Assembly: GCA_937872895.1 (NCBI GenBank)
Contig: CALMUP010000035.1
Location: 62,001-126,000 of the forward strand
Direction: 5' to 3'
DNA length: 64,000 bases
Origin: an uncultured Verrucomicrobiota bacterium
GTDB lineage: Bacteria > Verrucomicrobiota > Kiritimatiellia > CAIVKH01
How positions within the stretch are numbered: the stretch's first letter is position 1; every line of letters begins with the position of its first letter. Shown in pieces: positions 1 through 64,000 of this stretch. The notes under the pieces were generated by a model. That model searched no databases. It saw nothing but the letters and a program-made list of their open reading frames with translations, and was not told where the DNA came from. The position numbers and the translations under genes are program-made.

Positions 1-2
1 CA

Positions 3-1286
3 CCGGAACGCATCGACGATCTGGAAAAGTTACTGTTGTCTACGGATCGATCGCTTCCGGTTATTATCTTCAGCATGCCGGACCGTAAGCGGTGGCATTT
101 GACCCAATCGCCACCTCCACCTTATTTGGTCGATGCCCTGTACGTGGCGAAGGAGCTGCAGGGGTACGCTCATGTTATCCAGTTAACATATCCGATGGGA
201 TATGAGTGGACGAAGAGAGTTGGTGCACCTTGGGCCGTCTTTGACGGGGCGATTCGGATTTACCAGCCTGGACTAAATTTCGATGAAGATGACCTTCGAG
301 CGCATCCCCTCTATCGGAAGGATATGATCTGGTACCACAAGTACCACGATCACAGCGGGCCCAAGGCATTCACGGATCAACTCCTGGATGTCATACGCGC
401 GCAGAATGCCCGCGGCCGATGGACCATTCCGGAGCTGGTGACCGTCGCGCAGGCACGCTTACTGGCCTCCGAGCTCAACGCGGCCCAGATTCGCGCCTTT
501 ACACAGGAGAAAGAAGAGGCCTTTCAAAAGGCGCTTGAGAAGCTAGCCGACGCCGAGAAAGGGATGAGCGTGGCAAGCGATGCCGCTTCGCAGATGCGGG
601 AATTGGTGAAGGCGAAAGACGACGCAGCCAAAGCGCTCCACAATCAGGTTGAGGAATTGACGGCGGCGCTCAAGGAGACCCAGGTGGAGGCTGAGCAGTG
701 GTCTGACCTGGCGAAGCAGGCGGATCAGGACCGGGAATACTTCGAGAAGCTTAACTATAATCTGCGCAACCAGATCAATGTCCTGCGTGCAAATCTTGAA
801 GCGAAAACGGGCGAACAACTGGATGTCAGCATCCCGATTCCGGAATCATACGAAGATATGGAAGAATGGGCCGGTCAGTACTTGGCGGACCGTTTGGAGC
901 TTCACCCCCGTACAAGACGCTCTCTGAAGCGTGCAAACTATGAGGACGTGCCGCTTGTCTACAAGGCGCTGTTGGTGCTTGCGAACGAGTATCGCAACAT
1001 GAAGCTGGGCCACGGTGACAACACCATGTTTGAGGAAGCGCTCGGAAAGCTGGGATTGAAGTGTTCGGGGTCGATCGACGAAGCGCGGGCCGGTTCGGAG
1101 GGCGATGCCTATTATGTCGAGTATCCGCCGGGTAGCCGAAAGCGTGAATTTCTGGCTCTCCATCTCCGTAAAGGAAAGGTCAAGGACGATCGCCATTGTC
1201 TGGCTATCTATTTCTTCTGGCATGACGCGACACAACAAGTGGTGGTCGGTTGGCTGCCCTCACACCTGGACAACCAACTAAGCTGA
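3..1286 (+). CDS. Coiled-coil protein of the type I restriction locus (5' partial)
   Basis: The frame is open to the left window edge, so the true start is probably outside; the first possible start inside is a TTG at 36. I do not recognise the family. The N-terminal third is a globular mixed region. A long charged helical stretch follows (about residues 150-260, rich in Glu, Lys, Ala and Gln), which looks like a coiled coil. The last 100 residues look globular and end in LPSHLDNQLS. Only 4 bases separate its stop from hsdR, so it belongs to the same operon. Accessory coiled-coil genes between restriction subunits are common, but no function can be read from this sequence. hsdM and hsdS, if present, would lie to the left. 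Confidence 0.75.
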   Translation, partial: PERIDDLEKLLLSTDRSLPVIIFSMPDRKRWHLTQSPPPPYLVDALYVAKELQGYAHVIQLTYPMGYEWTKRVGAPWAVFDGAIRIYQPGLNFDEDDLRAHPLYRKDMIWYHKYHDHSGPKAFTDQLLDVIRAQNARGRWTIPELVTVAQARLLASELNAAQIRAFTQEKEEAFQKALEKLADAEKGMSVASDAASQMRELVKAKDDAAKALHNQVEELTAALKETQVEAEQWSDLAKQADQDREYFEKLNYNLRNQINVLRANLEAKTGEQLDVSIPIPESYEDMEEWAGQYLADRLELHPRTRRSLKRANYEDVPLVYKALLVLANEYRNMKLGHGDNTMFEEALGKLGLKCSGSIDEARAGSEGDAYYVEYPPGSRKREFLALHLRKGKVKDDRHCLAIYFFWHDATQQVVVGWLPSHLDNQLS

Positions 1287-1290
1287 TAAA

Positions 1291-4200
1291 ATGAATAACG
1301 ACAATCCATATCCAGAGCTCCCCAGTTATTTAGAAAAAGTGCAGTCTCAGCTTCCTGCGCTTCAGCTGCTCGTTCAAATGGGATGGCAGTATCTGACCCC
1401 TGAAGAATGTGTTGAGTACCGAAACGGCCGCATGGGTACGGCTATACTCGAGCCGATTCTGACGGACCACATCCGTAATCATGCTCGCTACGAATTCAAG
1501 GGTAGCGAGAGGGCTTTCACGGAAAACGCGATCCAGAATGCGGTCCAGGCCTTGAAGGGATTCAGGGCCACGGGCGCAAGTCACGAAGACGAGCAGGCCT
1601 ACGACCTCCTGTGTCTTGGAACCAGTGTGCCACAGACGATCGAGGGGGACACGAAGAGTTTCACCATCGACTATATCGACTGGAAGCATCCGGACAACAA
1701 CACCTATCACTGCACGGCCGAGTACAAAGTGGAGCGCGTCGGGTACCAGAAGCACTACATCCCGGACATTGTACTCTTTGTGAATGGGATTCCGTTGGTG
1801 GTTATTGAGTGCAAGCGCAGCGCCTACACGGATATGAGAAAGGAGCCGATCGACCTGGCGATTGAGGACCTGAAAGACTACCAGGCAAAGGATGGCATCC
1901 CTCAGTTGTTCCTCTATTCCCAGCTCGTTCTGGCGTTGGCACGGGACAAAGCTGAATACGCAACCACGGGCACGCCACGGAAGTTCTGGAGCGTGTGGAA
2001 GGAAGGCAGGTTGGATGATGAGGTCCGTACCCTGATCGAAAAGCCCATGCCCGGAGATGAATTGGAAAAAATGCTGACCGTTCCATTTGAATTGGTCCGC
2101 AAAGAGTATCGCTCGATTCTTGCGCAAGGCAGGGCCGTCTATGAGCAGGATCGCCTTCTGTATGGGCTCTGCCGGCCTGAGCGGCTGATGGAGATTGTCT
2201 ATAAGTACATCGTGTTTGATCATGGCGACAAAAAGGTCGCCCGCTACCAGCAGTATTTTACCGTTCAGGACATTATGGCGCGGGTACGGTTGGGCAAGGA
2301 CGATGAGGCCCGGCGCGGCGGTGTGGTCTGGCATACGCAGGGCAGCGGCAAATCGCTGACTATGGTGATGCTGGCCAAGAGCCTGGCTTTGGCGAAAGAC
2401 ATCCTTAATCCAAAGGTCGTCATCGTCACCGACCGTATCGACCTGGATGACCAGATCAAGAATACCTTCCACGCCTGCGGGATGCTGCCCGATCAGGCCG
2501 CCACCGGAGAAGCGTTGGTTGATCTGCTGACGGATGAGAAGGCGCACATCGTCACAACGACCATTCACAAGTTTGGAGCCGCCGCCGGCAATCGACGGTT
2601 GAGGGGGGCCAGCCGGAATACCTTCGTGCTCGTGGACGAAGGCCACCGGAGCAACTACAGCGAATATCACACGCGGATGAAGATTGCCTTGAAAGGCGCC
2701 TGCTTTATCGCCTTTACCGGGACTCCGTTGGCGAAGAATGCGAAGCGAAACACGTTCGCCAAGTTCGGCGACTTGTTCCAACCGGCCTACACGATTGCCC
2801 GCGCAGTGGAAGACAAGGCCGTTGTTCCTCTGGTGTATGAGGCGCGGCATGTCCCGCAGCCGGTGGATCAGAGTGCGATCGATAGCTGGTTTGAAAAACT
2901 GACCATCGGTTTGAGCGAAGAGCAGCAGGTGGACCTGAAGAAGAAGTTCTCCAGTGAGCGTCAGCTTATGAAGGCGGCCCAGCGAATCAAGATGATCGCT
3001 TGGGATGTCTCGGTGCACTACTCCACGACGTATCAGGGCCTCGGGATGAAGGGGCAGTTGGTTGCGCCGGATAAAGAGTCCGCTCTCCTTTACAAGAAGT
3101 TCCTGGACGAATTCGGCATGGTGAAGTCCGAAGTGTTGATTTCGGCTCCATCCGTGCGCGAGGGAGAGGGCGAAAAAGAAGCCAGCGAAGAGGAAAAAGC
3201 GTTCTGGGACGCGATGATGGAAAGGTACGGTTCCGAGGATCGTTACAACAAACAGCTCATCAGCGCCTTCAAAAACGGAGAAGAGCCGGAGATTATCATC
3301 GTGGTGGATAAGCTGCTGACTGGCTTTGATGCCCCGTGTAATACGGTTCTGTATCTGGCGCGGAAGCTCAAGGACCACACGTTGTTGCAGGCCATCGCGC
3401 GGGTGAACCGTCTGTATGAGGGTAAGGAGTATGGTTTGGTTCTCGATTACAGCGGTGTCATCGATGATTTGGACGAGGCGATCGGGTTCTATGACAAGCT
3501 TGCTGACTATGACCGCGAAGACATCACCGAAACGGTGACCTATCTGGAGAACGAGGCGGCGCGGCTGCCGCAGTTGCACTCTGACTTATGGGAGTTGTTT
3601 ACGCTGGTGCGGGGGGCGAAGGACCCTGAGGCTTATGAGGAGCACCTTCGTGACGAGGAGCTTCGGAACAGGTTCTATGAGCGGTTTTCGTTGTTCGCGC
3701 GCACCCTAGCGCTTGCCCTATCCTCGACGGTGTTCATCGAAAAGACCGCGCCGAAGACGCTGAACCGGTACAAGCAGGACGTGAAATTCTTCCAGAATCT
3801 TCGGGCGGCCGTATCACTGCGGTATCAGGAACGGATCGACTTCTCCGAGTACGAGCAAAGGATCAGGAAGCTGCTCGATACCCACGTTGGAGCCGAGGAT
3901 GTAGTCCATTTGAGCGAGCCGATCAACCTGTTTGACTCGGCTGAACGCCAGAAGGTGTTGGACGACCAGGGCCGGAGCGCGAAGTCGAAGGCCGACCTTA
4001 TTGCATCGGCGACCAACCGGGCGATCGAGCGGGAAATGGAGAAGGACCCGGCGTTCTACAAGAAGTTCTCCAAGATGCTGGAAGATGTGCTGGAGGCAAT
4101 GCGGGCCAAGAGGATCGAGGCCTTGGAGGCCTTGGGCAAGATCGTGGACATCGCCACCAAGGTCGTGACCCATACGGATGATGACACGCCTTCGCTACTA

Positions 4201-4500
4201 GCCGGCAAAGATATGGCCCGGCGCTACTATGGCTGTATTCAGAGCGATCTGGCCGAAGCCGTCGGCATGGATCAGGCAACGGCCGCGGAAATCGCCCTGA
4301 CGATTGAGAAGCGAATCGCCGCACATCAGATCAGGGACTGGCGGGACAATCACGATGCCCTGAATAAGATGCGAGGTGAGATCGACGACATTCTCTACGA
4401 AAGGGCGCATGAGAAGGGAATGACCATCCCGCTCGATGTGCAGGATCGGCTGATTGACCGGTGCGTCGAGGTGGCGGTGGCCAACGAGGATATCCGATGA
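1291..4500 (+). CDS. hsdR: Type I restriction endonuclease, R (translocase/nuclease) subunit
   Basis: 1069 residues, normal for HsdR. The PD-(D/E)xK nuclease is visible as PDIVLFVNGIPLVVIECK (D159, E173, K175). The SF2 translocase follows, with Walker A QGSGKSLT (about 350-357), a DEGH box near 447, and AFTGTPL. The long helical C-terminal part probably docks on the HsdM/HsdS core. HsdR cleaves unmodified DNA after ATP-driven translocation. All catalytic motifs are present and the frame is intact, so it is likely functional if its partners exist outside the window. Its stop overlaps the start of the next gene (ATGA), which implies translational coupling. The family assignment is secure; specificity cannot be read because HsdS is not seen. 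Confidence 0.96.
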   Translation: MNNDNPYPELPSYLEKVQSQLPALQLLVQMGWQYLTPEECVEYRNGRMGTAILEPILTDHIRNHARYEFKGSERAFTENAIQNAVQALKGFRATGASHEDEQAYDLLCLGTSVPQTIEGDTKSFTIDYIDWKHPDNNTYHCTAEYKVERVGYQKHYIPDIVLFVNGIPLVVIECKRSAYTDMRKEPIDLAIEDLKDYQAKDGIPQLFLYSQLVLALARDKAEYATTGTPRKFWSVWKEGRLDDEVRTLIEKPMPGDELEKMLTVPFELVRKEYRSILAQGRAVYEQDRLLYGLCRPERLMEIVYKYIVFDHGDKKVARYQQYFTVQDIMARVRLGKDDEARRGGVVWHTQGSGKSLTMVMLAKSLALAKDILNPKVVIVTDRIDLDDQIKNTFHACGMLPDQAATGEALVDLLTDEKAHIVTTTIHKFGAAAGNRRLRGASRNTFVLVDEGHRSNYSEYHTRMKIALKGACFIAFTGTPLAKNAKRNTFAKFGDLFQPAYTIARAVEDKAVVPLVYEARHVPQPVDQSAIDSWFEKLTIGLSEEQQVDLKKKFSSERQLMKAAQRIKMIAWDVSVHYSTTYQGLGMKGQLVAPDKESALLYKKFLDEFGMVKSEVLISAPSVREGEGEKEASEEEKAFWDAMMERYGSEDRYNKQLISAFKNGEEPEIIIVVDKLLTGFDAPCNTVLYLARKLKDHTLLQAIARVNRLYEGKEYGLVLDYSGVIDDLDEAIGFYDKLADYDREDITETVTYLENEAARLPQLHSDLWELFTLVRGAKDPEAYEEHLRDEELRNRFYERFSLFARTLALALSSTVFIEKTAPKTLNRYKQDVKFFQNLRAAVSLRYQERIDFSEYEQRIRKLLDTHVGAEDVVHLSEPINLFDSAERQKVLDDQGRSAKSKADLIASATNRAIEREMEKDPAFYKKFSKMLEDVLEAMRAKRIEALEALGKIVDIATKVVTHTDDDTPSLLAGKDMARRYYGCIQSDLAEAVGMDQATAAEIALTIEKRIAAHQIRDWRDNHDALNKMRGEIDDILYERAHEKGMTIPLDVQDRLIDRCVEVAVANEDIR

Positions 4501-5210
4501 TTCAGCCGGTAATAGAATATGGCAGCAGAAGAATCACCTATTCGCCGGAGCAGGCGACGGGCAAGCGCTTGCGTATCATCGTTACGCCCAGGCTGGAAGT
4601 GCGCGTGAGGGTGCCGAAAGGTGTGTCGCCCGTGGACGTGAATAAAGCTGTACAGGGCAAGGCCGATTGGATTGCCCGGCAGCTGGAGCGACAGGAACGG
4701 CATCACCCTCTACCGGGTCCCAAGAAGTATGTGAGCGGGGAAACGATTGTCTACCTTGGCCGGCAATACCGCCTGAAGGTAGAGCAGGGGGAGGAACCGT
4801 GCGCCAGTATGTACGGGAGGTATCTCCGGATCTTGGTTCCTGACGTGCACGATCGCGAATCTGTCCGGGATGAGTTCAGGGAATGGTGCCGTCAGAGGGC
4901 TGAAGATGTGTTTGCCCGGTACGCTGAGAGATGTTTCGAAGTGGGGGCGCGTCACGGGATACCGAAAGTTCCGATCCACCTCCGTTGGATGCGCAGCCGT
5001 TGGGGTGCGTGTAGCACAAGGAACAGGGTGACGCTAAACCTTCACCTAATGCAGTCTCCGGTGCATTGCATTGAGTACGTAATCATGCATGAGCTGTGCC
5101 ACCTCGTTCACCACAATCACTCAAAAGCGTTCTATCGGCTGCTCACGCGGTGTATGCCAGACTGGGAGGTACGGAGGGAGGTTTTGTCAGAAGTGAAAAT
5201 CGAGGTCTGA
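4497..5210 (+). CDS. YgjP-like M48-family zinc metallopeptidase
   Basis: 237 residues, typical of the YgjP/DUF45 family. The zinc-binding HELCH sits in MHELCHLVHHNHSKAF near the C terminus, preceded by the family signature RSRWGACSTRNRVTLN. No signal peptide or membrane segment is seen, so the product is cytoplasmic. The start is fixed by the ATGA overlap with hsdR. Members of this family are repeatedly found directly downstream of type I restriction R subunits, but their substrate is unknown. A role in turnover or processing of the restriction complex is inference from position. Confidence 0.9.
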   Translation: MIQPVIEYGSRRITYSPEQATGKRLRIIVTPRLEVRVRVPKGVSPVDVNKAVQGKADWIARQLERQERHHPLPGPKKYVSGETIVYLGRQYRLKVEQGEEPCASMYGRYLRILVPDVHDRESVRDEFREWCRQRAEDVFARYAERCFEVGARHGIPKVPIHLRWMRSRWGACSTRNRVTLNLHLMQSPVHCIEYVIMHELCHLVHHNHSKAFYRLLTRCMPDWEVRREVLSEVKIEV

Positions 5211-5212
5211 TT

Positions 5213-5926
5213 ATGGGCAAACGGATAGAGGTAAAAGTTGGTGATTTGAGTTTCCGTACAAAAAAAGAGGCGAAAGAATACTTCGGCGCTATCCTTCGTC
5301 GACACGAAGCGGGCGATATGCTTGTCGGAAAAGATTATCAAGAAATAGAGGCACTTTTAATGAATCATCCTCGCGCTAGAGATAAAATTGGCCCGGGGAT
5401 CGAAGCTATTGTTGTCGAGATCGAGCCACACCATGGCAGCAAGTGTTTCTTTGTATACCGAACTGACGGCACACGCGACGACTTCGGTTATGGTCACTGC
5501 ATTGACGACGATAGGAGTCCCTTTGCAACGTTTTCAGATGCGGCGAGAAAAGTTGTTCGGCCATACATGAGCGAGTGCAAAAGTGAATGTTTTGAAGGCC
5601 GGGTCGAAAACAAGGTTGTCTGCGAAGCAACAGGCAAGGAATTGGCATGGGATGAAGCTGTGGTAGACCATGAACCACCCCTAACGTTCTCAGTAATTGT
5701 GAACGCCTATGTCAAGGAACGCGGCATCGACCTGAATGCGGTCGAGTATATCCGTGATATTCCAGGAGGAGTGGAGTTTGGGAACAAAGCGTTGGCCCAA
5801 GACTTCGATTGCTATCATCAGCAGCGCGCGAAGCTGCGCGTTATTGATCGAGGCGAGAATCTACGAACGGCCTACAAGGGAAGGTTGAAACTGGGTAAGC
5901 AAGGTACGACAAATAGTGTCATATAG
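5213..5926 (+). CDS. DUF3223/DCL-type protein with HNH-like C-terminal half
   Basis: 237 residues starting at ATG 5213, two bases after the peptidase stop. Residues about 1-110 resemble the DUF3223 (DCL) domain: LSFRTKKEAKEYF, an RAR near a conserved GxG, and FGYGHCIDDD. The second half contains CEATGKELAWDEAVVDHEPPLTF, which looks like an HNH core with a CxxxG knuckle and a DHxPP motif. The HNH reading is a pattern match by eye. Its place at the end of the hsdR operon suggests a defence-linked nuclease or accessory protein. There is no transmembrane segment. Base composition starts to drop here towards the AT-richer region downstream. Confidence 0.7.
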   Translation: MGKRIEVKVGDLSFRTKKEAKEYFGAILRRHEAGDMLVGKDYQEIEALLMNHPRARDKIGPGIEAIVVEIEPHHGSKCFFVYRTDGTRDDFGYGHCIDDDRSPFATFSDAARKVVRPYMSECKSECFEGRVENKVVCEATGKELAWDEAVVDHEPPLTFSVIVNAYVKERGIDLNAVEYIRDIPGGVEFGNKALAQDFDCYHQQRAKLRVIDRGENLRTAYKGRLKLGKQGTTNSVI

Positions 5927-6142
5927 GGGAAAGGATGAAGCCTATTATTGAGGTCTTTTGGTGACGTAACGGCTTTACGAAGACGGGATGGTACATACAT
6001 AATACTGCGAGTAAGCATGAGGAGGGGCCGCTTGTGTCGCAATGCGACAGGGTGGATTAGACGTGACACCGATAAGTTGTGTGTCACGTTTCGTTTAACC
6101 TAAGTGCCAGGTTATGAGCGGTCAGCATCAAGGCTAGGGAAA
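5927..6142. promoter_or_regulatory. Upstream region of the ubiquitin-like operon with two palindromes
   Basis: This 216-base gap holds two perfect inverted repeats: TGTCGC-aat-GCGACA at 6035-6049, and ACGTGACAC with GTGTCACGT across an 11-base spacer at 6061-6089. The second is about 55 bases before the first gene of the operon. Neither is followed by a T-run, so they look more like operators than terminators. No regulator gene is encoded in the operon itself. I could not identify convincing -35/-10 boxes by eye. Confidence 0.5.
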
Positions 6143-7219
6143 ATGATGAAGGGCATAGTAATAACTGATCAAGACCTAAGGCAGGACGGCGAGAATAAAC
6201 ATGCGGCGGGGGTGAAAGTGCACCTGCCGGTTTGGTGGGTCGCTATCTTGGGTGTTCTTGCATTCCTTCCGCCGCTTCTTGTGTTAGCAGTTGTAATCAG
6301 CTTGGTCCTTCAAAAAAATAAGCCGATGGAGTTCAGATATAGAGGTGCGCGGGCCTGCATAATAGCATTGATTGCGAGCTGGCTTCTCTGGATGACGGCT
6401 GGTGGTATGCTGTTGCGAAAAGGAACTGATTTCAAGATGCCTTCAGTAGGATTGTCGGATTCTATTCGCTTTGATAAGAAGATCTCGTCTTACGCTGGGG
6501 ATATGACGGCCAAAGATATAGCGAGGTCGAGGATGCCCTTGGTTGTTGTGGTGCATGCAGTTGATGGTCTGCACGGTGGCGCAGACGGTATTGGGCATGA
6601 ACCAGCGGGCGCAGGTGTCATAGTCGCCGCACTGGAGCAAGGCTGCCTGATCCTTACAAGCCGACATGTTGTCGAAAGCGTATGCAGGCGTGCAGAGCTG
6701 AATGCGTTGGTAGGAATCAGCCTCGAGGATGGGCAAAAGGCGGCGGCCTCTGTCGTTGGAGTGCATCAGAATCTGGATATGGCATTGTTGTGGGTCAAGA
6801 GGGAGGATGCTGATACTGAGTGCATGCAGGATATTCGTTCATACGATTCGATTGATGTCGGTGAAGTTGTTTATGCGTTAGGACATCCGGGTGGTTTACA
6901 ATTTACGATATCATCTGGTTTGATTTCGCAAAAACGAGGCGTGGACGTTTTGCAATTTTCGGCGCCGGTAAGCCCTGGCAATAGTGGCGGGCCCATCTAT
7001 GATGCAAGCGGGAGGCTGATGGCGTTAGTGCAAGCAGTCTATGATAAGGCTAAAAATCCGAACGCCGAAAACCTGAACTTTGGGGAGCGGGTCGATGATT
7101 TACATGATCAGTACAAGTGGGTGCTCACAGAAAAGGGGCGTCATGCACTGACAGGGTGGGCTCGTATCAAACAAGATAATCAGGCCGGAGTTATAAATGA
7201 GGATGAAAAGGAGAGGTAA
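6143..7219 (+). CDS. Membrane-anchored trypsin-like serine protease
   Basis: Counted from ATG 6143 (AGGGA just upstream; a GTG at 6104 is possible but has no ribosome site), 358 residues. Two hydrophobic segments lie at about 30-56 and 71-90, joined by a basic loop (QKNKPMEFRYRGAR). A chymotrypsin-fold protease domain follows with the full triad: H175 in TSRHVVES, D212 in NLDMALL, S281 in SPGNSGGPI. No PDZ domain is seen. The basic loop suggests it faces the cytoplasm, which would put the protease domain outside the inner membrane; this is a positive-inside inference. It is the first gene of the ubiquitin-like operon and is 3 bases from the Ubl gene. A plausible role is an effector or processing protease of that pathway. 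Confidence 0.88.
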   Translation: MMKGIVITDQDLRQDGENKHAAGVKVHLPVWWVAILGVLAFLPPLLVLAVVISLVLQKNKPMEFRYRGARACIIALIASWLLWMTAGGMLLRKGTDFKMPSVGLSDSIRFDKKISSYAGDMTAKDIARSRMPLVVVVHAVDGLHGGADGIGHEPAGAGVIVAALEQGCLILTSRHVVESVCRRAELNALVGISLEDGQKAAASVVGVHQNLDMALLWVKREDADTECMQDIRSYDSIDVGEVVYALGHPGGLQFTISSGLISQKRGVDVLQFSAPVSPGNSGGPIYDASGRLMALVQAVYDKAKNPNAENLNFGERVDDLHDQYKWVLTEKGRHALTGWARIKQDNQAGVINEDEKER

Positions 7220-7222
7220 TAT

Positions 7223-7492
7223 ATGCCGTCAATCAATGTGATGGTCTACGACTCAACGGAAAACAAAAGGATACCTGTAGAGCTGCCCGATGATGCTCCT
7301 ATAAACAAATTAATCGATGTGTTGGTGGGCAAGCTGAATCTGCCGAAATCCGGACCAGATGGAGCGCCGATGAGCTATAAATTTCATCACAAGAATACAG
7401 GCCGACAGCTGCAGGATCAGCAAACATTAAGAGCATCGGGGGTCAAAGAAGGTGACATACTTCGGCTGCAGCCAGAAATCACTGCCGGCTAG
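7223..7492 (+). CDS. Ubiquitin-like (beta-grasp) modifier protein
   Basis: 89 residues. The pattern INVMVYDSTENKRIPVELP, a helix region INKLIDVLVGKLNLP, then YKFHHKNTGRQLQDQQTLRA and GVKEGDILRLQP matches a ubiquitin/YukD-like beta-grasp fold, including the ubiquitin-style 'GRQL.D..TL...GV..GD.L.L' ending. The protein ends ...EITAG with a bare C-terminal glycine, so it could be adenylated by an E1 without proteolytic maturation. It sits between the protease and the E1 gene (4 bases before the E1). A non-conjugated YukD-like role is the alternative, but the E1, JAMM and E2 neighbours favour a modifier. Confidence 0.88.
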   Translation: MPSINVMVYDSTENKRIPVELPDDAPINKLIDVLVGKLNLPKSGPDGAPMSYKFHHKNTGRQLQDQQTLRASGVKEGDILRLQPEITAG

Positions 7493-7495
7493 AAC

Positions 7496-8686
7496 ATGGA
7501 CTCGCTTGAATCCAAAGTGACGGTTACGTCCTCTGAGCTGGAGGAAGATCGGTTTAGTCGCTTTGAGCTGATCGGATGGTGGAAGCAGGATGTTCTCAGC
7601 AAGGCGAAGGTGCTTGTTATCGGGGCCGGCGCTTTGGGCAACGAGATACTGAAAAATCTCGCGTTGCTGGGTGTCGGGCACATTGTTGTAATCGATATGG
7701 ACAATATCGAGATGTCGAACTTGTCCAGAAGCGTGCTTTTTAGAGAAGAGGATATTGGCCGAAGTAAGGCTGAGGTTGCTGCACAACGGGTTTGTGAAAT
7801 ATATCCCCAGTGCCGGATTAAGGCGATTACCGCTAATGTCATGTATGACGTCGGCCTGGGGCTTGTGGGCTGGGCTGATGTCGTTATCGGTGCACTGGAT
7901 AATCGTGAAGCACGGTTGTGGATCAATCGGTCGGCGTGGAAGATGAATCGACCGTGGATTGATGGTGCGATAGAGGGGATCAACGGTGTTGTCCGCGTAT
8001 TCATGCCCGGTCGCGCGCCTTGTTACGAGTGCACATTGGGTGAGCGGGACTGGGAAATTCTTGCTAAACGTATGTCGTGCAATTTGCTTACCCGCGAGCA
8101 GATGGAGGGAGGAAAGACGCCAACGACTCCGACAACCTCATCTGTGATTGCCGGCATACAGGTGCAGGAGGCTATAAAGCTGCTGCATGGAATGCCTTGC
8201 CTGGCTGGGAAAGGTTTTGTTTTTGAAGGCATGAATCATACCTCCTATCTCGTTGAGTACACTGCAAACGATGATTGCATGAGCCATGAAATATTTGAGG
8301 CGGTGTTGGAATGGCCGAAAAAATCGGATGAAACCACCGTCGGTGATCTCTTGGATTTCGCCCGGTCAGAGCTACGAGCGGCTGATGTTGTGCTTGAATT
8401 TAGCCGAGATATTATTTGGAAGTTGAAGTGCCATAAATGCGGCGAGGAGACCGAAGTATTTTCAAGTGCTGGAAAGTTGCGAACAAGTGACGGGTTATGT
8501 CCCAAGGACGGCGAAATGCGAGACGTCATCACTATGCACTCATATGGGGGGCGCGGTGGGCTTGAGCAGAAAACGGTGGCGTCATTAGGGCTGCCGTTGT
8601 GGGACGTGATAACCATCAGGTCTGACACGAATGTGCGACAGATCATAATGAGCGCCGACATGTCGGCGGCGCAAATGCCCGACTAA
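7496..8686 (+). CDS. E1-like ThiF-family activating enzyme
   Basis: 396 residues. The nucleotide-binding fold has GAGALG (43-48), the acidic D67, the adenylation residues SNLSR (N75, R78) and DNREAR (D135). CYEC (176-179) is a zinc half-site; C261 may help complete it. C195 in MSCNLLTRE, before TPTTPTTSSVIAGIQVQEAIKLL, is the best catalytic cysteine candidate. The C-terminal part adds a zinc knuckle (C312, C315, C335) and a small domain with LPLWDVITIR, which could be an E2-recruiting module. It would adenylate the Ubl C-terminal glycine and pass it to the downstream E2. Family assignment is firm; the cysteine choice is inference. Confidence 0.9.
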   Translation: MDSLESKVTVTSSELEEDRFSRFELIGWWKQDVLSKAKVLVIGAGALGNEILKNLALLGVGHIVVIDMDNIEMSNLSRSVLFREEDIGRSKAEVAAQRVCEIYPQCRIKAITANVMYDVGLGLVGWADVVIGALDNREARLWINRSAWKMNRPWIDGAIEGINGVVRVFMPGRAPCYECTLGERDWEILAKRMSCNLLTREQMEGGKTPTTPTTSSVIAGIQVQEAIKLLHGMPCLAGKGFVFEGMNHTSYLVEYTANDDCMSHEIFEAVLEWPKKSDETTVGDLLDFARSELRAADVVLEFSRDIIWKLKCHKCGEETEVFSSAGKLRTSDGLCPKDGEMRDVITMHSYGGRGGLEQKTVASLGLPLWDVITIRSDTNVRQIIMSADMSAAQMPD

Positions 8687-8697
8687 CAAAAAGACCC

Positions 8698-9546
8698 ATG
8701 AAAAAAATAGCCGCAAAGAAAAATACTGCGAACAATTCGGGCCAGCGCAAAGTGACCATCAGCAGCTCTGTTCTTCAATGCATTCGGCAGCACGCTCGAG
8801 AATCAATGCAGGCAGAAATATGTGGCGTATTGATTGGGCGAGAAACGGGTTCTGGTACGCATGTATTTGGATCCGTGAGGGGGGATGGAGCAAGTCAGGG
8901 CGGTGCGCACGTCACGTTCACTCAAGAGGCGTGGTCTCGAATTCACGACGGTAAAGATAAGTACTACCCGGATAGCGATATAGTGGGCTGGTATCATTCT
9001 CATCCAGGATTCGGTGTATTCTTGTCGGATCAAGACGTTTTCATTCACGAAAACTTCTTCTCGTCACCCGGAAGTATTGCTTGGGTGTATGATCCGCACT
9101 CCGACGAGGAGGGGTGCTTTTCCTGGGGCGAGGGTAGAGTAACACCGACAAGAAGATATGAGATCATATCTGATGTAGGGAATGAAAACTCAAAACGGTA
9201 CGAGGCGCAGATTGATGCGAAACCTGAAACATGGATTGCTCGATGGCGGTATGCATCCAAGAGAAAGAAGGTAAAGGCTGTAGTGACGCTAGTTGGCTAT
9301 TTGTTGTTGGCGTTGGCAGTTGCGGGCGCGATATGGAAGCGTGACGATATTGCCGAATACTACAAGATGTGGGCTGATGGAAGGATTGAACGGATGCGGG
9401 AACGCCGAATGTCTGCAGAGCAATTAGGGCACGGGCCGATCCGCGTCATCCAAGTCACGCCCGAGCAGTTGGAACAGATTATGAGGAATGGCGGCGCGGA
9501 AGTACTTCAGCCATTGCAGAAAGAGGGGGCGAGCGGAGATGAATAA
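8698..9546 (+). CDS. JAB/JAMM-domain isopeptidase with a transmembrane helix
   Basis: 282 residues. The JAMM zinc motif is complete: E40 in AEICGVLIG, then HSHPGFGVFLSDQD (H100, H102, S110, D113). After the catalytic domain a very basic stretch (SKRKKVK) leads into one transmembrane helix at about 194-213, so the catalytic domain is probably cytoplasmic and tethered to the inner membrane. A tail of about 70 residues follows. In ubiquitin-like operons JAMM proteins remove the modifier from targets or mature its C terminus; this Ubl already ends in Gly, which favours deconjugation. Its end overlaps the next start by 8 bases. Confidence 0.9.
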   Translation: MKKIAAKKNTANNSGQRKVTISSSVLQCIRQHARESMQAEICGVLIGRETGSGTHVFGSVRGDGASQGGAHVTFTQEAWSRIHDGKDKYYPDSDIVGWYHSHPGFGVFLSDQDVFIHENFFSSPGSIAWVYDPHSDEEGCFSWGEGRVTPTRRYEIISDVGNENSKRYEAQIDAKPETWIARWRYASKRKKVKAVVTLVGYLLLALAVAGAIWKRDDIAEYYKMWADGRIERMRERRMSAEQLGHGPIRVIQVTPEQLEQIMRNGGAEVLQPLQKEGASGDE

Positions 9547-10609
9547 CGAATCCGGAAAAATCAAAATCACGTGGGCAGATGTTGAAAAAAACCAAGCGAC
9601 TGAGGCGCCGCTACCTGTGGTTCGGCCCGTGCAGGCAGCCGAGAAGAAAGACTGGGGAACCGTTGCATCTACCAGCACTTCGGCCTCGGTAGATGAAGGT
9701 GGGGGTGGTATATGGCTGAAGGGATGGTTCTATCTTGGGCTGGCAGGGCTAGTGAGCGCATTTCTTGCGTGGGCGATCTGTGAACCGAGCTTCTTTGACT
9801 ATGATTACACTGGATGGGGAAACTACTTCTTATTCCCGTTAATGTTGATATTTATGTCGATAGGGTTTGGCACTGTAGAAAGTATTGTGGAGCGGACATG
9901 GACGCGTGCAATAACAAGAGGGCTTGCCTCGATTGGATTGGGTCTAATCTTCGGCATCGCTTTATCTCGTCTGGCAGATTTGCTGTATGGTGCACTACAG
10001 TTCTTCATTATACAAATGGGCGCTGATGAGTCGAAACTCTTGAGCAACCCGGTGCAATGGATTGTACGCGGAATTGCATGGGCGGTTTTTGGTATCGCAG
10101 GAGGATTGGTCTTTGGGATTGTGAGCAAGTCCGGTAAAAAGACGGCCAGCGGCATTTGGGGCGGAATGCTGGGCGCTGGAATTGGTGGAATGCTGTTTGA
10201 TCCAATAACGCTGTTGTCGGGTGCGGCGGAACCAAGTCGGGCAATAGGGATGAGCATTTTGGGTTGTGTTAGTGGAATCTCAATTGGCTTGGTAGAAAGC
10301 GCAATGAAAGAGCGGTGGCTGTATGTAACCGGAGGACCCTTGGCCGGTAAACAATTTGTTCTGTATCAGGATAAGACGATCATAGGCAAGAGTCAGACAA
10401 GTACGATTTATCTTTTTAAGGACCCGTCAATTCAAGAAACGCACGCGGTTATTGAAAAACGTGGGGTACATACATTCATCACCGCGAATGGCCCTACGGT
10501 AGTATCGGGAGTCAATCTGCAGCTTGGTGTTGCACGCTTGCTGAGAAGCGGGGATGTGATTCAGGTCGGACGCTATACTTTCACCTATTCAGAAAAAACG
10601 GGGGACTAG
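9539..10609 (+). CDS. Multi-pass membrane protein with C-terminal FHA-like domain
   Basis: Start ATG 9539 has GGAG just upstream and lies inside the end of the JAMM gene. 356 residues. A soluble, low-complexity N-terminal 57 residues is followed by about six hydrophobic, glycine-rich segments (58-250). An FHA-like domain (about 258-352) faces the cytoplasm or periplasm depending on the helix count. The FHA core reads IIGKSQTSTIYL ... DPSIQETHAVI: the usual GR is GK and the usual S-R-x-H is Q-E-T-H, so two residues that normally contact phosphothreonine differ. Its stop is immediately followed by the next gene. It may be a scaffold or sensor for the pathway. Confidence 0.82.
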   Translation: MNNESGKIKITWADVEKNQATEAPLPVVRPVQAAEKKDWGTVASTSTSASVDEGGGGIWLKGWFYLGLAGLVSAFLAWAICEPSFFDYDYTGWGNYFLFPLMLIFMSIGFGTVESIVERTWTRAITRGLASIGLGLIFGIALSRLADLLYGALQFFIIQMGADESKLLSNPVQWIVRGIAWAVFGIAGGLVFGIVSKSGKKTASGIWGGMLGAGIGGMLFDPITLLSGAAEPSRAIGMSILGCVSGISIGLVESAMKERWLYVTGGPLAGKQFVLYQDKTIIGKSQTSTIYLFKDPSIQETHAVIEKRGVHTFITANGPTVVSGVNLQLGVARLLRSGDVIQVGRYTFTYSEKTGD

Positions 10610-11506
10610 ATGAAGATAAGATGTCCACACTGCGACCGGGAATTAGCAGCCTCTGAGGAGCATAGGGGATTAGAGGTGGAGTGCCCGATGTGTTCGAAGA
10701 CATTCTCGGTGCCTGCCGTTGATATTGTTGTAAAAGATGCCCATAAACTATCTGGGGAATTAAAGGATTGTCCTTATTGCCGCTCCGCAATTAATACTGG
10801 CGATAATGTTGTGCATTGTCCTGAGTGTGGGACACCTCACCATAGGGATTGCTGGGAGGAGAACGGCGGTTGCACAATTTATGGATGTAGGTTAGCGCCT
10901 CCCGACGAAGAGAAGATCAGCCTTACTGACTCACCAACCAGTGGTGGGGTGCCCGCAGATGGCGCGGGATTATCTCAGGATAATGGACCGAGAGATTTTG
11001 GCGAAACAGGACCGCAGGCAAGGCCATGGGTAAGATATTGGGCAAGATATATTGATATATTAATATTTGCTTTATTAGTAGGTGTCCTGCTTCAAATCAT
11101 CATGCCTGAGTTGTTAGAAATTAACGACATCATTTTTGGAATAATCCTGACTTTGGTCTATACATTTTTTGAGGCGACAATGTTGACTTCATGGGGGACA
11201 ACGCCTGGAAAAGCCATTCTTGGAGTAAGCATAAGGAAAGATGATGGCTCTAAACCCTCATATGGAGATGCGCTATCGCGTTCCATGAGCGTATGGGCTG
11301 GAGGCATGGGATGTGGAATTCCTGTTGTGACTTTAATTGCACACATTAGTGCATACAACAAGTTAAGCCGTGAGGGAATAACATCATGGGATGCGAACGG
11401 AGGCTATCTAGTTCTTCACAAGAAGGTTGGTTTCTTCCGTGTTTTTGCGGTCATAGCAATCTTTTTTGTTTTCCTAATGTTGATCTCTCTTGGGCAAGCG
11501 CAATGA
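10610..11506 (+). CDS. Zinc-ribbon / RING-like / RDD membrane protein, E3 candidate
   Basis: 298 residues in three parts. Residues 1-34 form a zinc ribbon (C5, C8, C25, C28). Residues 54-93 form a Prok-RING-like finger: C54xxC57, C70xxC73, H77/H78, C81 (DCWEENGG), C88 and C93. After an acidic linker, an RDD-type membrane domain with about three or four helices starts at RPWVRYWARYIDILI and includes SWGTTPGKAILGVSI. In an operon with Ubl, E1 and E2, a membrane RING-like protein is an obvious E3 candidate. The caution is that Prok-RING_1-type fingers also occur in bacteria without conjugation genes, so E3 activity is inference. Confidence 0.8.
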   Translation: MKIRCPHCDRELAASEEHRGLEVECPMCSKTFSVPAVDIVVKDAHKLSGELKDCPYCRSAINTGDNVVHCPECGTPHHRDCWEENGGCTIYGCRLAPPDEEKISLTDSPTSGGVPADGAGLSQDNGPRDFGETGPQARPWVRYWARYIDILIFALLVGVLLQIIMPELLEINDIIFGIILTLVYTFFEATMLTSWGTTPGKAILGVSIRKDDGSKPSYGDALSRSMSVWAGGMGCGIPVVTLIAHISAYNKLSREGITSWDANGGYLVLHKKVGFFRVFAVIAIFFVFLMLISLGQAQ

Positions 11507-11541
11507 TTTGTGATGAATAAATGTTTTGCAGAGGACTTCGC

Positions 11542-12354
11542 ATGAATTCGCCAAGGGTTCGTAGATTACTCGGAGATTACGGCAGGTTAACGGCGCGATT
11601 CAGCGAGTGGCCGTTGATTCAGGTAGAGGCTACACAAGGTCAGCCACCGGATGCTTATCGTGTTACATATCATTTGCGGGGGCTTTACACTGATGAAGCA
11701 GGCGTCATTCGTGAGAGGGCTGAACACGTTCTGGAAGTCGGACTAAGCCTTGAGTACCCGCGCCGAGCACCATCGTTGCGATTGTTGACGCCCATATTTC
11801 ATCCAAATTTTAATAGGGGAGATGTGTGTGCACAGGATATTTATGCGGCTTCAGAAGGCCTAGACGATCTTGTTATTCGAGTCGGTCGCATGATTGCTTA
11901 TCAGCAGTACAACATCAAAAGCCCGCTAAATGGCATAGCCGCCAAATGGGCGGAGCAGAACAGTGCGAAGCTGCCTGTGGATTCGCGAGAGGTATCGCCT
12001 CCCACAATCCATGAAGTTCCTCGCGCTCCGTCAACTCGGAAGCAACCTGCAGTAGTTGACGAAAGAAAAGTCTCATCGGTGAGGTATCAGGCTCTCGAGC
12101 AGGACAGGGACTCAAATGCAAGGTGTTCATTTTGCGGAAATAGCATACAGGCGGATGGTCACTCTAATGTTGCATGGTGTCCCTATTGTAACAAAACAGT
12201 TCCGCTTGAACGAGATGGTAATCAAAAAGATGAGGATGATGAGACAACCAAGGTGATTTGCCCTCATTGTGAACAGCACCTTGAGGTCGATACGAATATG
12301 ATAGGCGAAGTTGTTGAGTGCCCCTCATGCACGAAGTTAATAGTACTCAAGTGA
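11542..12354 (+). CDS. E2-like ubiquitin-conjugating enzyme with C-terminal zinc ribbons
   Basis: Start ATG 11542 has GAGG eight bases upstream; an ATG at 11521 is less likely. 270 residues. Residues 1-140 follow the classical E2 order: EYPRRAPSLRLLTPIFHPNF, then GDVC with catalytic C96, then SPLNGIAAKWAEQN. The eukaryote-like HPN (87-89) precedes the cysteine by seven residues, as in canonical E2s. A flexible linker leads to two CxxC zinc ribbons; the last (CPHCEQHLEVD...ECPSC) is very like the N-terminal ribbon of the RING/RDD protein next door. That similarity suggests the two proteins share a partner or address. The best call is the conjugating enzyme of this pathway. Confidence 0.9.
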   Translation: MNSPRVRRLLGDYGRLTARFSEWPLIQVEATQGQPPDAYRVTYHLRGLYTDEAGVIRERAEHVLEVGLSLEYPRRAPSLRLLTPIFHPNFNRGDVCAQDIYAASEGLDDLVIRVGRMIAYQQYNIKSPLNGIAAKWAEQNSAKLPVDSREVSPPTIHEVPRAPSTRKQPAVVDERKVSSVRYQALEQDRDSNARCSFCGNSIQADGHSNVAWCPYCNKTVPLERDGNQKDEDDETTKVICPHCEQHLEVDTNMIGEVVECPSCTKLIVLK

Positions 12355-12402
12355 AGCAGCCTCATTCTGACCAAAGATGGATAATAAAAAAGATGATGCA
12401 GC

Positions 12403-13074
12403 ATGAATAAACGAAATCTGCGATTGGTAGCGGCTGTTCTGTGGACAGCATTTAGATGTGTTTCAGTAAATGCTCAAGATGAATCCTGGAACACGGTGGA
12501 AATACCCGGAATATGCTCGTTTAAAATCCCATCTACGGTCGAAGTACAGGCCGGCTCTTACAAAGAAATAAGCAACAAATATCAGGAGCGAATATTGAGT
12601 ATTACGGTGTCTCCTGACCGTGTAGTTGCGCAACCAAAGGGAATCAACGAAATGGACCCTGATGCATTGAAAAGATATTGCCGGGTTATAGTCGAGACCA
12701 ATCGCGACAAGCCCGGAGATTGGGAGAAATTGGGTACGAGAATACGACTTTCAAAACCAGATCTTAAGATGATTGATGACATGTTTAAGAAGGGCGTAGA
12801 GAATGAGGCCATGAGAGTATCATCGCGAGGCCTAAAGATGGAGATTCTTTCATGGAATCCAGCCACAGTCGAAAAAATCAACGGTATCGACACGATGAAA
12901 ATAAGTTATACCCGCAGCACGAACGACGGCCCACCTGTGTTGGTAAACATGCACTCCATTGATAATAATGACTTTCTTCATCGCATCACGATATCATATA
13001 GGCTTTCGGAAAAAGAGCTATGGGCAGAAGACTTGATGAAAGTACTTGATACGTTTGAATTCGTTCGGCGATAA
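12403..13074 (+). CDS. Exported protein of unknown function, last gene of the Ubl operon
   Basis: 223 residues. The N terminus (MNKRNLRLVAAVLWTAFRCVSVNA) is a Sec signal peptide with likely cleavage before QDESW. The mature part alternates strands and helices and ends DLMKVLDTFEFVRR, a layout reminiscent of PsbP/Mog1-like domains, but the match is weak and I do not name the family. It lies 48 bases after the E2 gene on the same strand with similar AT-rich composition. Its export to the periplasm fits a pathway whose other members are mostly membrane-bound. Confidence 0.72.
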   Translation: MNKRNLRLVAAVLWTAFRCVSVNAQDESWNTVEIPGICSFKIPSTVEVQAGSYKEISNKYQERILSITVSPDRVVAQPKGINEMDPDALKRYCRVIVETNRDKPGDWEKLGTRIRLSKPDLKMIDDMFKKGVENEAMRVSSRGLKMEILSWNPATVEKINGIDTMKISYTRSTNDGPPVLVNMHSIDNNDFLHRITISYRLSEKELWAEDLMKVLDTFEFVRR

Positions 13075-13089
13075 CCAGTCTGGTCGAGT

Positions 13090-13345
13090 CGGACCATATT
13101 ACGGCACCATCAGCTAGAAAACTGATAGGGCGGGGGGCACGAGAGGGGGACTGGATCTCGATCTTGCGGCGGTGAGCCAAGAGCTAGCGGCATAAGTGCT
13201 GGCGAACTGGCGACGCGAGCTCAGTCCTAATGCCGTGCTGAGCGTGGCTGGTCAAGGGGAGAGTGAAGCGAATCTGCAAGGCAGTCACATTGCGGTACGG
13301 GGCATACGAACACGTAGAGCCCTATGAGTTAATGAGACCTATGAA
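13090..13345 (+). mobile_element. Possible 5' remnant of a group II intron
   Basis: This stretch between the Ubl operon and the phage-like element encodes nothing convincing. The core at about 13170-13345 (a CTGGCGAACTGGCGACGC stretch, AGTGAAGCGAATCTGCAAGG, then GGGGCATACGAACACGTAGA and a CCTATGAAC end) resembles, from memory, domain I of bacterial group II introns. No intron-encoded reverse transcriptase follows, because the phage gene block starts directly afterwards. If correct it is a truncated remnant at the left edge of the element. Confidence 0.35.
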
Positions 13346-13838
13346 CCCAACCTATCCGCCTTGTTGCTGGGCCAGGATACGGAGAATTGTTATGCCATTG
13401 CCGCCGCGCTGCAACGGACATGACGCCACGATACACGTTGATGATGTCGGTCGACCGGTCCGGGAGCACACCCATCACCTGCATGGTGCGCATGGCTTCG
13501 GCGAGGGTGAGGTTGACTTCCTTGAAACTCTTGCCGTTGCAAAGCCGGTTCTCCCATTCCCAGTCGTGGATCATAAACGCACAGGCGTAGGACCACCTGG
13601 ACATACCAGAGAGGACTTGCAGGACCGGGGTGATGGTGCCGCCATCGGTTTCCATCTCGCCCGGCGTGATGACTTCACCGTTGGCCCGGTGAAAGGTCAA
13701 CGGGTCGTCGTCGGGGAGATAACGAAACCGTTCGGGTCCGAGCCAGCGCAAGCAGAACCCGCCGGTGAAACGGCCGACCGGCAACGACCGGACCCAGGCC
13801 AGTTCGCGTCTACTTCGGCGGTTCGCCAAGGTGCGCAC
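13329..13838 (-). CDS. DUF1353-family phage protein
   Basis: 169 residues from a GTG start at 13838, which lacks a clear ribosome site, so a later start is possible. The pattern FTVPxGFxTDG-like GEMETDGGTITPVLQ, then AFMIHDWEWENRL and EAMRTMQVMGV matches the DUF1353 family of phage proteins: a conserved TDG and an HD near the middle. Function is unknown; members usually sit near lysis or tail-end genes, as here. The last residues run into the possible intron remnant, so the C terminus may not be original. Confidence 0.72.
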   Translation of the reverse strand: MRTLANRRSRRELAWVRSLPVGRFTGGFCLRWLGPERFRYLPDDDPLTFHRANGEVITPGEMETDGGTITPVLQVLSGMSRWSYACAFMIHDWEWENRLCNGKSFKEVNLTLAEAMRTMQVMGVLPDRSTDIINVYRGVMSVAARRQWHNNSPYPGPATRRIGWVHRSH

Positions 13839-13995
13839 GGGCCAAGAGCGTAATGAAGTTGATCGCGGCGGTGAGCCCGACGAATCCAGCCGCTTTCAAG
13901 GCCTCCACGTCAAGGGTCTGGGCGGCAACCAGCGCGCCGCCGGCGGCGGCCACCACGGTCCAGAATAGACGAAGGGCGATATCTTTGGTGTTCAT
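13810..13995 (-). CDS. Small membrane protein, holin-like
   Basis: 61 residues with a strong ribosome site (AAAGGAGC) before ATG 13995. A hydrophobic segment WTVVAAAGGALVAAQ and a second weaker one (AAGFVGLTAAINFITLLARA) give a two-helix layout, ending in a charged tail. Size, topology and position next to a DUF1353 gene and a coiled-coil membrane protein fit a phage holin. Holins share little sequence, so this is a context call. Confidence 0.6.
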   Translation of the reverse strand: MNTKDIALRLFWTVVAAAGGALVAAQTLDVEALKAAGFVGLTAAINFITLLARAHLGEPPK

Positions 13996-14054
13996 GATGC
14001 TCCTTTACGGCCAGTTGACTTCGATGAAATTTGAGGCCTGGCGTCCGTCGTAGC

Positions 14055-14903
14055 TCAACAGCCAGAACCGGACCGGTTCGCCGGACCGGGACACACGTTG
14101 ATGTAGCCGCATACGTTGTTGAAATCCCGGGATGTGGTATCAGCCCGGACATGATCAAACTTGCCGCCTTCCCAACGCCCGCCGCGCTGCACGGCAAGGC
14201 ACATGACACCGACCAGTTCCGCGTTGCCCCAGTCGGCCAGCGGGTCGGCTTGAAAACGAATGCCCGTCGGTGAGATCGAATTGAAGGTGAGCCGTTTGGT
14301 CACCTTTGCCTCCGGACCGGTGGTGTCGGACCGCAACCAGGTCAGGTCGCGGAAAAAGGCCTCGCTCTCGTTTACGGGCAACTCGTTGGTCGGGTTTCCG
14401 GCCTCCGGCACAACCGGCGGAGCATTGGTCACCACGATCGCATTGGTGACGGCTGGCGGTTCCTCGACCACGATGTGGTTGAGGAGATCCACGGACTGCT
14501 GACTGGATCCGATCTTGGCCGCGTTGTCGGAGGTCCGCAGCTTCACCACGTCGTCTGAGTCCGCGATGACGACCAACGTCTCGATGTCACGGTTCTTCTC
14601 GATGGCCGACTTCAGCACCGCATAGGCGCCCAGGTCGCCGCCCAACCCGGCTCCGAAGCCAATGAGATCCTTCATCGCGCCCGGCGAAAGCGTGGCTGCA
14701 TTGTCCACATTGACGGCGCTGTCCGGTTCGATCGACATGTGCCGATACTGAAACAGCAACGCCTTATCCGGCGGCAGATTCGCCGACAACTCGGCGACAT
14801 CGATGTTCTTCACCGGCGGTTCCACCAGGCGCAGGCCATTCGGGCCGAACGCGGCGCAACCGGACATCAGAAACAAGACCATCAAGGCCAACAGGGATTT
14901 CAT
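14055..14903 (-). CDS. Phage-encoded lipoprotein, probably frameshifted near its C terminus
   Basis: Start ATG 14903 (AAAGGA upstream) gives a lipoprotein signal ending LFLMSGC, cleaved before the Cys. 282 residues as read. The middle is acidic and Pro/Val rich (EEPPAVTNAIVVTNAPPVVPEAG). The present frame ends in an odd tail after GYINVCPG. In another frame the DNA continues coherently as SRSGEPVRFWLLSYDGR... to IEVNWP and a TAA at 14005-14007, 9 bases before the next gene and beside its ribosome site. The switch lies in a GTGTGT run at about 14091-14096, so a 2-base slip probably truncated the gene. Confidence 0.7.
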   Translation of the reverse strand: MKSLLALMVLFLMSGCAAFGPNGLRLVEPPVKNIDVAELSANLPPDKALLFQYRHMSIEPDSAVNVDNAATLSPGAMKDLIGFGAGLGGDLGAYAVLKSAIEKNRDIETLVVIADSDDVVKLRTSDNAAKIGSSQQSVDLLNHIVVEEPPAVTNAIVVTNAPPVVPEAGNPTNELPVNESEAFFRDLTWLRSDTTGPEAKVTKRLTFNSISPTGIRFQADPLADWGNAELVGVMCLAVQRGGRWEGGKFDHVRADTTSRDFNNVCGYINVCPGPANRSGSGC

Positions 14904-14935
14904 ACGGATTCCTTTCAATGGTGGGTAACGTTCGT

Positions 14936-15169
14936 TCATGGCATCAAGCCAAGCAGGGCGCGGAGTTCAGGCCATTTGGTGGCTGCCAGCGTACCGACGG
15001 CGCACAACAGGCCGTACTTCCATTTCTCGAGGCTAGTCACCCGTCCGTTGGTGGTCACGACTTGCTTCTCAATCCGGGCCAGCGCGTCGAGAATGTGCCG
15101 GATCTCCGATTGGATGCCGGCATGCGGTTGCTCCTGATGGGCGGTCTCATGATGACGGGACCCAGACAT
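14936..15169 (-). CDS. Small coiled-coil and single-TM protein, XhlA-like
   Basis: 77 residues. A helical, charged segment (SEIRHILDALARIEKQVVTTNGRVTSLEKWK) is followed by a hydrophobic segment YGLLCAVGTLAATKW. Short proteins with this order, such as XhlA of Bacillus prophages, associate with the membrane and act with holins. The neighbourhood of lysis-like genes supports this. The match is architectural, not sequence-specific. Confidence 0.6.
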   Translation of the reverse strand: MSGSRHHETAHQEQPHAGIQSEIRHILDALARIEKQVVTTNGRVTSLEKWKYGLLCAVGTLAATKWPELRALLGLMP

Positions 15170-15173
15170 CGCT

Positions 15174-17105
15174 TTACTCCTTCACTCGCAACTGGTCCAT
15201 AAACTGCGACGAACCGTTCACGGTCATTTCCACGGTGACGTCATAGAATCGGGGGCTATTGCCGTACAGGGCCGTCACACCGGTGTAATCCCCGAACAAG
15301 GCGAACTGCAGGTTGGTATGCGTGTTGTCGTAGGCGTAAACACGCGGGATCAGGTTCAGCTCCCCTCCGGCGGCGGTATAGGAGTCGAGCTGGTTGTGGT
15401 ACAGGGTGGCCGGAGCACCCGCCGCCCCGTAGGCAACGGTCACGGCATAGGTGCGGAAGTGGCGCAGGTTATAGAAGTTTTCCGTGTACCAAGCCTTCAG
15501 CTCTACCAGCGGCCGAGCGTAGGTCAATGCCGTCGCACTATACGGGACATCGGCAAAGGCTTTTCCGAACCGGACGATGCTGGATGCCGCCGTGCCGGAG
15601 TTGGTTCCGAAGTATTCGGTCACCACAAAATAATCCCCGGTGCCGGCATGCGTCACCGGTTGATTGGTCACGAATGTCTGGTTCCACGACTTCAGGCGAT
15701 GGACTCCGGCATAGGTACCGGTGGCGACCCAAACCGGATCACCTGCCTTCCAGTAATTCGTACCCACGGCAAAGGCAAAAGGCCATGCGATGGTCAGTTC
15801 CTGGGTATTGGTATTGCCAAACAACGTGCGCACGCTGGTGGAGTTCAGGCCCAGCGACAGAAGTCCGGTATGGATCACGTTATAGCGGGCTGAACTTACC
15901 GGACCATCCGGATACGTCCGCCTTAAATGGATTCCATCGGCCAGCGAACGATTGGCCAGTCGAACCTGGAACAATGAGTAAACCGGATATTCATATCCGG
16001 CATTCAGCACCGAAGGCGACGCCGTGGTCTCAAAATCGGCATTACGGAGCGCAAACGATCCGCTGCAGGCATAGATATGCAGGGAATCGGACGCCGGCCC
16101 ACGCACGGTCAGTCCGTCCACCACGAGATTGGTCACCACGTTGTTGGTGTAGCCCCCGGAGGTCGCCCCGACAAATAAGCCGGCACCCGGCACACCCTCT
16201 GCCATAACGTTCCGTAACCGAACATTGCGGATAGCGGTGTTACTGTCATCGGGTGCGATACGAATGCCGGTGGCCGCGCCGTTGATCGTGAAGCCATCCA
16301 CCAGTACATCGGAGACCAGGCGCTGACCGCCATCCTCGGCCGCCTTGATCAACAGGCCGTTCACCCCGGCATTGTTTGGATTGCCGGTCGAAGAACAGTT
16401 TCGCACCACCACATTGCTGACCCCCTTCAGGACAAAGGGATGGGCTACCCCGGAAGGCGGCACGTAGGTGTGGACATTTTCAATGACCAACCCGGAGCCG
16501 GAAAACTGCACGACATGCGTGGATCCGGTACTCGCATAGATCGATAGATCGCGGAAAACAGACTGGTGATTCGCATTGGTGGCGTTGCTCTGGAAGATGA
16601 GCACATCATCGTTGAACGAATTAGTGAGGGTGAAGGACTGCAGGGTGTTGTTGGTGGCCAGGAACACCCACTTGGCATCGATCACGGTTTTCCGGCCCTG
16701 ACCCTGGATGGTGAGATCGGGCTTAGTGATTCGGAACACGCTTTTGCCGGCCGGGGAAAACGCGGGATCATGGGTGTTGAACTGCCCCTCGGAGAGCAGG
16801 AGCAGATCCCCGCTGGCTGCGGCATGGTACGCCGAGGTAAAGGCGTCGCCCCGCGCCCGGGCAGTATCGTTAGTCGGTTCAAACAACCGGGCTGAACCGT
16901 CCGGCTTGATGAGCTTCACCGAGCCAGTTGCGCCCTGATACAGCGACAGCACATCAATGCGGTGCTGGTAGCCGTTATCACTGGCGAACCGGACGGTGCC
17001 CGCTCCGCCCTCGGTGAACTGCCGCGAACTGTTCCCATCGACGACAAACACGTCGGCCGTAGCCGTCAGACCGGTGAACAGTAGGATGAACAGGACCTTA
17101 TTCAT
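15174..17105 (-). CDS. Secreted parallel beta-helix protein (spike/adhesin-like)
   Basis: 643 residues from ATG 17105, chosen because it gives a clean Sec signal (MNKVLFILLFTGLTATA, cleaved before DVFVV); a start at 17144 would bury it. The body has repeated short strands with asparagine turns and phrases like VVRNCSSTGNPN, VRLRNVMAEG and NLVVDGLTVRG: the pectate-lyase/right-handed beta-helix style seen in phage tailspikes and in adhesins. No catalytic residues can be named. A Sec signal is unusual on a virion protein. The start overlaps the upstream gene by 8 bases. Confidence 0.75.
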   Translation of the reverse strand: MNKVLFILLFTGLTATADVFVVDGNSSRQFTEGGAGTVRFASDNGYQHRIDVLSLYQGATGSVKLIKPDGSARLFEPTNDTARARGDAFTSAYHAAASGDLLLLSEGQFNTHDPAFSPAGKSVFRITKPDLTIQGQGRKTVIDAKWVFLATNNTLQSFTLTNSFNDDVLIFQSNATNANHQSVFRDLSIYASTGSTHVVQFSGSGLVIENVHTYVPPSGVAHPFVLKGVSNVVVRNCSSTGNPNNAGVNGLLIKAAEDGGQRLVSDVLVDGFTINGAATGIRIAPDDSNTAIRNVRLRNVMAEGVPGAGLFVGATSGGYTNNVVTNLVVDGLTVRGPASDSLHIYACSGSFALRNADFETTASPSVLNAGYEYPVYSLFQVRLANRSLADGIHLRRTYPDGPVSSARYNVIHTGLLSLGLNSTSVRTLFGNTNTQELTIAWPFAFAVGTNYWKAGDPVWVATGTYAGVHRLKSWNQTFVTNQPVTHAGTGDYFVVTEYFGTNSGTAASSIVRFGKAFADVPYSATALTYARPLVELKAWYTENFYNLRHFRTYAVTVAYGAAGAPATLYHNQLDSYTAAGGELNLIPRVYAYDNTHTNLQFALFGDYTGVTALYGNSPRFYDVTVEMTVNGSSQFMDQLRVKE

Positions 17106-17457
17106 CGATGGCCACCCGGTGAAGTTGCACGGAGAAGTTTTCAATGGACGAATCCACGACCAACGCCGTGCCGGCCTCGAAAAGATAGCGGGCCTCGGGT
17201 ACCCAGATGATGTTCGAGGCGGTCACCGAGACCGATGAGAGTAACACCACCTGATCATTGCCATGCCGGTACAAAGAAAGAACCACCGGCGCGACCTCCG
17301 CGCGCTGATATACCAATGCCGTCGGGGACCAGGCGGAATTGGCCTGGGTATTTGTGAACACCACCGTCGAGTCCGAGGTGGAGACCGTCACTACCTCGGC
17401 CCCGGCGGGTACGAGCATGAACAGCCAAAGGAGGATCAGGATACAAATGACTTTCAT
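17098..17457 (-). CDS. Small Sec-exported protein of the element
   Basis: 119 residues with a strong signal peptide (MKVICILILLWLFMLVPAGA, then EVVTV). The mature part is strand-rich (VVTVSTSDSTVVFTNTQ, VVLLSSVSVTASNIIWV) and may be a small beta-sandwich. It overlaps the 363-residue gene upstream by 4 bases and the beta-helix gene downstream by 8, so all three are probably translationally coupled. Family not recognised. Confidence 0.7.
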   Translation of the reverse strand: MKVICILILLWLFMLVPAGAEVVTVSTSDSTVVFTNTQANSAWSPTALVYQRAEVAPVVLSLYRHGNDQVVLLSSVSVTASNIIWVPEARYLFEAGTALVVDSSIENFSVQLHRVAIDE

Positions 17458-18545
17458 AAATCAATCCGGTTGGTGGATGGCGGATGAAGTACGACGAAGT
17501 ACAGCGAGGTCAGGCTATTCAAGGCGGCGATGTACGAGTTGGTGGAGACCCAGAACCGGGCTGGATTGTTGTTCACCCCGGTGAGGATGGCCTGTCCGCG
17601 AATCTCCACCTTGCCGCGCGGATTGTTGCCGCCGGCGTCTCCGCCCTCGAGCACGACGTTTTTCCCCTGGAACGGAGAATAGCCGCCGCGGATGTATAGT
17701 TCGTATTCCGGTTCGGACTGAAGCGACGACGAGGAGATGTAGACAAACCCTCTCGATGTGGAATTCGTGCCTGCCCGCAAATACAAATGCGGCGGCGAAC
17801 TGATCCCGTTGCCCGCCTCAATGACCAAGGGAATATGATCCGTGCCGCGTAGCTGCGAAAGCGCCAACGGTCCCGACATCGAACTTCCGGTACGGGCAAC
17901 ATATCCAGTGCCCAGCACCTCTGGAGCACCGACTAGCTGAAACAAAGATGCCAACCCGGCATTGATGCCGTACAGGTGACCGAACAATGTCGAAGAGATG
18001 TTGGTATAGGCGCTCGGCGCATAGGTCACATTGACCCCAGTGTCATAGACCGTTGAACCGGGTTTGATCCATCCTCCGAAGGCCGTTGAAGCCAATAGCA
18101 TCAACGCGGCCACCATCGGCAAGGCCCGACCGGAAAAGTCTGAGCGAACGGGCACGGTGTATAGCGGGCCAGGTAACGCTGCATCGCCTTCCGTGGTGGT
18201 GTTCCATTTTCCATAGGGAATCTGCCGCAGAAAGACATCGGCACTGGTCCGCGCGGAATTACCCGCCGAATCAATATCGACCCCCATTTCCATGGCCAGA
18301 TTGAAGATGATGATGTTTTCGGCGTGCCGGACCGCCGACTGAGGCAGGTAGGTCTCCCTCGGATCCACCACATTGGCCGGGTTGCTTTTAATGGCATCCC
18401 GGAACTCCCGGATGGTGTTGGCGGTCAACGTGGCCAGGCGGTCGGCCTTTTCCGGATAGGTGGCCAGCCATTCATCGTGACGGACCTTGATATCGGTCGG
18501 TAGATGCGCGATGACATCCGCCAAGGTGATTTCAACCCAGATCAT
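17454..18545 (-). CDS. Adaptor-like N-terminal domain fused to an exported fibre-like domain
   Basis: 363 residues. Residues 1-115 look like a phage head-completion or adaptor protein: helical, with MIWVEITLADVIAHL, a run of charged helices and LRQIPYGKW. Then a hydrophobic segment, ALPMVAALMLLASTAFGGW (about 141-159), reads exactly like a signal peptide in mid-protein. The rest is Ser/Thr/Gly and strand rich, fibre-like. An internal GTG at codon 131 could start a separate exported protein, though I see no ribosome site. It follows the capsid gene in the order expected for an adaptor. Confidence 0.6.
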   Translation of the reverse strand: MIWVEITLADVIAHLPTDIKVRHDEWLATYPEKADRLATLTANTIREFRDAIKSNPANVVDPRETYLPQSAVRHAENIIIFNLAMEMGVDIDSAGNSARTSADVFLRQIPYGKWNTTTEGDAALPGPLYTVPVRSDFSGRALPMVAALMLLASTAFGGWIKPGSTVYDTGVNVTYAPSAYTNISSTLFGHLYGINAGLASLFQLVGAPEVLGTGYVARTGSSMSGPLALSQLRGTDHIPLVIEAGNGISSPPHLYLRAGTNSTSRGFVYISSSSLQSEPEYELYIRGGYSPFQGKNVVLEGGDAGGNNPRGKVEIRGQAILTGVNNNPARFWVSTNSYIAALNSLTSLYFVVLHPPSTNRIDL

Positions 18546-18602
18546 GCGTTGGTTCCTTTCGAGGACAACGCCGGGGTTGTCCTCACTGCCCGGCGGACTT
18601 CA

Positions 18603-19535
18603 TCAGTTCGCCAGGATGTTGTAGCGAATGGCCGCGGTCGCGTTGGTCACGCGCACGTCTTCGGACCAGTCGAACTTGGCCACTTCCACGCGGCCGTCGT
18701 CCCGGATATAGCTGCCCGGCACCATGTGCCGGCTCATTAGGCGGAACGTCTTCATAAACGACGGATCGCGGGTGGTAGGACTCGACTTGCGGGCGAAGAT
18801 CAGGATCGCATTGTCCAAAAGGAAGCTCATGCTCGCCGCCTTGCCCTCCGGCGCGGTGTCGTAAACCATGAAGCTGGTCTTCACCTCGGGCTTGCCCATG
18901 AAAAGCTGGCTGGCGATGTCCTCATTCGGCACGGCCAGGCTCGCGCCGCCCTTGCCGGTAACAAATCGTCCGCGTACCTTGTCCGCGTTCTTAAAAATAC
19001 GGAAGGCATTGGCCCCGAAAAGCACTCCGACCGACATGAACGAACCATAGGTCGCGTTCTTGATGACGGTCAGGATGGCCTCATCGATATCGGCGACCGG
19101 ATCGGCGGAACTGTTCCAGGTCTTGTTCGTGCCGGCGCCCACCGCTTCAAGGGCCAGGTCAATGACCTTCTTCTCGTGCGACAGCGCGGCGACTTCCGCC
19201 ACGGCGGTTGCACCTTCTTTCAGGACATCCATGATTTCCGCGCCTTCCAATTGCTCCAGATTATCCACCGGATAATCCAAAGCATGGGGTTCGCAGTTGT
19301 AGCTGTTGTCAGTGGCTTCGAAGCGAAGCTGGGTCGCCTGACCGCCGACGGCCCGAAGGGTATCGGGAATCCGGAAGCGGTTCTTTTCGGTATAGACCTT
19401 GTAGCGCCCGGTCATCCGGGACACCGGAACAGTTGGCGCAAGAAAGTTGGCGATGGGCTGGATCGAATCCTGGGCCACGCCCTGCGCGTATTCGCGAAGG
19501 GTCGGATTGCTGGAAAATTGAGCGAGGCGGTTCAT
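18603..19535 (-). CDS. Phage major capsid protein
   Basis: 310 residues. Features of the E-like/HK97-fold capsid family are visible: an early APTVPVSRMTGRYKVYTE, then HALDYPVDNLEQLEG, KKVIDLALEAVG, GVLFGANAFRIFKN and the late MSFLLDNAILIFARKSSPTTRDPSFMKTFR strand region. It sits directly after scaffold and decoration genes. The length fits a capsid protein without an N-terminal delta domain, which agrees with a separate scaffold gene. Confidence 0.85.
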   Translation of the reverse strand: MNRLAQFSSNPTLREYAQGVAQDSIQPIANFLAPTVPVSRMTGRYKVYTEKNRFRIPDTLRAVGGQATQLRFEATDNSYNCEPHALDYPVDNLEQLEGAEIMDVLKEGATAVAEVAALSHEKKVIDLALEAVGAGTNKTWNSSADPVADIDEAILTVIKNATYGSFMSVGVLFGANAFRIFKNADKVRGRFVTGKGGASLAVPNEDIASQLFMGKPEVKTSFMVYDTAPEGKAASMSFLLDNAILIFARKSSPTTRDPSFMKTFRLMSRHMVPGSYIRDDGRVEVAKFDWSEDVRVTNATAAIRYNILAN

Positions 19536-19546
19536 GTGGGATCTCC

Positions 19547-20005
19547 TTATTCTTCAACAGTGACAAGGCGGGGATTCATCGGGCGGACAAGTACCAACTG
19601 TCCGTCAACGCCGGGTTCTTCCGCGACGCCGAACACAGCGTAGGTGCCAGCCGACGTGGGCAGTGCTTGGGCATTGCCCGCGGTATTGGCATCCGGCGCA
19701 GAACCGGTAGCCACACAGACTTCCTGGCCGGAGACACAGGTGCCAACCAAGCGGACCCGAACCGGTTGATCCGGGGAAAGCGGAATCACCGACACCAAGG
19801 TATCCGTGCTACGACCGTCCAGGATCACAAAGTGAGGGAACTGGGCTGGCGTAGAGCAAGGCGCCACCGGCACCGGAGGAGCGCCGGAATAGATCGTTAA
19901 TCGGACCAGTTTGCCCTGCCAATCGGCATCGGAAGGAAGAGGACCGTACACACCGGCGTTCAGCCGGCGAACAACAAGACCGCGTTGGGTGTTGGTTTGG
20001 CTCAT
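19547..20005 (-). CDS. Probable capsid decoration protein
   Basis: 152 residues, almost entirely short strands separated by Gly, Pro and Asn turns (LVRLTIYSGAPPVPVAP, GTYAVFGVAEEPGVDGQLVLV). No signal peptide. It lies 11 bases upstream of the capsid gene and just after the scaffold gene in transcription order, the usual place for a head-decoration protein (DUF2190-like). The assignment depends on position and composition. Confidence 0.65.
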   Translation of the reverse strand: MSQTNTQRGLVVRRLNAGVYGPLPSDADWQGKLVRLTIYSGAPPVPVAPCSTPAQFPHFVILDGRSTDTLVSVIPLSPDQPVRVRLVGTCVSGQEVCVATGSAPDANTAGNAQALPTSAGTYAVFGVAEEPGVDGQLVLVRPMNPRLVTVEE

Positions 20006-20010
20006 GGTAG

Positions 20011-20562
20011 TTACTCCTTGGAAAATTCTTTTTCAGCGCGGGAAAAAGCGATGAGGAACGGGACGCCATCGGCCTTGGCGATTTCATGGGCACGGTTGCG
20101 GATGCGCACCGCGACCGAAGCATCGTGGGGACTGGATCCGGTGGCCAAGGTCTCGACCGTGCGGTCGATGGCGGCCAGTCGGTTGCGAAGAGGAATAGTC
20201 CGGGTTTCGGGAGGCGTTTCCACCGACGCCGGAGCGGCGTCAGCCAGCCGGTTGCGCAAGGCATTGAGCGCCTCAAAGGCCACGCTGCGGTTGGTCAACA
20301 TCTGCTCCTTCCAAAACGGGATGCTCGCCTCGTCAATGACTTCGGCGAAGTCGGCCAGATCGCGGTTGGTCAGCTTGTCCTCCATCTCGACCGCATCGGT
20401 CAGGAGCCCCTCGTACTTCTCCTGCAGATTGGCCACGAGGTTCACCAGGACGGTGATCAGTTCGATATCGGAAGCAGTCGCGGGTAAATCGAGCATCGAT
20501 TTAATCTGAGCCAGGTCGACTTGCTGATCCTGCTCCGGAGCTTTGAGATTGTCGTTTTCCAT
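20011..20562 (-). CDS. Probable head scaffold, like the C-terminal part of Mu gpI
   Basis: 183 residues, acidic and helical. The segment IKSMLDLPATASDIELITVL resembles the conserved start of the scaffold half of Mu I-type proteins (LGLPADATDAE...L). Next come a coiled-coil region and FWKEQMLTNRSVAFEALNAL. In Mu the scaffold is the C-terminal domain of the protease protein; here it is a separate gene, while the protease domain is fused to something else (23086-24882). Confidence 0.65.
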   Translation of the reverse strand: MENDNLKAPEQDQQVDLAQIKSMLDLPATASDIELITVLVNLVANLQEKYEGLLTDAVEMEDKLTNRDLADFAEVIDEASIPFWKEQMLTNRSVAFEALNALRNRLADAAPASVETPPETRTIPLRNRLAAIDRTVETLATGSSPHDASVAVRIRNRAHEIAKADGVPFLIAFSRAEKEFSKE

Positions 20563-20641
20563 AGAGGTCTCCTTACGTTGGTGGCATTATTGATATCGAG
20601 TTATCAATACGCAAGAAAAGCACCGATGGAATCGGAAACAA

Positions 20642-23089
20642 TTAGTTACGGATGGCGGACATGGCTTCTTCGACCCGGCGGTCGTAGTCGGTTTTGATGC
20701 CAGTCGGCCTTTTTGCCCGTCGCTTGGATGCCCGCCGGGCTTGTTCGTTGTATTGGACCGTACCCAGTGCGGCGAGCACGGCGTTGTAGGTCTGGGCTAA
20801 CGCGGTTCCGGAACGCGGCATGGCTCCGAAGATGCCAGAGTTGCCGGTGGTCATCAGACCCAGGCCCAACGCCTGCGATACCGGGCCGATACGTTCCTCG
20901 GGAAGATCGCGCCCGGTGCTGCGCTTGAAGGCATCGGCGCGACGTTGATCTGTGGTCTTTTCGGTACCCACCCACGGCAACGCCGCACGCCCTTCCGGCG
21001 ACCAAATGCCGGTTCCGCGTGCCTGCGCGACGGCCCGGGCGGCGTCGTAGGCGTCCGACTTGTCGGTGCGACCGGACAAGTCGCGGTAGTGGATGTCCAC
21101 CAAGCCTTCCTTGATCAGCTTCTTGTTCACGTCCACGGCGGGGATGACTTTGCCGACGTAGGGAATGCGAAGAAGGTTGTCGAACGGCTTGGGCAACGTT
21201 TCGACGACACCCAGTTTGCGGCCGTGTTTATCTAGGCCGCCGGCCTTCGGGTTGGAGTCGGACACAACCCGGACATATTGCCCCGGCTTGATTAACTCCT
21301 GAATCCTTGCGGCGGCGACGTCGCCCAAATATTCCGGCGGTTTCTTCGGCGTGGCTTTCAACTCCGGTGCATTGATATCAAGCATCCGGACGCCCTTGGT
21401 GGGATTCTTGTCGGTGAAGATGGTATCCCCGTCATAGGCATGTGAAGTCCGTTCCACCGAGGAACGCTTGCCAGTCTTGATCGCGTCGCCGATTTGCCAG
21501 TTCAGATACGCCGCGGCGGCGGGAGCGAAGGTCCACAATCCTTTCCCGGCCATGTTCTGCGGTTTGGAGGCAGCCAGTTTCTCCAGGGCTTGTTGGGCCT
21601 TGGCCGGAGAAAGTTCGCCACGGGCTTTGGCGTCCATGATGGCGTCGTATCCGGCACGGTACGCGCCCACCTGCGCATGGTACGCCGCAGTACCATATCG
21701 GGTCTGCTTTTCAAGCGGGTTGCCAGTGGTGCCCACCACACCGGCCAACAACGTTCCCACGATGCCGCGCGGATCGTCCACTGGATAGCTGAACGGCTTG
21801 CCGTCGCGGATCGCTTGGGCGGCCTGCTGTTGGTATTTGGAAATCTGCTTTTGGTCGTAGGCTTCCTTGGCGGTGAAACCCCCGGCCACATAGCCCGCCT
21901 TCTTCAGGCCGGAAATCGTATCGGCGCGAAGAGCGGTTCCCTTGGTGATGAGTTTGTCGGCGACCGCGTTCAACCGAGCCGCGCTCCCGGCGCTTTGACG
22001 GGCGGCGTCATCGACCGCCCAAAAGGCATCCGCTGCCTTGCGGTAGAGGCGCCCGGCATCGGGTGAACCGGCCAGCGATGCCTTGTGGGCATCGTTTAAG
22101 GCGGAAGTGGCTATATTCTGCAACTGTATCTTTTTGCCGGCGGCAGCGCTTTTGATCGCACTGGCCTGCGCCCGCATCCGGGCCGCGTCATCGATAAATC
22201 GCTGGGCGGTCTTCAGGTTTTTGGGTGCGCTGATGGCCTTGCCCAACTCCTTCAGCGAGGAGCCGGTGAAATCCGAAAACTTCGTATAACCGGCATGGGC
22301 TTTTTTGAGACCAGCCGCGATGGTCGGATTGAGCTTCCCATTGATCCACGTACCAGCCTGGCCCAGCCGGTCATCCACCATCTTCAATCCTTGTTTGGCT
22401 CTTCCCAGCGCGGACAGGCCACCACCTCCCGGCAAGGCTTTGAGCAATGCGCCGCCGTACTGCCCGACGGCTTTGAGAGCGCCCATAGAACCAACATACC
22501 CGGCCAATTGGCTGCCCATAGCCAGCGCCTTGTCGGTATAGGGATTGATTGTCGGATTCGCCATGCGGTAATCATCGATCACGGACTGCGAACCGAAACC
22601 AGCCACGGTGGCAATCGCACCGGCATGTTTGCCGGCGGCGGTACGCGCCAGCGACGTACCTTTCCACGCCGCGCCGAGTTTGGAGGCAACGCCGATACCC
22701 GCAGCGGCAAGGAGCGATTCCCGACTGACCGTGGCGGCAGCACGGGAAAAGGAATACTCCGGTCCCTGGTACTGACTTGATTGGGTGATTCCTAGTTTGT
22801 CGGAGAGACCAAACGACAACGTGTTGGCGGCGATGGATGCTCCGCCTCGCAACCCTTCCATGAAGCCGCTTACCGCCGCCGCCAGCACGCTTTGATTGGC
22901 TGGTGCTGGACGAACATTGGTAGAAGACGGCGATGGAGCCGTAGTCCCGCCAGATGTGGAGCCTTTTGATTTGCCGCCACCACCGCCACCACCACCGCCT
23001 GAGCGCATTCTGGCGAACATCGCTTTGCGTTGCGCGTCTTCCATCTCGCGGGCGCGGGCCGGCATGGCATTGACCAAGTAAAAGCTCAT
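20642..23089 (-). CDS. Large phage protein with N-terminal motif and C-terminal thermonuclease domain
   Basis: 815 residues. It opens with the recurring element motif (MEDAQRKAMFARM, 16-28, after N7) and a nine-glycine run. Residues 60-540 are Ala/Gly/Lys rich with several hydrophobic helices, resembling internal or membrane-inserting virion proteins. Residues about 544-700 form a staphylococcal-nuclease-like domain: AYDGDTIF, RMLDINAPE, DKHGRKLG and a late GLVDIHYRD. The start overlaps the upstream stop (ATGA). A virion-carried nuclease cargo is a reasonable inference, with processing at the motif possible. Confidence 0.75.
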   Translation of the reverse strand: MSFYLVNAMPARAREMEDAQRKAMFARMRSGGGGGGGGGKSKGSTSGGTTAPSPSSTNVRPAPANQSVLAAAVSGFMEGLRGGASIAANTLSFGLSDKLGITQSSQYQGPEYSFSRAAATVSRESLLAAAGIGVASKLGAAWKGTSLARTAAGKHAGAIATVAGFGSQSVIDDYRMANPTINPYTDKALAMGSQLAGYVGSMGALKAVGQYGGALLKALPGGGGLSALGRAKQGLKMVDDRLGQAGTWINGKLNPTIAAGLKKAHAGYTKFSDFTGSSLKELGKAISAPKNLKTAQRFIDDAARMRAQASAIKSAAAGKKIQLQNIATSALNDAHKASLAGSPDAGRLYRKAADAFWAVDDAARQSAGSAARLNAVADKLITKGTALRADTISGLKKAGYVAGGFTAKEAYDQKQISKYQQQAAQAIRDGKPFSYPVDDPRGIVGTLLAGVVGTTGNPLEKQTRYGTAAYHAQVGAYRAGYDAIMDAKARGELSPAKAQQALEKLAASKPQNMAGKGLWTFAPAAAAYLNWQIGDAIKTGKRSSVERTSHAYDGDTIFTDKNPTKGVRMLDINAPELKATPKKPPEYLGDVAAARIQELIKPGQYVRVVSDSNPKAGGLDKHGRKLGVVETLPKPFDNLLRIPYVGKVIPAVDVNKKLIKEGLVDIHYRDLSGRTDKSDAYDAARAVAQARGTGIWSPEGRAALPWVGTEKTTDQRRADAFKRSTGRDLPEERIGPVSQALGLGLMTTGNSGIFGAMPRSGTALAQTYNAVLAALGTVQYNEQARRASKRRAKRPTGIKTDYDRRVEEAMSAIRN

Positions 23090-24882
23090 GGGTTCATGTG
23101 TTGGGCCATGATGCGTCTGGTCATGGCGAGGGAAAGTTGCCGGGCGGAACGGTCATATGTGGGTTTCGCCTCTACCGGCTTGGATTTCAATGCCGGTTTT
23201 GAAGGCGATTTATGAACCATGATGGTGCCTCCACCTGCACGAACAAGGAGTTGCGGGCGTACCTGGTTGATGTTGGATTCAAACTTGTTCCGGGCATCGG
23301 ATTTAACGCTGGCGGCATAAGCGGGTGCACTGCGAAATTTGGCGAACATCGCCTTCAATTGGTTCCGGCTCATCGTCCGATTGACCAGGGGAATCGGGCG
23401 CGACTTTAATTCATCCAAGTGCCGTTTAACTTTCCGGTAATCACTGCTGTCCCGGTCGGCGGATTGAATGGCTTTGATGGCGGCCTTCATCTTGCCGTGA
23501 TCGCCATCGGGATAAAGTTGGGCGGCATAGAAATCATCGCCACTCGCGATGGCGTCGATGTAGGCCGCCCGGCGGCGCTTTTCCGCGTTGTATTGCCGGA
23601 CCGGATCGGTTTTCGCTTTATCGGCGGCGTGCTTGGCCTTATCTGCTTCACGCTGGCGACGGGCGTTATCCTTGTCGGCTTGAATCTGATCGCGGATGGC
23701 CTGCTTGCGAGCGGCATCGGCATCCCGGATGTCGGCCCGGCGTTCGGATTCCTGCTGGCTGATCTTTTCCGCCTCGATGCGCCGATCAATCGCGGCCAGT
23801 TCCTGTTGCTGGGCCGTGCGCCGCTTTTCCCATGACGCCTGTTGCTTCTGGTATTCCTTTTCCTCGCCTTGAAAGTATTTGTCGAGGGCCCGGGTCTGCG
23901 CCTCTTTGGATTTGTACTGCTTTTTGATGTTTCGCTTGATCGCGTTCAGTTCTTGTTGACGCTGCAGGTTGATCGCCTTGGCCTTGTTGGTTTCCCGGAT
24001 GATCTCACCAGCGTTGCCGCCGGACGCCATGACCTGGCGCTGCACCTCGCGAACATCGATTTGATCAAAGGTCGTGCGCAAGGGCGGCTGACCAATATCG
24101 CGGCTCTCCACGTAATCGCGTTCTTTCTGCAAATTGTTCAATCGGGCTTCGTGATCGCGGGCATAACGGGGTGAAGAACTCGGCGCACTGCTTTTCCCAC
24201 CACTCCCACCACCGCCGCCCCCTCCGCCTCCACCGCCCATTCTTGCGAAGAATGCCTTACGTTGCTCCTCGGTGAGGCGGCGGTCGGTGCGCGGACTGTA
24301 GCCGTCGCTGAGTCGGGCGGCGTTCATGAGCAAAAGATCCCCATGCATTCGAATACAAATCGCCGGTGATGTAATGGGTATTGGCGGCGGCGCGAAGCGC
24401 ATGGGGATTGTAGTGTCCGCATTGGACAAAGGGAAAAGGCCTTTGATGTTCGGGTCATTGGTGACCGCGCAATTCATCAGTTTCAACGGTCGGATGCGGT
24501 CGTCGCCCAGCAGGGCGCAATCGGTGGAGCGCCATACCGGTGAGATGAAGCGGTATCGGCCACCTTCAATGGATTTCTTGCCCAGATCGGACCAACGGAT
24601 TTGCGCCCAGATTCCGTTCGGGCGTTTTTCCAAAGCGACAATCCAACCGGCGGCAACACTTGGCTTGTCCACGTCCAGCGACTGGTGATCAAAGTCAATG
24701 AGCACACCCGGCCAATTGGGTTGTTTGCTGTACTCTTCGAAGCTGCGCACGATGGAGCCAAGCGCCTCGTCATCGAGGACCTGCAGCAAGCCGGTCGGCT
24801 TATGCGGCCATTCACCGGGAACGGCGATGTGAAACCAACCGTCCTCCGGCAAGGTGAATCCATGACAATACGATGCGCTCAT
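23086..24882 (-). CDS. Mu gpI-like prohead protease fused to Gly-linker and helical cargo
   Basis: 598 residues. Residues 1-160 match the Mu I-protein protease: IDFDHQS (62-68), AAGWIVALEKRPNGIWAQIRW, and GGRYRFISPVW with the family serine S114. At N187 a motif copy begins (LTEEQRKAFFARM, 203-215), followed by 11 glycines. The next 270 residues are a long charged helix (Lys/Arg/Gln/Asp). A degenerate motif, MSRNQLKAMFAKF, is at 504-516. Instead of the usual scaffold, this protease carries a cargo-like tail. It is coupled to both neighbours by ATGA overlaps. Confidence 0.82.
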   Translation of the reverse strand: MSASYCHGFTLPEDGWFHIAVPGEWPHKPTGLLQVLDDEALGSIVRSFEEYSKQPNWPGVLIDFDHQSLDVDKPSVAAGWIVALEKRPNGIWAQIRWSDLGKKSIEGGRYRFISPVWRSTDCALLGDDRIRPLKLMNCAVTNDPNIKGLFPLSNADTTIPMRFAPPPIPITSPAICIRMHGDLLLMNAARLSDGYSPRTDRRLTEEQRKAFFARMGGGGGGGGGGGSGGKSSAPSSSPRYARDHEARLNNLQKERDYVESRDIGQPPLRTTFDQIDVREVQRQVMASGGNAGEIIRETNKAKAINLQRQQELNAIKRNIKKQYKSKEAQTRALDKYFQGEEKEYQKQQASWEKRRTAQQQELAAIDRRIEAEKISQQESERRADIRDADAARKQAIRDQIQADKDNARRQREADKAKHAADKAKTDPVRQYNAEKRRRAAYIDAIASGDDFYAAQLYPDGDHGKMKAAIKAIQSADRDSSDYRKVKRHLDELKSRPIPLVNRTMSRNQLKAMFAKFRSAPAYAASVKSDARNKFESNINQVRPQLLVRAGGGTIMVHKSPSKPALKSKPVEAKPTYDRSARQLSLAMTRRIMAQHMNP

Positions 24883-27800
24883 TTCCGGTCCGTCTGCTGA
24901 ATAGGTGATGGTTTCGCGCCGGGTTTATTGGGTAGTTGTGGTTGGGCTCCCTTACGCCACTGTCCAATGTCGATGTAGCCTTGTTCACCCGGTTTCGGAC
25001 CGTAAAACACCGGACCACCCGGATAGGCTTCGCGTGGCGCATAGCCGCCGCTGGGTGTGCGCGGTGCTTGGGCGGGATAACTTCCTGCTCGACTCGGCGA
25101 AATACCACCGCCACTTACCGAGCGCTTGATCAACGTGGGCAAGGACGATGCAGAACCGCTTTTCACATAGCTGGCGGGATAAGCGGAAAATTCAGCAGGA
25201 CGTTCGTTCCAGAACCGCACCCCCTGAAAACCATCTTTGCCGAATGTGCTGTGGGCAACCCAACCTGGCATCAATCCGGCGGCCTGAAGTATCTTGAGCC
25301 CTTCGGAATAGAAAGAAGACTCCAACGCGCTGCGTTTGGTTTCATAGTTCTTGCTGCTGGTGTTCCCTGAGACGGCGGGCGCAATCATCTTGTACAGTTG
25401 ATCGACTGCTTTGGGGTCGGCAAAAAATGCCGATGGATTTTCCCGAAACGGTCGCAACAACACATCCATTTGATAGGCAATACCGCCTTGTTCGTTGGGA
25501 AACATGGATTTGAAACTCTCAAAGAGTTGATCAAACCGTGATAAGTTCATCGTGCGCGACGGTCTTTCTGAACCCGGCAACCCGACGCCTTGATCAATGC
25601 GGATCATGTCGGTACGCGTGTACAGCGGCAGAGTTGATGTTGAGATCGGCGCACGTGAAACCGTGGATGGTCCAGGTCTCGACTTTGCGAAAACGCCTCG
25701 CCCGCCGGGACCACTTGACTTGGCGAACATTGCTTTGCGTTGCTCGTCGGACATCGGACCGGCATTACTGATGAGGAAGTGGCTATTGGCAACCCTGACG
25801 GCATTTGAAACCAGCCGAAGACCGGGCGGCAGAAAGGCGGGCGGGATCGGACGGTTTTCCGGATTGGTATCGGGATAATGTTGGGCGATGTAATCGGCGA
25901 TCTCCTGTTCCGAAACCGGCGGTAGCCCTTGTTTCGCCCGACGCGGGTTTTCCACGATTCGGATGTAGTCAAGATAATCATCCGGCGTCTGAACCTTGAT
26001 TCCACCGGTCTCACGATAGGGTCCCAGATCGGCGATGCCTACCGTGGACGGGTTCAGCGATGTTGATGTACTTCCTGTTTTCGGGTTGTACGTCATGGGG
26101 GCTGGATTTCGCTTCGATGGACCCAATGTAGCTGGCCGCACACGTGATCCAGGCTTGAACGAACCGCCGCCCGTCCCTCCCATCTTGGCAAACATCGCCT
26201 TACGTTGCTCGTCGGACATGGGACCGGCGTTGCAGAGTACTACCGATTCGTTCACCGCCGCACGGATGAGTTGCAGTGCGGAACGGTTTCCGATACCGCT
26301 TTCGCCAATGACATCAGAGATCGAGCGCCACGGATCCTTAACCATACGCGGCGAAATCGCATCGAGATCCGCCCGCCGGGCATAGTCGAGCAGTTGCGCC
26401 CGCCGACTGCCGGATTCCCTGGCCGCTTCGGATCGGAAAATATCACCGGTGCGTGAGGGCGGAATGGTATCGACGCGCGGTGCGACCTTGTCCAGCCAAC
26501 GCGTTGCTTCGACATCGGTCGGTGGATAGCCTCGTGCCCGGGTTACCCGTTCGGCGATTTTATCGTAGGTGCGGTAGATATCATCGCCCACGGAGCTTCC
26601 AGCCGGTTCCAACAGCGGCTTGAACCGTTCGGCATCCCGGCTCATTTGTTCGAGCACCTTGTTGAAATGCTTCTGCGCGGACATATGCTGGGTCAACGCC
26701 TTCTGGGTGCGAGCGTTCTTTACACCGGCGGCGAATAGGCCGAGCGCGGCCACGCCGAGGGCCGCATCGACCCATTTGTTGTCGGTGTTCATCCGGGCCA
26801 ACGAGATGCCGTCCAAACCTTCTTCGATTGCCGATGAGACGAATAGATCAAATGGGGTCAGATCGCTATGAATGCCGATCTGAGCATCACGCACTGCTCG
26901 ATCATTGCCTTCTGGCGTCACATACATGACCGGGTTTCTGGCCGGACCGCGTTTGCCGCCTCGTGCCCCGCCGGTGTAACCGCGGGCGGCTCCGCCTCCA
27001 CCGCCCAGTTTCGCCATCACGGCCTTGCGTTGGTCATCGGGCATTTCTGACACGGACCGACCGCTATTCGAGATCAATCGGCCATACTCGTCGAGCCCCA
27101 CCTGTTGCTCGTAGGATTTGGCATCCCGCCATTCAGGACTTTGAGGCGTCAACTGGCTACTCGGGATATAGGGTCGACCGGCTTGCACCGCCTGAGCCTG
27201 CCGCGATTGTTCCTGCGTCAACAGATTCTGGTACATCGCTTGATTCGGGCCGGGAATCGACGCCAATCGTGCCAACTCCTCGACATTGGTGTTGCGTACG
27301 GGAACATATTCCACGGGCGTAATAGGCAATGACGACTGAACTGCGGGCGTCGATGGCGCGGCGACGGGTGCAAGCGCTGCCGGCGTCGCCACTGAAGGGA
27401 CTGCCATAGTCGGTGCGCCTCTGGCGGACGGAGTCGCAACCGGGACGGACGCCGCGTTGGGCGATGGCGAATTATTTGCGGCGGGTGCTGGTGTTGACGG
27501 CGGAGGTGTTGCCGTAGCTGCCGGTGTAACCGGGGGCGGCACCGGCTGGACCGGAGCGCTGGCGGTATTCACCCGTGCTTGGGCCAACTTCGCCATGTTT
27601 TTGCCCCATTGTTCCAGCCAGGCTTTGTTGTCCCGTTCCATCTGTCGAATGGCATCGGGTCCGGTGTACCGTTTACTTGGTTTGGGCGGCATGGCTTTCA
27701 TCATATCGTACTGCTGCTGTTTGCTGTTGCCGCCATAGGCCGCAGCCATCAGTTCAGGACTCATGGTCAGCTTGTTGCCCATGACCTGGAAGGAATCCGA

Positions 27801-28328
27801 ATGGGATCGCGAGGTCGAGGTCGTGCCCGAATCTGGACCTCCGGAGCTCGAAGAGCGTCCGCCGCTGCCGCCTTTCAGTTTGGCGAAGATGGCGCGGCGT
27901 TGAGCATCCGAGACGGAACGGTTGGTCATCACGGATTTCAACGAGGGATACTGGGCGACCAGATTACTCCATGCCTCGGGATTGCCATCCTTCAGCGATT
28001 GCAGGGTTGCCACATCGTTGTGGGCATAACTGATATTGCCCTTGGCGAAGGCGGAGGATCCGGCGGTGTAGGTCAACCATTCGCCTTGGGACGGGTCCGC
28101 CTTGGGTGCGAACCGGGTCGCGCCGGCGAGATCCCCGGCCTGTCCCTGTTTCACGACATGAGCACCAACACCAGACGGGGTGCCGCGGCCGGCATGGGGT
28201 CGTCCGGTGGCCCGCATCGAGGCGAAGATGGCCCGACGTTGTGCATCGGTCATCGGAGAACTGGAATTGCAAATAGGCGTGGCATGGACCACGCGGATGG
28301 AATTGGACAACAAGCGGAGAGTATTCAT
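24879..28328 (-). CDS. Polyprotein-like phage protein with five copies of the QRKAMFAK motif
   Basis: 1149 residues. Motif copies begin at N21, N136, N421, N700 and N855; each is an Asn followed by variants of M-S-D-E-Q-R-K-A-M-F-A-K and usually a Gly-rich run. They divide the protein into segments of about 115, 285, 280, 155 and 295 residues. Segment 2 has a long Pro/Ala linker (255-335). Segment 3 has a hydrophobic stretch (VDAALGVAALGLFAAGV). The final segment has a compact helical part and a Pro/Gly tail. No known domain is recognised. It is coupled to the portal gene by ATGA and to the protease gene by ATGA. Confidence 0.8.
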   Translation of the reverse strand: MNTLRLLSNSIRVVHATPICNSSSPMTDAQRRAIFASMRATGRPHAGRGTPSGVGAHVVKQGQAGDLAGATRFAPKADPSQGEWLTYTAGSSAFAKGNISYAHNDVATLQSLKDGNPEAWSNLVAQYPSLKSVMTNRSVSDAQRRAIFAKLKGGSGGRSSSSGGPDSGTTSTSRSHSDSFQVMGNKLTMSPELMAAAYGGNSKQQQYDMMKAMPPKPSKRYTGPDAIRQMERDNKAWLEQWGKNMAKLAQARVNTASAPVQPVPPPVTPAATATPPPSTPAPAANNSPSPNAASVPVATPSARGAPTMAVPSVATPAALAPVAAPSTPAVQSSLPITPVEYVPVRNTNVEELARLASIPGPNQAMYQNLLTQEQSRQAQAVQAGRPYIPSSQLTPQSPEWRDAKSYEQQVGLDEYGRLISNSGRSVSEMPDDQRKAVMAKLGGGGGAARGYTGGARGGKRGPARNPVMYVTPEGNDRAVRDAQIGIHSDLTPFDLFVSSAIEEGLDGISLARMNTDNKWVDAALGVAALGLFAAGVKNARTQKALTQHMSAQKHFNKVLEQMSRDAERFKPLLEPAGSSVGDDIYRTYDKIAERVTRARGYPPTDVEATRWLDKVAPRVDTIPPSRTGDIFRSEAARESGSRRAQLLDYARRADLDAISPRMVKDPWRSISDVIGESGIGNRSALQLIRAAVNESVVLCNAGPMSDEQRKAMFAKMGGTGGGSFKPGSRVRPATLGPSKRNPAPMTYNPKTGSTSTSLNPSTVGIADLGPYRETGGIKVQTPDDYLDYIRIVENPRRAKQGLPPVSEQEIADYIAQHYPDTNPENRPIPPAFLPPGLRLVSNAVRVANSHFLISNAGPMSDEQRKAMFAKSSGPGGRGVFAKSRPGPSTVSRAPISTSTLPLYTRTDMIRIDQGVGLPGSERPSRTMNLSRFDQLFESFKSMFPNEQGGIAYQMDVLLRPFRENPSAFFADPKAVDQLYKMIAPAVSGNTSSKNYETKRSALESSFYSEGLKILQAAGLMPGWVAHSTFGKDGFQGVRFWNERPAEFSAYPASYVKSGSASSLPTLIKRSVSGGGISPSRAGSYPAQAPRTPSGGYAPREAYPGGPVFYGPKPGEQGYIDIGQWRKGAQPQLPNKPGAKPSPIQQTDRK

Positions 28329-29584
28329 CGCATGCTCCTCAGGGGTAATGTTCGTTGACGGGCCGAAGCCAAGGAGACGACTCCCCGATTGGTGAGTACG
28401 GGCGCGGGGGTAACCTGTGCAGGTTCACCTCCGGGCGGTGCATCCATCAACTCCAACTTCAATCCTAGTTTTTCTTCGAGCTGACCTTGTTCAATCCGAT
28501 AGCCGGACCATGACAAGCCGGAAGCCGCTTCGATGATTTCTGAGAGGGTTTCCTGGGGTTGCGGCAAATCGTACTGGAAGTAAACGGCCACCGGGTAACC
28601 AGGAAAAAAGGCTTGGAGGACCGGCCGGTCGATATGCCGTTGGAACACCTCGGAGATTTTGGCCGCATCGGCACGGGCCAGTCCGATCAGAGTTTCGCTA
28701 TGCGCGTTGCCGGCCAAAGTGCCGCTGCCGCTTTGGGTCAGCATGGTCAAAAGTCCGCCGGTCGCGGCCATGACAATCTGCTTGTCGGCGTAATCGATGC
28801 GCTCGAAGTACGGCATTTTCGACCGGGCGGCTAGGTCGGTGATCTTCACGTCGGCCCCGTTGGGCAAGTAGCCGCGAAGGTTGCTGGTCACATTTTCGGC
28901 AAGTGTCAGGTATTCCTGCTCTTTTTCCGGCGTGGTGCCCGGAGGGCCAATGACAAAGATGGATTGGTTCGCACCGTTTTCCAACGCGATATCCCAGTCG
29001 GCCAGAGCCAGTTGTTTCGAGAAGAAATGCCGACCGATGGATTTGAACAGAGGATCGCCAGGATGAAATATCACGAGGTCGCGTTCGTCCACCGGTTGGC
29101 CATGATGTACACCCGGTTTTGATTCGGGATTGAAATACCAACGTTTCCCCTTGGTGTCGTAAATCCAGTACCAGGGCGGGATATGTTCCAGCCGGGCGAT
29201 GAGCGGTCCGTATCCGGTACGAACTTTTTCAAGATGGGAGTGTCCAGAGAAAATCCCCAAAGCTATTTTTTCCACTGCCTCTTTCAGGTTCTCGATCCGA
29301 TCATAGGCGTAACGAAGAACATCCGCCTGTTCCTGTGCCAGTACGGGATCCGCCGTCTCGACAATGCGTATTTCCCAGTCGAGGGAGTTGATATGCGACA
29401 AGCGTTTGGCCACTGCCGAGGCAACGGTTACGTCGGTTTGAACCATGTGGTGCCAGAACCACTGGAGGTCGGCCAGATCGCCCCGATTGGCCGATTCTTC
29501 CATGGCGACAATACGAGCCATCGTCAATCCTCGGAGAGGATTGTAATGGTCGCGCCAGTTAGGTTGTGGACGGTAATTGGCCAT
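28325..29584 (-). CDS. Portal protein, Mu gp29-like (DUF935)
   Basis: 419 residues from ATG 29584 (MANYRPQPNWRDHYNPLRGLT); in-frame ATGs at 29596 and 29635 are alternatives and none has a good ribosome site. DUF935 features are clear: DLQWFWHHMVQTDVTVASAVAKRLSHINSLDWEI, YDRIENLKEAVEKIALGIFSGHSHLE, WYFNPESKPG and the TLIGLARADAAKISEVFQRHIDRP region. It forms the ring through which DNA is packaged. The C-terminal tail is Pro-rich and ends LTNRGVVSLASARQR, a possible degenerate version of the element motif. Confidence 0.88.
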   Translation of the reverse strand: MANYRPQPNWRDHYNPLRGLTMARIVAMEESANRGDLADLQWFWHHMVQTDVTVASAVAKRLSHINSLDWEIRIVETADPVLAQEQADVLRYAYDRIENLKEAVEKIALGIFSGHSHLEKVRTGYGPLIARLEHIPPWYWIYDTKGKRWYFNPESKPGVHHGQPVDERDLVIFHPGDPLFKSIGRHFFSKQLALADWDIALENGANQSIFVIGPPGTTPEKEQEYLTLAENVTSNLRGYLPNGADVKITDLAARSKMPYFERIDYADKQIVMAATGGLLTMLTQSGSGTLAGNAHSETLIGLARADAAKISEVFQRHIDRPVLQAFFPGYPVAVYFQYDLPQPQETLSEIIEAASGLSWSGYRIEQGQLEEKLGLKLELMDAPPGGEPAQVTPAPVLTNRGVVSLASARQRTLPLRSMR

Positions 29585-29803
29585 ACATGGCGGCATACAC
29601 GAACGGCGGGGGTGGGGCAATGAAAGCACAGGCATAGCTGGCGACCCAAAATAATAGTATTTCGATACCGAAGATGCTGGCCGATGTGCCGGTAAGGTGA
29701 TGTAATCAAGGCCATGAGGAATAGCTGCAAGCTCAAGACGCGTACTCGCGGGCAGTCACATCATCCAGCGCAGCAGCTGCAATAAAAGTCATTAGGAGTA
29801 GAA

Positions 29804-30595
29804 ATGAATAAAGAAACCAAACCCTTAAAAGTCTTTGCAATCGTCAGTATCGTAATTGCCGTACTATTTATGACTTTTGTAAAACTTACGGTAGTCAATA
29901 AAAATAATGACGAAGAAGAAGCGAGAAAAATGCTTGCTGAAATCCAAAAAGAGTTTGGGGGATTAGAGAAAGCTATAGACAGTGGTGATTTGGAAGCAAT
30001 CGCCAGCCATAAAGCATCAGATCAGCAGGTCGCACAGGGGGAATATGGCGAATATGAAAAATTCACGAAAAAGACGATCAATTTATTCGCTGAGCTACGA
30101 CAGGCATATCAATTAGAGTTAGAGGCCATTGGTTGGAGCAAGATTCTAGATCCAGAAAGATTGAGCCGAGATAATGGGCTGCATGAAAGTAAATATATAA
30201 TTGTGCGTGCTAATCAAATCGTCGATAAGTATATACGAAAATCCAATGAACTTATTGATGATATTCCAAATCTTGTGGATGAACTCAAATTGTCGGAATC
30301 GAGCAAGGCAGAATTTAAAAGTAGCTATGTTGAGGGTTTGAAGGAGAGTAAGGTAAGAATGCAGTACCAGTGGAGTCTGGAACAGCAAGTCGTCAAAGAG
30401 TTTGAGAAGATTCTACCTTTGTTTGAAGACAAAAATAGCTGGAGCGTCGAAAATGATCAGTTTCTATTTGTGCAAGACAATGACGTGGAATTATTCAATA
30501 ATGCAATGAAGACGATTAATGATTTGGTAGAAAAGCAGTTGGAGTCACAAAAACAGGGACTGCGAGAAGCCCAAGAAGCATTGAATATAAACTAA
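29804..30595 (+). CDS. AT-rich membrane-anchored helical protein, probable phage moron
   Basis: 263 residues, encoded opposite to all neighbours between the portal and terminase genes, with AGGAG before ATG 29804. An N-terminal membrane anchor (VFAIVSIVIAVLFMTFVKLTVV) is followed by about 230 charged, almost entirely helical residues. Base composition is much more AT-rich than the flanking structural genes, a sign of recent acquisition. An independent gene inserted in a late operon is the definition of a moron; such genes often alter host behaviour or exclude other phages. No family recognised. Confidence 0.75.
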   Translation: MNKETKPLKVFAIVSIVIAVLFMTFVKLTVVNKNNDEEEARKMLAEIQKEFGGLEKAIDSGDLEAIASHKASDQQVAQGEYGEYEKFTKKTINLFAELRQAYQLELEAIGWSKILDPERLSRDNGLHESKYIIVRANQIVDKYIRKSNELIDDIPNLVDELKLSESSKAEFKSSYVEGLKESKVRMQYQWSLEQQVVKEFEKILPLFEDKNSWSVENDQFLFVQDNDVELFNNAMKTINDLVEKQLESQKQGLREAQEALNIN

Positions 30596-30606
30596 GCCGT
30601 CATCGT

Positions 30607-31869
30607 TTAATAATTGATCCGTCTAGCTCTTGAAATTAGCAGCGGACTGTGTCGTCGCGCCTGAAAAATTCTTGCCGCGCCCGCCAGTTTGAACTGAAAC
30701 CGCTCTGAGTTGGCTAGGGCCAAAGCGATGACGCAGTCGTCATGGTAGCCACTTGGTGCGTTGTAGGTGATCGAGCCGTTCGGTGTGATCTCGTACTCGT
30801 ACCGCTTGAGTTCGTCGGTCACAACGGACCAGGTGGCGGGCCAGCCGATCTGCCGCTGTTCGATGGCGACGATGAGTCGCTGGATCAACTGGGCCTTGCT
30901 CAGGTTGGTCAGCTTGACCGGCTGGATCCGGGGCAGGACGTGTCGGAGGTCGTCGTATACCGGATCCCCGATGCCGGTGGCGTCCATGACAAGCAGCCCG
31001 TTGTGCTTGCGACAGAAGCTGACGATCCGCTCCTTCTGGATCGGCCAATCGAGATGATTGAATCGTTCTATGTCGAGGCACTGGCCGGTTTTCCGGTCCA
31101 TGGCGATCAGCACCGTGTGGTCGGTGTGCTTGGCCAAATCGCAACCGATGGCCACATCGTCGGTACGAGTAGCCGGGCCGGCCAGCAGGCAGGCATCGAC
31201 GTTGCGGAACACCCCGGCGCTGTCCTCGAGGAACTCGGCCATGTACTCCTGCCGGAACACGTCCGCCGGCAACGACCGCCGCGCTTCCTCCCACTCCTTG
31301 ACCGGAAAGTACGGGTTGGTGTTGCTCGCGAAGTGGAACGAGGCGTAGTCGGTTTCATTCGGATCATTCCCCCGCGTGTGCAGGTCGTAGAACCAGCCGC
31401 GGCCGTTCGGGGTGGAAATAAGCGTCGCCCAGCCCATCGTTTGGGCCAGGGTCGGGCGGATGGTGTAGTGCCACACGTCGGCCGGAATCCGCGCAGCCTC
31501 GTCGACCACGATGCCTTTGAAGCCTAGACCAAGGATCGACTCAGGGTTATCGGCGGACAGGAATAGAATGCGGGATGTGCCCACCGCGCCGTCCAGCTCG
31601 GCCCGGATAGGATTGCGGCCGGTGATGCGGACGAAATCCCCGGCAATGTCCCGAAGGGCCTCGACGCCGCGTTCAGCAATGAAGTAGGTCGGCGCGATCC
31701 AGGCGTAGTCGCCCGCCGCCTCCCCGCCGGCGCGGTCTAGGATTTCGGCGGCAAGGCAGAGCGTCTTTCCCCACCGGCGTCCGCAACAGACGATTCGGAA
31801 ACGTCGATCACGGGAGAGGTGGATGCATTGCTGGCCTTCATGCGGATCATATCGGGAAGCGAGAGCCAC
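30607..31869 (-). CDS. Terminase large subunit
   Basis: 420 residues from a GTG at 31869 with an excellent AAGGAGG seven bases upstream. Walker A is CCGRRWGKT (28-36); Walker B is IVVDEA (120-125). ISTPNGRGWFYDL is the coupling motif. The RNase H-fold nuclease has D244 in AIGCDLAKHTDH, D296 in LLVMDATGIGD and a late HDDCVIALALA. It pumps DNA into the prohead and cuts it. The gene overlaps the small subunit by 133 bases and converges with the AT-rich gene on the other strand. Confidence 0.93.
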   Translation of the reverse strand: MALASRYDPHEGQQCIHLSRDRRFRIVCCGRRWGKTLCLAAEILDRAGGEAAGDYAWIAPTYFIAERGVEALRDIAGDFVRITGRNPIRAELDGAVGTSRILFLSADNPESILGLGFKGIVVDEAARIPADVWHYTIRPTLAQTMGWATLISTPNGRGWFYDLHTRGNDPNETDYASFHFASNTNPYFPVKEWEEARRSLPADVFRQEYMAEFLEDSAGVFRNVDACLLAGPATRTDDVAIGCDLAKHTDHTVLIAMDRKTGQCLDIERFNHLDWPIQKERIVSFCRKHNGLLVMDATGIGDPVYDDLRHVLPRIQPVKLTNLSKAQLIQRLIVAIEQRQIGWPATWSVVTDELKRYEYEITPNGSITYNAPSGYHDDCVIALALANSERFQFKLAGAARIFQARRHSPLLISRARRINY

Positions 31870-32162
31870 GAAAAACCTCCTTCCTCACTCAACCGGACTT
31901 TCACGTCCTGGGGCAGTAGCGGCATGATGATGGTTTTGAAAAATCTGACGGGGTCGGCATAAAAATGCTCTTGCAAGGCATTGGCGAGGTACACCTGATT
32001 TCTCTCCTTGGCCATGATGGAATCAAGCGTTCTGAGAGCTAATGCACGGCCACCCAACGTGCCTTTGGGGCGGCAGGCAGGCGGAGCGCCACCGGGCACC
32101 CAGCGGCCTTTATCGTCGCGGATAATATCGCGTTGTTCTTCGGTAATAACGGGATCTGGCAT
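31737..32162 (-). CDS. Probable terminase small subunit
   Basis: 141 residues. It lies immediately before and overlapping the large terminase. The N-terminal part (EEQRDIIRDDKGRWVPG...GGRALALRTLDSIMAKE) and a helical middle (QVYLANALQEHFYADPVRFFKTIIMPLLPQDVK) fit the DNA-recognition subunit of packaging motors. The last 40 residues are translated from DNA that also encodes the large subunit in another frame. Sequence similarity is weak; the call rests mainly on position. Confidence 0.65.
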   Translation of the reverse strand: MPDPVITEEQRDIIRDDKGRWVPGGAPPACRPKGTLGGRALALRTLDSIMAKERNQVYLANALQEHFYADPVRFFKTIIMPLLPQDVKVRLSEEGGFSWLSLPDMIRMKASNASTSPVIDVSESSVADAGGERRSALPPKS

Positions 32163-32210
32163 GGAACACGGCTATCACTGATTTGATCGAAGGACAACAA
32201 AAGCACGGGG

Positions 32211-32700
32211 GCATCTTCAGAGATGCTTACTGGGGAAAGGTGAATGCCCCGGCAGAGGGAAACGGGTTTCAGGGGTTTCCCTGGTTGCGCGATCAGGCGT
32301 GAATCGGTTCTTGGTAAACCGGAACGCGGATGAGGGCCCGCAATCCCGGACCGGTCTAGACCTGGTCGGCCAAGAACCGAATGACGCCAAGCGCAGCGGA
32401 CGGAGCGCCAACAGTCTGTTTAGCGGATTGGCCGGGAAGCAATCAGCAAACAGTCTGGCTGGCGCGGGGGCAAGGCCGAGGGGAGTTCGTGCGGGACCGC
32501 GTCACGCCGAAACCCCGAAGGCCGCGAGCGACCGGAGGATATGACCGTGCCGAGTGCGCAAGCCGGTCATGATGCCGGGAGGCTTGCCATAGCCCAAAGG
32601 CTGGGCGGTTATGGCATGGGGTTTGGCCAAGGCGGCGCATCGGGCACGAAACCCGCAGGGCGGTGACCAATACCCCGCCATAAAAAATATGGCTCTCAAG
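32211..32700. ncRNA. Candidate structured RNA upstream of the terminase genes
   Basis: No convincing gene occupies 32163-33351. The first 500 bases contain many perfect stems: GCATCT/AGATGC (32211-32226), AGGGAAAC/GTTTCCCT (32256-32282), an 11-bp helix TCGGTTCTTGG/CCAAGAACCGA (32304-32314 with 32370-32380) enclosing two smaller hairpins, GATTG/CAATC flanked by GTTT/AAAC near 32420-32450, and GCCATA/TATGGC enclosing GCCCA/TGGGC (32585-32615). The nested arrangement resembles a multibranch RNA. Strand and boundaries are unknown. A packaging-site or untranslated-leader role is possible. Confidence 0.4.
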
Positions 32701-33351
32701 ACAGATTTGCGGGGTGTTGCCAATGTTGTCACCGTCGAAAGTTTCCCCCGAAAGAACCCCCAGGACTGGTACATTTTTCGGAAGGGGGATTTGCGGGGGT
32801 CTGGGGGTGGCTCGGGGGAAACGCGATTTCGTGCCGCGCCACCGCGGTCGAGTGTCCAGCGAGACCAGTTAGGACTGGCGGCCCAGCCGGTCCGTGGAGC
32901 GAAACTTCCGCCCCAGCGGAACGAGCGACGTTTCCGCAGCCATCGGGCCGCCAACCTAGGGCGAGACCATCAAACGTCATGCATTTAGCTTATCGAGATC
33001 CCGCAGCGGTTTCATGAGAAGCAGCACCCTCTGGTTGGCAAACTTCTCATTTCTGGTTAGTTGGTATGCACGATCCAAATCGGAAAGCTTAATAGGTTGA
33101 GTTTATTTTCTATGACAATATGGAAGAAATGCCACAAATTCTTTCCGCGAAGGCCATCGCGATTCGGACCCAGTGGGTCTGAGTGGTGAAGCTAACCAAT
33201 GAGTAGATGGCGATATCGGTCGGCAACTGCACAAGTCTCAACTCGTCTATCATCACGATGTGCCTGATGGAGTCCAAAATGGTGACCAATGCATGCGCCG
33301 AGAAGGGAGCAGACATTGCCAGCCGCAATATCTGTTGTAAGGGTTTTCATA
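32701..33351. other. Intergenic region without a recognisable gene
   Basis: Both strands carry open frames here, but their translations are Arg/Pro/Gly biased and lack recognisable domains or ribosome sites. The stretch 32740-32830 is unusually G-rich on the + strand. The last 300 bases are AT-richer and lie after the stop of the TPR lipoprotein gene, so they are its 3' flank. I see nothing else that I can support. Confidence 0.5.
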
Positions 33352-35337
33352 TTATTGTGTCACTGGCACCTTGTTTTGCTTCCGAATCGAGCCAGCTCGC
33401 GCCTGAAGTTGATTGGCAAGGGATGGATCATTTGATGCTGTTGCAACTTGGGCATAGTTTTCGAGCACTCCGATGAGAAAGGGGTGGTTTGTCCCAAACG
33501 CCTTTTCGTAAATCTCTAACGCGCGTTTGTAGTTGGATTTGGCCTTTACGAGGTCTGATTGCATGCCTGCGAGATCGAGGAGACAGCGGCCAATGCGCCA
33601 GTGATCAAATCCGTAGACCTTCTGGTACATGGGGATCAAACGAGAGTAGACGCTTTCGGCCTCGGTGGTTGCGCCCTGAGCCGAATATATCTCGGCCATT
33701 GTAAGGAGTGTATTGGCTGTCTGCGCATTTGCTTCGCCGATATGGTCTTCAAGGATTGCCATGTATTCCTGAAAGCTCGTCTTGGCATTTTCCGAATCAC
33801 CCATGGTTCGATATAGAGATGCAAGTTGCTGGTGCAATGATGCCAAATCTTGGTTTCGTTGACCTAGCTTTGAGGCAAGTGTCGCTATTCTGGCCTTAAG
33901 CAATGCTTCAAGTTCCGCGTTCTTGTTTTGGGTTTCATAACAGTCGCAAAGCGAATAGAAGCAACGGTCAACGATTGGGTCATTTACCGGATAGCTTTGG
34001 GCGGCAAGGCTATAGGCTGTTTTAAAAGCTTCCTCGGCCTTAATGACGCGAAGCTCTCCCGCATAGAAACTGCCGATTGTGAGAAGGTGAGATATCCGGG
34101 GCAGAACGGCGTCCTTTGGCATGGCGGCTACAATTGAGTCGATCCTGCCGTAGATCGTTTCGGCGGCTTTTGGATTCCCGAGTGATTGTTCGAGCGTCGC
34201 AATCTGATTGAGGATGTCAATCAACTGGGGGCTCTGCACACCAAACTTCTTCTCACGAAGGGCGAGAATCTGTTGAAAAGACTCCTTAGCCTTTTCGTAA
34301 TTCCCCTGGGTGTTATAAGCGGTGGCCAATGCTTCGAGGTTCGGATCGGCCATGAGCGCTAACACTTCTTCTTTACTGTTGCCAGAGTATGACGCGAGAA
34401 GGCGAGAAATGTCCTCTCGAATTATCTGCGCCTTATCCTTGTTGCCCTGAGACTCCTCTATGGTTGCCTGATCGACCAAAAGGCCTATGGTGCGAACTGA
34501 ATCTGCACCGTAAAGCGACCTTGATGCCGCCAATGCGGCAGCAATCGTTTTTCGTGATTCGGCATTCTTGTTTTGTAAGTACTGTATCGTTGCCAAGCGT
34601 CGCAATGCACCTATCAGTTCATCGGTGATCGAGACGGTTCTGTTTGTCTGTGCTTGGACAACCTTGCCATACCACGTCTCGGCTTCGGAGTATTTGCCAA
34701 CGTCCTCATATGCACTTGCGAGCGCAAGCAAAAGCGGCAGGCGATACTCGGGCTCGGTGATCATGTTTTTTTCAAGAGCTGCAAGCGCCATTGTTCGCGT
34801 TTCCATAGACGCCTTTAGGTCGAATCGATTCTCTTGTATATCAGACAACGCCAATGCCATTCCTACGTAAGCATCCGGGGCTTCTTTCGGGTCCAAGTGC
34901 GCGAAAGCAAGTTCAAGGTGAGACAAAGCATTTGACTCTACGGCGTCTGTTTTCCAGGCGAGCCACATGTGTGCGCTCGCGGCTTCATGACTTGTCGTTC
35001 CGTACGTCGCTTCTTGAATGGATAATACTTTTTGAAAAAGTTCGATTTGGGTATCGCTTCCGTCTGGTTGAAGTGAAGCGAGCTCCAACAAAGCTATGGC
35101 CATGTTGGGGTGTGTGGAGCCAAAGTTGGTTTCGACTTGAGATACCAACTGTTGGGCCGTCTTCTTTGCCGCAGAGTTTCTCCCGTTGTTGATCTGAATA
35201 TTCACGTCCCCGACGGCGGCCTTATACGAAAGTTCCTTTGCCTGTGGATCGTCCTTCATCTTTCCGGTCCACAATTCTTTCGTGCAACCGCACATACATG
35301 TGGCGAGAATTAGCGGTGTCAAGTATCGAGATGTCAT
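33352..35337 (-). CDS. TPR-repeat lipoprotein
   Basis: 661 residues from ATG 35337, which has AAGGAG at good spacing; an in-frame ATG at 35556 would bury the signal sequence. The N terminus (MTSRYLTPLILATCMCGC) is a lipoprotein signal with LATC as lipobox. Most of the rest is tetratricopeptide repeats of the 42-residue kinesin-light-chain/TPR_12 type, recognisable by recurring A...Y..AL...E...G..H...A...N.LA.. patterns (for example YQKVYGFDHWRIGRCLLDLA and YEKAFGTNHPFLIGVLENYA). It probably binds a protein partner at the membrane. It is an AT-richer cargo-like gene between the packaging and early blocks. Confidence 0.85.
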   Translation of the reverse strand: MTSRYLTPLILATCMCGCTKELWTGKMKDDPQAKELSYKAAVGDVNIQINNGRNSAAKKTAQQLVSQVETNFGSTHPNMAIALLELASLQPDGSDTQIELFQKVLSIQEATYGTTSHEAASAHMWLAWKTDAVESNALSHLELAFAHLDPKEAPDAYVGMALALSDIQENRFDLKASMETRTMALAALEKNMITEPEYRLPLLLALASAYEDVGKYSEAETWYGKVVQAQTNRTVSITDELIGALRRLATIQYLQNKNAESRKTIAAALAASRSLYGADSVRTIGLLVDQATIEESQGNKDKAQIIREDISRLLASYSGNSKEEVLALMADPNLEALATAYNTQGNYEKAKESFQQILALREKKFGVQSPQLIDILNQIATLEQSLGNPKAAETIYGRIDSIVAAMPKDAVLPRISHLLTIGSFYAGELRVIKAEEAFKTAYSLAAQSYPVNDPIVDRCFYSLCDCYETQNKNAELEALLKARIATLASKLGQRNQDLASLHQQLASLYRTMGDSENAKTSFQEYMAILEDHIGEANAQTANTLLTMAEIYSAQGATTEAESVYSRLIPMYQKVYGFDHWRIGRCLLDLAGMQSDLVKAKSNYKRALEIYEKAFGTNHPFLIGVLENYAQVATASNDPSLANQLQARAGSIRKQNKVPVTQ

Positions 35338-35824
35338 TTGCGTGTCTCCTTTTCTGCCAACATGGTATTTTGTGTCAAAACATTGTACTACGACTGTGTT
35401 TAATTCAGAAAAAGCGTCAATGCCGCATTTATAACGGACTTCGAGTACGATCATTCTATCGTACGTATTGATGTTTTTGACCCTGACGCATATCGATTCA
35501 ATTGCGTCATGACCTCCTATTGCAAAGGATATTAGCCAGCCGTAAATGAAAGGCAACTAGGCATTGAAATTGTTTTGCATCAGGAAAATTCTGACGCGGT
35601 GGCGAGAACCGGACCGCCGGAACCACCACGTATGGTAGGCGAACCCTGCGAGTGAGAGAGACGAGCACGGGAGAAATCTTATTTTTGCCGCCGGCATTGG
35701 GCGTGGCAGTGAATGGCGAGCTGTCGAGCCAGAGGGGCGGCGGAATCAAGCCGGGCCAGTTGCCTGAACCTGACCGGCCAGGGGGACCCGCGCGAGACTA
35801 GGAACGCCGTCGAGCGCGGGGGAT

Positions 35825-35888
35825 TTTCCCGCCTCCTCGCCGCTGGCATCTGTACTATTGCCGCGTGATTAAGCCAGGAGGCGGGAAA
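35825..35888. repeat. 13-bp perfect inverted repeat with 38-base spacer
   Basis: TTTCCCGCCTCCT (35825-35837) is exactly complementary to AGGAGGCGGGAAA (35876-35888). It sits just 3 bases beyond the stop of the PRTase-like gene, so on the - strand it could act as a strong transcriptional stop or processing site. The rest of 35557-35824 is noncoding with no recognisable feature. Confidence 0.6.
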
Positions 35889-35891
35889 TGG

Positions 35892-36416
35892 TTAAAAGGT
35901 GAAAAGCGGCAAGCTGGCATCGGAAAAAACCAAGCCTTCGCCGGTGCCGATGGCCAATCGACAAGCGGCAAGGGTGTTTCCGCTGGTCGTGGTGTTGTCC
36001 ACGAAGTAAAGGCGTTCGCCTTCGCGCATCGGGATCCAATGGTCCGGCTTGCGTTGGATGTTGTGGGCGGTCACCAGCAACGGGCCAAGGGCGGCGCGGT
36101 GTCGGTAGCACGATGACGGGACCGGCGCGGAACGGGTCAGCACGTCGCGGATTTTGGCGGTCGGCTGATAGTAAACAATCGCCTCGGCCAGTTTCCGGTT
36201 GGCGGTGGTGCTGCCGGTGCTGCTGGGTACCGGGATCAGCCAGCAAGGCGCGGTGATCAGCTTCGCCATTTCATAGGCGGCGGTAAAAGCGTCCTCAGTG
36301 AAATGGTCGGTTGTCCAGTCCTTCAAGGCATACGACAAGCGGCGGGTCTCCTGCTCGTCGAGCGTCAACGGACGGGTTCGGGGGCTGACATACTTTCGGG
36401 CGGCGTGGATGTGCAT
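35892..36416 (-). CDS. Phosphoribosyltransferase-like protein of the element
   Basis: 174 residues. A PRTase-type PRPP loop can be seen in RLYFVDNTTTSGNTLAAC (two acidic/small residues followed by TTTSGNT), and CWLIPVPSSTGSTTANRKLAEAIV matches the upstream hydrophobic strand and substrate loop of ComF-like proteins. The canonical DD/ED before the loop is DN here, so catalysis is uncertain. It is 11 bases downstream of ardA and likely co-transcribed. Its role in the element is unknown; related genes occur on phages and plasmids. Confidence 0.65.
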   Translation of the reverse strand: MHIHAARKYVSPRTRPLTLDEQETRRLSYALKDWTTDHFTEDAFTAAYEMAKLITAPCWLIPVPSSTGSTTANRKLAEAIVYYQPTAKIRDVLTRSAPVPSSCYRHRAALGPLLVTAHNIQRKPDHWIPMREGERLYFVDNTTTSGNTLAACRLAIGTGEGLVFSDASLPLFTF

Positions 36417-36427
36417 GGTCGGGCCTC

Positions 36428-36937
36428 CTATCGGGAAAACACGTAGGTTTTGCCTTCGTGCTGCACAAAATTAATCCCGTCGTGTTCGGCTTCTCGGGCG
36501 TAGGCGTCGAAGTCGAAAAACCATTTCAGGCGCTCGGGGATGGCGTTAAAAGCGGGGTCTTGTTCCAGCCATTCCTCGGCCCATTCCTGGGGGCTGTCGT
36601 AGGCGCCTAAAAAGGCGTCTTGTGCTTGTTCAAGGGTGCCGTCGGGAATGTCCTCGGTGTAAGCAGCTAACAGGTCGCGCTCGTCGTCGTCCATCTCCAG
36701 CCATTCCCACAAGCGGGGGTCAAGGTAGCTTTCGCCGTAAAACTCGCGGGGGAATCCCTCGAAGTCCTGAAACATAAGCTCGGGGTCGGCTTCGTCCTTG
36801 TGCAATTCAAGGCAGGCGTCGCGGAACGTCTCGGCGTCGTGGTCGTCCAAGTCGATCCAAGCGCCTTCAATGCTTCCGTTGTTGTACTTGGCATACGTGC
36901 CGACATAAACACGGGGGGTGGTTGTGGTGGTGTTCAT
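36428..36937 (-). CDS. ardA: ArdA-type antirestriction protein
   Basis: 169 residues, the usual size. It matches ArdA: RVYVGTYAKYNNGSIEGAWIDL at the start, an excess of Asp/Glu throughout that mimics DNA charge, LWEWLEMDDDERDLLAAYTED, and AFLGAYDSPQEWAEEWLEQ followed by LKWFFDFDAYAREAEHDGI. ArdA dimers occupy the DNA-binding groove of type I restriction and modification complexes. This host carries a type I R subunit at the left end of the window, so the target is present in the same segment. Confidence 0.93.
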   Translation of the reverse strand: MNTTTTTPRVYVGTYAKYNNGSIEGAWIDLDDHDAETFRDACLELHKDEADPELMFQDFEGFPREFYGESYLDPRLWEWLEMDDDERDLLAAYTEDIPDGTLEQAQDAFLGAYDSPQEWAEEWLEQDPAFNAIPERLKWFFDFDAYAREAEHDGINFVQHEGKTYVFSR

Positions 36938-36958
36938 GGTGTGGATTCTCCGGTGGTA

Positions 36959-37174
36959 TCAAGCGGGTTGCGTGTCGTCGTGAAGTTCAAGGCGGCGGTC
37001 CTGCGACATGCGCAACGCAAGCGAACGCGCACGGTCAAGGCTGGTGAGGCGGTACACTTTGGAACGGGGCTCGGCGTCTCCGTCTCCGACATAAACCGTC
37101 CATTCCGGTATTTCGTCGCCGGTTCTGCGGTCCTGCCGGGGTTCCGGTCCTTGGGCGTAAATGCAACGGGTCAT
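36959..37174 (-). CDS. Small hypothetical protein between ardA and radC
   Basis: 71 residues: MTRCIYAQGPEPRQDRRTG, then a short strand pair (EWTVYVGDG, SKVYRLTSL) and a helix (DRARSLALRMSQDR). Charged and soluble. It lies 21 bases from each neighbour on the same strand in an early-type gene block. Family not recognised. Confidence 0.55.
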   Translation of the reverse strand: MTRCIYAQGPEPRQDRRTGDEIPEWTVYVGDGDAEPRSKVYRLTSLDRARSLALRMSQDRRLELHDDTQPA

Positions 37175-37194
37175 GGTGTGTTGTTCCTTTCGGG

Positions 37195-37677
37195 TTACGT
37201 GGTGGAAAAGCTGACAAGGCCGGATTCGCGCAAGCTGGTGAATCCTTGGGGGTTTCGGTCGTTGGGCTGTCCGATTACGACATGATCTAAAACTTCAATG
37301 TCCATAATGCGGCCGGCCTCGATCAGTTGGCGGGTTAGTTTGATGTCCTCCCTGCTCGGGCTGGTGTCGCCGCTCGGGTGGTTGTGGGCCAGTATCACGG
37401 CGGAGGCGTTATCCATTACGGCACGGCGGAAAACCTCGCGGGGATGGACTAGGCAAGCATCCACGATGCCAAGACTGATCAAGTGCCGGTCAATCACGCG
37501 GTATTTCGTGTTCAAAGTGACCACGAAAAAGGCTTCTTGGGCCAGCGGTGCGCATAGCGGGGAAAGCTCGCGGTGACAATCGGCGGGGGTTCGGACCTCG
37601 ATGGGGCTGGTCTCGCGCATGATCGGCAAGGCAAGGTTCACGCTAATGGATGGGATGGGTTGGCGTTTCTTTTTCAT
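37195..37677 (-). CDS. RadC-like JAB-domain protein
   Basis: 160 residues corresponding to the C-terminal JAB/MPN domain of RadC: VVTLNTKYRVIDRHLISLGIVDACLVHPREVFR, then the zinc motif AHNHPSGDTSPSRED (HxH...SxxD) and EVLDHVVIG. The helix-hairpin-helix domain of full-length RadC is absent, as in many phage and plasmid copies. The molecular function is unresolved. The start overlaps the upstream stop (ATGA). Confidence 0.9.
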   Translation of the reverse strand: MKKKRQPIPSISVNLALPIMRETSPIEVRTPADCHRELSPLCAPLAQEAFFVVTLNTKYRVIDRHLISLGIVDACLVHPREVFRRAVMDNASAVILAHNHPSGDTSPSREDIKLTRQLIEAGRIMDIEVLDHVVIGQPNDRNPQGFTSLRESGLVSFSTT

Positions 37678-37835
37678 CGCGTCACCCCGTGAAACTCGGT
37701 TATCCGGCCACCGAAAAAGGCCACGGCAAGGCGTAGGCCATTGATCATCTGGCGGCGTTCGGGTTCGGTCCTGGCGGTCTGTCGGGCAATCACGCGCGCC
37801 GTTCGCATCTGGTTCTTATATTGTTCGCGGGTCAT
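37674..37835 (-). CDS. Small basic protein (53 aa)
   Basis: The real start is ATG 37835, with AAGGAG nine bases upstream. 53 residues: a basic helix (MTREQYKNQMRTARVIARQ) then MINGLRLAVAFFGGRITEF. The longer frame reaching 38294 is Arg/Pro rich junk across the structured region. ATGA coupling to the radC-like gene supports that it is translated. Function unknown. Confidence 0.6.
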   Translation of the reverse strand: MTREQYKNQMRTARVIARQTARTEPERRQMINGLRLAVAFFGGRITEFHGVTR

Positions 37836-37846
37836 GGCGGGACTCC

Positions 37847-38110
37847 TTAAACGTGGGCAGTGTGGAACTTCTCGCCGGTGAACTTGTCCACCATCAAGGC
37901 GGTGGTGGTCATGGCGTCGGCAATGGCGCGTTCGCGCTCGCCGGTCAGGTATCCGCGCACAATTGAGTTGCGGACAATCGGGGCCACGAATTGCAACTTG
38001 CGGCCATGCCATCCGGCAACAAAGGCCATCGCGTAGGCTTTGCGGTGGTTCTCGCTGATGATCTCGGCGGGAATCTCGAACATCGGGGTTTTGGTTTCGG
38101 TCGTTGTCAT
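37847..38110 (-). CDS. Small hypothetical protein (87 aa)
   Basis: Start ATG 38110 with AGGAG upstream. 87 residues, mostly helical (SENHRKAYAMAFVAGWHGRK, RERAIADAMTTTALMVDKFTGEKF). No family recognised. It is the first gene after the structured noncoding region and 11 bases before the next gene, so the noncoding region could serve as its leader if transcribed on the - strand. Confidence 0.65.
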   Translation of the reverse strand: MTTTETKTPMFEIPAEIISENHRKAYAMAFVAGWHGRKLQFVAPIVRNSIVRGYLTGERERAIADAMTTTALMVDKFTGEKFHTAHV

Positions 38111-38242
38111 GTTCTTTCTCCTGTGTTTCTTGTGCTTTGCACCACGCATCGCACTCGCACACTCCATGGCGAATCAGGAGAAAGGCCGGCCCCGTCAGGC
38201 CCATCGCGGACCGGATTTCCTTCACCGAAACGAACAGGATGC

Positions 38243-39003
38243 CCGTCTCCCGGACGGCGACCGAGCGACCCAACTGGGGGCCGGGGGGTTCCACCCGGTT
38301 GGCGAGCGACCAAGCCGTCCGAAGGACGGAAGCAAGCGATTGGGAGGGCGGCCCGATCAGTAAAACGGACCGGCGGCAACGGCTTTCCAGGGCCGTCTTT
38401 GATGACGCGCGGAGTCTGCGAAGCGAGGCCCCACCGCTTGCGGTATAATCAGGGGCCGTTCGTCACCCGACCTTTTGCGTTCCCGGTTCGGTGTACCGGG
38501 CAAGATCCAGCGACGTTCAGGAGCGGAAGCCCGAAGTCATGAGGGGATCACCGGCCTACCGGTGATGGAAATGGAGACCGGGGGAAGCCCCGGCCTTAGC
38601 GGGGCCGCCACCTCCGGCGACGACCCGGGATCGCGACCGGGCCGACCAGCGGTGGTTATGTGCTTTTAGCGACCACCGCGGCAGAAGGCCCGACCAAGGG
38701 CGCTCTACTGCGCCCGCGGGTATCGCGATGGAACACGAGTGCGGGACGTGTCCGGACCTGCTTCGGATCACACACCACGATGGAGGCCGCTTTGATTGGT
38801 GCGGCCTGGAAACCGCCGCTTGGAGCGGTGCGGCGGTCCGCCCATCGCTTTGCGTTGTGCGATGGGCACACCGAGGCGGCGCGTCGTCGTGCCGCCGAAG
38901 GTCTTAGCGCACGGTGTCCTGCGCCGGGGTGGAAAGCGTTGAGATCACCCCGATGCGTTGCGCAATCGGGGAAGCTCGACGCGGAGGCGGGCATCCCGCC
39001 TCC
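38243..39003. ncRNA. Candidate large structured noncoding RNA
   Basis: No coherent protein is encoded between the MazG-like gene and 38110. Instead about 760 GC-rich bases hold consecutive perfect hairpins. Examples: 38243-38257, 38315-38329, 38427-38457 (GGCCCC/GGGGCC enclosing ACCG-CTTG-CGGT), 38482-38500, 38547-38566 (8 bp), 38578-38593, 38649-38679 (8 bp), 38698-38715, 38784-38807 (7 bp), 38812-38837 (8 bp), 38841-38866 (8 bp), 38875-38896, 38948-38971 (10 bp with one bulge) and 38983-39003 (9 bp). The CTTG tetraloop mildly favours the + strand. I do not recognise it as a named class; GOLLD- or ROOL-like giant phage RNAs are the obvious comparison. Confidence 0.55.
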
Positions 39004-39006
39004 ACA

Positions 39007-39342
39007 TCATGCCTTCTTATTTCCGTGCCGGTAGGCCCGGCTCTTGTTGTGTTCGTGTTTGAGGGAAACAGCGCGTTCGATGTCCACATTCAACCTGCCG
39101 CAGGCATCCAACGTACGGATGATAATATCTGCCATCTCCTCTTCGAGGTAGGTCAGCCCGGCATCCTTGTCACACGGCTGATTTAACTGTCCCTTCCGAT
39201 GGGCTTCCCAAAGCTCCGAAAGTTCGCCGTGGGTGTTGGCCACGAAGCGGGCCATGAATTGATCATCGGCTTCCGGCTGGTCATACCAGCCCTTCTCGCG
39301 GGCCAGGGCATGAAGTTCGTCACGGAGTTCATTCAGGTTCAT
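39007..39342 (-). CDS. MazG-like nucleotide pyrophosphohydrolase
   Basis: 111 residues from ATG 39342. The all-alpha NTP-PPase pattern is visible: ANTHGELSELWEAHRKGQ (ExxE on the first metal helix) and YLEEEMADIIIRTLDACGRLNVDIERAV (EExxD on the second), then KHEHNKSRAYRHGNKKA. It hydrolyses (d)NTPs to NMPs; phage copies can adjust nucleotide pools or blunt alarmone signalling. A 9-bp hairpin follows the stop on the - strand. Confidence 0.9.
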   Translation of the reverse strand: MNLNELRDELHALAREKGWYDQPEADDQFMARFVANTHGELSELWEAHRKGQLNQPCDKDAGLTYLEEEMADIIIRTLDACGRLNVDIERAVSLKHEHNKSRAYRHGNKKA

Positions 39343-39688
39343 TTTTCGAGCATACCTTTCGCATGGTGGTTGGCAACGTGGAACGGGTCTTGGCGACTTG
39401 CGGATGGAATCCAAGGCGTAAGAGTTCGGCTTCAAGCGCTGGCTGGTTGATCTCCCAGGACGGACACCATGCTTTTCGATAGACATCCAGCTGCGGCCAT
39501 CGTTCGGGGACCTCCCGCTTGCCGAAGTAATCCCACCACACAATGCATGCAGCCTGCACCCGCAGGATGGGGTCGGCAATCGCGTCGATGGCCCTTCGCC
39601 ATTCCTCGGGCCTACGGCGATTCAGGCGTACCCGCGACTTGCGCAAGGCAAGACGATGACGGTTTTCGGGTTTGGCTTTAGTCATCAT
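39329..39688 (-). CDS. Hypothetical basic protein of the early block
   Basis: 119 residues, Arg-rich at the N terminus (LALRKSRVRLNRRRPEEWRRAID), then a helical body (DPILRVQAACIVWWDYFGKREVPERW) and LDVYRKAWCPSWE. It overlaps the MazG-like gene by 14 bases and the next gene upstream by 11, so it is part of the same transcript. The Arg-rich start suggests nucleic acid contact. Family not recognised. Confidence 0.65.
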   Translation of the reverse strand: MMTKAKPENRHRLALRKSRVRLNRRRPEEWRRAIDAIADPILRVQAACIVWWDYFGKREVPERWPQLDVYRKAWCPSWEINQPALEAELLRLGFHPQVAKTRSTLPTTMRKVCSKNEPE

Positions 39689-39920
39689 GGTGGAAAACCT
39701 CCTTGCGGGCCGTCAGGCAGGTTCCGTGCCGGATTTTGGCCAGAGTGGTTTTACGGTTGAGAAGTTCAGGAAGAAATATTTGCGGATCGATGGTAGCCAG
39801 GTGCTCGGCATTCATGATCCCGCAACCACATGACTGTGGTTCGACCAGTTCCCGGCCATAGTGATGCCGGCATGACGGGCACCAGTAGATAAACAGCAGA
39901 TGATCGAAGCGGGTAGTCAT
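39678..39920 (-). CDS. Small putative zinc-finger protein
   Basis: 80 residues. WCPSCRHHYGRELVEPQSCGCG has a CxxC...CxC spacing that could bind one zinc ion. The rest is helical and basic. It overlaps both neighbours by a few bases. No family recognised. Confidence 0.6.
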   Translation of the reverse strand: MTTRFDHLLFIYWCPSCRHHYGRELVEPQSCGCGIMNAEHLATIDPQIFLPELLNRKTTLAKIRHGTCLTARKEVFHHDD

Positions 39921-40252
39921 GTAACCGCCTCATGTTTGACGGATAAACGAGGCGAGGCGATCAAGCCCAACCAATCATCGGCTTTCATAGTGACAAGCCA
40001 TTCGCCCCGGTTGCGGCGATGAGCGACAACCGGGGTGTTGTCACAGGCGTCCCGTATTGCTTGGGACATGGCCTTATCTATGTTGAGTGACTCAACCCGC
40101 TTCACTTCAAAGTGAAACGGGAGGGCACTCACAACATCAGGTGAGAGAGGAAATCCGGAAAATTGTTGCCCTCGGCGGGCTTCGATGCCGTGGTTGCGTA
40201 GAAATTCCGCCCACTCCAGTTCGCCGCGCTTGCCTTTGGATCGCGAGTTCAT
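39917..40252 (-). CDS. PD-(D/E)xK nuclease, Hjc-like Holliday junction resolvase
   Basis: 111 residues. GKRGELEWAEFLRNHGIEARRG supplies the family's conserved Glu helix; SPDVVSALPFHFEVKRVE provides the D...ExK catalytic core. Length and order match archaeal Hjc and related phage resolvases that cleave branched DNA. It is the first gene of the early block, at the right end of the element, with no recombinase or replication gene beside it. Confidence 0.82.
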   Translation of the reverse strand: MNSRSKGKRGELEWAEFLRNHGIEARRGQQFSGFPLSPDVVSALPFHFEVKRVESLNIDKAMSQAIRDACDNTPVVAHRRNRGEWLVTMKADDWLGLIASPRLSVKHEAVT

Positions 40253-40327
40253 GCAACCACCTACGCGGCAACGCTTAAGAAGTGGGTGATCGCAGTTTGG
40301 AATTTCAGGAAGAGTTCATTAGGGGGT

Positions 40328-40438
40328 GCCATGAAGTAGAACCTCGCCGAAGCGGCTCGGTTCACTTCATGGCACAGCCTCGAGGTTCTACTTCATGGCC
40401 AACGGTGCAGTGAGCCGCTTTGGGCTCTACTGCACCGT
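40328..40438. repeat. Cluster of nested palindromes (REP-like)
   Basis: GCCATGAAGTAGAACCTCG (40328-40346) has a perfect 19-base inverted copy at 40381-40399. Between them ACTTCATGGC gives the first arm a second, shorter partner, so two alternative hairpins are possible. A third hairpin, ACGGTGCAG/CTGCACCGT with inner GAGCC/GGCTC, occupies 40402-40438 and has the same layout. The cluster sits between the right end of the phage-like element and a GIY-YIG gene. Confidence 0.7.
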
Positions 40439-40473
40439 GCCAGCGTGACGCTAGAGAAAAAAAGCCAGCGCAG

Positions 40474-40695
40474 ATGAAGAAGCTTCCCTACTGCGTCTAC
40501 GTCCTCAAGAGCCAACAAGACGGACTCCTCTACATCGGATTCACCACCGACCTCCATCGCAGGTTAACGGAGCACATCCATGGACAATCCGACGCGACCG
40601 CGCCCCGTCGGCCGTTCGACCTGATCTACTGCGAATATCATGCCGCGAAAGGCGATGCCCTCCGTCGCGAAGGCTATTTCAAGACCGCAGCATGA
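40474..40695 (+). CDS. GIY-YIG nuclease-domain protein, C-terminally short
   Basis: 73 residues from ATG 40474. [28 protein letters not shown] is a textbook UPF0213/YhbQ-type GIY-YIG start, followed by [26 protein letters not shown] and a stop. Relatives normally run about 10-20 residues further after the YFKT motif, so the copy is truncated or decayed. It follows a cluster of palindromes. Confidence 0.85.
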
Positions 40696-40804
40696 TCCAT
40701 TCCGTCTCCGGGCGAGACGGTGCTCGCCCCGTTGTTGCCGGAGTGATCCGACGCGTTCTTCTTTGGGATTGATCGGCGCGGGGGATCGCCGCATAAAGCC
40801 TCCC

Positions 40805-41059
40805 ATGACCCAACCTGCGTACAATCCCCGGGATCCGCTGCACGGCATCACCCTCGAGCACATCGTAACCACCCTGGTGGAGCGGTACGGGTGGGAGGAA
40901 ATGGCGTACCGCGTCCCGGTGCGCTGTTTCACGTATGATCCGAGCATCAAGTCGAGTTTGACCTTCCTGCGCAAAACCCCATGGGCCCGCCGCCATGTGG
41001 AGGAATGGTTTATCGATGACCTGCGCGATCAACACGCTGCCAGGCCGGACGCCTCCTGA
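40805..41059 (+). CDS. VF530/DUF2132-family small protein
   Basis: 84 residues from ATG 40805. The family pattern is intact: [58 protein letters not shown]. This fold resembles SAP-like DNA-binding proteins, so DNA binding is proposed for the family, but the biological role is not known. It is a single gene in a scar-like region. Confidence 0.88.
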
Positions 41060-41145
41060 TCCGTAGCGCCGTTCGTTATGCCCAAGACGCCTGAGCAAAA
41101 TACGAACTTGCCACCCACCTCATCATACGTACATTGTACATATAG

Positions 41146-41431
41146 GCGATACTCGATTCGAGTGGGACCAGGCGAAAGACCGGGAAAACCGTCGCAAACA
41201 TGGCGTTTCATTTGAAGAAGCACAAACCGTGTTTCTGGATCAAAATGCCATCCGTTTTTTGACCCCGATCATTCGGAGCGTGAAGATCGATTTTTGATGC
41301 TTGGAATCAGTTTCCGGTTGCGTGTGTTGGTGGTTGGCCATTGCCATCGAGACAATGATGCCGTGATCAGAATCATTTCAGCGCGAAAAGCGAACAAGAA
41401 TGAACAATCAGACTACTGGAACCATGGGTGA
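41146..41431 (+). pseudogene. brnT: BrnT-like toxin gene with a frameshift
   Basis: Two frames together give a BrnT ribonuclease. The first reads FEWDQAKDRENRRKHGVSFEEAQ...LDQNAIRF; the second reads DPDHSEREDRFLMLGISFRLR... to ISARKANKNE. The switch is at a run of six T (41255-41260); seven would restore the frame. No ATG/GTG/TTG start is seen in frame just upstream either. The antitoxin follows and overlaps. The toxin is therefore probably dead, unless the T-run is a sequencing error or a slippage site. Confidence 0.8.
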
Positions 41432-41435
41432 CATC

Positions 41436-41654
41436 ATGAGAAAACATTATGACTTCTCGAAGATGAAGGGCGAACGTAACCCGTACATCAAGACCTTGAA
41501 GCAACCGATTACGATCAGAATAGACAAAACCACTGTTGCATACTTCAAGCATTTGTCTGAAGAACTGGGTATGCCATATCAGAACTTGATAAACCTATAC
41601 CTCAGAGATTGCGCCCTCAATCACAAGAAACTCGAACTCAAATGGGCCTCATAA
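41436..41654 (+). CDS. brnA: BrnA-like antitoxin (CopG/RHH type)
   Basis: 72 residues from ATG 41436; a start at 41400 would overlap the toxin more. MRKHYDFSKMKGERNPYIKT and PITIRIDKTTVAYFKHLSEELGMPYQNLINLYLRD match BrnA-type antitoxins, which bind BrnT with the N-terminal part and DNA with a ribbon-helix-helix. The antitoxin is intact while its toxin is frameshifted. Confidence 0.85.
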   Translation: MRKHYDFSKMKGERNPYIKTLKQPITIRIDKTTVAYFKHLSEELGMPYQNLINLYLRDCALNHKKLELKWAS

Positions 41655-42156
41655 TGGAGCATAACATGTGGCTTGTGGGGACACTTCGTGCCCCACAGCC
41701 TTGTCGTTACATGCCCGGTGTGGTCACCACCGCTTCGCGCTGGTGGCTGACCGATTGGTGTTCCCATAAGCTGTCGCCACGCTATAGGCATGGGAGTCGG
41801 CGGTTGTGCTGGATGCCATTCGTCTCGCGGGTGAAGGTAATTGCCACCTTGATGTGGCTGGGCATGTCATGGGGGGGGCCTTGAACAGCACATGTGGACA
41901 GGGTTCGCCGCTGATCCTCAAGCGGCTCCCTGCCGTAACGGAGGAACACGGTCCTGTTGGCGGTAAGACGCACGGAACACCCTTGTACGATTCTCCATGG
42001 TCAGTGGATGCGCCGTGGCAGGGTCTCGGGACGATTCGCAGCCGGTTTCGCTTGATCGTACTACGGGCCTGATTATTGTCTGGCGAAGGTTGCCATTCTG
42101 GCGGCGGGATTAAACACGTCTTGTGCCGGAATGTGGAAATGCGGTCGAGGTGCTCC
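41655..42156. other. Intergenic region before ppc
   Basis: Neither strand encodes a recognisable protein. A stem TGTGGGG/CCCCACA occurs near 41677-41700 after brnA; it lacks a T-run. CACCACCGC-TTCG-CGCTGGTGG-like pairing lies at about 41728-41752. The last 15 bases hold the ppc ribosome site (GTCGAGG). Confidence 0.5.
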
Positions 42157-44910
42157 ATGTTGGAAATGTTCAAGAAAACCGAAACGTCCCTTCGTTTCCT
42201 GATGGATGCCTTCCGGGAGGTCCTGGAGGATGTCGGGGCTGTTGATGTTGCGCGAACTCTGCCTTGGTCCATGCCTGGCGGTACGGATCCGGATGCCATA
42301 TTCCCTGAAGCGATCTCCGAGGCGTGTGTCCAGGCCTTCTCCATATCACTCCAATTGCTGAATCAGGCTGAAGAGAATGCGGTTGCGCAACGACGCCGCG
42401 CCTACGAGCACGAAGGGAAGTTGGCCGACGATCCCGGATCCTGGGACCAGGTTCTCCAGCGTGGTGCCGCCACGGGTATTCCGCCCGAGCGGTTGGCCTC
42501 GCTCCTGTCGGAGGTGCGCATCGAACCGGTGCTTACCGCGCATCCCACCGAAGCGAAACGCCAGACCGTACTCGAACACCACCGGGTGCTCTACCGGTTG
42601 CTGGTTGAGCTCGAAAACACGATGTGGAGCGAGGCCGAGCGCAGCGCACTCCAGGACCGCGCAAAAGCCTGTTTGGAGCGGTTGTGGCGCACCGGGGAGA
42701 TTTTTCTCGAAAAGCCATCGTTGGCTGATGAACGGCGCCTGGTGTTGCATTACCTTGAGCATGTGTTTCCCGCAGTGCTCTCCTGGACCACCGGCAGGCT
42801 TCGCTCGGCGTGGCAACGTGCGGGGTTCGACCCGATGCTTGTTGCTGGCCCGGACCATTTACCGCAACTCCGGTTTGGCGACTGGGTGGGCGGTGATCGC
42901 GATGGGCATCCCGGCGTGACGGCTCCCGTTACCGAGGAAACCCTGCAGATCTTCCGCCGATCCTCGTTGAAATTGATTGATGATGCCCTGGCGCAGCTAG
43001 CCAGCAGCCTGAGCCTTTCCGAGCGTCGCCAGACGCCTCCACCCCTGCTGGAGGAACACCGCTCCCGCCTTGCCGCGTTGCTGGGCGAAGCCGGTCACGA
43101 GGCGATCAGTCGAAGCCCCGAGGAGCCCTGGCGGCAATTTGTGAATTTGCTGCGCGCGGCACTGCCGATGGCCGACTCAACCGCGCCATGGCACTTTGCT
43201 TCGTCTGCCGACCTCGTCGCCGAGCTCCGCGCCCTGCACCAGGCACTTCAGCAGGGTGGTTCGCCGCGTTTGGCCCGCGTCGACGTGGAACCGGTCATCA
43301 CCCTGGTGAAAACCTTCGGTTTTGGCTTGGCTAACCTGGATGTGCGGCAGAACAGTGCCTTTCACGACCGCGCCCTTGCGCAACTGCTGGCCTGCGCGGG
43401 GATCGAGGATGCCGCGACCTACCCCGATTGGCCGAATAACCGTCGCCGCCGGTTGCTGGAGGATGAGCTGGCCACCCGCCGTCCGTTCAGCGCGCTGAAG
43501 GACGTCGAGGGTCACGAGGCGCGCGCGGTACTGGATGTCTATCAGGTCCTGGCCCGTCATCGAGCCCGTTATGGCAGCGAAGGACTCGGTGCCTTGATCA
43601 TCAGCATGACGCGCAGCGTCGAGGATCTGCTTGCCGTGTATGTGCTCGCGCGCGATAGCGGATTGCTGGAGCGCGACGGGCAGGGCGTGTTCTGTCCATT
43701 GGAAGTGGTTCCTCTATTTGAAACGATCGAGGATCTTCGACGCGCGCCGGGAATCATCGAGGAATACCTTTCCCATCATGTCGTTCAACGGAGTCTGGCT
43801 TTCCGTGCCGGGCCACGCGGTGAACGGGTGTTGCAGGTGATGATCGGTTACAGTGACAGCGGCAAGGATGGTGGGATCGTAGCCAGCACCTGGAGCCTGA
43901 ACCGCGTGCAGTGCCAGTTGGCCGAGGTGGCCGTGCGTCACGGGGTTCGGATCCGCTTCTTTCATGGGCGCGGTGGCACGATCGGACGCGGGGCCGGACC
44001 GACCCACCGCTTCGTGCGCGCGCTGCCTCCCGGCACCATCGGAAGCGATCTCCGGCTCACGGAACAAGGGGAGACCATTTCCCAAAAGTACGCCAACGTG
44101 GTCACGGCAGCCCACCATCTGGAGCTCCTTACGGCCGGGATCTTCTCCGCCTCGGTAGCCGACCTGGCCGGACGGAGCGACCCTCCGGAACTGGTGGCCA
44201 TCATGGACCGGTTGGCTGATCAAAGCATGGTTGCATACCGCGCCTTGCTGGAGATGGATGGGTTTATCGACTTCTTCGCGCAGGCCACGCCACTTGATGC
44301 CATCGAATCCAGCCGTATCGGTTCGCGACCGGCGCGCCGCAGCGGCAAACGCACCATTGGCGATCTGCGCGCGATTCCGTGGGTCTTTGCCTGGAACCAG
44401 GCGCGTTTCGTGATTCCCGGCTGGTATGGTGTCGGCTCGGCGCTGCGTGCGTTGCGGCAGGACCGCCCCGGCGATTTTGCCATGCTGGTTGCCGCGAAAC
44501 GGGAAACGCCGGCGCGGTGGGCACCGTTGCATAACCTTATTAGCAATGCCGCTACCGCGCTGATGACGAGTTCCGCCGAGGTGATGGAGCGGTACGCCGG
44601 ACTGGTCGAGAACCGGGTGCTGGGTGAACGGTTGCTGAAGCAGATCCTGACCGAGCGGGAAACGACTACCGCCGTGCTGGAGGAGATCTATGGAGGTCGG
44701 CTGGCCGAGAAGCGCCCCTATATCCAGCGTTTTATTGATCGGCGCCATCAGGCACTTATCCCGCTGCACAACCACCAGATCCGCTTGCTGCACCGCTGGC
44801 GCGTCGCGCAGGCACTCGGTCACCCCGCCGGCAAGGAGGCGGAGGTGCTTCTGCCGCAATTGCTCATGTCCATCAACGCCATCGCCTCCGGACTCGGCTC
44901 CACCGGGTAG
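42157..44910 (+). CDS. ppc: Phosphoenolpyruvate carboxylase
   Basis: 917 residues from ATG 42157, which has CGAGG at good distance; upstream ATGs add unrelated sequence. The catalytic histidine is in VLTAHPTEAKRQT (about residue 129). GYSDSGKDGG (about 565-574) and FHGRGGTIGRGAG (about 602-614) are the other signatures, and the C-terminal MSINAIASGLGSTG is the conserved effector-site end. It carboxylates PEP to oxaloacetate, refilling the TCA cycle. It seems to be a single-gene unit. Confidence 0.97.
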   Translation: MLEMFKKTETSLRFLMDAFREVLEDVGAVDVARTLPWSMPGGTDPDAIFPEAISEACVQAFSISLQLLNQAEENAVAQRRRAYEHEGKLADDPGSWDQVLQRGAATGIPPERLASLLSEVRIEPVLTAHPTEAKRQTVLEHHRVLYRLLVELENTMWSEAERSALQDRAKACLERLWRTGEIFLEKPSLADERRLVLHYLEHVFPAVLSWTTGRLRSAWQRAGFDPMLVAGPDHLPQLRFGDWVGGDRDGHPGVTAPVTEETLQIFRRSSLKLIDDALAQLASSLSLSERRQTPPPLLEEHRSRLAALLGEAGHEAISRSPEEPWRQFVNLLRAALPMADSTAPWHFASSADLVAELRALHQALQQGGSPRLARVDVEPVITLVKTFGFGLANLDVRQNSAFHDRALAQLLACAGIEDAATYPDWPNNRRRRLLEDELATRRPFSALKDVEGHEARAVLDVYQVLARHRARYGSEGLGALIISMTRSVEDLLAVYVLARDSGLLERDGQGVFCPLEVVPLFETIEDLRRAPGIIEEYLSHHVVQRSLAFRAGPRGERVLQVMIGYSDSGKDGGIVASTWSLNRVQCQLAEVAVRHGVRIRFFHGRGGTIGRGAGPTHRFVRALPPGTIGSDLRLTEQGETISQKYANVVTAAHHLELLTAGIFSASVADLAGRSDPPELVAIMDRLADQSMVAYRALLEMDGFIDFFAQATPLDAIESSRIGSRPARRSGKRTIGDLRAIPWVFAWNQARFVIPGWYGVGSALRALRQDRPGDFAMLVAAKRETPARWAPLHNLISNAATALMTSSAEVMERYAGLVENRVLGERLLKQILTERETTTAVLEEIYGGRLAEKRPYIQRFIDRRHQALIPLHNHQIRLLHRWRVAQALGHPAGKEAEVLLPQLLMSINAIASGLGSTG

Positions 44911-45091
44911 CCACCCCGTTCCGGGACGTGCACGAGCGGCGTGTCCGGTCGGGCCGAGGCGTCATCGTGGGTGTGGATGTTTCACCTATCCGCTTGTACC
45001 CGGCCGGGCTTCTGCTAGATTGCGCGGTCGTTTTCCAATGGTTGGAGAACCGGTGCGTTACGTTGTCCAGATGCTGGACAGGGAGCGTTGC

Positions 45092-46033
45092 ATGATCGCG
45101 GCTGGCTTGTTGGTGGTTGGACTGGTGGTGTTGACCATCGGGGCGGAATTCCTGGTGCGGGGTGGGGCGGCCCTGGCCTTGCGTTTCAACATCCGCCCGC
45201 TGGTCGTCGGCCTCACCGTGGTTGCGTTCGGCACCAGTGCACCGGAGCTGGCGGTGAGCATCAAGTCGGCCCTGGCTGGTCAGGGCGATGTGGCCGCCGG
45301 CAATGTGATCGGCTCCAACATTTTCAATATCGCGGCAATCCTCGGGATAGCCGCCCTGATCTTCCCGCTGGCGGTGCATGCGAAGCTGGTGCGGTACGAT
45401 ATTCCTCTGATGGTCGGCGTGACCGTGGTGGCAATGGTCATGATGCGGGATGCCTCCCTGTCGCGCCTTGAATGCCTGCTGCTGGTGGTCGCATTGATCA
45501 CCTACCTCGTGGCGACATTCCGCTTGTCCGCGCGCGAGGATGCTGCAGTCGAAGCGGAGGCTGGCGCCGAGTTGCCCAAACCGGGACGCAGTGCCTTACT
45601 GGAGGGGATGATGATCCTCGGGGGGCTGGCCGCGCTGGTGATCGGGGCCGACTGGTTCGTGCGGGGTGCGGTGGACCTGGCCCGCTGGTTCGGGTTGACC
45701 GAGGCGGTGATTGGACTGACCATCGTCGCGGTCGGCACCAGCCTGCCCGAGTTGGCCACCTCGGTAGTCGCTTCGTGCCGACGCCACACCGATATCGCCA
45801 TTGGCAACGTCGTCGGATCGAACATCTTCAATATCCTGGCCATCATGGGCCTGACCGGGATCATCCATCCGTTCTCCACGGAGAACATCCTGACGATCGA
45901 CTCCTGGGCCATGCTGTTCTTCGCCGTGCTGCTGTTCCCGCTCGCCGCCACCGGTTTCGTCCTCAAGCGATGGGAAGGTGCGGTGCTGCTGTTCGGTTAT
46001 ATCGGTTACGTCGCCTACCGCCTGACCATCTGA
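45092..46033 (+). CDS. CaxA/YrbG-like calcium/sodium antiporter
   Basis: 313 residues from ATG 45092 (GGGAG upstream). Two inverted halves are visible, each with the alpha-repeat: GTSAPELAVSI plus GNVIGSNIFN (first) and GTSLPELATSV plus GNVVGSNIFN (second). About ten membrane helices. It is a K+-independent or K+-dependent Na+/Ca2+ exchanger of the CaCA superfamily in the inner membrane. Confidence 0.93.
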   Translation: MIAAGLLVVGLVVLTIGAEFLVRGGAALALRFNIRPLVVGLTVVAFGTSAPELAVSIKSALAGQGDVAAGNVIGSNIFNIAAILGIAALIFPLAVHAKLVRYDIPLMVGVTVVAMVMMRDASLSRLECLLLVVALITYLVATFRLSAREDAAVEAEAGAELPKPGRSALLEGMMILGGLAALVIGADWFVRGAVDLARWFGLTEAVIGLTIVAVGTSLPELATSVVASCRRHTDIAIGNVVGSNIFNILAIMGLTGIIHPFSTENILTIDSWAMLFFAVLLFPLAATGFVLKRWEGAVLLFGYIGYVAYRLTI

Positions 46034-46047
46034 ACCGGGAGATCGCC

Positions 46048-46392
46048 ATGAACCTGCCTGTCACGTTGCAGACCGCCGCCCTGCTGGTCCTGTCGAATGT
46101 CTTCATGACCTTTGCCTGGTACGCCCACCTGAAGGACCTGCGCGACAAGCCGTGGATGTTCGCCGCCTTGATCAGCTGGGGCATCGCCTTCTTCGAGTAC
46201 ATGGTCCAGGTGCCGGCCAACCGCATCGGTTATACCGCGCTGAACCTTAGCCAGCTCAAGATCATGCAGGAGGTCATCACCCTCGCGGTCTTCATCCCGT
46301 TCAGCCTCTACTACATGAACCAGCCGTTCAAGATGGACTTCATCTGGGCCGGCCTGTGCCTGGTCGGCGCGGTGTACTTCATGTTCCGGTAG
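46048..46392 (+). CDS. DUF486 small membrane protein (DMT-like)
   Basis: 114 residues with four hydrophobic segments; FMTFAWYAHLKDLRDKPW, GIAFFEYMVQVPANRIGY and LSQLKIMQEVITL are typical of DUF486. It resembles half-size drug/metabolite transporters; the substrate is unknown. It starts 14 bases after the exchanger gene with GGGAG upstream, so the two are probably co-transcribed. Confidence 0.92.
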   Translation: MNLPVTLQTAALLVLSNVFMTFAWYAHLKDLRDKPWMFAALISWGIAFFEYMVQVPANRIGYTALNLSQLKIMQEVITLAVFIPFSLYYMNQPFKMDFIWAGLCLVGAVYFMFR

Positions 46393-46605
46393 CAGGCGGG
46401 GGAAGGTGTCGGGTGTCGTGTTTCTGGTGTCGGGGGAGGGGAGTGAGGCCTCAAAGGCGCACGGAGAAAGGGAATGCAGCGCCCTTGGTCCATGGTTGGA
46501 CTCGCCGCACTCATCCCTTCACTTCCCGGGATTATCCCGAACCCTGAACACTGAAACCTGAAACCCTCAGCCCCCGATACCCGAAACCCCACACCCGAAC
46601 CGTCT
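46393..46605. repeat. Low-complexity quasi-repeats between convergent genes
   Basis: At 46538-46600 the + strand repeats variants of CTGAAACC / CCGAAACCCC (CCTGAACACTGAAACCTGAA, then CCCGATACCCGAAACCCC). A G-rich counterpart (GGTGTCGGGTGTCG...) lies at 46405-46440 and can partly pair with it. No gene is seen. Such degenerate intergenic repeats may act as the shared terminator of the converging operons. Confidence 0.45.
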
Positions 46606-47574
46606 TCAGGTTCCCACGATCTCCTCGAGCACCATGTCGAGGGTAACAAAGCCGACTACATCGTACTTCTCGTTGGCGACGAGTACGATGGGCTGCTTGG
46701 TCACGCGCATGCGCGGCAGGATGTGGTCCACCGGAGTGGACGCGGCGACCAACTGCGGGGGCCGCATGTAGTCCTTGGCCGATTTGCCTCCGGGGGTGGG
46801 ATCGGACAGGATATCGACCATGTACACGATGCCGACGAAGGTCTGCTTTTCGCGGTCGAGCACCGGGAACTGGCTCACCTGCTGGGCGCGGGCGAACATG
46901 CGGATGTCGTCGGCGCTGGTGTCCTGGTGGATGTACACCATGTCCTTGCGCGGCACCATTAGTTCGGAGCAGGCCGTCGCGCGCAATTCAAACACGCCCT
47001 TGATCATCCGCACTTCGTCGTTGGAGAGCGCACCGGCCTTGTGGCCTTCGCGGACCAGGTGCAATACTTCATCACGGGTGATCGTAGCCTTGTTCGTGTT
47101 TTCTTCGGATTCCTTGACGAAGGGCGTGAAGGATTTCACCACACTCATCAGCATGCGGCTCAGTGGATGCAGCACCCGCCCGATGATGCATAACGGTGTG
47201 GCAAAGGGAAGGCAGCGGCGGCTGGGGAAGCTGCTGAACCAGGCCTTGGGCAAGTATTCACAGAAAACAAGCAGCACGGCGGTAACAAGGATGCTGCCGA
47301 TCCAGGATCCGCTCGTACCAAGCAGTCGGGTGCTGACACTGACCGTGACGATCGACAGCACGGTGTTCACGATATTGTTGCCAACCAGCGTGGTCCCGAG
47401 CAGGTGGTCGGGCTTGTTGAGGAAATCCTGCAGGATGTTCGCACCCTTGATCTGGTGCCGGACGAGGTGGCGCAGGCGCAGGCGGTTGATCGAGATCAGA
47501 CCGGTCTCAATGCCGGAGAAGAAGGCGGAGCCGATCAGGCAGACCGTGATGATGATGAGTTCGAGGGCCGTCAT
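46606..47574 (-). CDS. CNNM/CorC-family membrane protein with CBS domains (second of pair)
   Basis: 322 residues from ATG 47574, whose ATGA overlaps the stop of its paralogue upstream. An N-terminal DUF21 membrane domain (SAFFSGIETGLISINRLRLRHL, GTTLVGNNIVNTVLSIVT, FCEYLPKAWF) is followed by a CBS pair (MVPRKDMVYIHQDTS; VGFVTLDMVLEEIVG). No CorC_HlyC domain follows, unlike its neighbour. Family members move or sense Mg2+ and related divalent ions. Confidence 0.9.
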   Translation of the reverse strand: MTALELIIITVCLIGSAFFSGIETGLISINRLRLRHLVRHQIKGANILQDFLNKPDHLLGTTLVGNNIVNTVLSIVTVSVSTRLLGTSGSWIGSILVTAVLLVFCEYLPKAWFSSFPSRRCLPFATPLCIIGRVLHPLSRMLMSVVKSFTPFVKESEENTNKATITRDEVLHLVREGHKAGALSNDEVRMIKGVFELRATACSELMVPRKDMVYIHQDTSADDIRMFARAQQVSQFPVLDREKQTFVGIVYMVDILSDPTPGGKSAKDYMRPPQLVAASTPVDHILPRMRVTKQPIVLVANEKYDVVGFVTLDMVLEEIVGT

Positions 47575-48920
47575 GGTGCGTCCTCCACGTCCTCCGTGGT
47601 CACGGTCTCCAGTTTTTCGATCATCGCCAGCGTGACGCGCAGGCGAACGGTTTGCAATACGGTCACCCGGCATCCCTGCGCCTCGACCACATCATCCTTC
47701 TGGGGCACATGGCCGGCGTGTTCGGTGATCCATCCGGCCAGCCGGTCGCCACCGTCGCTGTCGAGCTCGAGGTCAAGCCGGCGGTTCAATTCCTCAAGGC
47801 TGAAATTAGCATCGACCAGCCAGCGGTTCGGTCCGGCCGGCTGGAACAGCGGGCGCGGCTTGTTCAGCTCCTGGTAGATCTCGCCGGTGATTTCCTCGAG
47901 GATATCACCCCGGGTAACCACGCCGGACGTGCCGCCGTATTCATCGACCACGATGGCGATTCGGCGTTGTTCCTTCTGGAACTGGGTAAGCAGCCGGTTC
48001 AGCGGGATGCTGACCGGCACGAAGTAGGGCTTGATCAGCGCGGCCTGCAGGTTGTGGTCGGGATCGAGCAGGAAATTGCGTACATTCAGGAATCCGACGA
48101 CCTGATCAATCGTGTCGCGGTACACCACCAGGAAATTGCGCCGGGCGGTGCGTGCCTTGGCCAGGTGATCCGCCGCCGCGAGGGTATCGTCACCCAGATC
48201 GATGCCGACGATATCCACCCGGGGTGTCATGACTTGGCTGGCGGTAAGATCTTCCAGTTGGATGATCGCCTTGAGCATGGCCAGTTCATCGGCATTCAAG
48301 ACTCCGGCCTCGTTGCTGATCTCCAGCACCGTCTCGAACTCCTCGCTGCTCAACGACTTGCCGTGCGGTCTCAACAGCGGTTCGAATACCTTGGTGATCC
48401 GCTCCAGCAACATGCGAAGCGGGGTGAGCACCACGGTGATGAAGCGCATGATCGGCGTGTACACCAGGCTGAGGGTTTCCGCATAATGCAGGCCGATCCT
48501 CTTTGGGGCGACCTCGCCGAACAGGATCAACAGGACCGTCACCACCGGAATGGCGATCACTTCGCCATAGCCCTTGAACAGGTTGTTGGCGATGGCGAAA
48601 CCGACTGCGGCCGCCGCCACGTTGACGATGGTGTTGCCGATCAGGATGGTTGATAGCAACCGGTTCGGATTCGCCACGATCTGGTGGACCCGGGCCCCCA
48701 TGGCCGGATGTTTTTCATTGATCCGTCGAAGTTGTAACGGGTTCAACGAGAAAAAGATGGTCTCCGCGCTGGAGAAAAAGCCGGACATGACCAGCAACAA
48801 CAGCAGAACCAACGTTTCTTCTAGAATGATCAGATTCACGGGGTGCCAAAAAGAGGGCTCAAACCATCGCAAAAAAATAGGTGAAAAAGAAGAAAAAACA
48901 AGCAAGGCCATGCCGCGCAA
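47571..48920 (-). CDS. CNNM/CorC-family transporter with CBS and CorC_HlyC domains (first of pair)
   Basis: 449 residues. DUF21 membrane domain with MSGFFSSAETIFFSLNPLQLRRI, LLSTILIGNTIVN and LFGEVAPKRIG; a CBS pair starting VMTPRVDIVGID and containing IAIVVDEYGGTSGVVTRGDILEEITGEI; then the CorC_HlyC domain (RWLVDANFSLEELNRRL...DSDGGDRLAGWI). It is probably a divalent-cation transporter or regulator acting as a hetero-oligomer with the coupled paralogue. ATG 48911 is an equally good start. Confidence 0.93.
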   Translation of the reverse strand: MRGMALLVFSSFSPIFLRWFEPSFWHPVNLIILEETLVLLLLLVMSGFFSSAETIFFSLNPLQLRRINEKHPAMGARVHQIVANPNRLLSTILIGNTIVNVAAAAVGFAIANNLFKGYGEVIAIPVVTVLLILFGEVAPKRIGLHYAETLSLVYTPIMRFITVVLTPLRMLLERITKVFEPLLRPHGKSLSSEEFETVLEISNEAGVLNADELAMLKAIIQLEDLTASQVMTPRVDIVGIDLGDDTLAAADHLAKARTARRNFLVVYRDTIDQVVGFLNVRNFLLDPDHNLQAALIKPYFVPVSIPLNRLLTQFQKEQRRIAIVVDEYGGTSGVVTRGDILEEITGEIYQELNKPRPLFQPAGPNRWLVDANFSLEELNRRLDLELDSDGGDRLAGWITEHAGHVPQKDDVVEAQGCRVTVLQTVRLRVTLAMIEKLETVTTEDVEDAP

Positions 48921-48952
48921 GTGAATGCATCGGCGGTCGGCCGGCTTCCCGT

Positions 48953-50677
48953 TTACACCAGCGGGGCTTCCTCGATCAGGGTTTCACCCAGCGCGATGGT
49001 GACCAGATCGGACATATCGCGGAAGGAGAAGGGTTTCTGGAGCAGGAAGGTCTTCCGCAGCTTCAGGGTCTTCTTGATCTCGGGGTGGTCGGGGGTGAAC
49101 CCACTGACCAGGATGACCGGGAGGCGATGGCCTTTTTCGCGCAGCCAACGGCAGACTTCGAGACCGGTCACGTCGGGCATGCTGAAATCGTAGATCAGCA
49201 GTTCCGGGCGTTCCTCCTCGTTCTCGAAACGCGACATGAATTCGTGCCCGGTGGTGACTTCCTCGACCTCGTGCTGTTCCTCGGTCAGCACGCGCTGGCA
49301 CATCTCGCGCATGACCGCATCATCGTCGGCAACCCAGATCCGGCTTGGGGCAAGGCGGCGGCGGATCCGTTTCTGCGGTGCCGACTCATCGGCAGCGGTG
49401 GCGGCGGGCAGGGTGATTTCGAGGGTGGTGGACTGGTCCTTCTCGGACTTCACCGTCACGGTACCGTCGAGGCTGGCCACCTGGCCGAGCAGGCTGGCGA
49501 GTTTGGGAGCCAGCCGCTCCTCGGCGCTGGTGTCCTCGGCGGTCTGGGATTTTCCCTTGCGCAGCGGGAATAGGCCGGAATCGGTTACGGTCAGGCGGAC
49601 GAAGTCGCGCCGGGCACCGCGTTCCTCGGTGGTGATGTTTTCGGATTTGATGAGCAGGCGTCCGCCGTTCGGCATGCTGTCGATGGCATTCGCGATGGCG
49701 TTGAAGGCAATGTGGTGGATGATGCCTTGCGGCGCGACCACGCGGTCGTTCTCCGCTGCGAACTGGCTGGTGAGCTGGATGCCTGCCTTCAAGCGCGCTT
49801 GCATCAGGGTCAGTGCTCCTTGCACACGTTCGTGCAGCGAGATCACCGTCGGTTCCTCGTCGGTGAATGACTCGGAGAGTGACAGGATTTCCTCGGTGAA
49901 CCGGCGTCCGCGCTGGGCCGCTTCGGTCACCTTGCGGATGGCCTCGGACGTCTCGCCCCGCACCTCGGCCCGGTCAAGGACCATCGAGGAGTAGCCGAGG
50001 ATGATCGACAGCAGGTTGTTGAAATGGTGGGCCATGCCCTCGGCCAGCGACCCGAGCGCGCTCAAGCGCTCGTTCTGCAACTGCATCGCCGTCATCTCCA
50101 TCAGCCGGATGTGCTCACGGAAAGCCAGCTTGATGCTGTCGCGTAGCCGCCCGTAGGTCCGCCGCATGTCGTCCACCTGCTCCGGGGTGTAGATCGGCAG
50201 CACGGCCACAGCCTCGCGCACCTGCTTGAGCGGAACGTTGCAGAAAAAGGCGAGGTCCTTCAGGTCCTTCTCGGTGAACGGGGCGATCCGGTACTTGCCG
50301 GTCCGCAACAGGTGGATCACGTTGCCGCGCACCCGCACCGGGAAAACCGACTCGAAAATATCGTAGGGACCCTTGTGCTCCTGATCCGCCGCGGTTTCCT
50401 TCACCTTGCGCAGCAGGTCGTTCTCCGAGGCGTAATACAACTGCTTCGCCTCGTCCGACCCCATGAACACCTCGGTCATGATCCGGTTCTTCGGATCAAA
50501 CACATCCTCGCTGCCCCACGGCTGGTCCATGCCAATCAACTCGCGGGCGAACGACAGGTCGAAATGCTTGTACTCGCTGCGCGATTCCAGCGTCAGCACC
50601 GAATCCGGCAACCGCATCGCGTGGACCAGTTGCTTGTGCTCGCGCTCCAATTCCCTCAACACGGACTTCGTATTCAT
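48953..50677 (-). CDS. Sensor histidine kinase with C-terminal receiver domain; ATP-lid motifs degenerate
   Basis: 574 residues, no membrane segment. Residues about 65-165 form a sensory region. The HisKA box is LAEGMAHHFNNLLSIILGY with H217 as phosphoacceptor. The ATPase domain keeps an N box (NAIANAIDSMPNGG), but its G1 box reads TDSGLFPLRKGK rather than DxGxG, and there is no GLGL box. A receiver domain follows with ADDD acidic pocket, phospho-Asp in IYDFSMPD and a KPF lysine. Either the kinase uses an unusual lid or it works mainly as a phosphatase/relay. AGGAG precedes ATG 50677. Confidence 0.88.
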   Translation of the reverse strand: MNTKSVLRELEREHKQLVHAMRLPDSVLTLESRSEYKHFDLSFARELIGMDQPWGSEDVFDPKNRIMTEVFMGSDEAKQLYYASENDLLRKVKETAADQEHKGPYDIFESVFPVRVRGNVIHLLRTGKYRIAPFTEKDLKDLAFFCNVPLKQVREAVAVLPIYTPEQVDDMRRTYGRLRDSIKLAFREHIRLMEMTAMQLQNERLSALGSLAEGMAHHFNNLLSIILGYSSMVLDRAEVRGETSEAIRKVTEAAQRGRRFTEEILSLSESFTDEEPTVISLHERVQGALTLMQARLKAGIQLTSQFAAENDRVVAPQGIIHHIAFNAIANAIDSMPNGGRLLIKSENITTEERGARRDFVRLTVTDSGLFPLRKGKSQTAEDTSAEERLAPKLASLLGQVASLDGTVTVKSEKDQSTTLEITLPAATAADESAPQKRIRRRLAPSRIWVADDDAVMREMCQRVLTEEQHEVEEVTTGHEFMSRFENEEERPELLIYDFSMPDVTGLEVCRWLREKGHRLPVILVSGFTPDHPEIKKTLKLRKTFLLQKPFSFRDMSDLVTIALGETLIEEAPLV

Positions 50678-50888
50678 GCGTAAAATCTCCTGGGGATCGG
50701 CCCGGCCTTATCTCGGTTCGAATCGATGAACCGGTTTTTTCGCCTCACGCGATAATGCCTCTTTTTTGTGCCAGATCGTTGCCATTGCACACCATCTCCC
50801 GCGGCTTGTCGATGCCGAAATCGCGACTCATGATGGGTGTAACTCTTTGCCAAAATGAGGTTTGCGATTTTACTAAAATATACCCGGA

Positions 50889-50914
50889 GCCTGCCGCGCT
50901 GTATATGCGGCAGG
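50889..50914. repeat. 8-bp hairpin between kinase promoter and glyS terminator
   Basis: CCTGCCGC/GCGGCAGG with a 9-base loop, at 50890-50914. No T-run on either side. The remaining part of 50678-50888 contains the kinase ribosome site and no recognisable gene. Confidence 0.45.
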
Positions 50915-50916
50915 AG

Positions 50917-50957
50917 CGAAAAGTTTGCCGGGCTGGCGTGTGGCACCGGCCCGGCAA
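50917..50957 (-). terminator. Rho-independent terminator of glyS
   Basis: On the - strand, 28 bases after the glyS stop, TTGCCGGGC pairs perfectly with GCCCGGCAA (50925-50957), followed by ACTTTTCG. A 9-bp GC-rich stem plus short T-run is a standard terminator. Confidence 0.75.
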
Positions 50958-50984
50958 GGGTGTGGCATGACCGCGGCGGTGCGG

Positions 50985-52421
50985 TCAGGTTCGGATGGCC
51001 TTGCTGATGATCGGGATCAGTTCGTCGACCTTGACCCGGGTCTGGGCCATCGTGTCGCGGTCGCGCAAGGTGACCGTTCCGTCCTCCAGCGTCTGGAAGT
51101 CGATGGTGATGCCGAACGGCGTCCCGATCTCATCCTGGCGGCGGTAGCGGCGGCCGATCGCGCCGGCCTGGTCGTAGAAGGTCGTGAACTCGGGGCGAAG
51201 CAGCTGGTAGACGTCCTGCGCCTTCTTCACCAGTTCCGGCTTGTTCTTGAGCAGCGGAAAGACCGCGGCCTTGACCGGGGCGAGCTTGGGGCGGAAGCGC
51301 AGCAGGGCGCGCACCTCGTAACCGGCCGGGGCGGATTGGCCCGGTACGGCCGGGACCGGCGCGCCACCCTGTTCCGAGGTCGGCACCCACTCTTCGGCGA
51401 ACGATTCGCAGAGCACGACCAGCACGGCGCGGGTCAGGCCGGATGCCGGTTCGATGACGTTCGGGATGAAGCGCTGGTTCTTTTCCTGGTCGAAGTACTC
51501 GAGCTTCTGGCTGGAGTGCTCCTGGTGCTGGCTCAGGTCGAAGCAACCGCGGTGGGCCACGCCCTCGAGTTCGCCGAAATCCGGCGCGGTGAACGGGTAC
51601 AGGTACTCGACATCAACGCACGCCTTGGAGTAGTGGGCGAGTTCGTCCTGCGCGTGGTCGCGGAAGCGGAGGTTCTCCTCCTTGATGCCGAGGCCCTTCC
51701 ACCAGGCCATGCGCTGGTGCTTCCAGAACTCGTACCAGTGCAGGGACTCGTCGGGATGGCAGAACCATTCCATCTCCATCTGTTCGAACTCGCGTGAACG
51801 GAAGATGAAGTTGCGCGGCGTGACCTCGTTGCGGAAGGCCTTGCCGACCTGGGCGATGCCGAACGGCACCTTGACGCGCATCGTATCGAGCACGTTCTTG
51901 TAGTTCAGGAAGATGCCCTGCGCGGTTTCGGGGCGAAGGTAGGCCTTGGCCTCCTCGTCGCGAATCGCCCCGACGTAGGTCTCGAACATCAGGTTGAACG
52001 CGCGCGGCTCGGTCAACTGGCAGTCGGCGTGTTCGCCCGCCTTCTTGCTGGGCTTGCGCGGGCATTCGTAGGTGGCGAGCTGGTCGGCGCGGAACCGGGC
52101 CTTGCAGGCGCGGCAATCGATCATCGGATCGTTGAACCCCGCCACGTGGCCGGACGCGACCCAGGTCTTCGGGTTCTGGATGATCGCGGAATCAAGACCG
52201 ACGATTTGCAGGGCGTCGCCGTCGGGGCCGATAGGCGGACACTCGACCATGTGTTTCCACCAGTCGTCGCGGATGTTGTTCTTGAGCTGGATGCCGAGCG
52301 GTCCGTAGTCCCAGAACCCGTTCAGCCCTCCGTAGATTTCCGAAGCCTGAAAAATGAACCCGCGGCGCTTGCACAGCCCCGCCAGTTCCTCCATGAAAAG
52401 TTTGCCGGATTTTGACGTCAT
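50985..52421 (-). CDS. glyS: Glycyl-tRNA synthetase (alpha2, class II)
   Basis: 478 residues from ATG 52421. Diagnostic parts: FIFQASEIYGGLNGFWDYGPLG at the start, a Cys-rich insertion (CRACKARF, then YECP), the class II motif 2 FRNEVTPRNFIFRSREFEQME, HWYEFW, and the anticodon-binding C terminus (GTPFGITIDFQTLEDGTVTLRDRDTM). It charges tRNA-Gly. Inside the C-terminal half an unusual Ala/Pro-rich linker (SEQGGAPVPAVPGQSAPAG) interrupts the domain boundary. A single-gene unit with its own terminator. Confidence 0.97.
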   Translation of the reverse strand: MTSKSGKLFMEELAGLCKRRGFIFQASEIYGGLNGFWDYGPLGIQLKNNIRDDWWKHMVECPPIGPDGDALQIVGLDSAIIQNPKTWVASGHVAGFNDPMIDCRACKARFRADQLATYECPRKPSKKAGEHADCQLTEPRAFNLMFETYVGAIRDEEAKAYLRPETAQGIFLNYKNVLDTMRVKVPFGIAQVGKAFRNEVTPRNFIFRSREFEQMEMEWFCHPDESLHWYEFWKHQRMAWWKGLGIKEENLRFRDHAQDELAHYSKACVDVEYLYPFTAPDFGELEGVAHRGCFDLSQHQEHSSQKLEYFDQEKNQRFIPNVIEPASGLTRAVLVVLCESFAEEWVPTSEQGGAPVPAVPGQSAPAGYEVRALLRFRPKLAPVKAAVFPLLKNKPELVKKAQDVYQLLRPEFTTFYDQAGAIGRRYRRQDEIGTPFGITIDFQTLEDGTVTLRDRDTMAQTRVKVDELIPIISKAIRT

Positions 52422-52622
52422 AGTGCGCGCAGTGTGGGCGAACCGGGGGGCGGGGGTCAAGAACAGGATGGATCGCCATCCGGGTGAAGGTCGCGGCTCA
52501 CGGGGAGGCTCGCCCTTCCGGTCCTGTGATTGTCGCCATGGCTGGGTTCCCCGGGATCTTGCGCCTTGCCCCAACCGTTTGTTTGTCTAATGCCCGACGA
52601 TCCGTTATCATCCCTCCCGCAT

Positions 52623-54188
52623 ATGTACCGGCTTCTGTTCATCAACGGCAAATTCAAGGGCAAGCGGCTGACCATCCAGCAGGGGGCGGTTCTGATCGGG
52701 CGCGATCCGGAATGCCAGATCGACCTTGACGATGACGACGAGGTGTCGCGCCACCATGCCCTGATCGAGAGCCGCGGCGGAAGCCCGGTCATCCGTGATC
52801 TCGATGCGACCAACCGCGTCCTGGTGAATGATCAGCCGGTGAAGGAGCATCGTTTGCGCTCCGGCGACCGGATCGAGATTGGCCGCACGCTGATAGAATA
52901 CCAGGCCGGATCCTCTGCGGCACCTCCCAAGCACCGCCGCCGGTTCAGTAAAATGCAGGCGACCTCGTTCGCCGCGATCGGCCTGATTGTCTTGTTGCAG
53001 GTCGTCTTCGTCATCCTGTTTCCGCTCTGGCAGAAACGGGAAACCGTGGCCATCGACCCCGCTGCACATCGTCCGCCTGCTCCGCCTCCCGTCGCCACCG
53101 CGCCGGAGGCCCCCTCATTGGAAAAACCCTTGCCGCCCGCGCCGGAAACATCAGTCGCACCGCCAACAACCGTGGCCATGTCGAGCGAACCGGTCGCCCC
53201 GGTTGCCGTGGTGGATGCAGCCGACGCGGGGGAACCACCCTTGCCACCCGCCATGCCCGCCCCGGCGATGGAGCCGACGCCGTCTCCCGCCGCCACCGAG
53301 GTGATGGAACTCCGCTCCGAGATCGAGGGTCTGCGCAAGATGGTGGAGAACATCGGGGTGCCGCCAACGCCGCCGGAACGGGAGGCTGTTCTGGCCAGGG
53401 TTCCCTCGGCCGATCCGTTGCAGGAAAAAGCACGGGAAATGCTGGTGGATGCCCAGAAGGAAATCCAGCGGATGAATTATTTCCAGGCGGATAATATCCT
53501 GGAACGCATCCAGATGATGACGCCGAAGTTTGTTCCCGCCTTCCGTGAACGCGCCGTGCTGTATGAACAACGGGGTATGCTCATGCAGGCCGGCGAGCAA
53601 TGGCAGAAGGTGATGAACCTGACCGCCGGAACCCCGCTGTATGAACAGGCCGCCGCAGAGCGCCAGCGCATCGCCCGCCTCGAGGTGACCCGCAAGACGG
53701 TGGAGGGTCCGGCCTCGCCGCGCGATGCCTCCTCGGCCCGCCGCCTCGAGAAACGCATCCGCATCGCCTCGGTCGAGCGCGAGCGGTTCCGGGCCAACGA
53801 AGAGTATGACGAGATGCGCCTGATCCGCATCACCCTGCGTCCGCGCAACAACGAGCGCGATATCAATGCGGATCAGGTGCTGGTTTCCGTGACCTTCTAC
53901 GACCGGGTGGCTGGATCAGACCGTGTCGTGCCGACCCGGGCCCTGGTTCCCGAGGATGGTCTCCGCATCAGCGGGGCCTGGGCTCCCGGCGAAGCGCGTA
54001 CCGTGTCTGCGGCCTACATCGTCGGGAAGAACTTCCGCGCCGAGGAGCAGCGCATGCTCGGGGAGCGACGGGATTATGAGGGATACCGGGTCCGGGTGTA
54101 TTACCGGGGCGTGCTGCAGGACGAAAGCGCGATGCCCAATCGCATCCTTGATCTCGAGCCGCCCCCGGCCCCCGGTTCGTCGAGATGA
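52623..54188 (+). CDS. FHA-domain protein with membrane segment and C-terminal repeats
   Basis: 521 residues from ATG 52623 (ATG 52590 possible; no clear ribosome site for either). The FHA domain (1-95) is canonical: LIGRDPECQIDL, EVSRHHALI, TNRVLVNDQPV. A transmembrane helix follows (FAAIGLIVLLQVVFVILFPLW, about 120-140), then a Pro/Ala-rich stretch, a helical TPR-like region (MNYFQADNILERIQMMTPKF) and a strand-rich C terminus. It probably reads Thr phosphorylation at the inner membrane. The stop overlaps the patatin start. Confidence 0.85.
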   Translation: MYRLLFINGKFKGKRLTIQQGAVLIGRDPECQIDLDDDDEVSRHHALIESRGGSPVIRDLDATNRVLVNDQPVKEHRLRSGDRIEIGRTLIEYQAGSSAAPPKHRRRFSKMQATSFAAIGLIVLLQVVFVILFPLWQKRETVAIDPAAHRPPAPPPVATAPEAPSLEKPLPPAPETSVAPPTTVAMSSEPVAPVAVVDAADAGEPPLPPAMPAPAMEPTPSPAATEVMELRSEIEGLRKMVENIGVPPTPPEREAVLARVPSADPLQEKAREMLVDAQKEIQRMNYFQADNILERIQMMTPKFVPAFRERAVLYEQRGMLMQAGEQWQKVMNLTAGTPLYEQAAAERQRIARLEVTRKTVEGPASPRDASSARRLEKRIRIASVERERFRANEEYDEMRLIRITLRPRNNERDINADQVLVSVTFYDRVAGSDRVVPTRALVPEDGLRISGAWAPGEARTVSAAYIVGKNFRAEEQRMLGERRDYEGYRVRVYYRGVLQDESAMPNRILDLEPPPAPGSSR

Positions 54189-54829
54189 TCAACCCCCGCC
54201 CAGCTCCGCGTATCGGCCTCGCGCTCGGTGGAGGCGGGGCGCGCGGTTGGGCCCACCTCGGTGTCTTGCGCGCGTTGGCGGATCGCCAAGTCCGTCCCGC
54301 CGCGATCGCCGGCACCAGTATCGGCTCGCTGGTCGGTGGTTTTGCGGCGGCCGGACAACTGGACGCCCTCATCGCGGAACTGCGAGGCATGGATCTGAAG
54401 CGGGTGATTGGTCTGTTTGCTGAACGAAAACTTCCCCGTGCCGGCCTGGTGGATGGTCGCCACGTCATCGCGCTGATCCGCGAGCACCTCGGCAATCCGG
54501 TCATCGAATCGTTGGCCTTGCCCTTTTATGCGGTGGCCACCGATGCGGAAAGCGGCGCGGAGGTCGTCCTTGATCGCGGCGATCTGGTCACCGCGATCCG
54601 CGCCAGTATCTCCATCCCCGGCATGTTTTCGCCCGTGCCCTGGCAGGGTCGTTACCTGGTGGACGGCGGACTGGTCAACCCGCTGCCGGTCAGTGTGCTC
54701 GCCGCACGGAGGGACCTTGATGCCGTGATCGCGGTAAATCTTCACGGTGATGGCCTTACCCCGTTCGAGTGCGGCCATACGTCCGCATCCGCGCGTGTAC
54801 GCCTGCCTGCCGGTTCCACCGTCCGGTAG
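54185..54829 (+). CDS. Patatin-like phospholipase, interrupted by an in-frame TAG
   Basis: 214 residues up to the TAG. The catalytic parts are present: oxyanion loop GGGGARG (15-21), nucleophile S45 in GTSIGS and D160 in DGGLVNP. These match RssA-type patatins, usually about 300 residues. After the TAG at 54827-54829 the same frame continues to 55111 with family-typical sequence, so the gene is either nonsense-mutated, read through, or affected by a sequence error. It is coupled to the FHA gene by ATGA. Confidence 0.85.
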   Translation: MINPRPAPRIGLALGGGGARGWAHLGVLRALADRQVRPAAIAGTSIGSLVGGFAAAGQLDALIAELRGMDLKRVIGLFAERKLPRAGLVDGRHVIALIREHLGNPVIESLALPFYAVATDAESGAEVVLDRGDLVTAIRASISIPGMFSPVPWQGRYLVDGGLVNPLPVSVLAARRDLDAVIAVNLHGDGLTPFECGHTSASARVRLPAGSTVR

Positions 54830-55111
54830 CTCGACCGGCAAAAGGTGAAGCTCGAAACCTCTGCCCGCACCGCCATGAACCGGTGGCTGGCCGGGGCCGA
54901 GGGCCCGAACATCTTCCAGGTCATGACCCGCACGGTGGACATTGTCTCCGCGCGTCTGACCGCCGTGCGGTTGTGTGAAACGCCGCCGGCATTGCTGATC
55001 GAGCCGCGGGTCGGGGGCATCGGTCACCTGGAATTCCACCGCGTGGAGGAGGCGATGGTGGCCGGGTATGATGCCGCCACGAGGGCGCTGGCCCGCTGGC
55101 CCGGGCCCTGA
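54830..55111 (+). pseudogene. 3' part of the patatin gene beyond the amber codon
   Basis: The frame continues without a gap: FQVMTRTVDIVSARLTAVRL, CETPPALLIEPRVGGIGHLEFH and EEAMVAGYDAATRAL. This is the usual C-terminal third of RssA-like patatins (helical, ending in an IEP...G.LEFHRAEE motif). A start at 54845 would give an 88-residue fragment without catalytic residues, so it is not an independent gene. Confidence 0.8.
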
Positions 55112-55122
55112 CTGGTCCCCGT

Positions 55123-55734
55123 TCAGGGATTGCGGATGAACGAGCATCGGCCGATCGGCTTCTTGTCGATGTACCACAATTCGAAATCGGTGCGCTCTTC
55201 CGGAGTCGGCACGAACGGTTCGGTTTCGGTGAACCGGGCATCCGCGCGCAGGATCGCGGCGATCTCCTCGAAATAGGGCCAGTGGTCGGTGGCGAGATGG
55301 ACCACGCCGCCCGGTTTCAGTGTCCGGTGCAGCGCATCAACGAAGCGAGGGTTGAACAGCCGGTGATCGTGGTGTTTCTTCTTCGGCCACGGATCGGGAA
55401 ACAGGATGAAATAGGTGTCGATCGCCGCCGGCGGGAGCAGGTAGCTCACCGCATAATAGCCCTCGATCCGCATCAGGCGGATGTTGGCCAGGCCGAGTCG
55501 GCGCGCTTTGTTGTCGTTCTTGCGGATTCGCCGCAACATGCGGTCGATACCCAGGAAATTCACGCCGGGAAACGCCGCCGCCCGGGCCATCAGGAATCGG
55601 CCCTTGCCGCATCCGAGGTCCACATGCACCGGACCCGGGCGTCCGAACACCGCGACCAGATCGACCGGATTCAACCAGTCCTCCGGACAATGGCGGAGGG
55701 TGGCAGGCATCGCGGCTGGTTCATGCTGGTTCAT
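55123..55734 (-). CDS. trmB: tRNA (guanine-N7)-methyltransferase
   Basis: 203 residues. SAM site VHVDLGCGKGRFLMARA; the TrmB signature YFILFPDPWPKKKHHDHRL; and TDFELWYIDK at the C-terminal end. It makes m7G46 in tRNAs. Converges with the patatin gene and diverges from lpxK across a 118-base promoter region. Confidence 0.96.
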   Translation of the reverse strand: MNQHEPAAMPATLRHCPEDWLNPVDLVAVFGRPGPVHVDLGCGKGRFLMARAAAFPGVNFLGIDRMLRRIRKNDNKARRLGLANIRLMRIEGYYAVSYLLPPAAIDTYFILFPDPWPKKKHHDHRLFNPRFVDALHRTLKPGGVVHLATDHWPYFEEIAAILRADARFTETEPFVPTPEERTDFELWYIDKKPIGRCSFIRNP

Positions 55735-55852
55735 GCGCCCGACACTGGTACGAAAACCGATACCGCACTGTCGATCAAAATGCCACCTTCCTTGACGTCA
55801 AACCGCTGTTTATGCACCATGATCGGGTTTCACCCGTGGTGTTGACCGATTT
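55735..55852. promoter_or_regulatory. Divergent promoter region of trmB and lpxK
   Basis: 118 bases separate the two divergent starts, so both promoters must lie here. I cannot assign boxes with confidence and see no palindrome. Confidence 0.4.
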
Positions 55853-57007
55853 ATGCGCGAATGGCTCGAAAAACTGGAGGCGTATGTCCTCACAATCATT
55901 GAAGGACGTCAGACCGGCAAACGCCACCTGCCGGTGCGCATCTTCCTCTACGCCTTGTCGCTGGTGTTTGCCGCACTGGTCCAGACCCGGCTCTGGCTGT
56001 ACCGCAAATCGATCTACCGCCCGCATACCCTGGGATGCCAGGTCATCAGCATTGGCAACCTGACCGTCGGCGGTACCGGCAAGACGCCGGTGGTCGAGGT
56101 GTTTGCCCGGACCCTGCAGCAGAGCGGACGCAAGGTGGCCATCCTCAGTCGTGGTTACAAGCGCGATGAGGAGTCCCGCTGGAAGCGCCTCAAGCGCAAG
56201 TTGCAGGGCGAGGAAGCCCCGCCGCTGGTGGTTTCCGATGGTGAACGTCTCTTGCTGGACTCGGTATGGAGCGGCGATGAACCGTACATGCTGGCCAGCA
56301 ACCTCAAGGATGTCGTGGTCATCGTGGACAAGGACCGCGTGAAGGCCGGACGCTGGGCCATCACCAAGTACGGATGCGACACGCTGATCCTCGACGACGG
56401 TTTCCAATACCTGACCCTGAAGCACCGCCTCGACATCGTGCTGGTTGACCGCACCAATCCATTTGGCAACTGGCGCATGCTGCCCCGCGGCATCCTGCGC
56501 GAACCGGTCCGCAACATCAAACGCGCCGGCTTCATCTTCATCACCAAGTCAAACGGCGACGGTGCCGAGGACATCAAGAAGATCCTCCGCCAATACAATA
56601 CCGAGGCGGAAATCGTCGAATGCCGCCATTGCCCGCGTTTCCTGAAGAACGTGTACACCGACGAAGTCCTGCCGTTGGATTTCCTGCGCGACCAGTCGGT
56701 CGCCGCCATTTCGGGTATCGCGCGTCCGAAGGGGTTCGAGGACGAACTGACCCGCCTCGGCGCGAAGGTCCTCTACCACAAGCGGTACGCCGACCATCAC
56801 CGTTACAGCCAGCAGGAGATCCTCGACATCATCAACAAGGGCATCCAGCGCGGCGCCTCCTGCATCATCACCACCGAGAAGGATGCGGTGCGTTTCCCGA
56901 TGATCGAACGCCGCGACCTTCCGGTCTACTACCTCCGGGTGGAGATCGAGATGCTGAGCGGAGAAGAGAAGTTCCATGAGTGGATCAACCGCATCTGCTT
57001 CCGCTGA
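55853..57007 (+). CDS. lpxK: Tetraacyldisaccharide 4'-kinase (lipid A)
   Basis: 384 residues. A hydrophobic N-terminal helix ([21 protein letters not shown]) is followed by the LpxK P-loop [33 protein letters not shown] and LILDDGFQY with the conserved Asp pair. The C terminus has [15 protein letters not shown] and TTEKDAVR, both family signatures. It phosphorylates lipid A disaccharide at the inner membrane, which shows the host makes LPS. It leads the envelope cluster; the next gene overlaps its end by 32 bases. Confidence 0.96.
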
Positions 57008-58013
57008 TCCCGCGGCACGCGAACTGGTCGTCAGCGTCAACTGGATCGGCGACGCGATCATGGCCATACCCGCCGTGCAGGAAACCCTGCGCCGCCGCCC
57101 GGACCTCCGCCTATCCGTGCTCGCCCGCGGCGGCTTGGCCGCCCTGTGGCGGTTGTTCGACGGACCCATCGACGTGATCGGCTACCAGGGCCGCCCCGGC
57201 CTGCACCACCCGGTATTCAACGATCTGCGCCAGCGGCGTTTTTCCCGTGCCTGGATCCTGCCCAACTCCTTCCGCACGGCCTGGATCGCCACCCGCGCCG
57301 GCATCCCGGTACGCACCGGTTTCGGCCGCGGCCTCCAGTTTCCGCTGATCAACGACCGTCGCGGCGTGTCTTCCTCCCCGGATCGTCGCCACCAGGCATG
57401 GGAGTACCTGGAGCTGATGGATCCCGATCCGTCACGCGCCGCCATTCCGTTCCCGCGGCTCGCTGTGCCCGCCGCCGCCGCCGCCGCCACGTGGACGCGC
57501 CTCGGCGCATGGAGCGACCCGGTCATCGGCATGATCCCCGGCGCGGCCCGCGGTCCGTCCAAACGCTGGCCGCCCGAACATTTCATCGCCACGGCCCGCC
57601 GGTTCGCCGCCGCGGGTTGCCGCATCGCCCTGTTCGGCGGGCCCGATGACCAACCGGTCTGCTCGACCATCGCCGCCGCCCTCGGTCCGGCCGCGCTCGA
57701 CTATGCCGGCCGCACCAGCCTCGCCGAGTGGGCTACGTTGCTTTCCGCCTGTGCGCTGGTGGTCGCGAACGACAGCGGCGGCATGCACCTCGCCGCCGCC
57801 CTCGACCGGCCGGTCGTCGCCCTCTACGGCATGACCGACCCCGACCGCACCGGGCCGCTCGGCCGCCGCTGCACGATCCTGCAGCGCGGTGGACCGCGCG
57901 CCCGCGACATCCCCCGCGATTCCACCGAGGCCCGCGCCCGCCTCGCCGCCATTTCCCCCGACGAGGTCATCGCCGCCGCCCGCGCGCTCGGCCTGCCCGT
58001 GGAGGTGACATGA
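56976..58013 (+). CDS. GT9-family heptosyltransferase-like LPS core glycosyltransferase
   Basis: 345 residues. GT9 features: VVSVNWIGDAIMAIPAVQETLRRR at the start, AWILPNSFRTAWIATRAGIPVRTG, IGMIPGAARGPSKRWPPEHF (donor site) and LVVANDSGGMHLAAALDRPVVALYG. It is closest in style to WaaF (ADP-heptose:LPS heptosyltransferase II); the exact acceptor is inference. Codon use is extremely GC-rich. Confidence 0.88.
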   Translation: MSGSTASASADPAARELVVSVNWIGDAIMAIPAVQETLRRRPDLRLSVLARGGLAALWRLFDGPIDVIGYQGRPGLHHPVFNDLRQRRFSRAWILPNSFRTAWIATRAGIPVRTGFGRGLQFPLINDRRGVSSSPDRRHQAWEYLELMDPDPSRAAIPFPRLAVPAAAAAATWTRLGAWSDPVIGMIPGAARGPSKRWPPEHFIATARRFAAAGCRIALFGGPDDQPVCSTIAAALGPAALDYAGRTSLAEWATLLSACALVVANDSGGMHLAAALDRPVVALYGMTDPDRTGPLGRRCTILQRGGPRARDIPRDSTEARARLAAISPDEVIAAARALGLPVEVT

Positions 58014-58804
58014 AGAAACTTCCCATCTCCGCCTGCGTCACCACGTTCAACGAGGAACACAACATGCACCGGTGCCTCAAGAGCCTGGCCTGGTGCGAGG
58101 AGATCGTCGTCCTCGACAGTTTCAGCACCGACCGCACCGTCGAGATCTGCCGCGAATATACCGACAAGGTGGATCAGCACGCCTGGCAGGGCTACATCGG
58201 CCAGAAAAACCTCATCCGCAAGATGGCCACCCGCGACTGGCTGCTGTTCGTCGATGCCGACGAGGAGATATCCCCGGAACTGCGCGACGAGATCTGCCGC
58301 GAATTCGAACGTGGTCCCGGCGACACCTGCGGCTATGAGTTCCCGCGCATGGTCAACTACATGGGCCGGTGGATCCGCCACGGCGAGTGGTATCCCGACG
58401 TGAAACTGCGCCTGTTCCGGAAAGATCGCGGTCGCAGCGGCGGGCAGGAGCCGCACGACCAGGTCTTCGTCAATGGCCCGGTCCAGCGGTTGCGCGGCCA
58501 CCTCTACCACTACACCTACGACGACCTTCACGACCATGTCGAAACGATGAACCGCTTCTCGACCATCACCGCCCGCGAGAAGTACCGGGAAGGTCAGCGG
58601 TTCGCCTGGATCGACTTCATCTTCCGGCCGCCCATCCGGTTTGTCCGGGGCTTCATCCTCAAGCGCGGCTTCCTCGACGGCACCCGCGGATTTCTCATCG
58701 CCTTGATCAGTGCCGTCGGGGTATATGTGAAGTACGCGAAGTTGTGGGAGCTGGAGATCAGCGAGAAGCACGGCACCCACCGCGTGCGCGGCGCCGGAAA
58801 ATGA
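58010..58804 (+). CDS. GT2 glycosyltransferase, WaaE/KdtX-like
   Basis: 264 residues from ATG 58010 (ATGA overlap with the GT9 gene). GT-A fold: SACVTTFNEEHNMHRCLKSLAWCEEIVVLDSFSTD, the metal-binding LFVDADEEIS, then VNYMGRWIRHGEWYPDVKLRLFRK and HDQVFVNG. Matches LPS-core beta-1,4-glucosyltransferase WaaE and its relatives. It should act on the cytoplasmic face on growing core. Confidence 0.9.
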   Translation: MKKLPISACVTTFNEEHNMHRCLKSLAWCEEIVVLDSFSTDRTVEICREYTDKVDQHAWQGYIGQKNLIRKMATRDWLLFVDADEEISPELRDEICREFERGPGDTCGYEFPRMVNYMGRWIRHGEWYPDVKLRLFRKDRGRSGGQEPHDQVFVNGPVQRLRGHLYHYTYDDLHDHVETMNRFSTITAREKYREGQRFAWIDFIFRPPIRFVRGFILKRGFLDGTRGFLIALISAVGVYVKYAKLWELEISEKHGTHRVRGAGK

Positions 58805-58805
58805 C

Positions 58806-60578
58806 ATGAGCCGAAAAACCCCCGCACCCACCTTGACCAAGCCGGCCTGGGAAACCTACCGCCGCCTGCTCGACTACGCCTTCCGCTACCGGGGCCGCCT
58901 GCTGCTCGGCCTGGCCTGCGGCGTGCTGTTTGGCGCCTCGAATGCCCTGATCATGTGGGTCATGAAGGGCGGACTGGACCGCGTGTTCAACGTGATCGAG
59001 GCCCCGACCCGCGACGTGATCCTCTTCCTGCTCCTGTTCCCGCTGCTCGGCCTGCTGCGGGGCCTGACCGAATACGCCAGCAAGTATTATGTGCAATGGG
59101 TCGGGAACCGCGTGGTCATGGACCTGCGTGACGCGATGTTCGCCCACCTGAACCGCCTCTCGCTGGGTTATTTCGTGCAGAGCCGCACCGGCGACATTAT
59201 CGCCCGCACCACCAACGACACCACCGTCGTGCAGAGCTCGGTCTCCACGGTCATCGAGGACATCGCCAAGGAACCGATGACCATCGTGGCCATGACCATC
59301 TACATCCTGACCCTCGACCCCATCCTCGCCCTGATCAGCCTCGTGCTCTTCCCGATCTGCATCCTGCCGGTCATGATGTTCGGCCGCCGGGTGCGCCGCT
59401 ACGCCCGCGAGGCCCAGCAGCGCATCGCCGACCTCGTGTCGATCATCCAGGAGAACGTGGCCTGCGTCCGCATCGTGAAGGCCTTCGGCATGGAGCAGTA
59501 CGAGCAGGGCCGCTTCCACGAGCAGAACGCGAAGTTCTTCAGCCGCATCATGAAGGTCACCCGCGCCCGCGCCGCCATCGAACCGATCATCGTCTTCATC
59601 ACCACGATCGGCGTCTGCTTCCTGCTGATCTACGTGCGCAGCGTGCAGATGACCGCCGGGGAATTCTTCACCTTCGCCGGTTCGATGGTCATGCTCTACA
59701 CCCCGGTGAAGAAACTGAGCCGCGTGCACCTGCAGATCGAGCAGGCCGCTGCTTCCGCCGAACGGATCTTCGATGTGCTCGATACCCCGGTGCAGGTGGT
59801 GGAACGGCCCGAGGCGACCGGTTTCACCGGCACCGTGGACCGGATCACCTTCGAGCAGGTGGCCTTCCAGTACGACCACAAGCCGGTGCTCGAGGACATC
59901 TCGCTGGAAATTCCGGCCGGAACCCGCGTGGCCCTGGTCGGTGGATCCGGCGCCGGCAAGACCACCCTGCTCAGCCTGCTGCCGCGCTTCTACGACCCGG
60001 TCACCGGCGCGGTGCGCATCAACGGGCGCGACCTGCGCGAATTCACCCTGGCCTCGCTGCGCCGCCAGATCGGCCTGGTCACCCAGGATACCGTGCTGTT
60101 CAACGACACCGTCGCCCGCAATATCGCCTACGGCACCGACGGCGCCGACCGCGAAGCCATCATCGAGGCCGCCCGCCGCGCCAACGCGCACGACTTCATC
60201 ACGGTCATGGATGAAGGGTACGATACGGTCATCGGAGAACTCGGCTCGCGCCTGTCCGGTGGACAACGCCAGCGCCTGGCCATCGCCCGGGCAATGTTGC
60301 GCAACCCGCCGATCATGCTGCTCGACGAGGCGACCAGCGCGCTCGATACCGAATCCGAACGCCTCGTCCAGGCTGCGCTGAACGAGCTCATGAAGGGCCG
60401 CACCGTCTTCGCCATCGCCCACCGCCTCTCCACCATCATCGGCAGCGACCTGATCCTCGTCATGGACAAGGGCCGGATCGTGGAGCAGGGGAACCACGAG
60501 GTCCTGCTGGCCCGCGGCGGTCTCTACAAGAAACTCTACGACCTGCAGTTCTCCGACGGCGCGGCCGCCGGGAGCTGA
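58806..60578 (+). CDS. msbA: Lipid A export ABC transporter/permease
   Basis: 590 residues in the standard order: six-helix ABC membrane domain (VMWVMKGGLD..., FVQSRTGDIIARTTNDTTVVQ, IIQENVACVRIVKAF), then the ATPase with Walker A VGGSGAGKTTL (about 378-388), signature LSGGQRQRLAIARAML, Walker B IMLLDEATSALD and switch H in AIAHRLSTI. It flips lipid A-core across the inner membrane, matching its place in the LPS cluster. Confidence 0.95.
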   Translation: MSRKTPAPTLTKPAWETYRRLLDYAFRYRGRLLLGLACGVLFGASNALIMWVMKGGLDRVFNVIEAPTRDVILFLLLFPLLGLLRGLTEYASKYYVQWVGNRVVMDLRDAMFAHLNRLSLGYFVQSRTGDIIARTTNDTTVVQSSVSTVIEDIAKEPMTIVAMTIYILTLDPILALISLVLFPICILPVMMFGRRVRRYAREAQQRIADLVSIIQENVACVRIVKAFGMEQYEQGRFHEQNAKFFSRIMKVTRARAAIEPIIVFITTIGVCFLLIYVRSVQMTAGEFFTFAGSMVMLYTPVKKLSRVHLQIEQAAASAERIFDVLDTPVQVVERPEATGFTGTVDRITFEQVAFQYDHKPVLEDISLEIPAGTRVALVGGSGAGKTTLLSLLPRFYDPVTGAVRINGRDLREFTLASLRRQIGLVTQDTVLFNDTVARNIAYGTDGADREAIIEAARRANAHDFITVMDEGYDTVIGELGSRLSGGQRQRLAIARAMLRNPPIMLLDEATSALDTESERLVQAALNELMKGRTVFAIAHRLSTIIGSDLILVMDKGRIVEQGNHEVLLARGGLYKKLYDLQFSDGAAAGS

Positions 60579-60589
60579 GCCGCCGACGC

Positions 60590-62173
60590 ATGGACAACCG
60601 CCGCGTCATACGCTCCGCCCTGGTCATCGGCGCCTTCACCTCGATGAGCCGCTTCCTTGGCATGGTCCGCGACTTGCTCACCGCCGGCGTGTTCGGCACC
60701 TCCCTCGCCATGTCCGCATTCGTGGTCGCCTTCCGCATCCCCAACCTGTTCCGCCGCCTGTTCGGCGAGGGAGCCTTGTCGTCCGCGTTCGTCCCGGTCT
60801 ACATGGAGACCCGCCGCAACGAGGGCGAGGCCACCGCCTGGACCCTGGCCGCGCGCGTCCTCTCGCTCGCCTCCGTGCTGCTGATCGCCCTGACCGCGCT
60901 CGGTTGCCTCGCCGCCGGCTTCCTGCTCACCCGCGCCGATCCGGGGTCGCAGCGCGCGATGATCCTCCCGCTGACCCAGATCATGTTGCCCTACATGATC
61001 TTCATCTGTCTCGCCGCCCTGTGCGCGGCCATCCTGAATTCGCACCGGCATTTCACCATACCCGCCTTGTCGCCGAGCCTGATGAACCTGACCTGGATCT
61101 TCTCCGTGCTGGTCATCTGCCCGCTGATGGGCAACACCCTCGAGGAAAAGATCTACGGCCTCGCCTGGGGCGTCCTGTTGTCCGGGCTGATCCAGTTCGC
61201 CATGCAACTCCCGGTGCTGCGCCGTTACGGGTTCGCGTTCCGGTTCACCCTGGTCTGGAACGATCCGCGGGTGTGGCGGGTGTTCACCCTGATGGGACCG
61301 GCCACCCTCGGCCTCGCCGTCACCCAGATCAACACGATGGTGAACAGCCTGCTCGCCGCGTGGATCGGACCGTGGGCCCCGGCCGCCCTGTTCTACAGCG
61401 AGCGGTTGCTGTATTTCCCGCAGGGCATCCTCGCCACCGCGATGAGCACGGTGTTGCTGCCGGTCTTTGCCGGGTGCGCCGCCGAGAAGCGGCTCGACGA
61501 CCTGCTGCGCACGATGAACCACTCGCTGCGCCTGTTGTCGTTCGTGATGATTCCCGCCTCGATCGGCCTGTTCGTGCTCGCCCGGCCGATCGTCCAGATG
61601 CTGTTCGAGTGGGGCAACTTCAGCGCGCAGTCGACCGACCTCACTACCATCGCCCTGCAATGTTATGCCCCCGGACTGCTGGTGTTCAGCCTGTCGAAGG
61701 TATTCGTGCCCGCGTTCTACGCCCACCAGGATACCCGCACCCCGGTCAAGGTCGGCATCGCCTGCGTGTTGCTGAACCTGTTCCTGAACATCCTGTTTAT
61801 CCTGACCCTGCCGACCTACCTCAAACACGCCGGCCTTGCCGCCGCGACGGTCATCGCCGAAGCCTTCAACGGCTTCACCCTGGCCTGGCTGGTTCACCGG
61901 CGGTTCGGTTCGCCGGGTTGGCGGCCGATGATCCACAGCGCCGGCAAGGCGTTGCTGGCCTCGCTGGTCATGGGCGGGTTCATCCTGCTGGCCCTGCCCG
62001 CGACGATGGACCTGGTGGGTCGCTGGATCCCGGTGGAGAAAATCACCCAGGTGGTCGCGGTGCTGGTGGTGATCGCCGGTGCGATGGTCATCTACCTGTT
62101 CGCGGCACGTTTGTTGCGATGCCCCGAATGTGGCGAGGCGCTGGATGCCATGCGCCGCCGGAGGAAGCCGTGA
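60590..62173 (+). CDS. murJ: Lipid II flippase
   Basis: 527 residues, about fourteen membrane helices. MurJ/MviN signatures: SMSRFLGMVRDLLTAGVFG, AFRIPNLFRRLFGEGALSSAFVPVY, YFPQGILATAMSTVLLPVFA and the RPIVQMLFEWGNFSA segment. It exports lipid II for peptidoglycan synthesis. The C-terminal tail has CPECGEALDAMRRRRKP. It lies 11 bases after msbA and overlaps the next start (GTGA). Confidence 0.96.
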   Translation: MDNRRVIRSALVIGAFTSMSRFLGMVRDLLTAGVFGTSLAMSAFVVAFRIPNLFRRLFGEGALSSAFVPVYMETRRNEGEATAWTLAARVLSLASVLLIALTALGCLAAGFLLTRADPGSQRAMILPLTQIMLPYMIFICLAALCAAILNSHRHFTIPALSPSLMNLTWIFSVLVICPLMGNTLEEKIYGLAWGVLLSGLIQFAMQLPVLRRYGFAFRFTLVWNDPRVWRVFTLMGPATLGLAVTQINTMVNSLLAAWIGPWAPAALFYSERLLYFPQGILATAMSTVLLPVFAGCAAEKRLDDLLRTMNHSLRLLSFVMIPASIGLFVLARPIVQMLFEWGNFSAQSTDLTTIALQCYAPGLLVFSLSKVFVPAFYAHQDTRTPVKVGIACVLLNLFLNILFILTLPTYLKHAGLAAATVIAEAFNGFTLAWLVHRRFGSPGWRPMIHSAGKALLASLVMGGFILLALPATMDLVGRWIPVEKITQVVAVLVVIAGAMVIYLFAARLLRCPECGEALDAMRRRRKP

Positions 62174-63048
62174 GCGAAGGACGGCAGGAAGTGATCTACC
62201 TCGAGGTTGACGGGCTGCGCCGTCGGTATGTTTTGTACCGGCCGCACGCGGTGGTGACCAGCGGTCAACTGGCACCGCTGGTCATCATGCTCGACGGACG
62301 CGGGGGGACCCCGTGGACGGCGATGAAGATCACCCGGTGGAACGACACCGCCGACCGGCATGGCTTTGTGGTCGTGTATCCCGAGGCAACCCGGGTTGAT
62401 CCGAAAGGGCCGCTGCATTTTCTGACCAACCCGCAGATGTGGAACGCCGGGGCGGGGGGCAGCGACACCGAACGGCCCGAGGTCGATGACCTCACCTTCC
62501 TGCGCAGCATGGTGGACCATGTGGTGCTGCACGCCCGGATCGACCGCACCCGCATCTACCTGACCGGGTTCTCCAACGGTGCGGCGATGACCTACCGGTT
62601 TGCGCTGGCCTTTCCTGAAACACTCGCGGCGATTGCTCCGGTGGCCGGTCACCTGCGCCAGCACGACCAGGTCCTGGCCGCGCCGGTGCCGATGCTGGCC
62701 TTGTTCGGCCGCCTTGATCCGCTGAGCCCCTACGAGGGCGGTCCGGTGGATCTGCCCTGGGGCGTGCGCGAAGTCCGCCCGCCCGCGCCCGCCTCCGTGC
62801 ATGCCTGGGCCGCATTGAACGGCCACGATCCTGCGGAAGGTCGCATCACCACCGAGCCGGGGCTTTCGCGCCTCGCCTATGGCGAACCGGGGGCGCGCGA
62901 CGAAGTGGTGTTCATCACCATCGACGACCTCGGCCATGTCTGGCCGGGCGGGCACCGGTTGCTTCCGGAGCCGCTGGTCGGTCCGACCTCCGACCGGCTC
63001 GATGCGAATGCGGCGATCTGGACCTTCTTCCAGCGTCATCAACGGTGA
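62170..63048 (+). CDS. PHB-depolymerase/LpqC-like alpha/beta-hydrolase esterase
   Basis: 292 residues from a GTG at 62170 that overlaps the murJ stop. LVIMLDGRGGTPWTAM, RHGFVVVYPEATR and the nucleophile elbow TGFSNGAAMTYRFA are typical of the polyhydroxybutyrate-depolymerase/feruloyl-esterase-like family, and GHVWPGG carries the catalytic His. No signal peptide is visible, so an intracellular esterase is likeliest. Substrate unknown. Confidence 0.88.
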   Translation: MSEGRQEVIYLEVDGLRRRYVLYRPHAVVTSGQLAPLVIMLDGRGGTPWTAMKITRWNDTADRHGFVVVYPEATRVDPKGPLHFLTNPQMWNAGAGGSDTERPEVDDLTFLRSMVDHVVLHARIDRTRIYLTGFSNGAAMTYRFALAFPETLAAIAPVAGHLRQHDQVLAAPVPMLALFGRLDPLSPYEGGPVDLPWGVREVRPPAPASVHAWAALNGHDPAEGRITTEPGLSRLAYGEPGARDEVVFITIDDLGHVWPGGHRLLPEPLVGPTSDRLDANAAIWTFFQRHQR

Positions 63049-63049
63049 C

Positions 63050-63955
63050 ATGCAAACACCCGAACCAGATGCCCGTCCGTGGACGGGCCTCGCCGCCCTC
63101 GGTATCGTCTACCTGGTCTGGGGCAGCACCTACCTGGCCATCCGGTATGCGGTGCGGGAGGGCAGCGGGTTTCCGGCCTTCTGGATGGCGGGTTCGCGGG
63201 TGCTGCTCGGCGGACTGATCCTGCTGGTCATCGCGGCGCTGTTGCGCAAACCGCTGCGCCTCGCCCGGCGTGACTGGACGATCACGGTGGTCACGGCGAT
63301 CCTGCTGTGGAACGGGGGCAACGGGTTGGTCACCTGGGCGGAACAGCGGGTTTCCTCCGGGTATGCGGCCCTGGTCATCGGGACCACGCCGCTGTGGGGA
63401 GCCTTGGTCGAGTCGATCCTGCACAGGCGTCGGCCGGGTGGTAGGCTGGTCGTATCGCTGCTGATCGGTTTTGCGGGGTTGGTGGTGCTCACGTGGCCGA
63501 TGCTCCAGCAGGGGGAGCGGTCGGATTGGATGGCCACGCTGGCGTTACTGGGTGCGCCGATCAGTTGGAGCATTGGTTCGGCCTACCAGAAACGGCACCA
63601 GATCCGGCAGCCGATTCTGGTCAGTTCGGCCTACCAGCAATTGATTGGCGGGATGATCTTCCTGCTGCTCGCGTTGTTGACGAAGGAACCCGCGCCGGAT
63701 CCCACGCCGGAGGCCTGGTGGGCATGGGGGTATCTGGTGGTATTCGGGTCGGTGATCGCCTTCACGGCCTACGTCACGGCATTGCGGGCACTGCCGTTGC
63801 CGATAGTGATGACCTATGCGTACGTCAATCCGGTGATCGCGGTATTCCTGGGGTGGCTCATCCTTCACGAGCCGATCACACCCTCCACGCTCGCCGGAAC
63901 CGCCCTCATCCTTGCCGGCGTTGCTGCGCTCTTTCACGACCGTTTTCGCCGGTAA
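63050..63955 (+). CDS. EamA/DMT-superfamily transporter
   Basis: 301 residues from ATG 63050, one base after the esterase stop. Ten hydrophobic segments in two EamA repeats; IVYLVWGSTYLAIRYAV and YVNPVIAVFLGWLILHEP are characteristic. Members export metabolites or amino acids; the substrate cannot be deduced. The last 45 bases of the window hold nothing recognisable. Confidence 0.92.
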   Translation: MQTPEPDARPWTGLAALGIVYLVWGSTYLAIRYAVREGSGFPAFWMAGSRVLLGGLILLVIAALLRKPLRLARRDWTITVVTAILLWNGGNGLVTWAEQRVSSGYAALVIGTTPLWGALVESILHRRRPGGRLVVSLLIGFAGLVVLTWPMLQQGERSDWMATLALLGAPISWSIGSAYQKRHQIRQPILVSSAYQQLIGGMIFLLLALLTKEPAPDPTPEAWWAWGYLVVFGSVIAFTAYVTALRALPLPIVMTYAYVNPVIAVFLGWLILHEPITPSTLAGTALILAGVAALFHDRFRR

Positions 63956-64000
63956 GGTTTCACCTCGAAGCCATGCGGCCATGGGTTATGGCTGGCGGAG

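Follow-up and report, generated by a model that had tools for sequence, protein, structure and literature searches.

What does a short peptide do that recurs eight times across three consecutive head genes of a phage? The question is raised by a prophage that lies within the 64,000-nucleotide stretch of DNA analysed here (the window), in a genome of 3.87 Mb and 51 contigs. According to ORF, Pfam and PHROG annotation, the prophage genes lie on the minus strand and include a terminase (30607-31869) and a portal protein of the Mu gp29 type (28325..29635; PF06074, E 9.2e-42). Directly after the portal gene, in the position of Mu gpF, is an ORF of 1149 aa (24879..28328). It is followed by a 598-aa protease ORF (23086..24882), an 815-aa ORF (20642..23089), a 183-aa scaffold gene (20011..20562) and the major head protein gene (18603..19535; phrog_1005, E 9.1e-35), with a 152-aa ORF listed between the last two. 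The Mu-like protease family is present in 56 of 193 genomes of the same class.

Eight copies of the motif had been claimed by the first-pass annotation, and all were found at the residues it gave, each encoded on the minus strand. Five are in the 1149-aa ORF; with a slash after the Asn, they read PICN21/SSSPM-TDAQRRAIFASM (copy 1; 28215..28274), VMTN136/RSV-SDAQRRAIFAKL-GG (copy 2; 27876..27929), LISN421/SGRSVSEM-PDDQRKAVMAKL-GGGGG (copy 3; 27006..27074), VLCN700/AGPM-SDEQRKAMFAKM-GGTGGG (copy 4; 26181..26237) and LISN855/AGPM-SDEQRKAMFAKS (copy 5; 25716..25772). The 598-aa ORF contains LLMN187/AARLSDGYSPRTDRRL-TEEQRKAFFARM followed by a Gly run (copy 6; 24223..24330) and PLVN501/RTM-SRNQLKAMFAKF (copy 7; 23335..23388), and the 815-aa ORF starts with LVN7/AMPARAREM-EDAQRKAMFARM and a Gly run (copy 8; 23006..23077). 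A regular expression for the core matched the three proteins eight times, against 0.04 matches expected from their composition-shuffled versions, and N, Q, A and A are invariant in an alignment of the eight copies. The observation that residues are kept while codons differ also held: copies 4 and 5 agree at 11 of 12 residues, four of them with different codons. The glycine run said to follow the motif was clear in five of the eight copies (2, 3, 4, 6 and 8), whereas copy 5 has a weak one and copies 1 and 7 have none.

As judged from the sequences, the motif is a two-part element made up of a hydrophobic-x-Asn triplet (LxN) and a helix-Gly tag. The triplet is [L/I/V/M]-x-Asn, and the next residue is mostly Arg, Ser, Ala or Trp. 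The helical part, MSDEQRKAMFAK, has the consensus M-S-D-E-Q-R-K-A-M-F-A-K and leads into a glycine linker. Neither a Pfam scan of the motif peptides nor a tblastn search of annotated phages with the 23-residue motif yielded a match.

A profile search for further examples had been suggested as a possible refutation; 12 more prophage or viral loci, one of them an IMG/VR contig (L094), proved to carry the motif. In these relatives, which are loci around a subgroup of Mu-like proteases, there is usually one copy per ORF, and the ORFs concerned are the one that follows the portal gene, the protease ORF (with the copy downstream of the protease domain) and the third ORF (with the copy at its start). 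Scanning 84,980 species genomes for [DE]QR[KR]AMFA returned 14 contigs. Seven were genuine, with true examples confined to a head-gene setting, and all seven adjoin a Mu-type protease. As these seven are labelled Lentisphaerae, Verrucomicrobia or uncultured bacterium, the hosts of the motif-bearing phages probably belong to the class Kiritimatiellia or a neighbour. Matches in Serratia, Sphingobacterium, Acidobacteria and Proteobacteria, and one in Verrucomicrobia (L057), were discarded as chance, since they lay in housekeeping or spurious reading frames that had neither LxN nor Gly. A DNA-pattern scan of viral contigs met DDQRKAMFA in other proteins without LxN and Gly (L001-L003), which were not counted, and the DNA pattern for the core plus GG gave no match in these contigs. 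Most of what a screen of all loci for shared peptides returned was homologous repeats, and no short peptide other than the tag was confirmed as common to head genes.

Several patterns indicate that the hydrophobic-x-Asn triplet very likely marks where the phage-encoded Mu-type prohead protease cuts. The presence of such a protease in the same gene set was confirmed: the 598-aa ORF matches PF10123 over residues 60-154 (E 1.4e-20; 74.5 bits against a curated cut-off of 25.2) as well as phrog_328, a head maturation protease. H66 (of DxDH) and S114 (the Ser of R-x-x-S) are invariant in an alignment of relatives and, by comparison with the family, are the putative catalytic residues. In a Foldseek search with the protease model, T4 gp21 ranked first, at a non-significant E of 0.24.

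To characterize the triplet, we pooled 30 motif copies from 13 related loci and took the last Asn before each tag. Every one of the 30 copies had L, I, V or M at −2 of this Asn, as opposed to 130 of 512 Asn (25%) in the same proteins (p ~1e-18); 29 of the 30 Asn contexts differ, and p-values are optimistic because related phages are not independent. All 17 internal tags of this type (type 1) have an LxN at most 22 residues upstream, compared with 11% of background positions.

Our reading of LxN as a protease site draws on the end of the protease domain, on leader sequences, on enrichment in scaffolds and on avoidance in the third protein. The protease domain ends in PLSN154 (24421..24432, minus strand), a predicted release site whose P, L, S and N are invariant in an alignment of 11 relatives. 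The sequence P[LIVF][SATC]N occurred at this place in 58 of 58 matched ORFs, where the matching pattern itself requires the P and the N; with very few exceptions, an LxN closes the protease domain. In L094, the site runs directly into a tag, PICN/RGPMSDSQRKAMFAK. In addition, many proteases start with M-N-x-(L)-I-L-N-R or M-x-x-L-L-x-N, giving leaders such as MNLILN/R.

When all ORFs of ∼60 loci were ranked by their LxNR count, scaffolds came out on top, both those fused behind the protease and those encoded by separate genes. Pooled, separate scaffolds contain 63 LxNR against 2.4 expected and fused scaffolds 62 against 2.3; LxN occurs 4-6 times per scaffold of ∼190 residues, mostly as LxNR. 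The 183-aa scaffold of the window has five LxNR (N66, N91, N104, N127 and N156) against 0.16 expected, the maximum being 3 in 20,000 shuffled sequences. This gene is homologous to the scaffold part that is fused behind the protease elsewhere (E 1.8e-25 to L071), such that the window has a stand-alone gene for the Z-type scaffold, which is fused in other phages of the group. Because of this homology, the coiled coil of the 598-aa protein was dropped as a candidate scaffold. The prohead protease has to degrade such scaffolds, and we therefore interpret their LxNR as cut sites, although the conservation of these sites could be structural instead. The bodies of the tagged third proteins (n = 9, 6607 residues) lack LxNR altogether and have fewer broad-class sites than expected (6 against 16.7), consistent with proteins that should survive. 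Broad-class sites also occur inside the major head protein, the portal and the tail spike; in these, folding would have to protect them. We place the predicted cut after the Asn because the Asn is invariant and the next residue is variable.

The first-pass annotation had proposed that the motif may be a processing site, a packaging tag or a mobile linker. The first of these functions is well supported for the triplet and does not apply to the helix-Gly part. Our literature search, in which few subscription papers were covered, found no description of an Asn-specific prohead protease, of a phage head polyprotein or of an LxN cleavage rule combined with a tag.

In AlphaFold2 models, the tag is a lone helix, predicted with modest confidence, between disordered linkers, and LxN lies in these linkers. 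The 598-aa protein consists, in order, of the protease domain (residues about 9-154), a disordered linker, a tag, a coiled coil, a second tag and a C-terminal piece. Its model is confident for the protease domain up to ∼150-154 (PLSN) and disordered from 155. A lone helix at 205-214 corresponds to the first tag (copy 6) and is followed by disorder at 215-240 and the coiled coil at 244-494; beyond a further brief disordered segment, a lone helix at 506-517 corresponds to the second tag (copy 7). The tag of the 815-aa protein (copy 8) is likewise modelled as a helix, at 18-29, between disordered stretches.

Apart from the tag, the proteins that carry it have nothing in common: one is a coiled coil, another a helical protein with an SNase domain, and the rest are pieces of the 1149-aa protein. 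After the predicted cut, the tag would stay at the new N-terminus of each piece, and its form, a short helix attached to a flexible linker of glycines, resembles that of a docking or anchoring peptide. Tags also adjoin ORF starts, some of them without LxN (L038 and the third ORF of L094), as would be expected if what matters is a tag at or near the mature N-terminus. We lean towards the interpretation that the tag is a head packaging or retention signal; among the functions initially offered, we infer that the packaging tag suits the helix-Gly part best.

It is also conceivable, but rather unlikely, that the tag helix serves self-assembly or core formation: tagged pieces would bind each other through it and build up a core inside the head, and it would hold no address to the shell or portal. 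A long coiled coil beside the protease is among the tagged proteins, and short helices on flexible linkers would be able to cross-link. However, the tag helix stands isolated in the monomer models, with modest confidence and no packing partner.

Less probable still is that the protease requires the MSDEQRKAMFAK helix for docking or as an exosite, with motif and cut site forming a single recognition unit. The spacing of at most 22 residues between LxN and all 17 internal type-1 tags would agree with such a role, as would the occurrence of tags in the protease ORF itself. By contrast, the scaffold has five LxNR and no tag, and in most phages the PLSN at the end of the protease domain has no tag directly after it. 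The tag thus appears not to be needed for cleavage. The ORF-start tags without LxN likewise argue against this possibility, and docking was rejected as the leading role of the tag since tag-free LxNR sites are plentiful in the scaffold.

We consider it very improbable that the motif is a mobile domain linker, that is, that tag-Gly units were spread by recombination and the long proteins are never cut. This option, also offered initially, retains some limited support from L036, in which a duplicate of the tag plus the ∼60 N-terminal residues of the third protein sits within the protease ORF, indicating that tag-bearing modules move. The pieces of the 1149-aa protein, minus their first 45 residues, have no relative in the other loci, as would also be compatible with such movement. 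A mobile linker nevertheless fails to explain why hydrophobic-x-Asn is invariant, why it matches the end of the protease domain and why LxN is in 26-fold excess in scaffolds. Finally, glycine runs and a short core could mislead the eye, but chance similarity or a low-complexity artefact can be virtually dismissed in view of the eight matches against 0.04 in shuffled sequence and the conservation of the motif in 12 further loci.

The sequence of the presumed retention signal is not universal, as other peptides occupy its position in some phages. In coiled-coil protease ORFs, this peptide is TLNDKQRRYLHW (L040 and L043; similar in L047), and in L044 and L046 EWIGGxPWG stands between LxN and the Gly stretch. 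A sister group has a tag of the form NRW[ST]DAARAASLAVRRAKA, with WSDAARAASLAVRRAKA as the type-2 tag. In one genome of this group (G233), the type-2 tag is repeated in an 1871-aa protease polyprotein (L109), and an Asn, mostly as LxN, precedes each repeat unit. Profile-profile comparison of the type-1 and type-2 tags using hhalign revealed no significant similarity (probability 1.6%, E 0.032) and gives no support to a common origin of the two.

Cleavage at the tag-linked triplets would divide the 1149-aa protein into pieces comprising residues 22-136, 137-421, 422-700, 701-855 and 856-1149. This ORF contains 12 broad LxN sites against 3.6 expected from shuffling, and the protein has no Pfam or PHROG match. 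The 815-aa protein comprises the tag, a Gly linker, a long helical body and an SNase domain (PF00565, E 4.1e-10; Foldseek to staphylococcal nuclease, E 2.5e-6). Relatives were found in 11 loci, and a tblastn search of annotated phages gave no match. We regard it as a candidate ejection protein.

Taken together, the arrangement suggests that the pieces are made as long chains and cut apart inside the head, each retaining a shared address or anchor tag. During assembly, the protease would free itself at PLSN154 and would shred the LxNR-rich scaffold, which could then leave. Three further substrates, namely the polyprotein, the coiled-coil protein and the third protein with its SNase domain, would be cut immediately N-terminal to each tag. 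The released, tagged pieces would stay inside the head as separate internal or ejected proteins, with the tag directing each piece to the head or holding it there, at the inner shell, portal or core. The distribution of LxN and of the tag, their conservation, the enrichment in scaffolds and the predicted lone helix are observations; the cut, the exact bond that is cut, the localisation to the head and a partner of the tag are inferred. Overall, we judge this two-part model, an LxN protease site plus a head tag retained on each piece, to be probable.

By analogy, the systems closest in function are the T4 CTS with gp21, the processing by gp245 of SPN3US and the localisation signal of P1 DarB. 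Cleavage in T4 follows the rule L/I-x-E, with a hydrophobic residue two before the cut. The hydrophobic residue at −2 is likewise present in 30 of 30 copies here, whereas the cut residue is Glu in T4 and Asn in all copies here. The T4 CTS resembles the motif as a short N-terminal peptide tied to a prohead-protease site on internal or ejected proteins, including Alt. However, the CTS is the piece that is removed, whereas the tag lies on the C-terminal side of the predicted cut and would remain on the product, and the tags are repeated inside one polyprotein. The T4 scaffold core proteins are cut to short fragments by gp21, according to a published account (PMC5694885).

In SPN3US and phiKZ, two sources describe cleavage by gp245 after A-x-E and the processing of many head and ejection proteins (PMC10052503, PMC5694885). 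A three-residue cut motif with several sites in propeptides is common to both systems; the motif here is LxN, the protease belongs to the Mu-type family and, unlike here, no shared helix tag is described there. For P1 DarB, the first 30 residues are enough to direct a foreign protein into the head (PMC9024508), a signal described there for one protein without repeated copies, in contrast to the copies found here.

Mu and D3112 have the same protease family (30% identity to the Mu/D3112 protease) and a similar order of portal, F position, protease, scaffold and head protein. However, D3112 has PLARR at the end of the protease domain, where the phages studied here have PLSNR, and the D3112 scaffold part has no LxNR, indicating that the LxN rule is lineage-specific. 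The Akkermansia phage DTMo-2021a, a cultured relative, shows PLVN/R at the end of the protease. Moreover, a tagged polyprotein here occupies the F position, and the scaffold has a gene of its own as opposed to the I/Z fusion of the Mu type. Polyvalent, MuF-linked injected effectors are multi-domain proteins encoded near head genes and thought to be packaged and injected (PMC5512222). They contain several effector or enzyme domains, whereas the 1149-aa protein has no recognised effector domain and the 815-aa protein only an SNase.

Compared with known systems, the predicted differences are the Asn specificity, a tag that is kept on the product and the repetition of the tag in a polyprotein. For this Mu-type phage group as a whole, we give even weight to the truth and falsity of a broader proposal: that tagged polyproteins are used for internal head proteins, that a single prohead protease of hitherto unreported Leu-x-Asn specificity destroys the scaffold and releases cargo pieces that all expose one anchor helix at their new N-termini, that the tag decides what stays and what leaves, and that the sister lineage follows the same logic with an unrelated tag and its 1871-residue protease polyprotein. 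Genome sequences suffice to read off the cleavage rule, and from it the processed forms of all head proteins in the phage group can be predicted, making the specificity of Mu-type prohead proteases directly testable. If the model is true, the genetically encoded tag on every polyprotein piece would give phages a natural means of loading cargo into their heads; its use would parallel that of the T4 capsid targeting sequence, except that the cargo would keep the tag. The arrangement would also represent a polyprotein strategy inside the heads of tailed phages.

The third tagged protein of the window, a candidate ejection protein (20642-23089, minus strand), carries an SNase domain at residues 543-703. 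This domain is missing from its relatives in L036, L038 and other loci and, in the IMG/VR contig L094, an endonuclease-like match of another kind (phrog_452) is found instead. These data indicate that the nuclease of the third protein has been exchanged. The protease ORF of L036 (L036:9531-11987) contains a second copy of the tag and of the third protein's first ~60 residues, inserted between the protease domain and the coiled coil.

A second design of tagged polyprotein is the 1871-aa ORF of L109 (L109:2780-8392; G233:C105), which begins with a Mu-type protease and a Cys-rich MuF-like stretch. Five NRWSD..ARAA tag units follow, some of them Gly-joined tandem pairs.

The core peptide (A)DDQRKAMFA also occurred in other settings in unrelated viral contigs (L002:1911-3383, L001:36-61 and L003:1686-1711), possibly reflecting wider use of the peptide, or chance. 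In L002, it lies in the C-terminal part of a head maturation protease from a different family (phrog_15531).

The window portal (28325-29635) possesses VLTN|R at N416, ~20 residues from its C-terminal end; the group's other portals lack it at their ends. A tail-fibre-like protein in L047 (ORF at 9361, minus strand, 780 aa) contains numerous VSNS/LTNS/VVTN repeats, which differ from the head sites and presumably represent a beta-solenoid repeat.

Between the portal and terminase genes, a 263-aa ORF on the opposite strand (29804-30595, plus) had no PHROG match and looks like an inserted extra gene. Finally, the genome harbouring the window encodes a further, more distant Mu-like protease (G000:C19:90573-90941; L005), and therefore probably contains a second prophage.

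Follow-up and report, generated by a model that had tools for sequence, protein, structure and literature searches.

The window we analyzed, a 64-kb stretch of a 3.87-Mb draft genome (G000:C35), contains a hairpin-rich noncoding element (38243-39003, + strand as the presumed RNA sense) that sits inside a prophage and matches no Rfam family and no protein family. Among large, structured noncoding elements of phages it constitutes a new family, and its nature, judged from sequence, is probably RNA. We put a probability of roughly 0.58 on the reading that the element is the noncoding core of an uncatalogued family of large structured phage RNAs with modular loops, which would act as a multivalent scaffold or sponge. 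Its members so far come from a small number of tailed phages and prophages, all within one class of Verrucomicrobiota.

Counting perfect stem-loops with a stem of at least 6 bp and a loop of 3-10 nt, we found 11 non-overlapping hairpins in 38243-39003, whereas 200 dinucleotide shuffles averaged 2.2 and never exceeded 7, and a sliding scan gave this region the top hairpin count along the 64-kb window. The minimum free energy (MFE) of folding lay below that of all 20 shuffles on both strands (+ strand, -394.9 kcal/mol vs -359.2, z -4.1, 0/20; - strand, -386.2 vs -336.5, z -8.9, 0/20). When 190-nt pieces were folded separately, the excess appeared in 38623-39003 (38813-39002, z -6.2 on the + strand and -8.3 on the - strand), and the pieces 38243-38432 and 38433-38622 behaved like shuffled sequence (z -1.1 to +0.6). 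The hairpin excess is likewise confined to ~38540-39003, which we regard as the core of the element. The open reading frames (ORFs) overlapping the element have no Pfam or PHROGs match, 1-nt indels occur when the homologous 3' domains are aligned, and for these reasons we conclude that no protein is encoded. The original prediction had described about 760 bases of back-to-back perfect hairpins encoding no protein; the hairpins and the absence of a protein were borne out, and the extent holds for ~38540-39003 and fails for 38243 to ~38540. It had also suggested switching between mutually exclusive hairpins at 38578-38605. These are overlapping GC-rich alternatives that no homologue covers, so we see no evidence of switching and that part of the proposal is unsupported.

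The 5' part (38243-38539, + strand) has few hairpins, folds at the shuffled level and returned nothing in the homologue search; the lack of surplus structure and of homologues in this 5' half counts against the RNA-family reading. The central body (38540-38783, + strand) is a succession of hairpins with perfect stems (for example 38547-38566, 38587-38605 and 38698-38715), and no homologue covers it either. Three hairpins with a common loop module follow on the + strand at an exact spacing of 29 nt: AGGC-CGC[TTTGATTGGT]GCG-GCCT (38784-38807), ACCGC-CGC[TTGGAGCGGT]GCG-GCGGT (38812-38837) and GCCCAT-CGC[TTTGCGTTGT]GCG-ATGGGC (38840-38867). All three present a 10-nt loop, UUKGNNNKGU, between CGC and GCG on outer stems that are unrelated to one another. 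Their shared motif, CGCTTKGNNNKGTGCG, occurs three times in the whole 3.87-Mb genome, each time in the element (38788, 38817 and 38846), and the reversed-pattern control gave 1+1. In a genome of the same genus (G001) the motif has one copy (L110:8591-8606), 1.4 kb upstream of a remnant of the 3' domain and on the same strand. A further perfect stem, GGCGGCGCG/CGUGCCGCC (38875-38896, + strand), stands directly 5' of the conserved 3' domain (38906-39003, + strand). This domain of ~80-100 nt is built from an internal-loop stem bearing a second stem, followed by a GC-rich terminal hairpin. In the window it comprises a hairpin at 38907-38924, stem A (38937-38943/38975-38981), inner stem B (38948-38957/38961-38971) and the terminal hairpin (38983-39003), all on the + strand, and an asymmetric internal loop, AUCR / AAG, is conserved within it.

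Only 38906-39003 has homologues detectable across genomes. BLASTN against 193 relatives returned one real partner (G060, locus L007), covering the last 100 nt, and between this sequence and the window five base pairs have changed on both sides with pairing kept. A covariance model built from these two sequences (R1) recovered further copies in G097 and G158. Run on the class of 346 genomes, a second model (R2), built from 12 sequences, detected 12 copies in G097, a single copy in each of G158, G060 and the window's own genome, and two decayed copies in G001; a sample of the phylum added none. The window's domain scores 112 bits with R1 and 74 bits with R2. The covariance model had a single match among IMG/VR contigs, L200, which lies midway along a viral contig of 40 kb with a terminase, a Mu portal and a protease. 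BLASTN against phage and plasmid collections gave no match, and searches with the flanking genes gave few relatives. We discarded all inspected viral matches of a first pattern scan of viral contigs as apparent coding sequence matched by chance, with the hairpin absent, and also L004 (G123), a chance match within a coding gene.

Across 16 sequences, the three helices of the 3' domain contain 22 double-change cells, versus 6.6 +- 2.0 after shuffling (0/500); covariation also exceeded column shuffles with 12 sequences, and sliding the pairing partners by 1-3 columns left at most one double-change cell. The base pairing of the 3' domain is thus conserved through compensatory changes. The region might be something more mundane, a GC-rich intergenic spacer that separates convergent genes and has a terminator hairpin, its remaining hairpins being due to chance, and these data also bear on that possibility. 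Its GC content of 65% and the position of the terminal hairpin, a few bases from the stop codon of the neighboring MazG-like gene, would suit this explanation, but the hairpin count far above dinucleotide shuffles and the covariation far above column shuffles make it highly improbable for the element. For 38784-39003 it is refuted by the hairpin density, the genome-unique loop motif and the covariation, and the 5' part (38243-38540) could still be ordinary intergenic sequence.

In the relatives the 3' domain is accompanied by much longer noncoding sequence. It follows or sits within kilobase-length noncoding arrays of ~300-nt units in G097, G158 and L200, and another viral contig (L299) carries the repeat units with no detectable 3' domain. 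The units (L200/L122/L123/L125-L128) align and fold into a common multi-helix shape, with compensatory changes at 30 of the 106 predicted pairs and a covariation measure of 0.076, compared with 0.004-0.021 when the partners were slid. Within these arrays, the hexaloop UAUCCU is invariant on 31 perfect hairpins with 10 different stems (L200, L299, L122, L123, L127). Every one of them has a C-G closing pair and shares its strand with the 3' domain or units; counting both strands of the five loci, 31 of the 35 occurrences of the hexamer lie in such loops. The array stretch adjoins terminase genes in L200, L299, L123 and L127. The window element is a small-scale version of this design, with three hairpins that share the same closing pairs and have similar 10-nt loops. 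Two weak candidates for unit homologues, L315 and L316, were set aside because on reading they look like coding sequence surrounding the search seed.

Repetition of this kind could also come from selfish palindromic repeats (REP/BIME or MITE-like) that multiply in genomes and landed in prophages by chance. As in REP/BIME sequences, there are many palindromes in noncoding DNA and multiple copies within one genome (G097), in mosaic tandem arrangements. The element differs in occupying few loci, mostly phage, in extending over hundreds of bases, in being strand-oriented and in having a conserved end domain, and no transposase link was seen. The G097 units are not dispersed but restricted to a handful of contigs as ordered arrays with similar order, several adjoining phage genes; furthermore, the 3' domain is single-copy in G000 and G158, and two independent viral contigs carry units. 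We therefore consider selfish repeats improbable.

The prophage genes around the element are encoded on the minus strand. They include a terminase large subunit (30607-31869) and a Mu-type portal (28325-29635), both recognized by Pfam and PHROGs, a Mu-like protease, an early region with ArdA antirestriction and RadC-type genes (36428-37677, Pfam), a RusA-like resolvase and a MazG-like nucleotide pyrophosphohydrolase (39007-39342; PHROG 3301 pyrophosphatase, E 7e-21). On one side the element borders the MazG-like gene, and on the other a small phage ORF with no known function (37847-38167, - strand), which was taken from the ORF list and has no PHROG. The MazG-like gene is convergent with the element, a few bases separate its stop codon from the terminal hairpin, and the adjacency of gene and element is kept in the decayed copies of L110. 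At that locus (L110:5580-8720), the MazG 3' end together with the 3' domain is present twice, in decayed form, beside a tRNA-Leu gene; one copy has a sulfatase-modifying-factor-like gene upstream, and the whole looks like a mobile-element insertion site with remnants. In G060 (L007:188-2973) the 3' domain adjoins a Schlafen-group-3 helicase/S24 gene and a MazG-like gene, so that MazG is nearby again. No tRNA gene was found in the 64-kb window or in the L200 locus, in contrast to where GOLLD and ROOL usually occur.

The phage of L200/L288, another carrier of the element, has a terminase 63% and a portal 42% identical to those of the window prophage. Terminase relatives occur in 30 of the 346 genomes of the class, and only two of these (G000 and G097) have the 3' domain. 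It had no match in 15 loci from terminase-bearing relatives, several of which hold little sequence upstream of the terminase, and a second prophage of the same genome (G000:C1:53883-55112, terminase 87% identical) is without it in the 14 kb examined. We accordingly rejected a 3' domain common to all members of this phage lineage, with 0 of the 15 terminase-relative loci matching. Because related prophages do without the domain, the element is accessory and dispensable for the lineage, which we count against our main reading. Two prophages with related terminases have a long, apparently noncoding, hairpin-rich stretch of their own upstream of the terminase (L351:1700-3500 and L359:2300-3100). 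These stretches have common blocks (e.g. CATGATGTTYGGGATCA...GCCGAGGTAGGA), are unrelated to R2, have no Rfam match, and may be another structured element.

Conserved pairing fits an RNA as well as a DNA hairpin element, and we therefore applied tests of G-U pairing and loop composition with the RNase P RNAs of the same family as the control. In helices predicted on both strands, the units have 28 G-U versus 29 A-C cells, and RNase P 55 versus 10. With a stricter count, limited to interruptions flanked by Watson-Crick pairs, the units have 11 G-U versus 4 A-C sites and RNase P 21 versus 4. In MFE folds of the + strand, unpaired A exceeds unpaired U (0.33 vs 0.16 in the units), the same direction as in RNase P RNA, and the loop composition of L007 is also RNA-like on this strand. 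Among the perfect hairpins, however, + strand loops are not rich in A: those of the arrays have 150 A and 157 T, those of the window 9 A and 30 T. Folding z-scores did not separate the strands, either in the units or in RNase P RNA, and no sigma-70-like promoter was found in 38000-39150, which counts against an RNA. Weighing these results together, we consider it somewhat more likely than not that the element acts as RNA, with the + strand as the likelier sense.

The same tests are where a DNA element has to be weighed, that is, hairpins extruded or recognized as double- or single-stranded DNA, for instance in a phage packaging, replication or recombination region, the pairing being kept through recognition of palindromic sites or through template switching that repairs quasi-palindromes. 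Such an element would explain why both strands fold about equally well beyond shuffles, why the units show no clear G-U preference in the simpler count and why the perfect-hairpin loops are without an A bias, and the noncoding region adjoins terminase genes in L200, L299 and L123. However, the stricter G-U count does not separate the units from RNase P RNA, the MFE loop composition is RNA-like on the + strand in the units and L007, and the 3' domain conserves an asymmetric internal loop. The window element is moreover ~6 kb away from the terminase, and related prophages without the 3' domain would be odd for an essential DNA site. Taken together, we regard a DNA element, including its palindrome-recognition and template-switching versions, as unlikely but as a serious alternative.

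For the preferred RNA reading, we infer transcription, strand, partner and function as follows. A transcript would be made during phage development, and the terminal hairpin would end or protect it. The variable 5' body consists of repeated hairpin modules, in which the stems change with pairing kept and the loops stay alike: in the window the three CGC-[UUKGNNNKGU]-GCG hairpins, in relatives the UAUCCU-loop hairpins with CGC/GCG closing and the ~300-nt multi-helix units. Alike loops on stems that change by compensation would be expected of hairpins that each present the same site to the same partner, and the repeated loops would offer many binding sites for this partner, either a protein or another RNA through loop pairing. 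It is this pattern of same loop and changing stem that suggests a multivalent scaffold or sponge. The 3' domain may be an end cap or an assembly piece. GOLLD and ROOL have recently been shown to form RNA-only cages, their functions being poorly understood, and the RNA of the element might self-assemble as they do. Since the loops are conserved and the stems are not, a repeated binding module is indicated, and what a giant phage RNA binds becomes a directly testable question.

In having many short hairpins with different stems and the same loop (UAUCCU; CGC-UUKG...GU-GCG), the family resembles sponges of the CsrB/RsmZ type, and a sponge function would be by analogy. Hairpins with GGA loops are a known ligand of CsrA, with the consensus ANGGAN. 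The element differs from CsrB/RsmZ in lacking repeated GGA loops on the presumed strand, in being phage-borne, in having no Rfam match and in adding a conserved 3' domain and large multi-helix units. When loops were inspected for GGA, the + strand gave UAUCCU in the relatives and UUKGNNNKGU in the window, and the opposite strand gave AGGAUA in the relatives only. One could suppose that the opposite strand is the functional one, with AGGAUA close to the GGA loops by which CsrB/RsmZ titrate CsrA, or with the loop as a Shine-Dalgarno mimic, and a hexaloop invariant on 10 stems that yields a GGA of the kind CsrA binds would agree with this. Yet the GGA register of the hexaloop is one base off the consensus, the three window loops have no common GGA on either strand, and the opposite strand of L200 is oriented against the terminase operon, leaving an opposite-strand sponge a very slim chance.

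Rfam 15 assigned no family to the window at the gathering threshold, and at E up to 10 it returned weak chance-level matches alone, with GOLLD, ROOL and OLE not among them. The relatives gave no family at gathering or relaxed thresholds; weak microRNA matches on L200, far below gathering scores, were taken as chance. No Rfam model for group II introns, HEARO or other catalogued structured RNAs matched. In the open-access literature, a scope that leaves most subscription papers outside, the known large 'ornate' RNAs are GOLLD, ROOL and OLE, and no description of an element like this one in phages of Verrucomicrobiota was found. The genomic setting of GOLLD is often close to tRNA islands, and we know of no description of repeated common-loop hairpins and tandem 300-nt units for it. 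GOLLD is a phage- and prophage-borne noncoding RNA of ~800 nt whose 3' region is conserved and whose 5' region is less so (PMC12286853). Our element is also phage-borne, noncoding and of similar length, with a conserved 3' and a variable 5' part, a likeness for which we claim no homology, and it differs in that the Rfam model does not match and no tRNA is nearby. ROOL is likewise a large, elaborate RNA encoded by phages and prophages, with no known protein partner (PMC12286853). The element resembles it in being large, elaborate, phage- or prophage-borne and with no known protein partner, but the ROOL model in Rfam does not match either, there is no tRNA island, and the layout of the element is modular and repetitive.

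The original prediction of a candidate giant phage RNA that could not be matched to GOLLD or ROOL is partly supported. Its phage location (prophage genes around the element and a homologue beside a terminase in mid viral contig), its noncoding character, its folding beyond dinucleotide shuffles, its covariation among homologues and the negative GOLLD and ROOL models agree with it, the proposed switching is unsupported, and its action as an RNA is probable. A further family with a different, modular layout, in a poorly studied host phylum, provides an independent case beside GOLLD and ROOL. A bolder version, a new class of kilobase-scale phage RNA built as a modular multivalent array and defined by invariant loops on swapped stems (UAUCCU in one branch, UUKGNNNKGU in that of the window), 300-nt units and a conserved 3' cap, is possible, though we hold it at somewhat less than even odds. 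While a phage infects Verrucomicrobiota, an RNA of this kind could assemble from RNA alone, or could titrate either the translation machinery or an RNA-binding protein of the host.

Other features of the window deserve mention. Near the right side of the prophage, overlapping inverted repeats (40328-40423), one pair with perfect 19-nt arms, GCCATGAAGTAGAACCTCG, separated by 34 nt and another of 17 nt, lie directly before an ORF resembling a GIY-YIG domain protein, and their folding z-scores are strong on both strands (-5.7 to -6.1). A prophage protein of 815 aa (20642-23089) has a staphylococcal-nuclease-type domain near its C terminus. Finally, a Type I restriction HsdR gene lies in a stretch whose GC content is lower and whose GC skew is strong (1291-4500 and 5-12 kb), apparently a separately acquired defence island.
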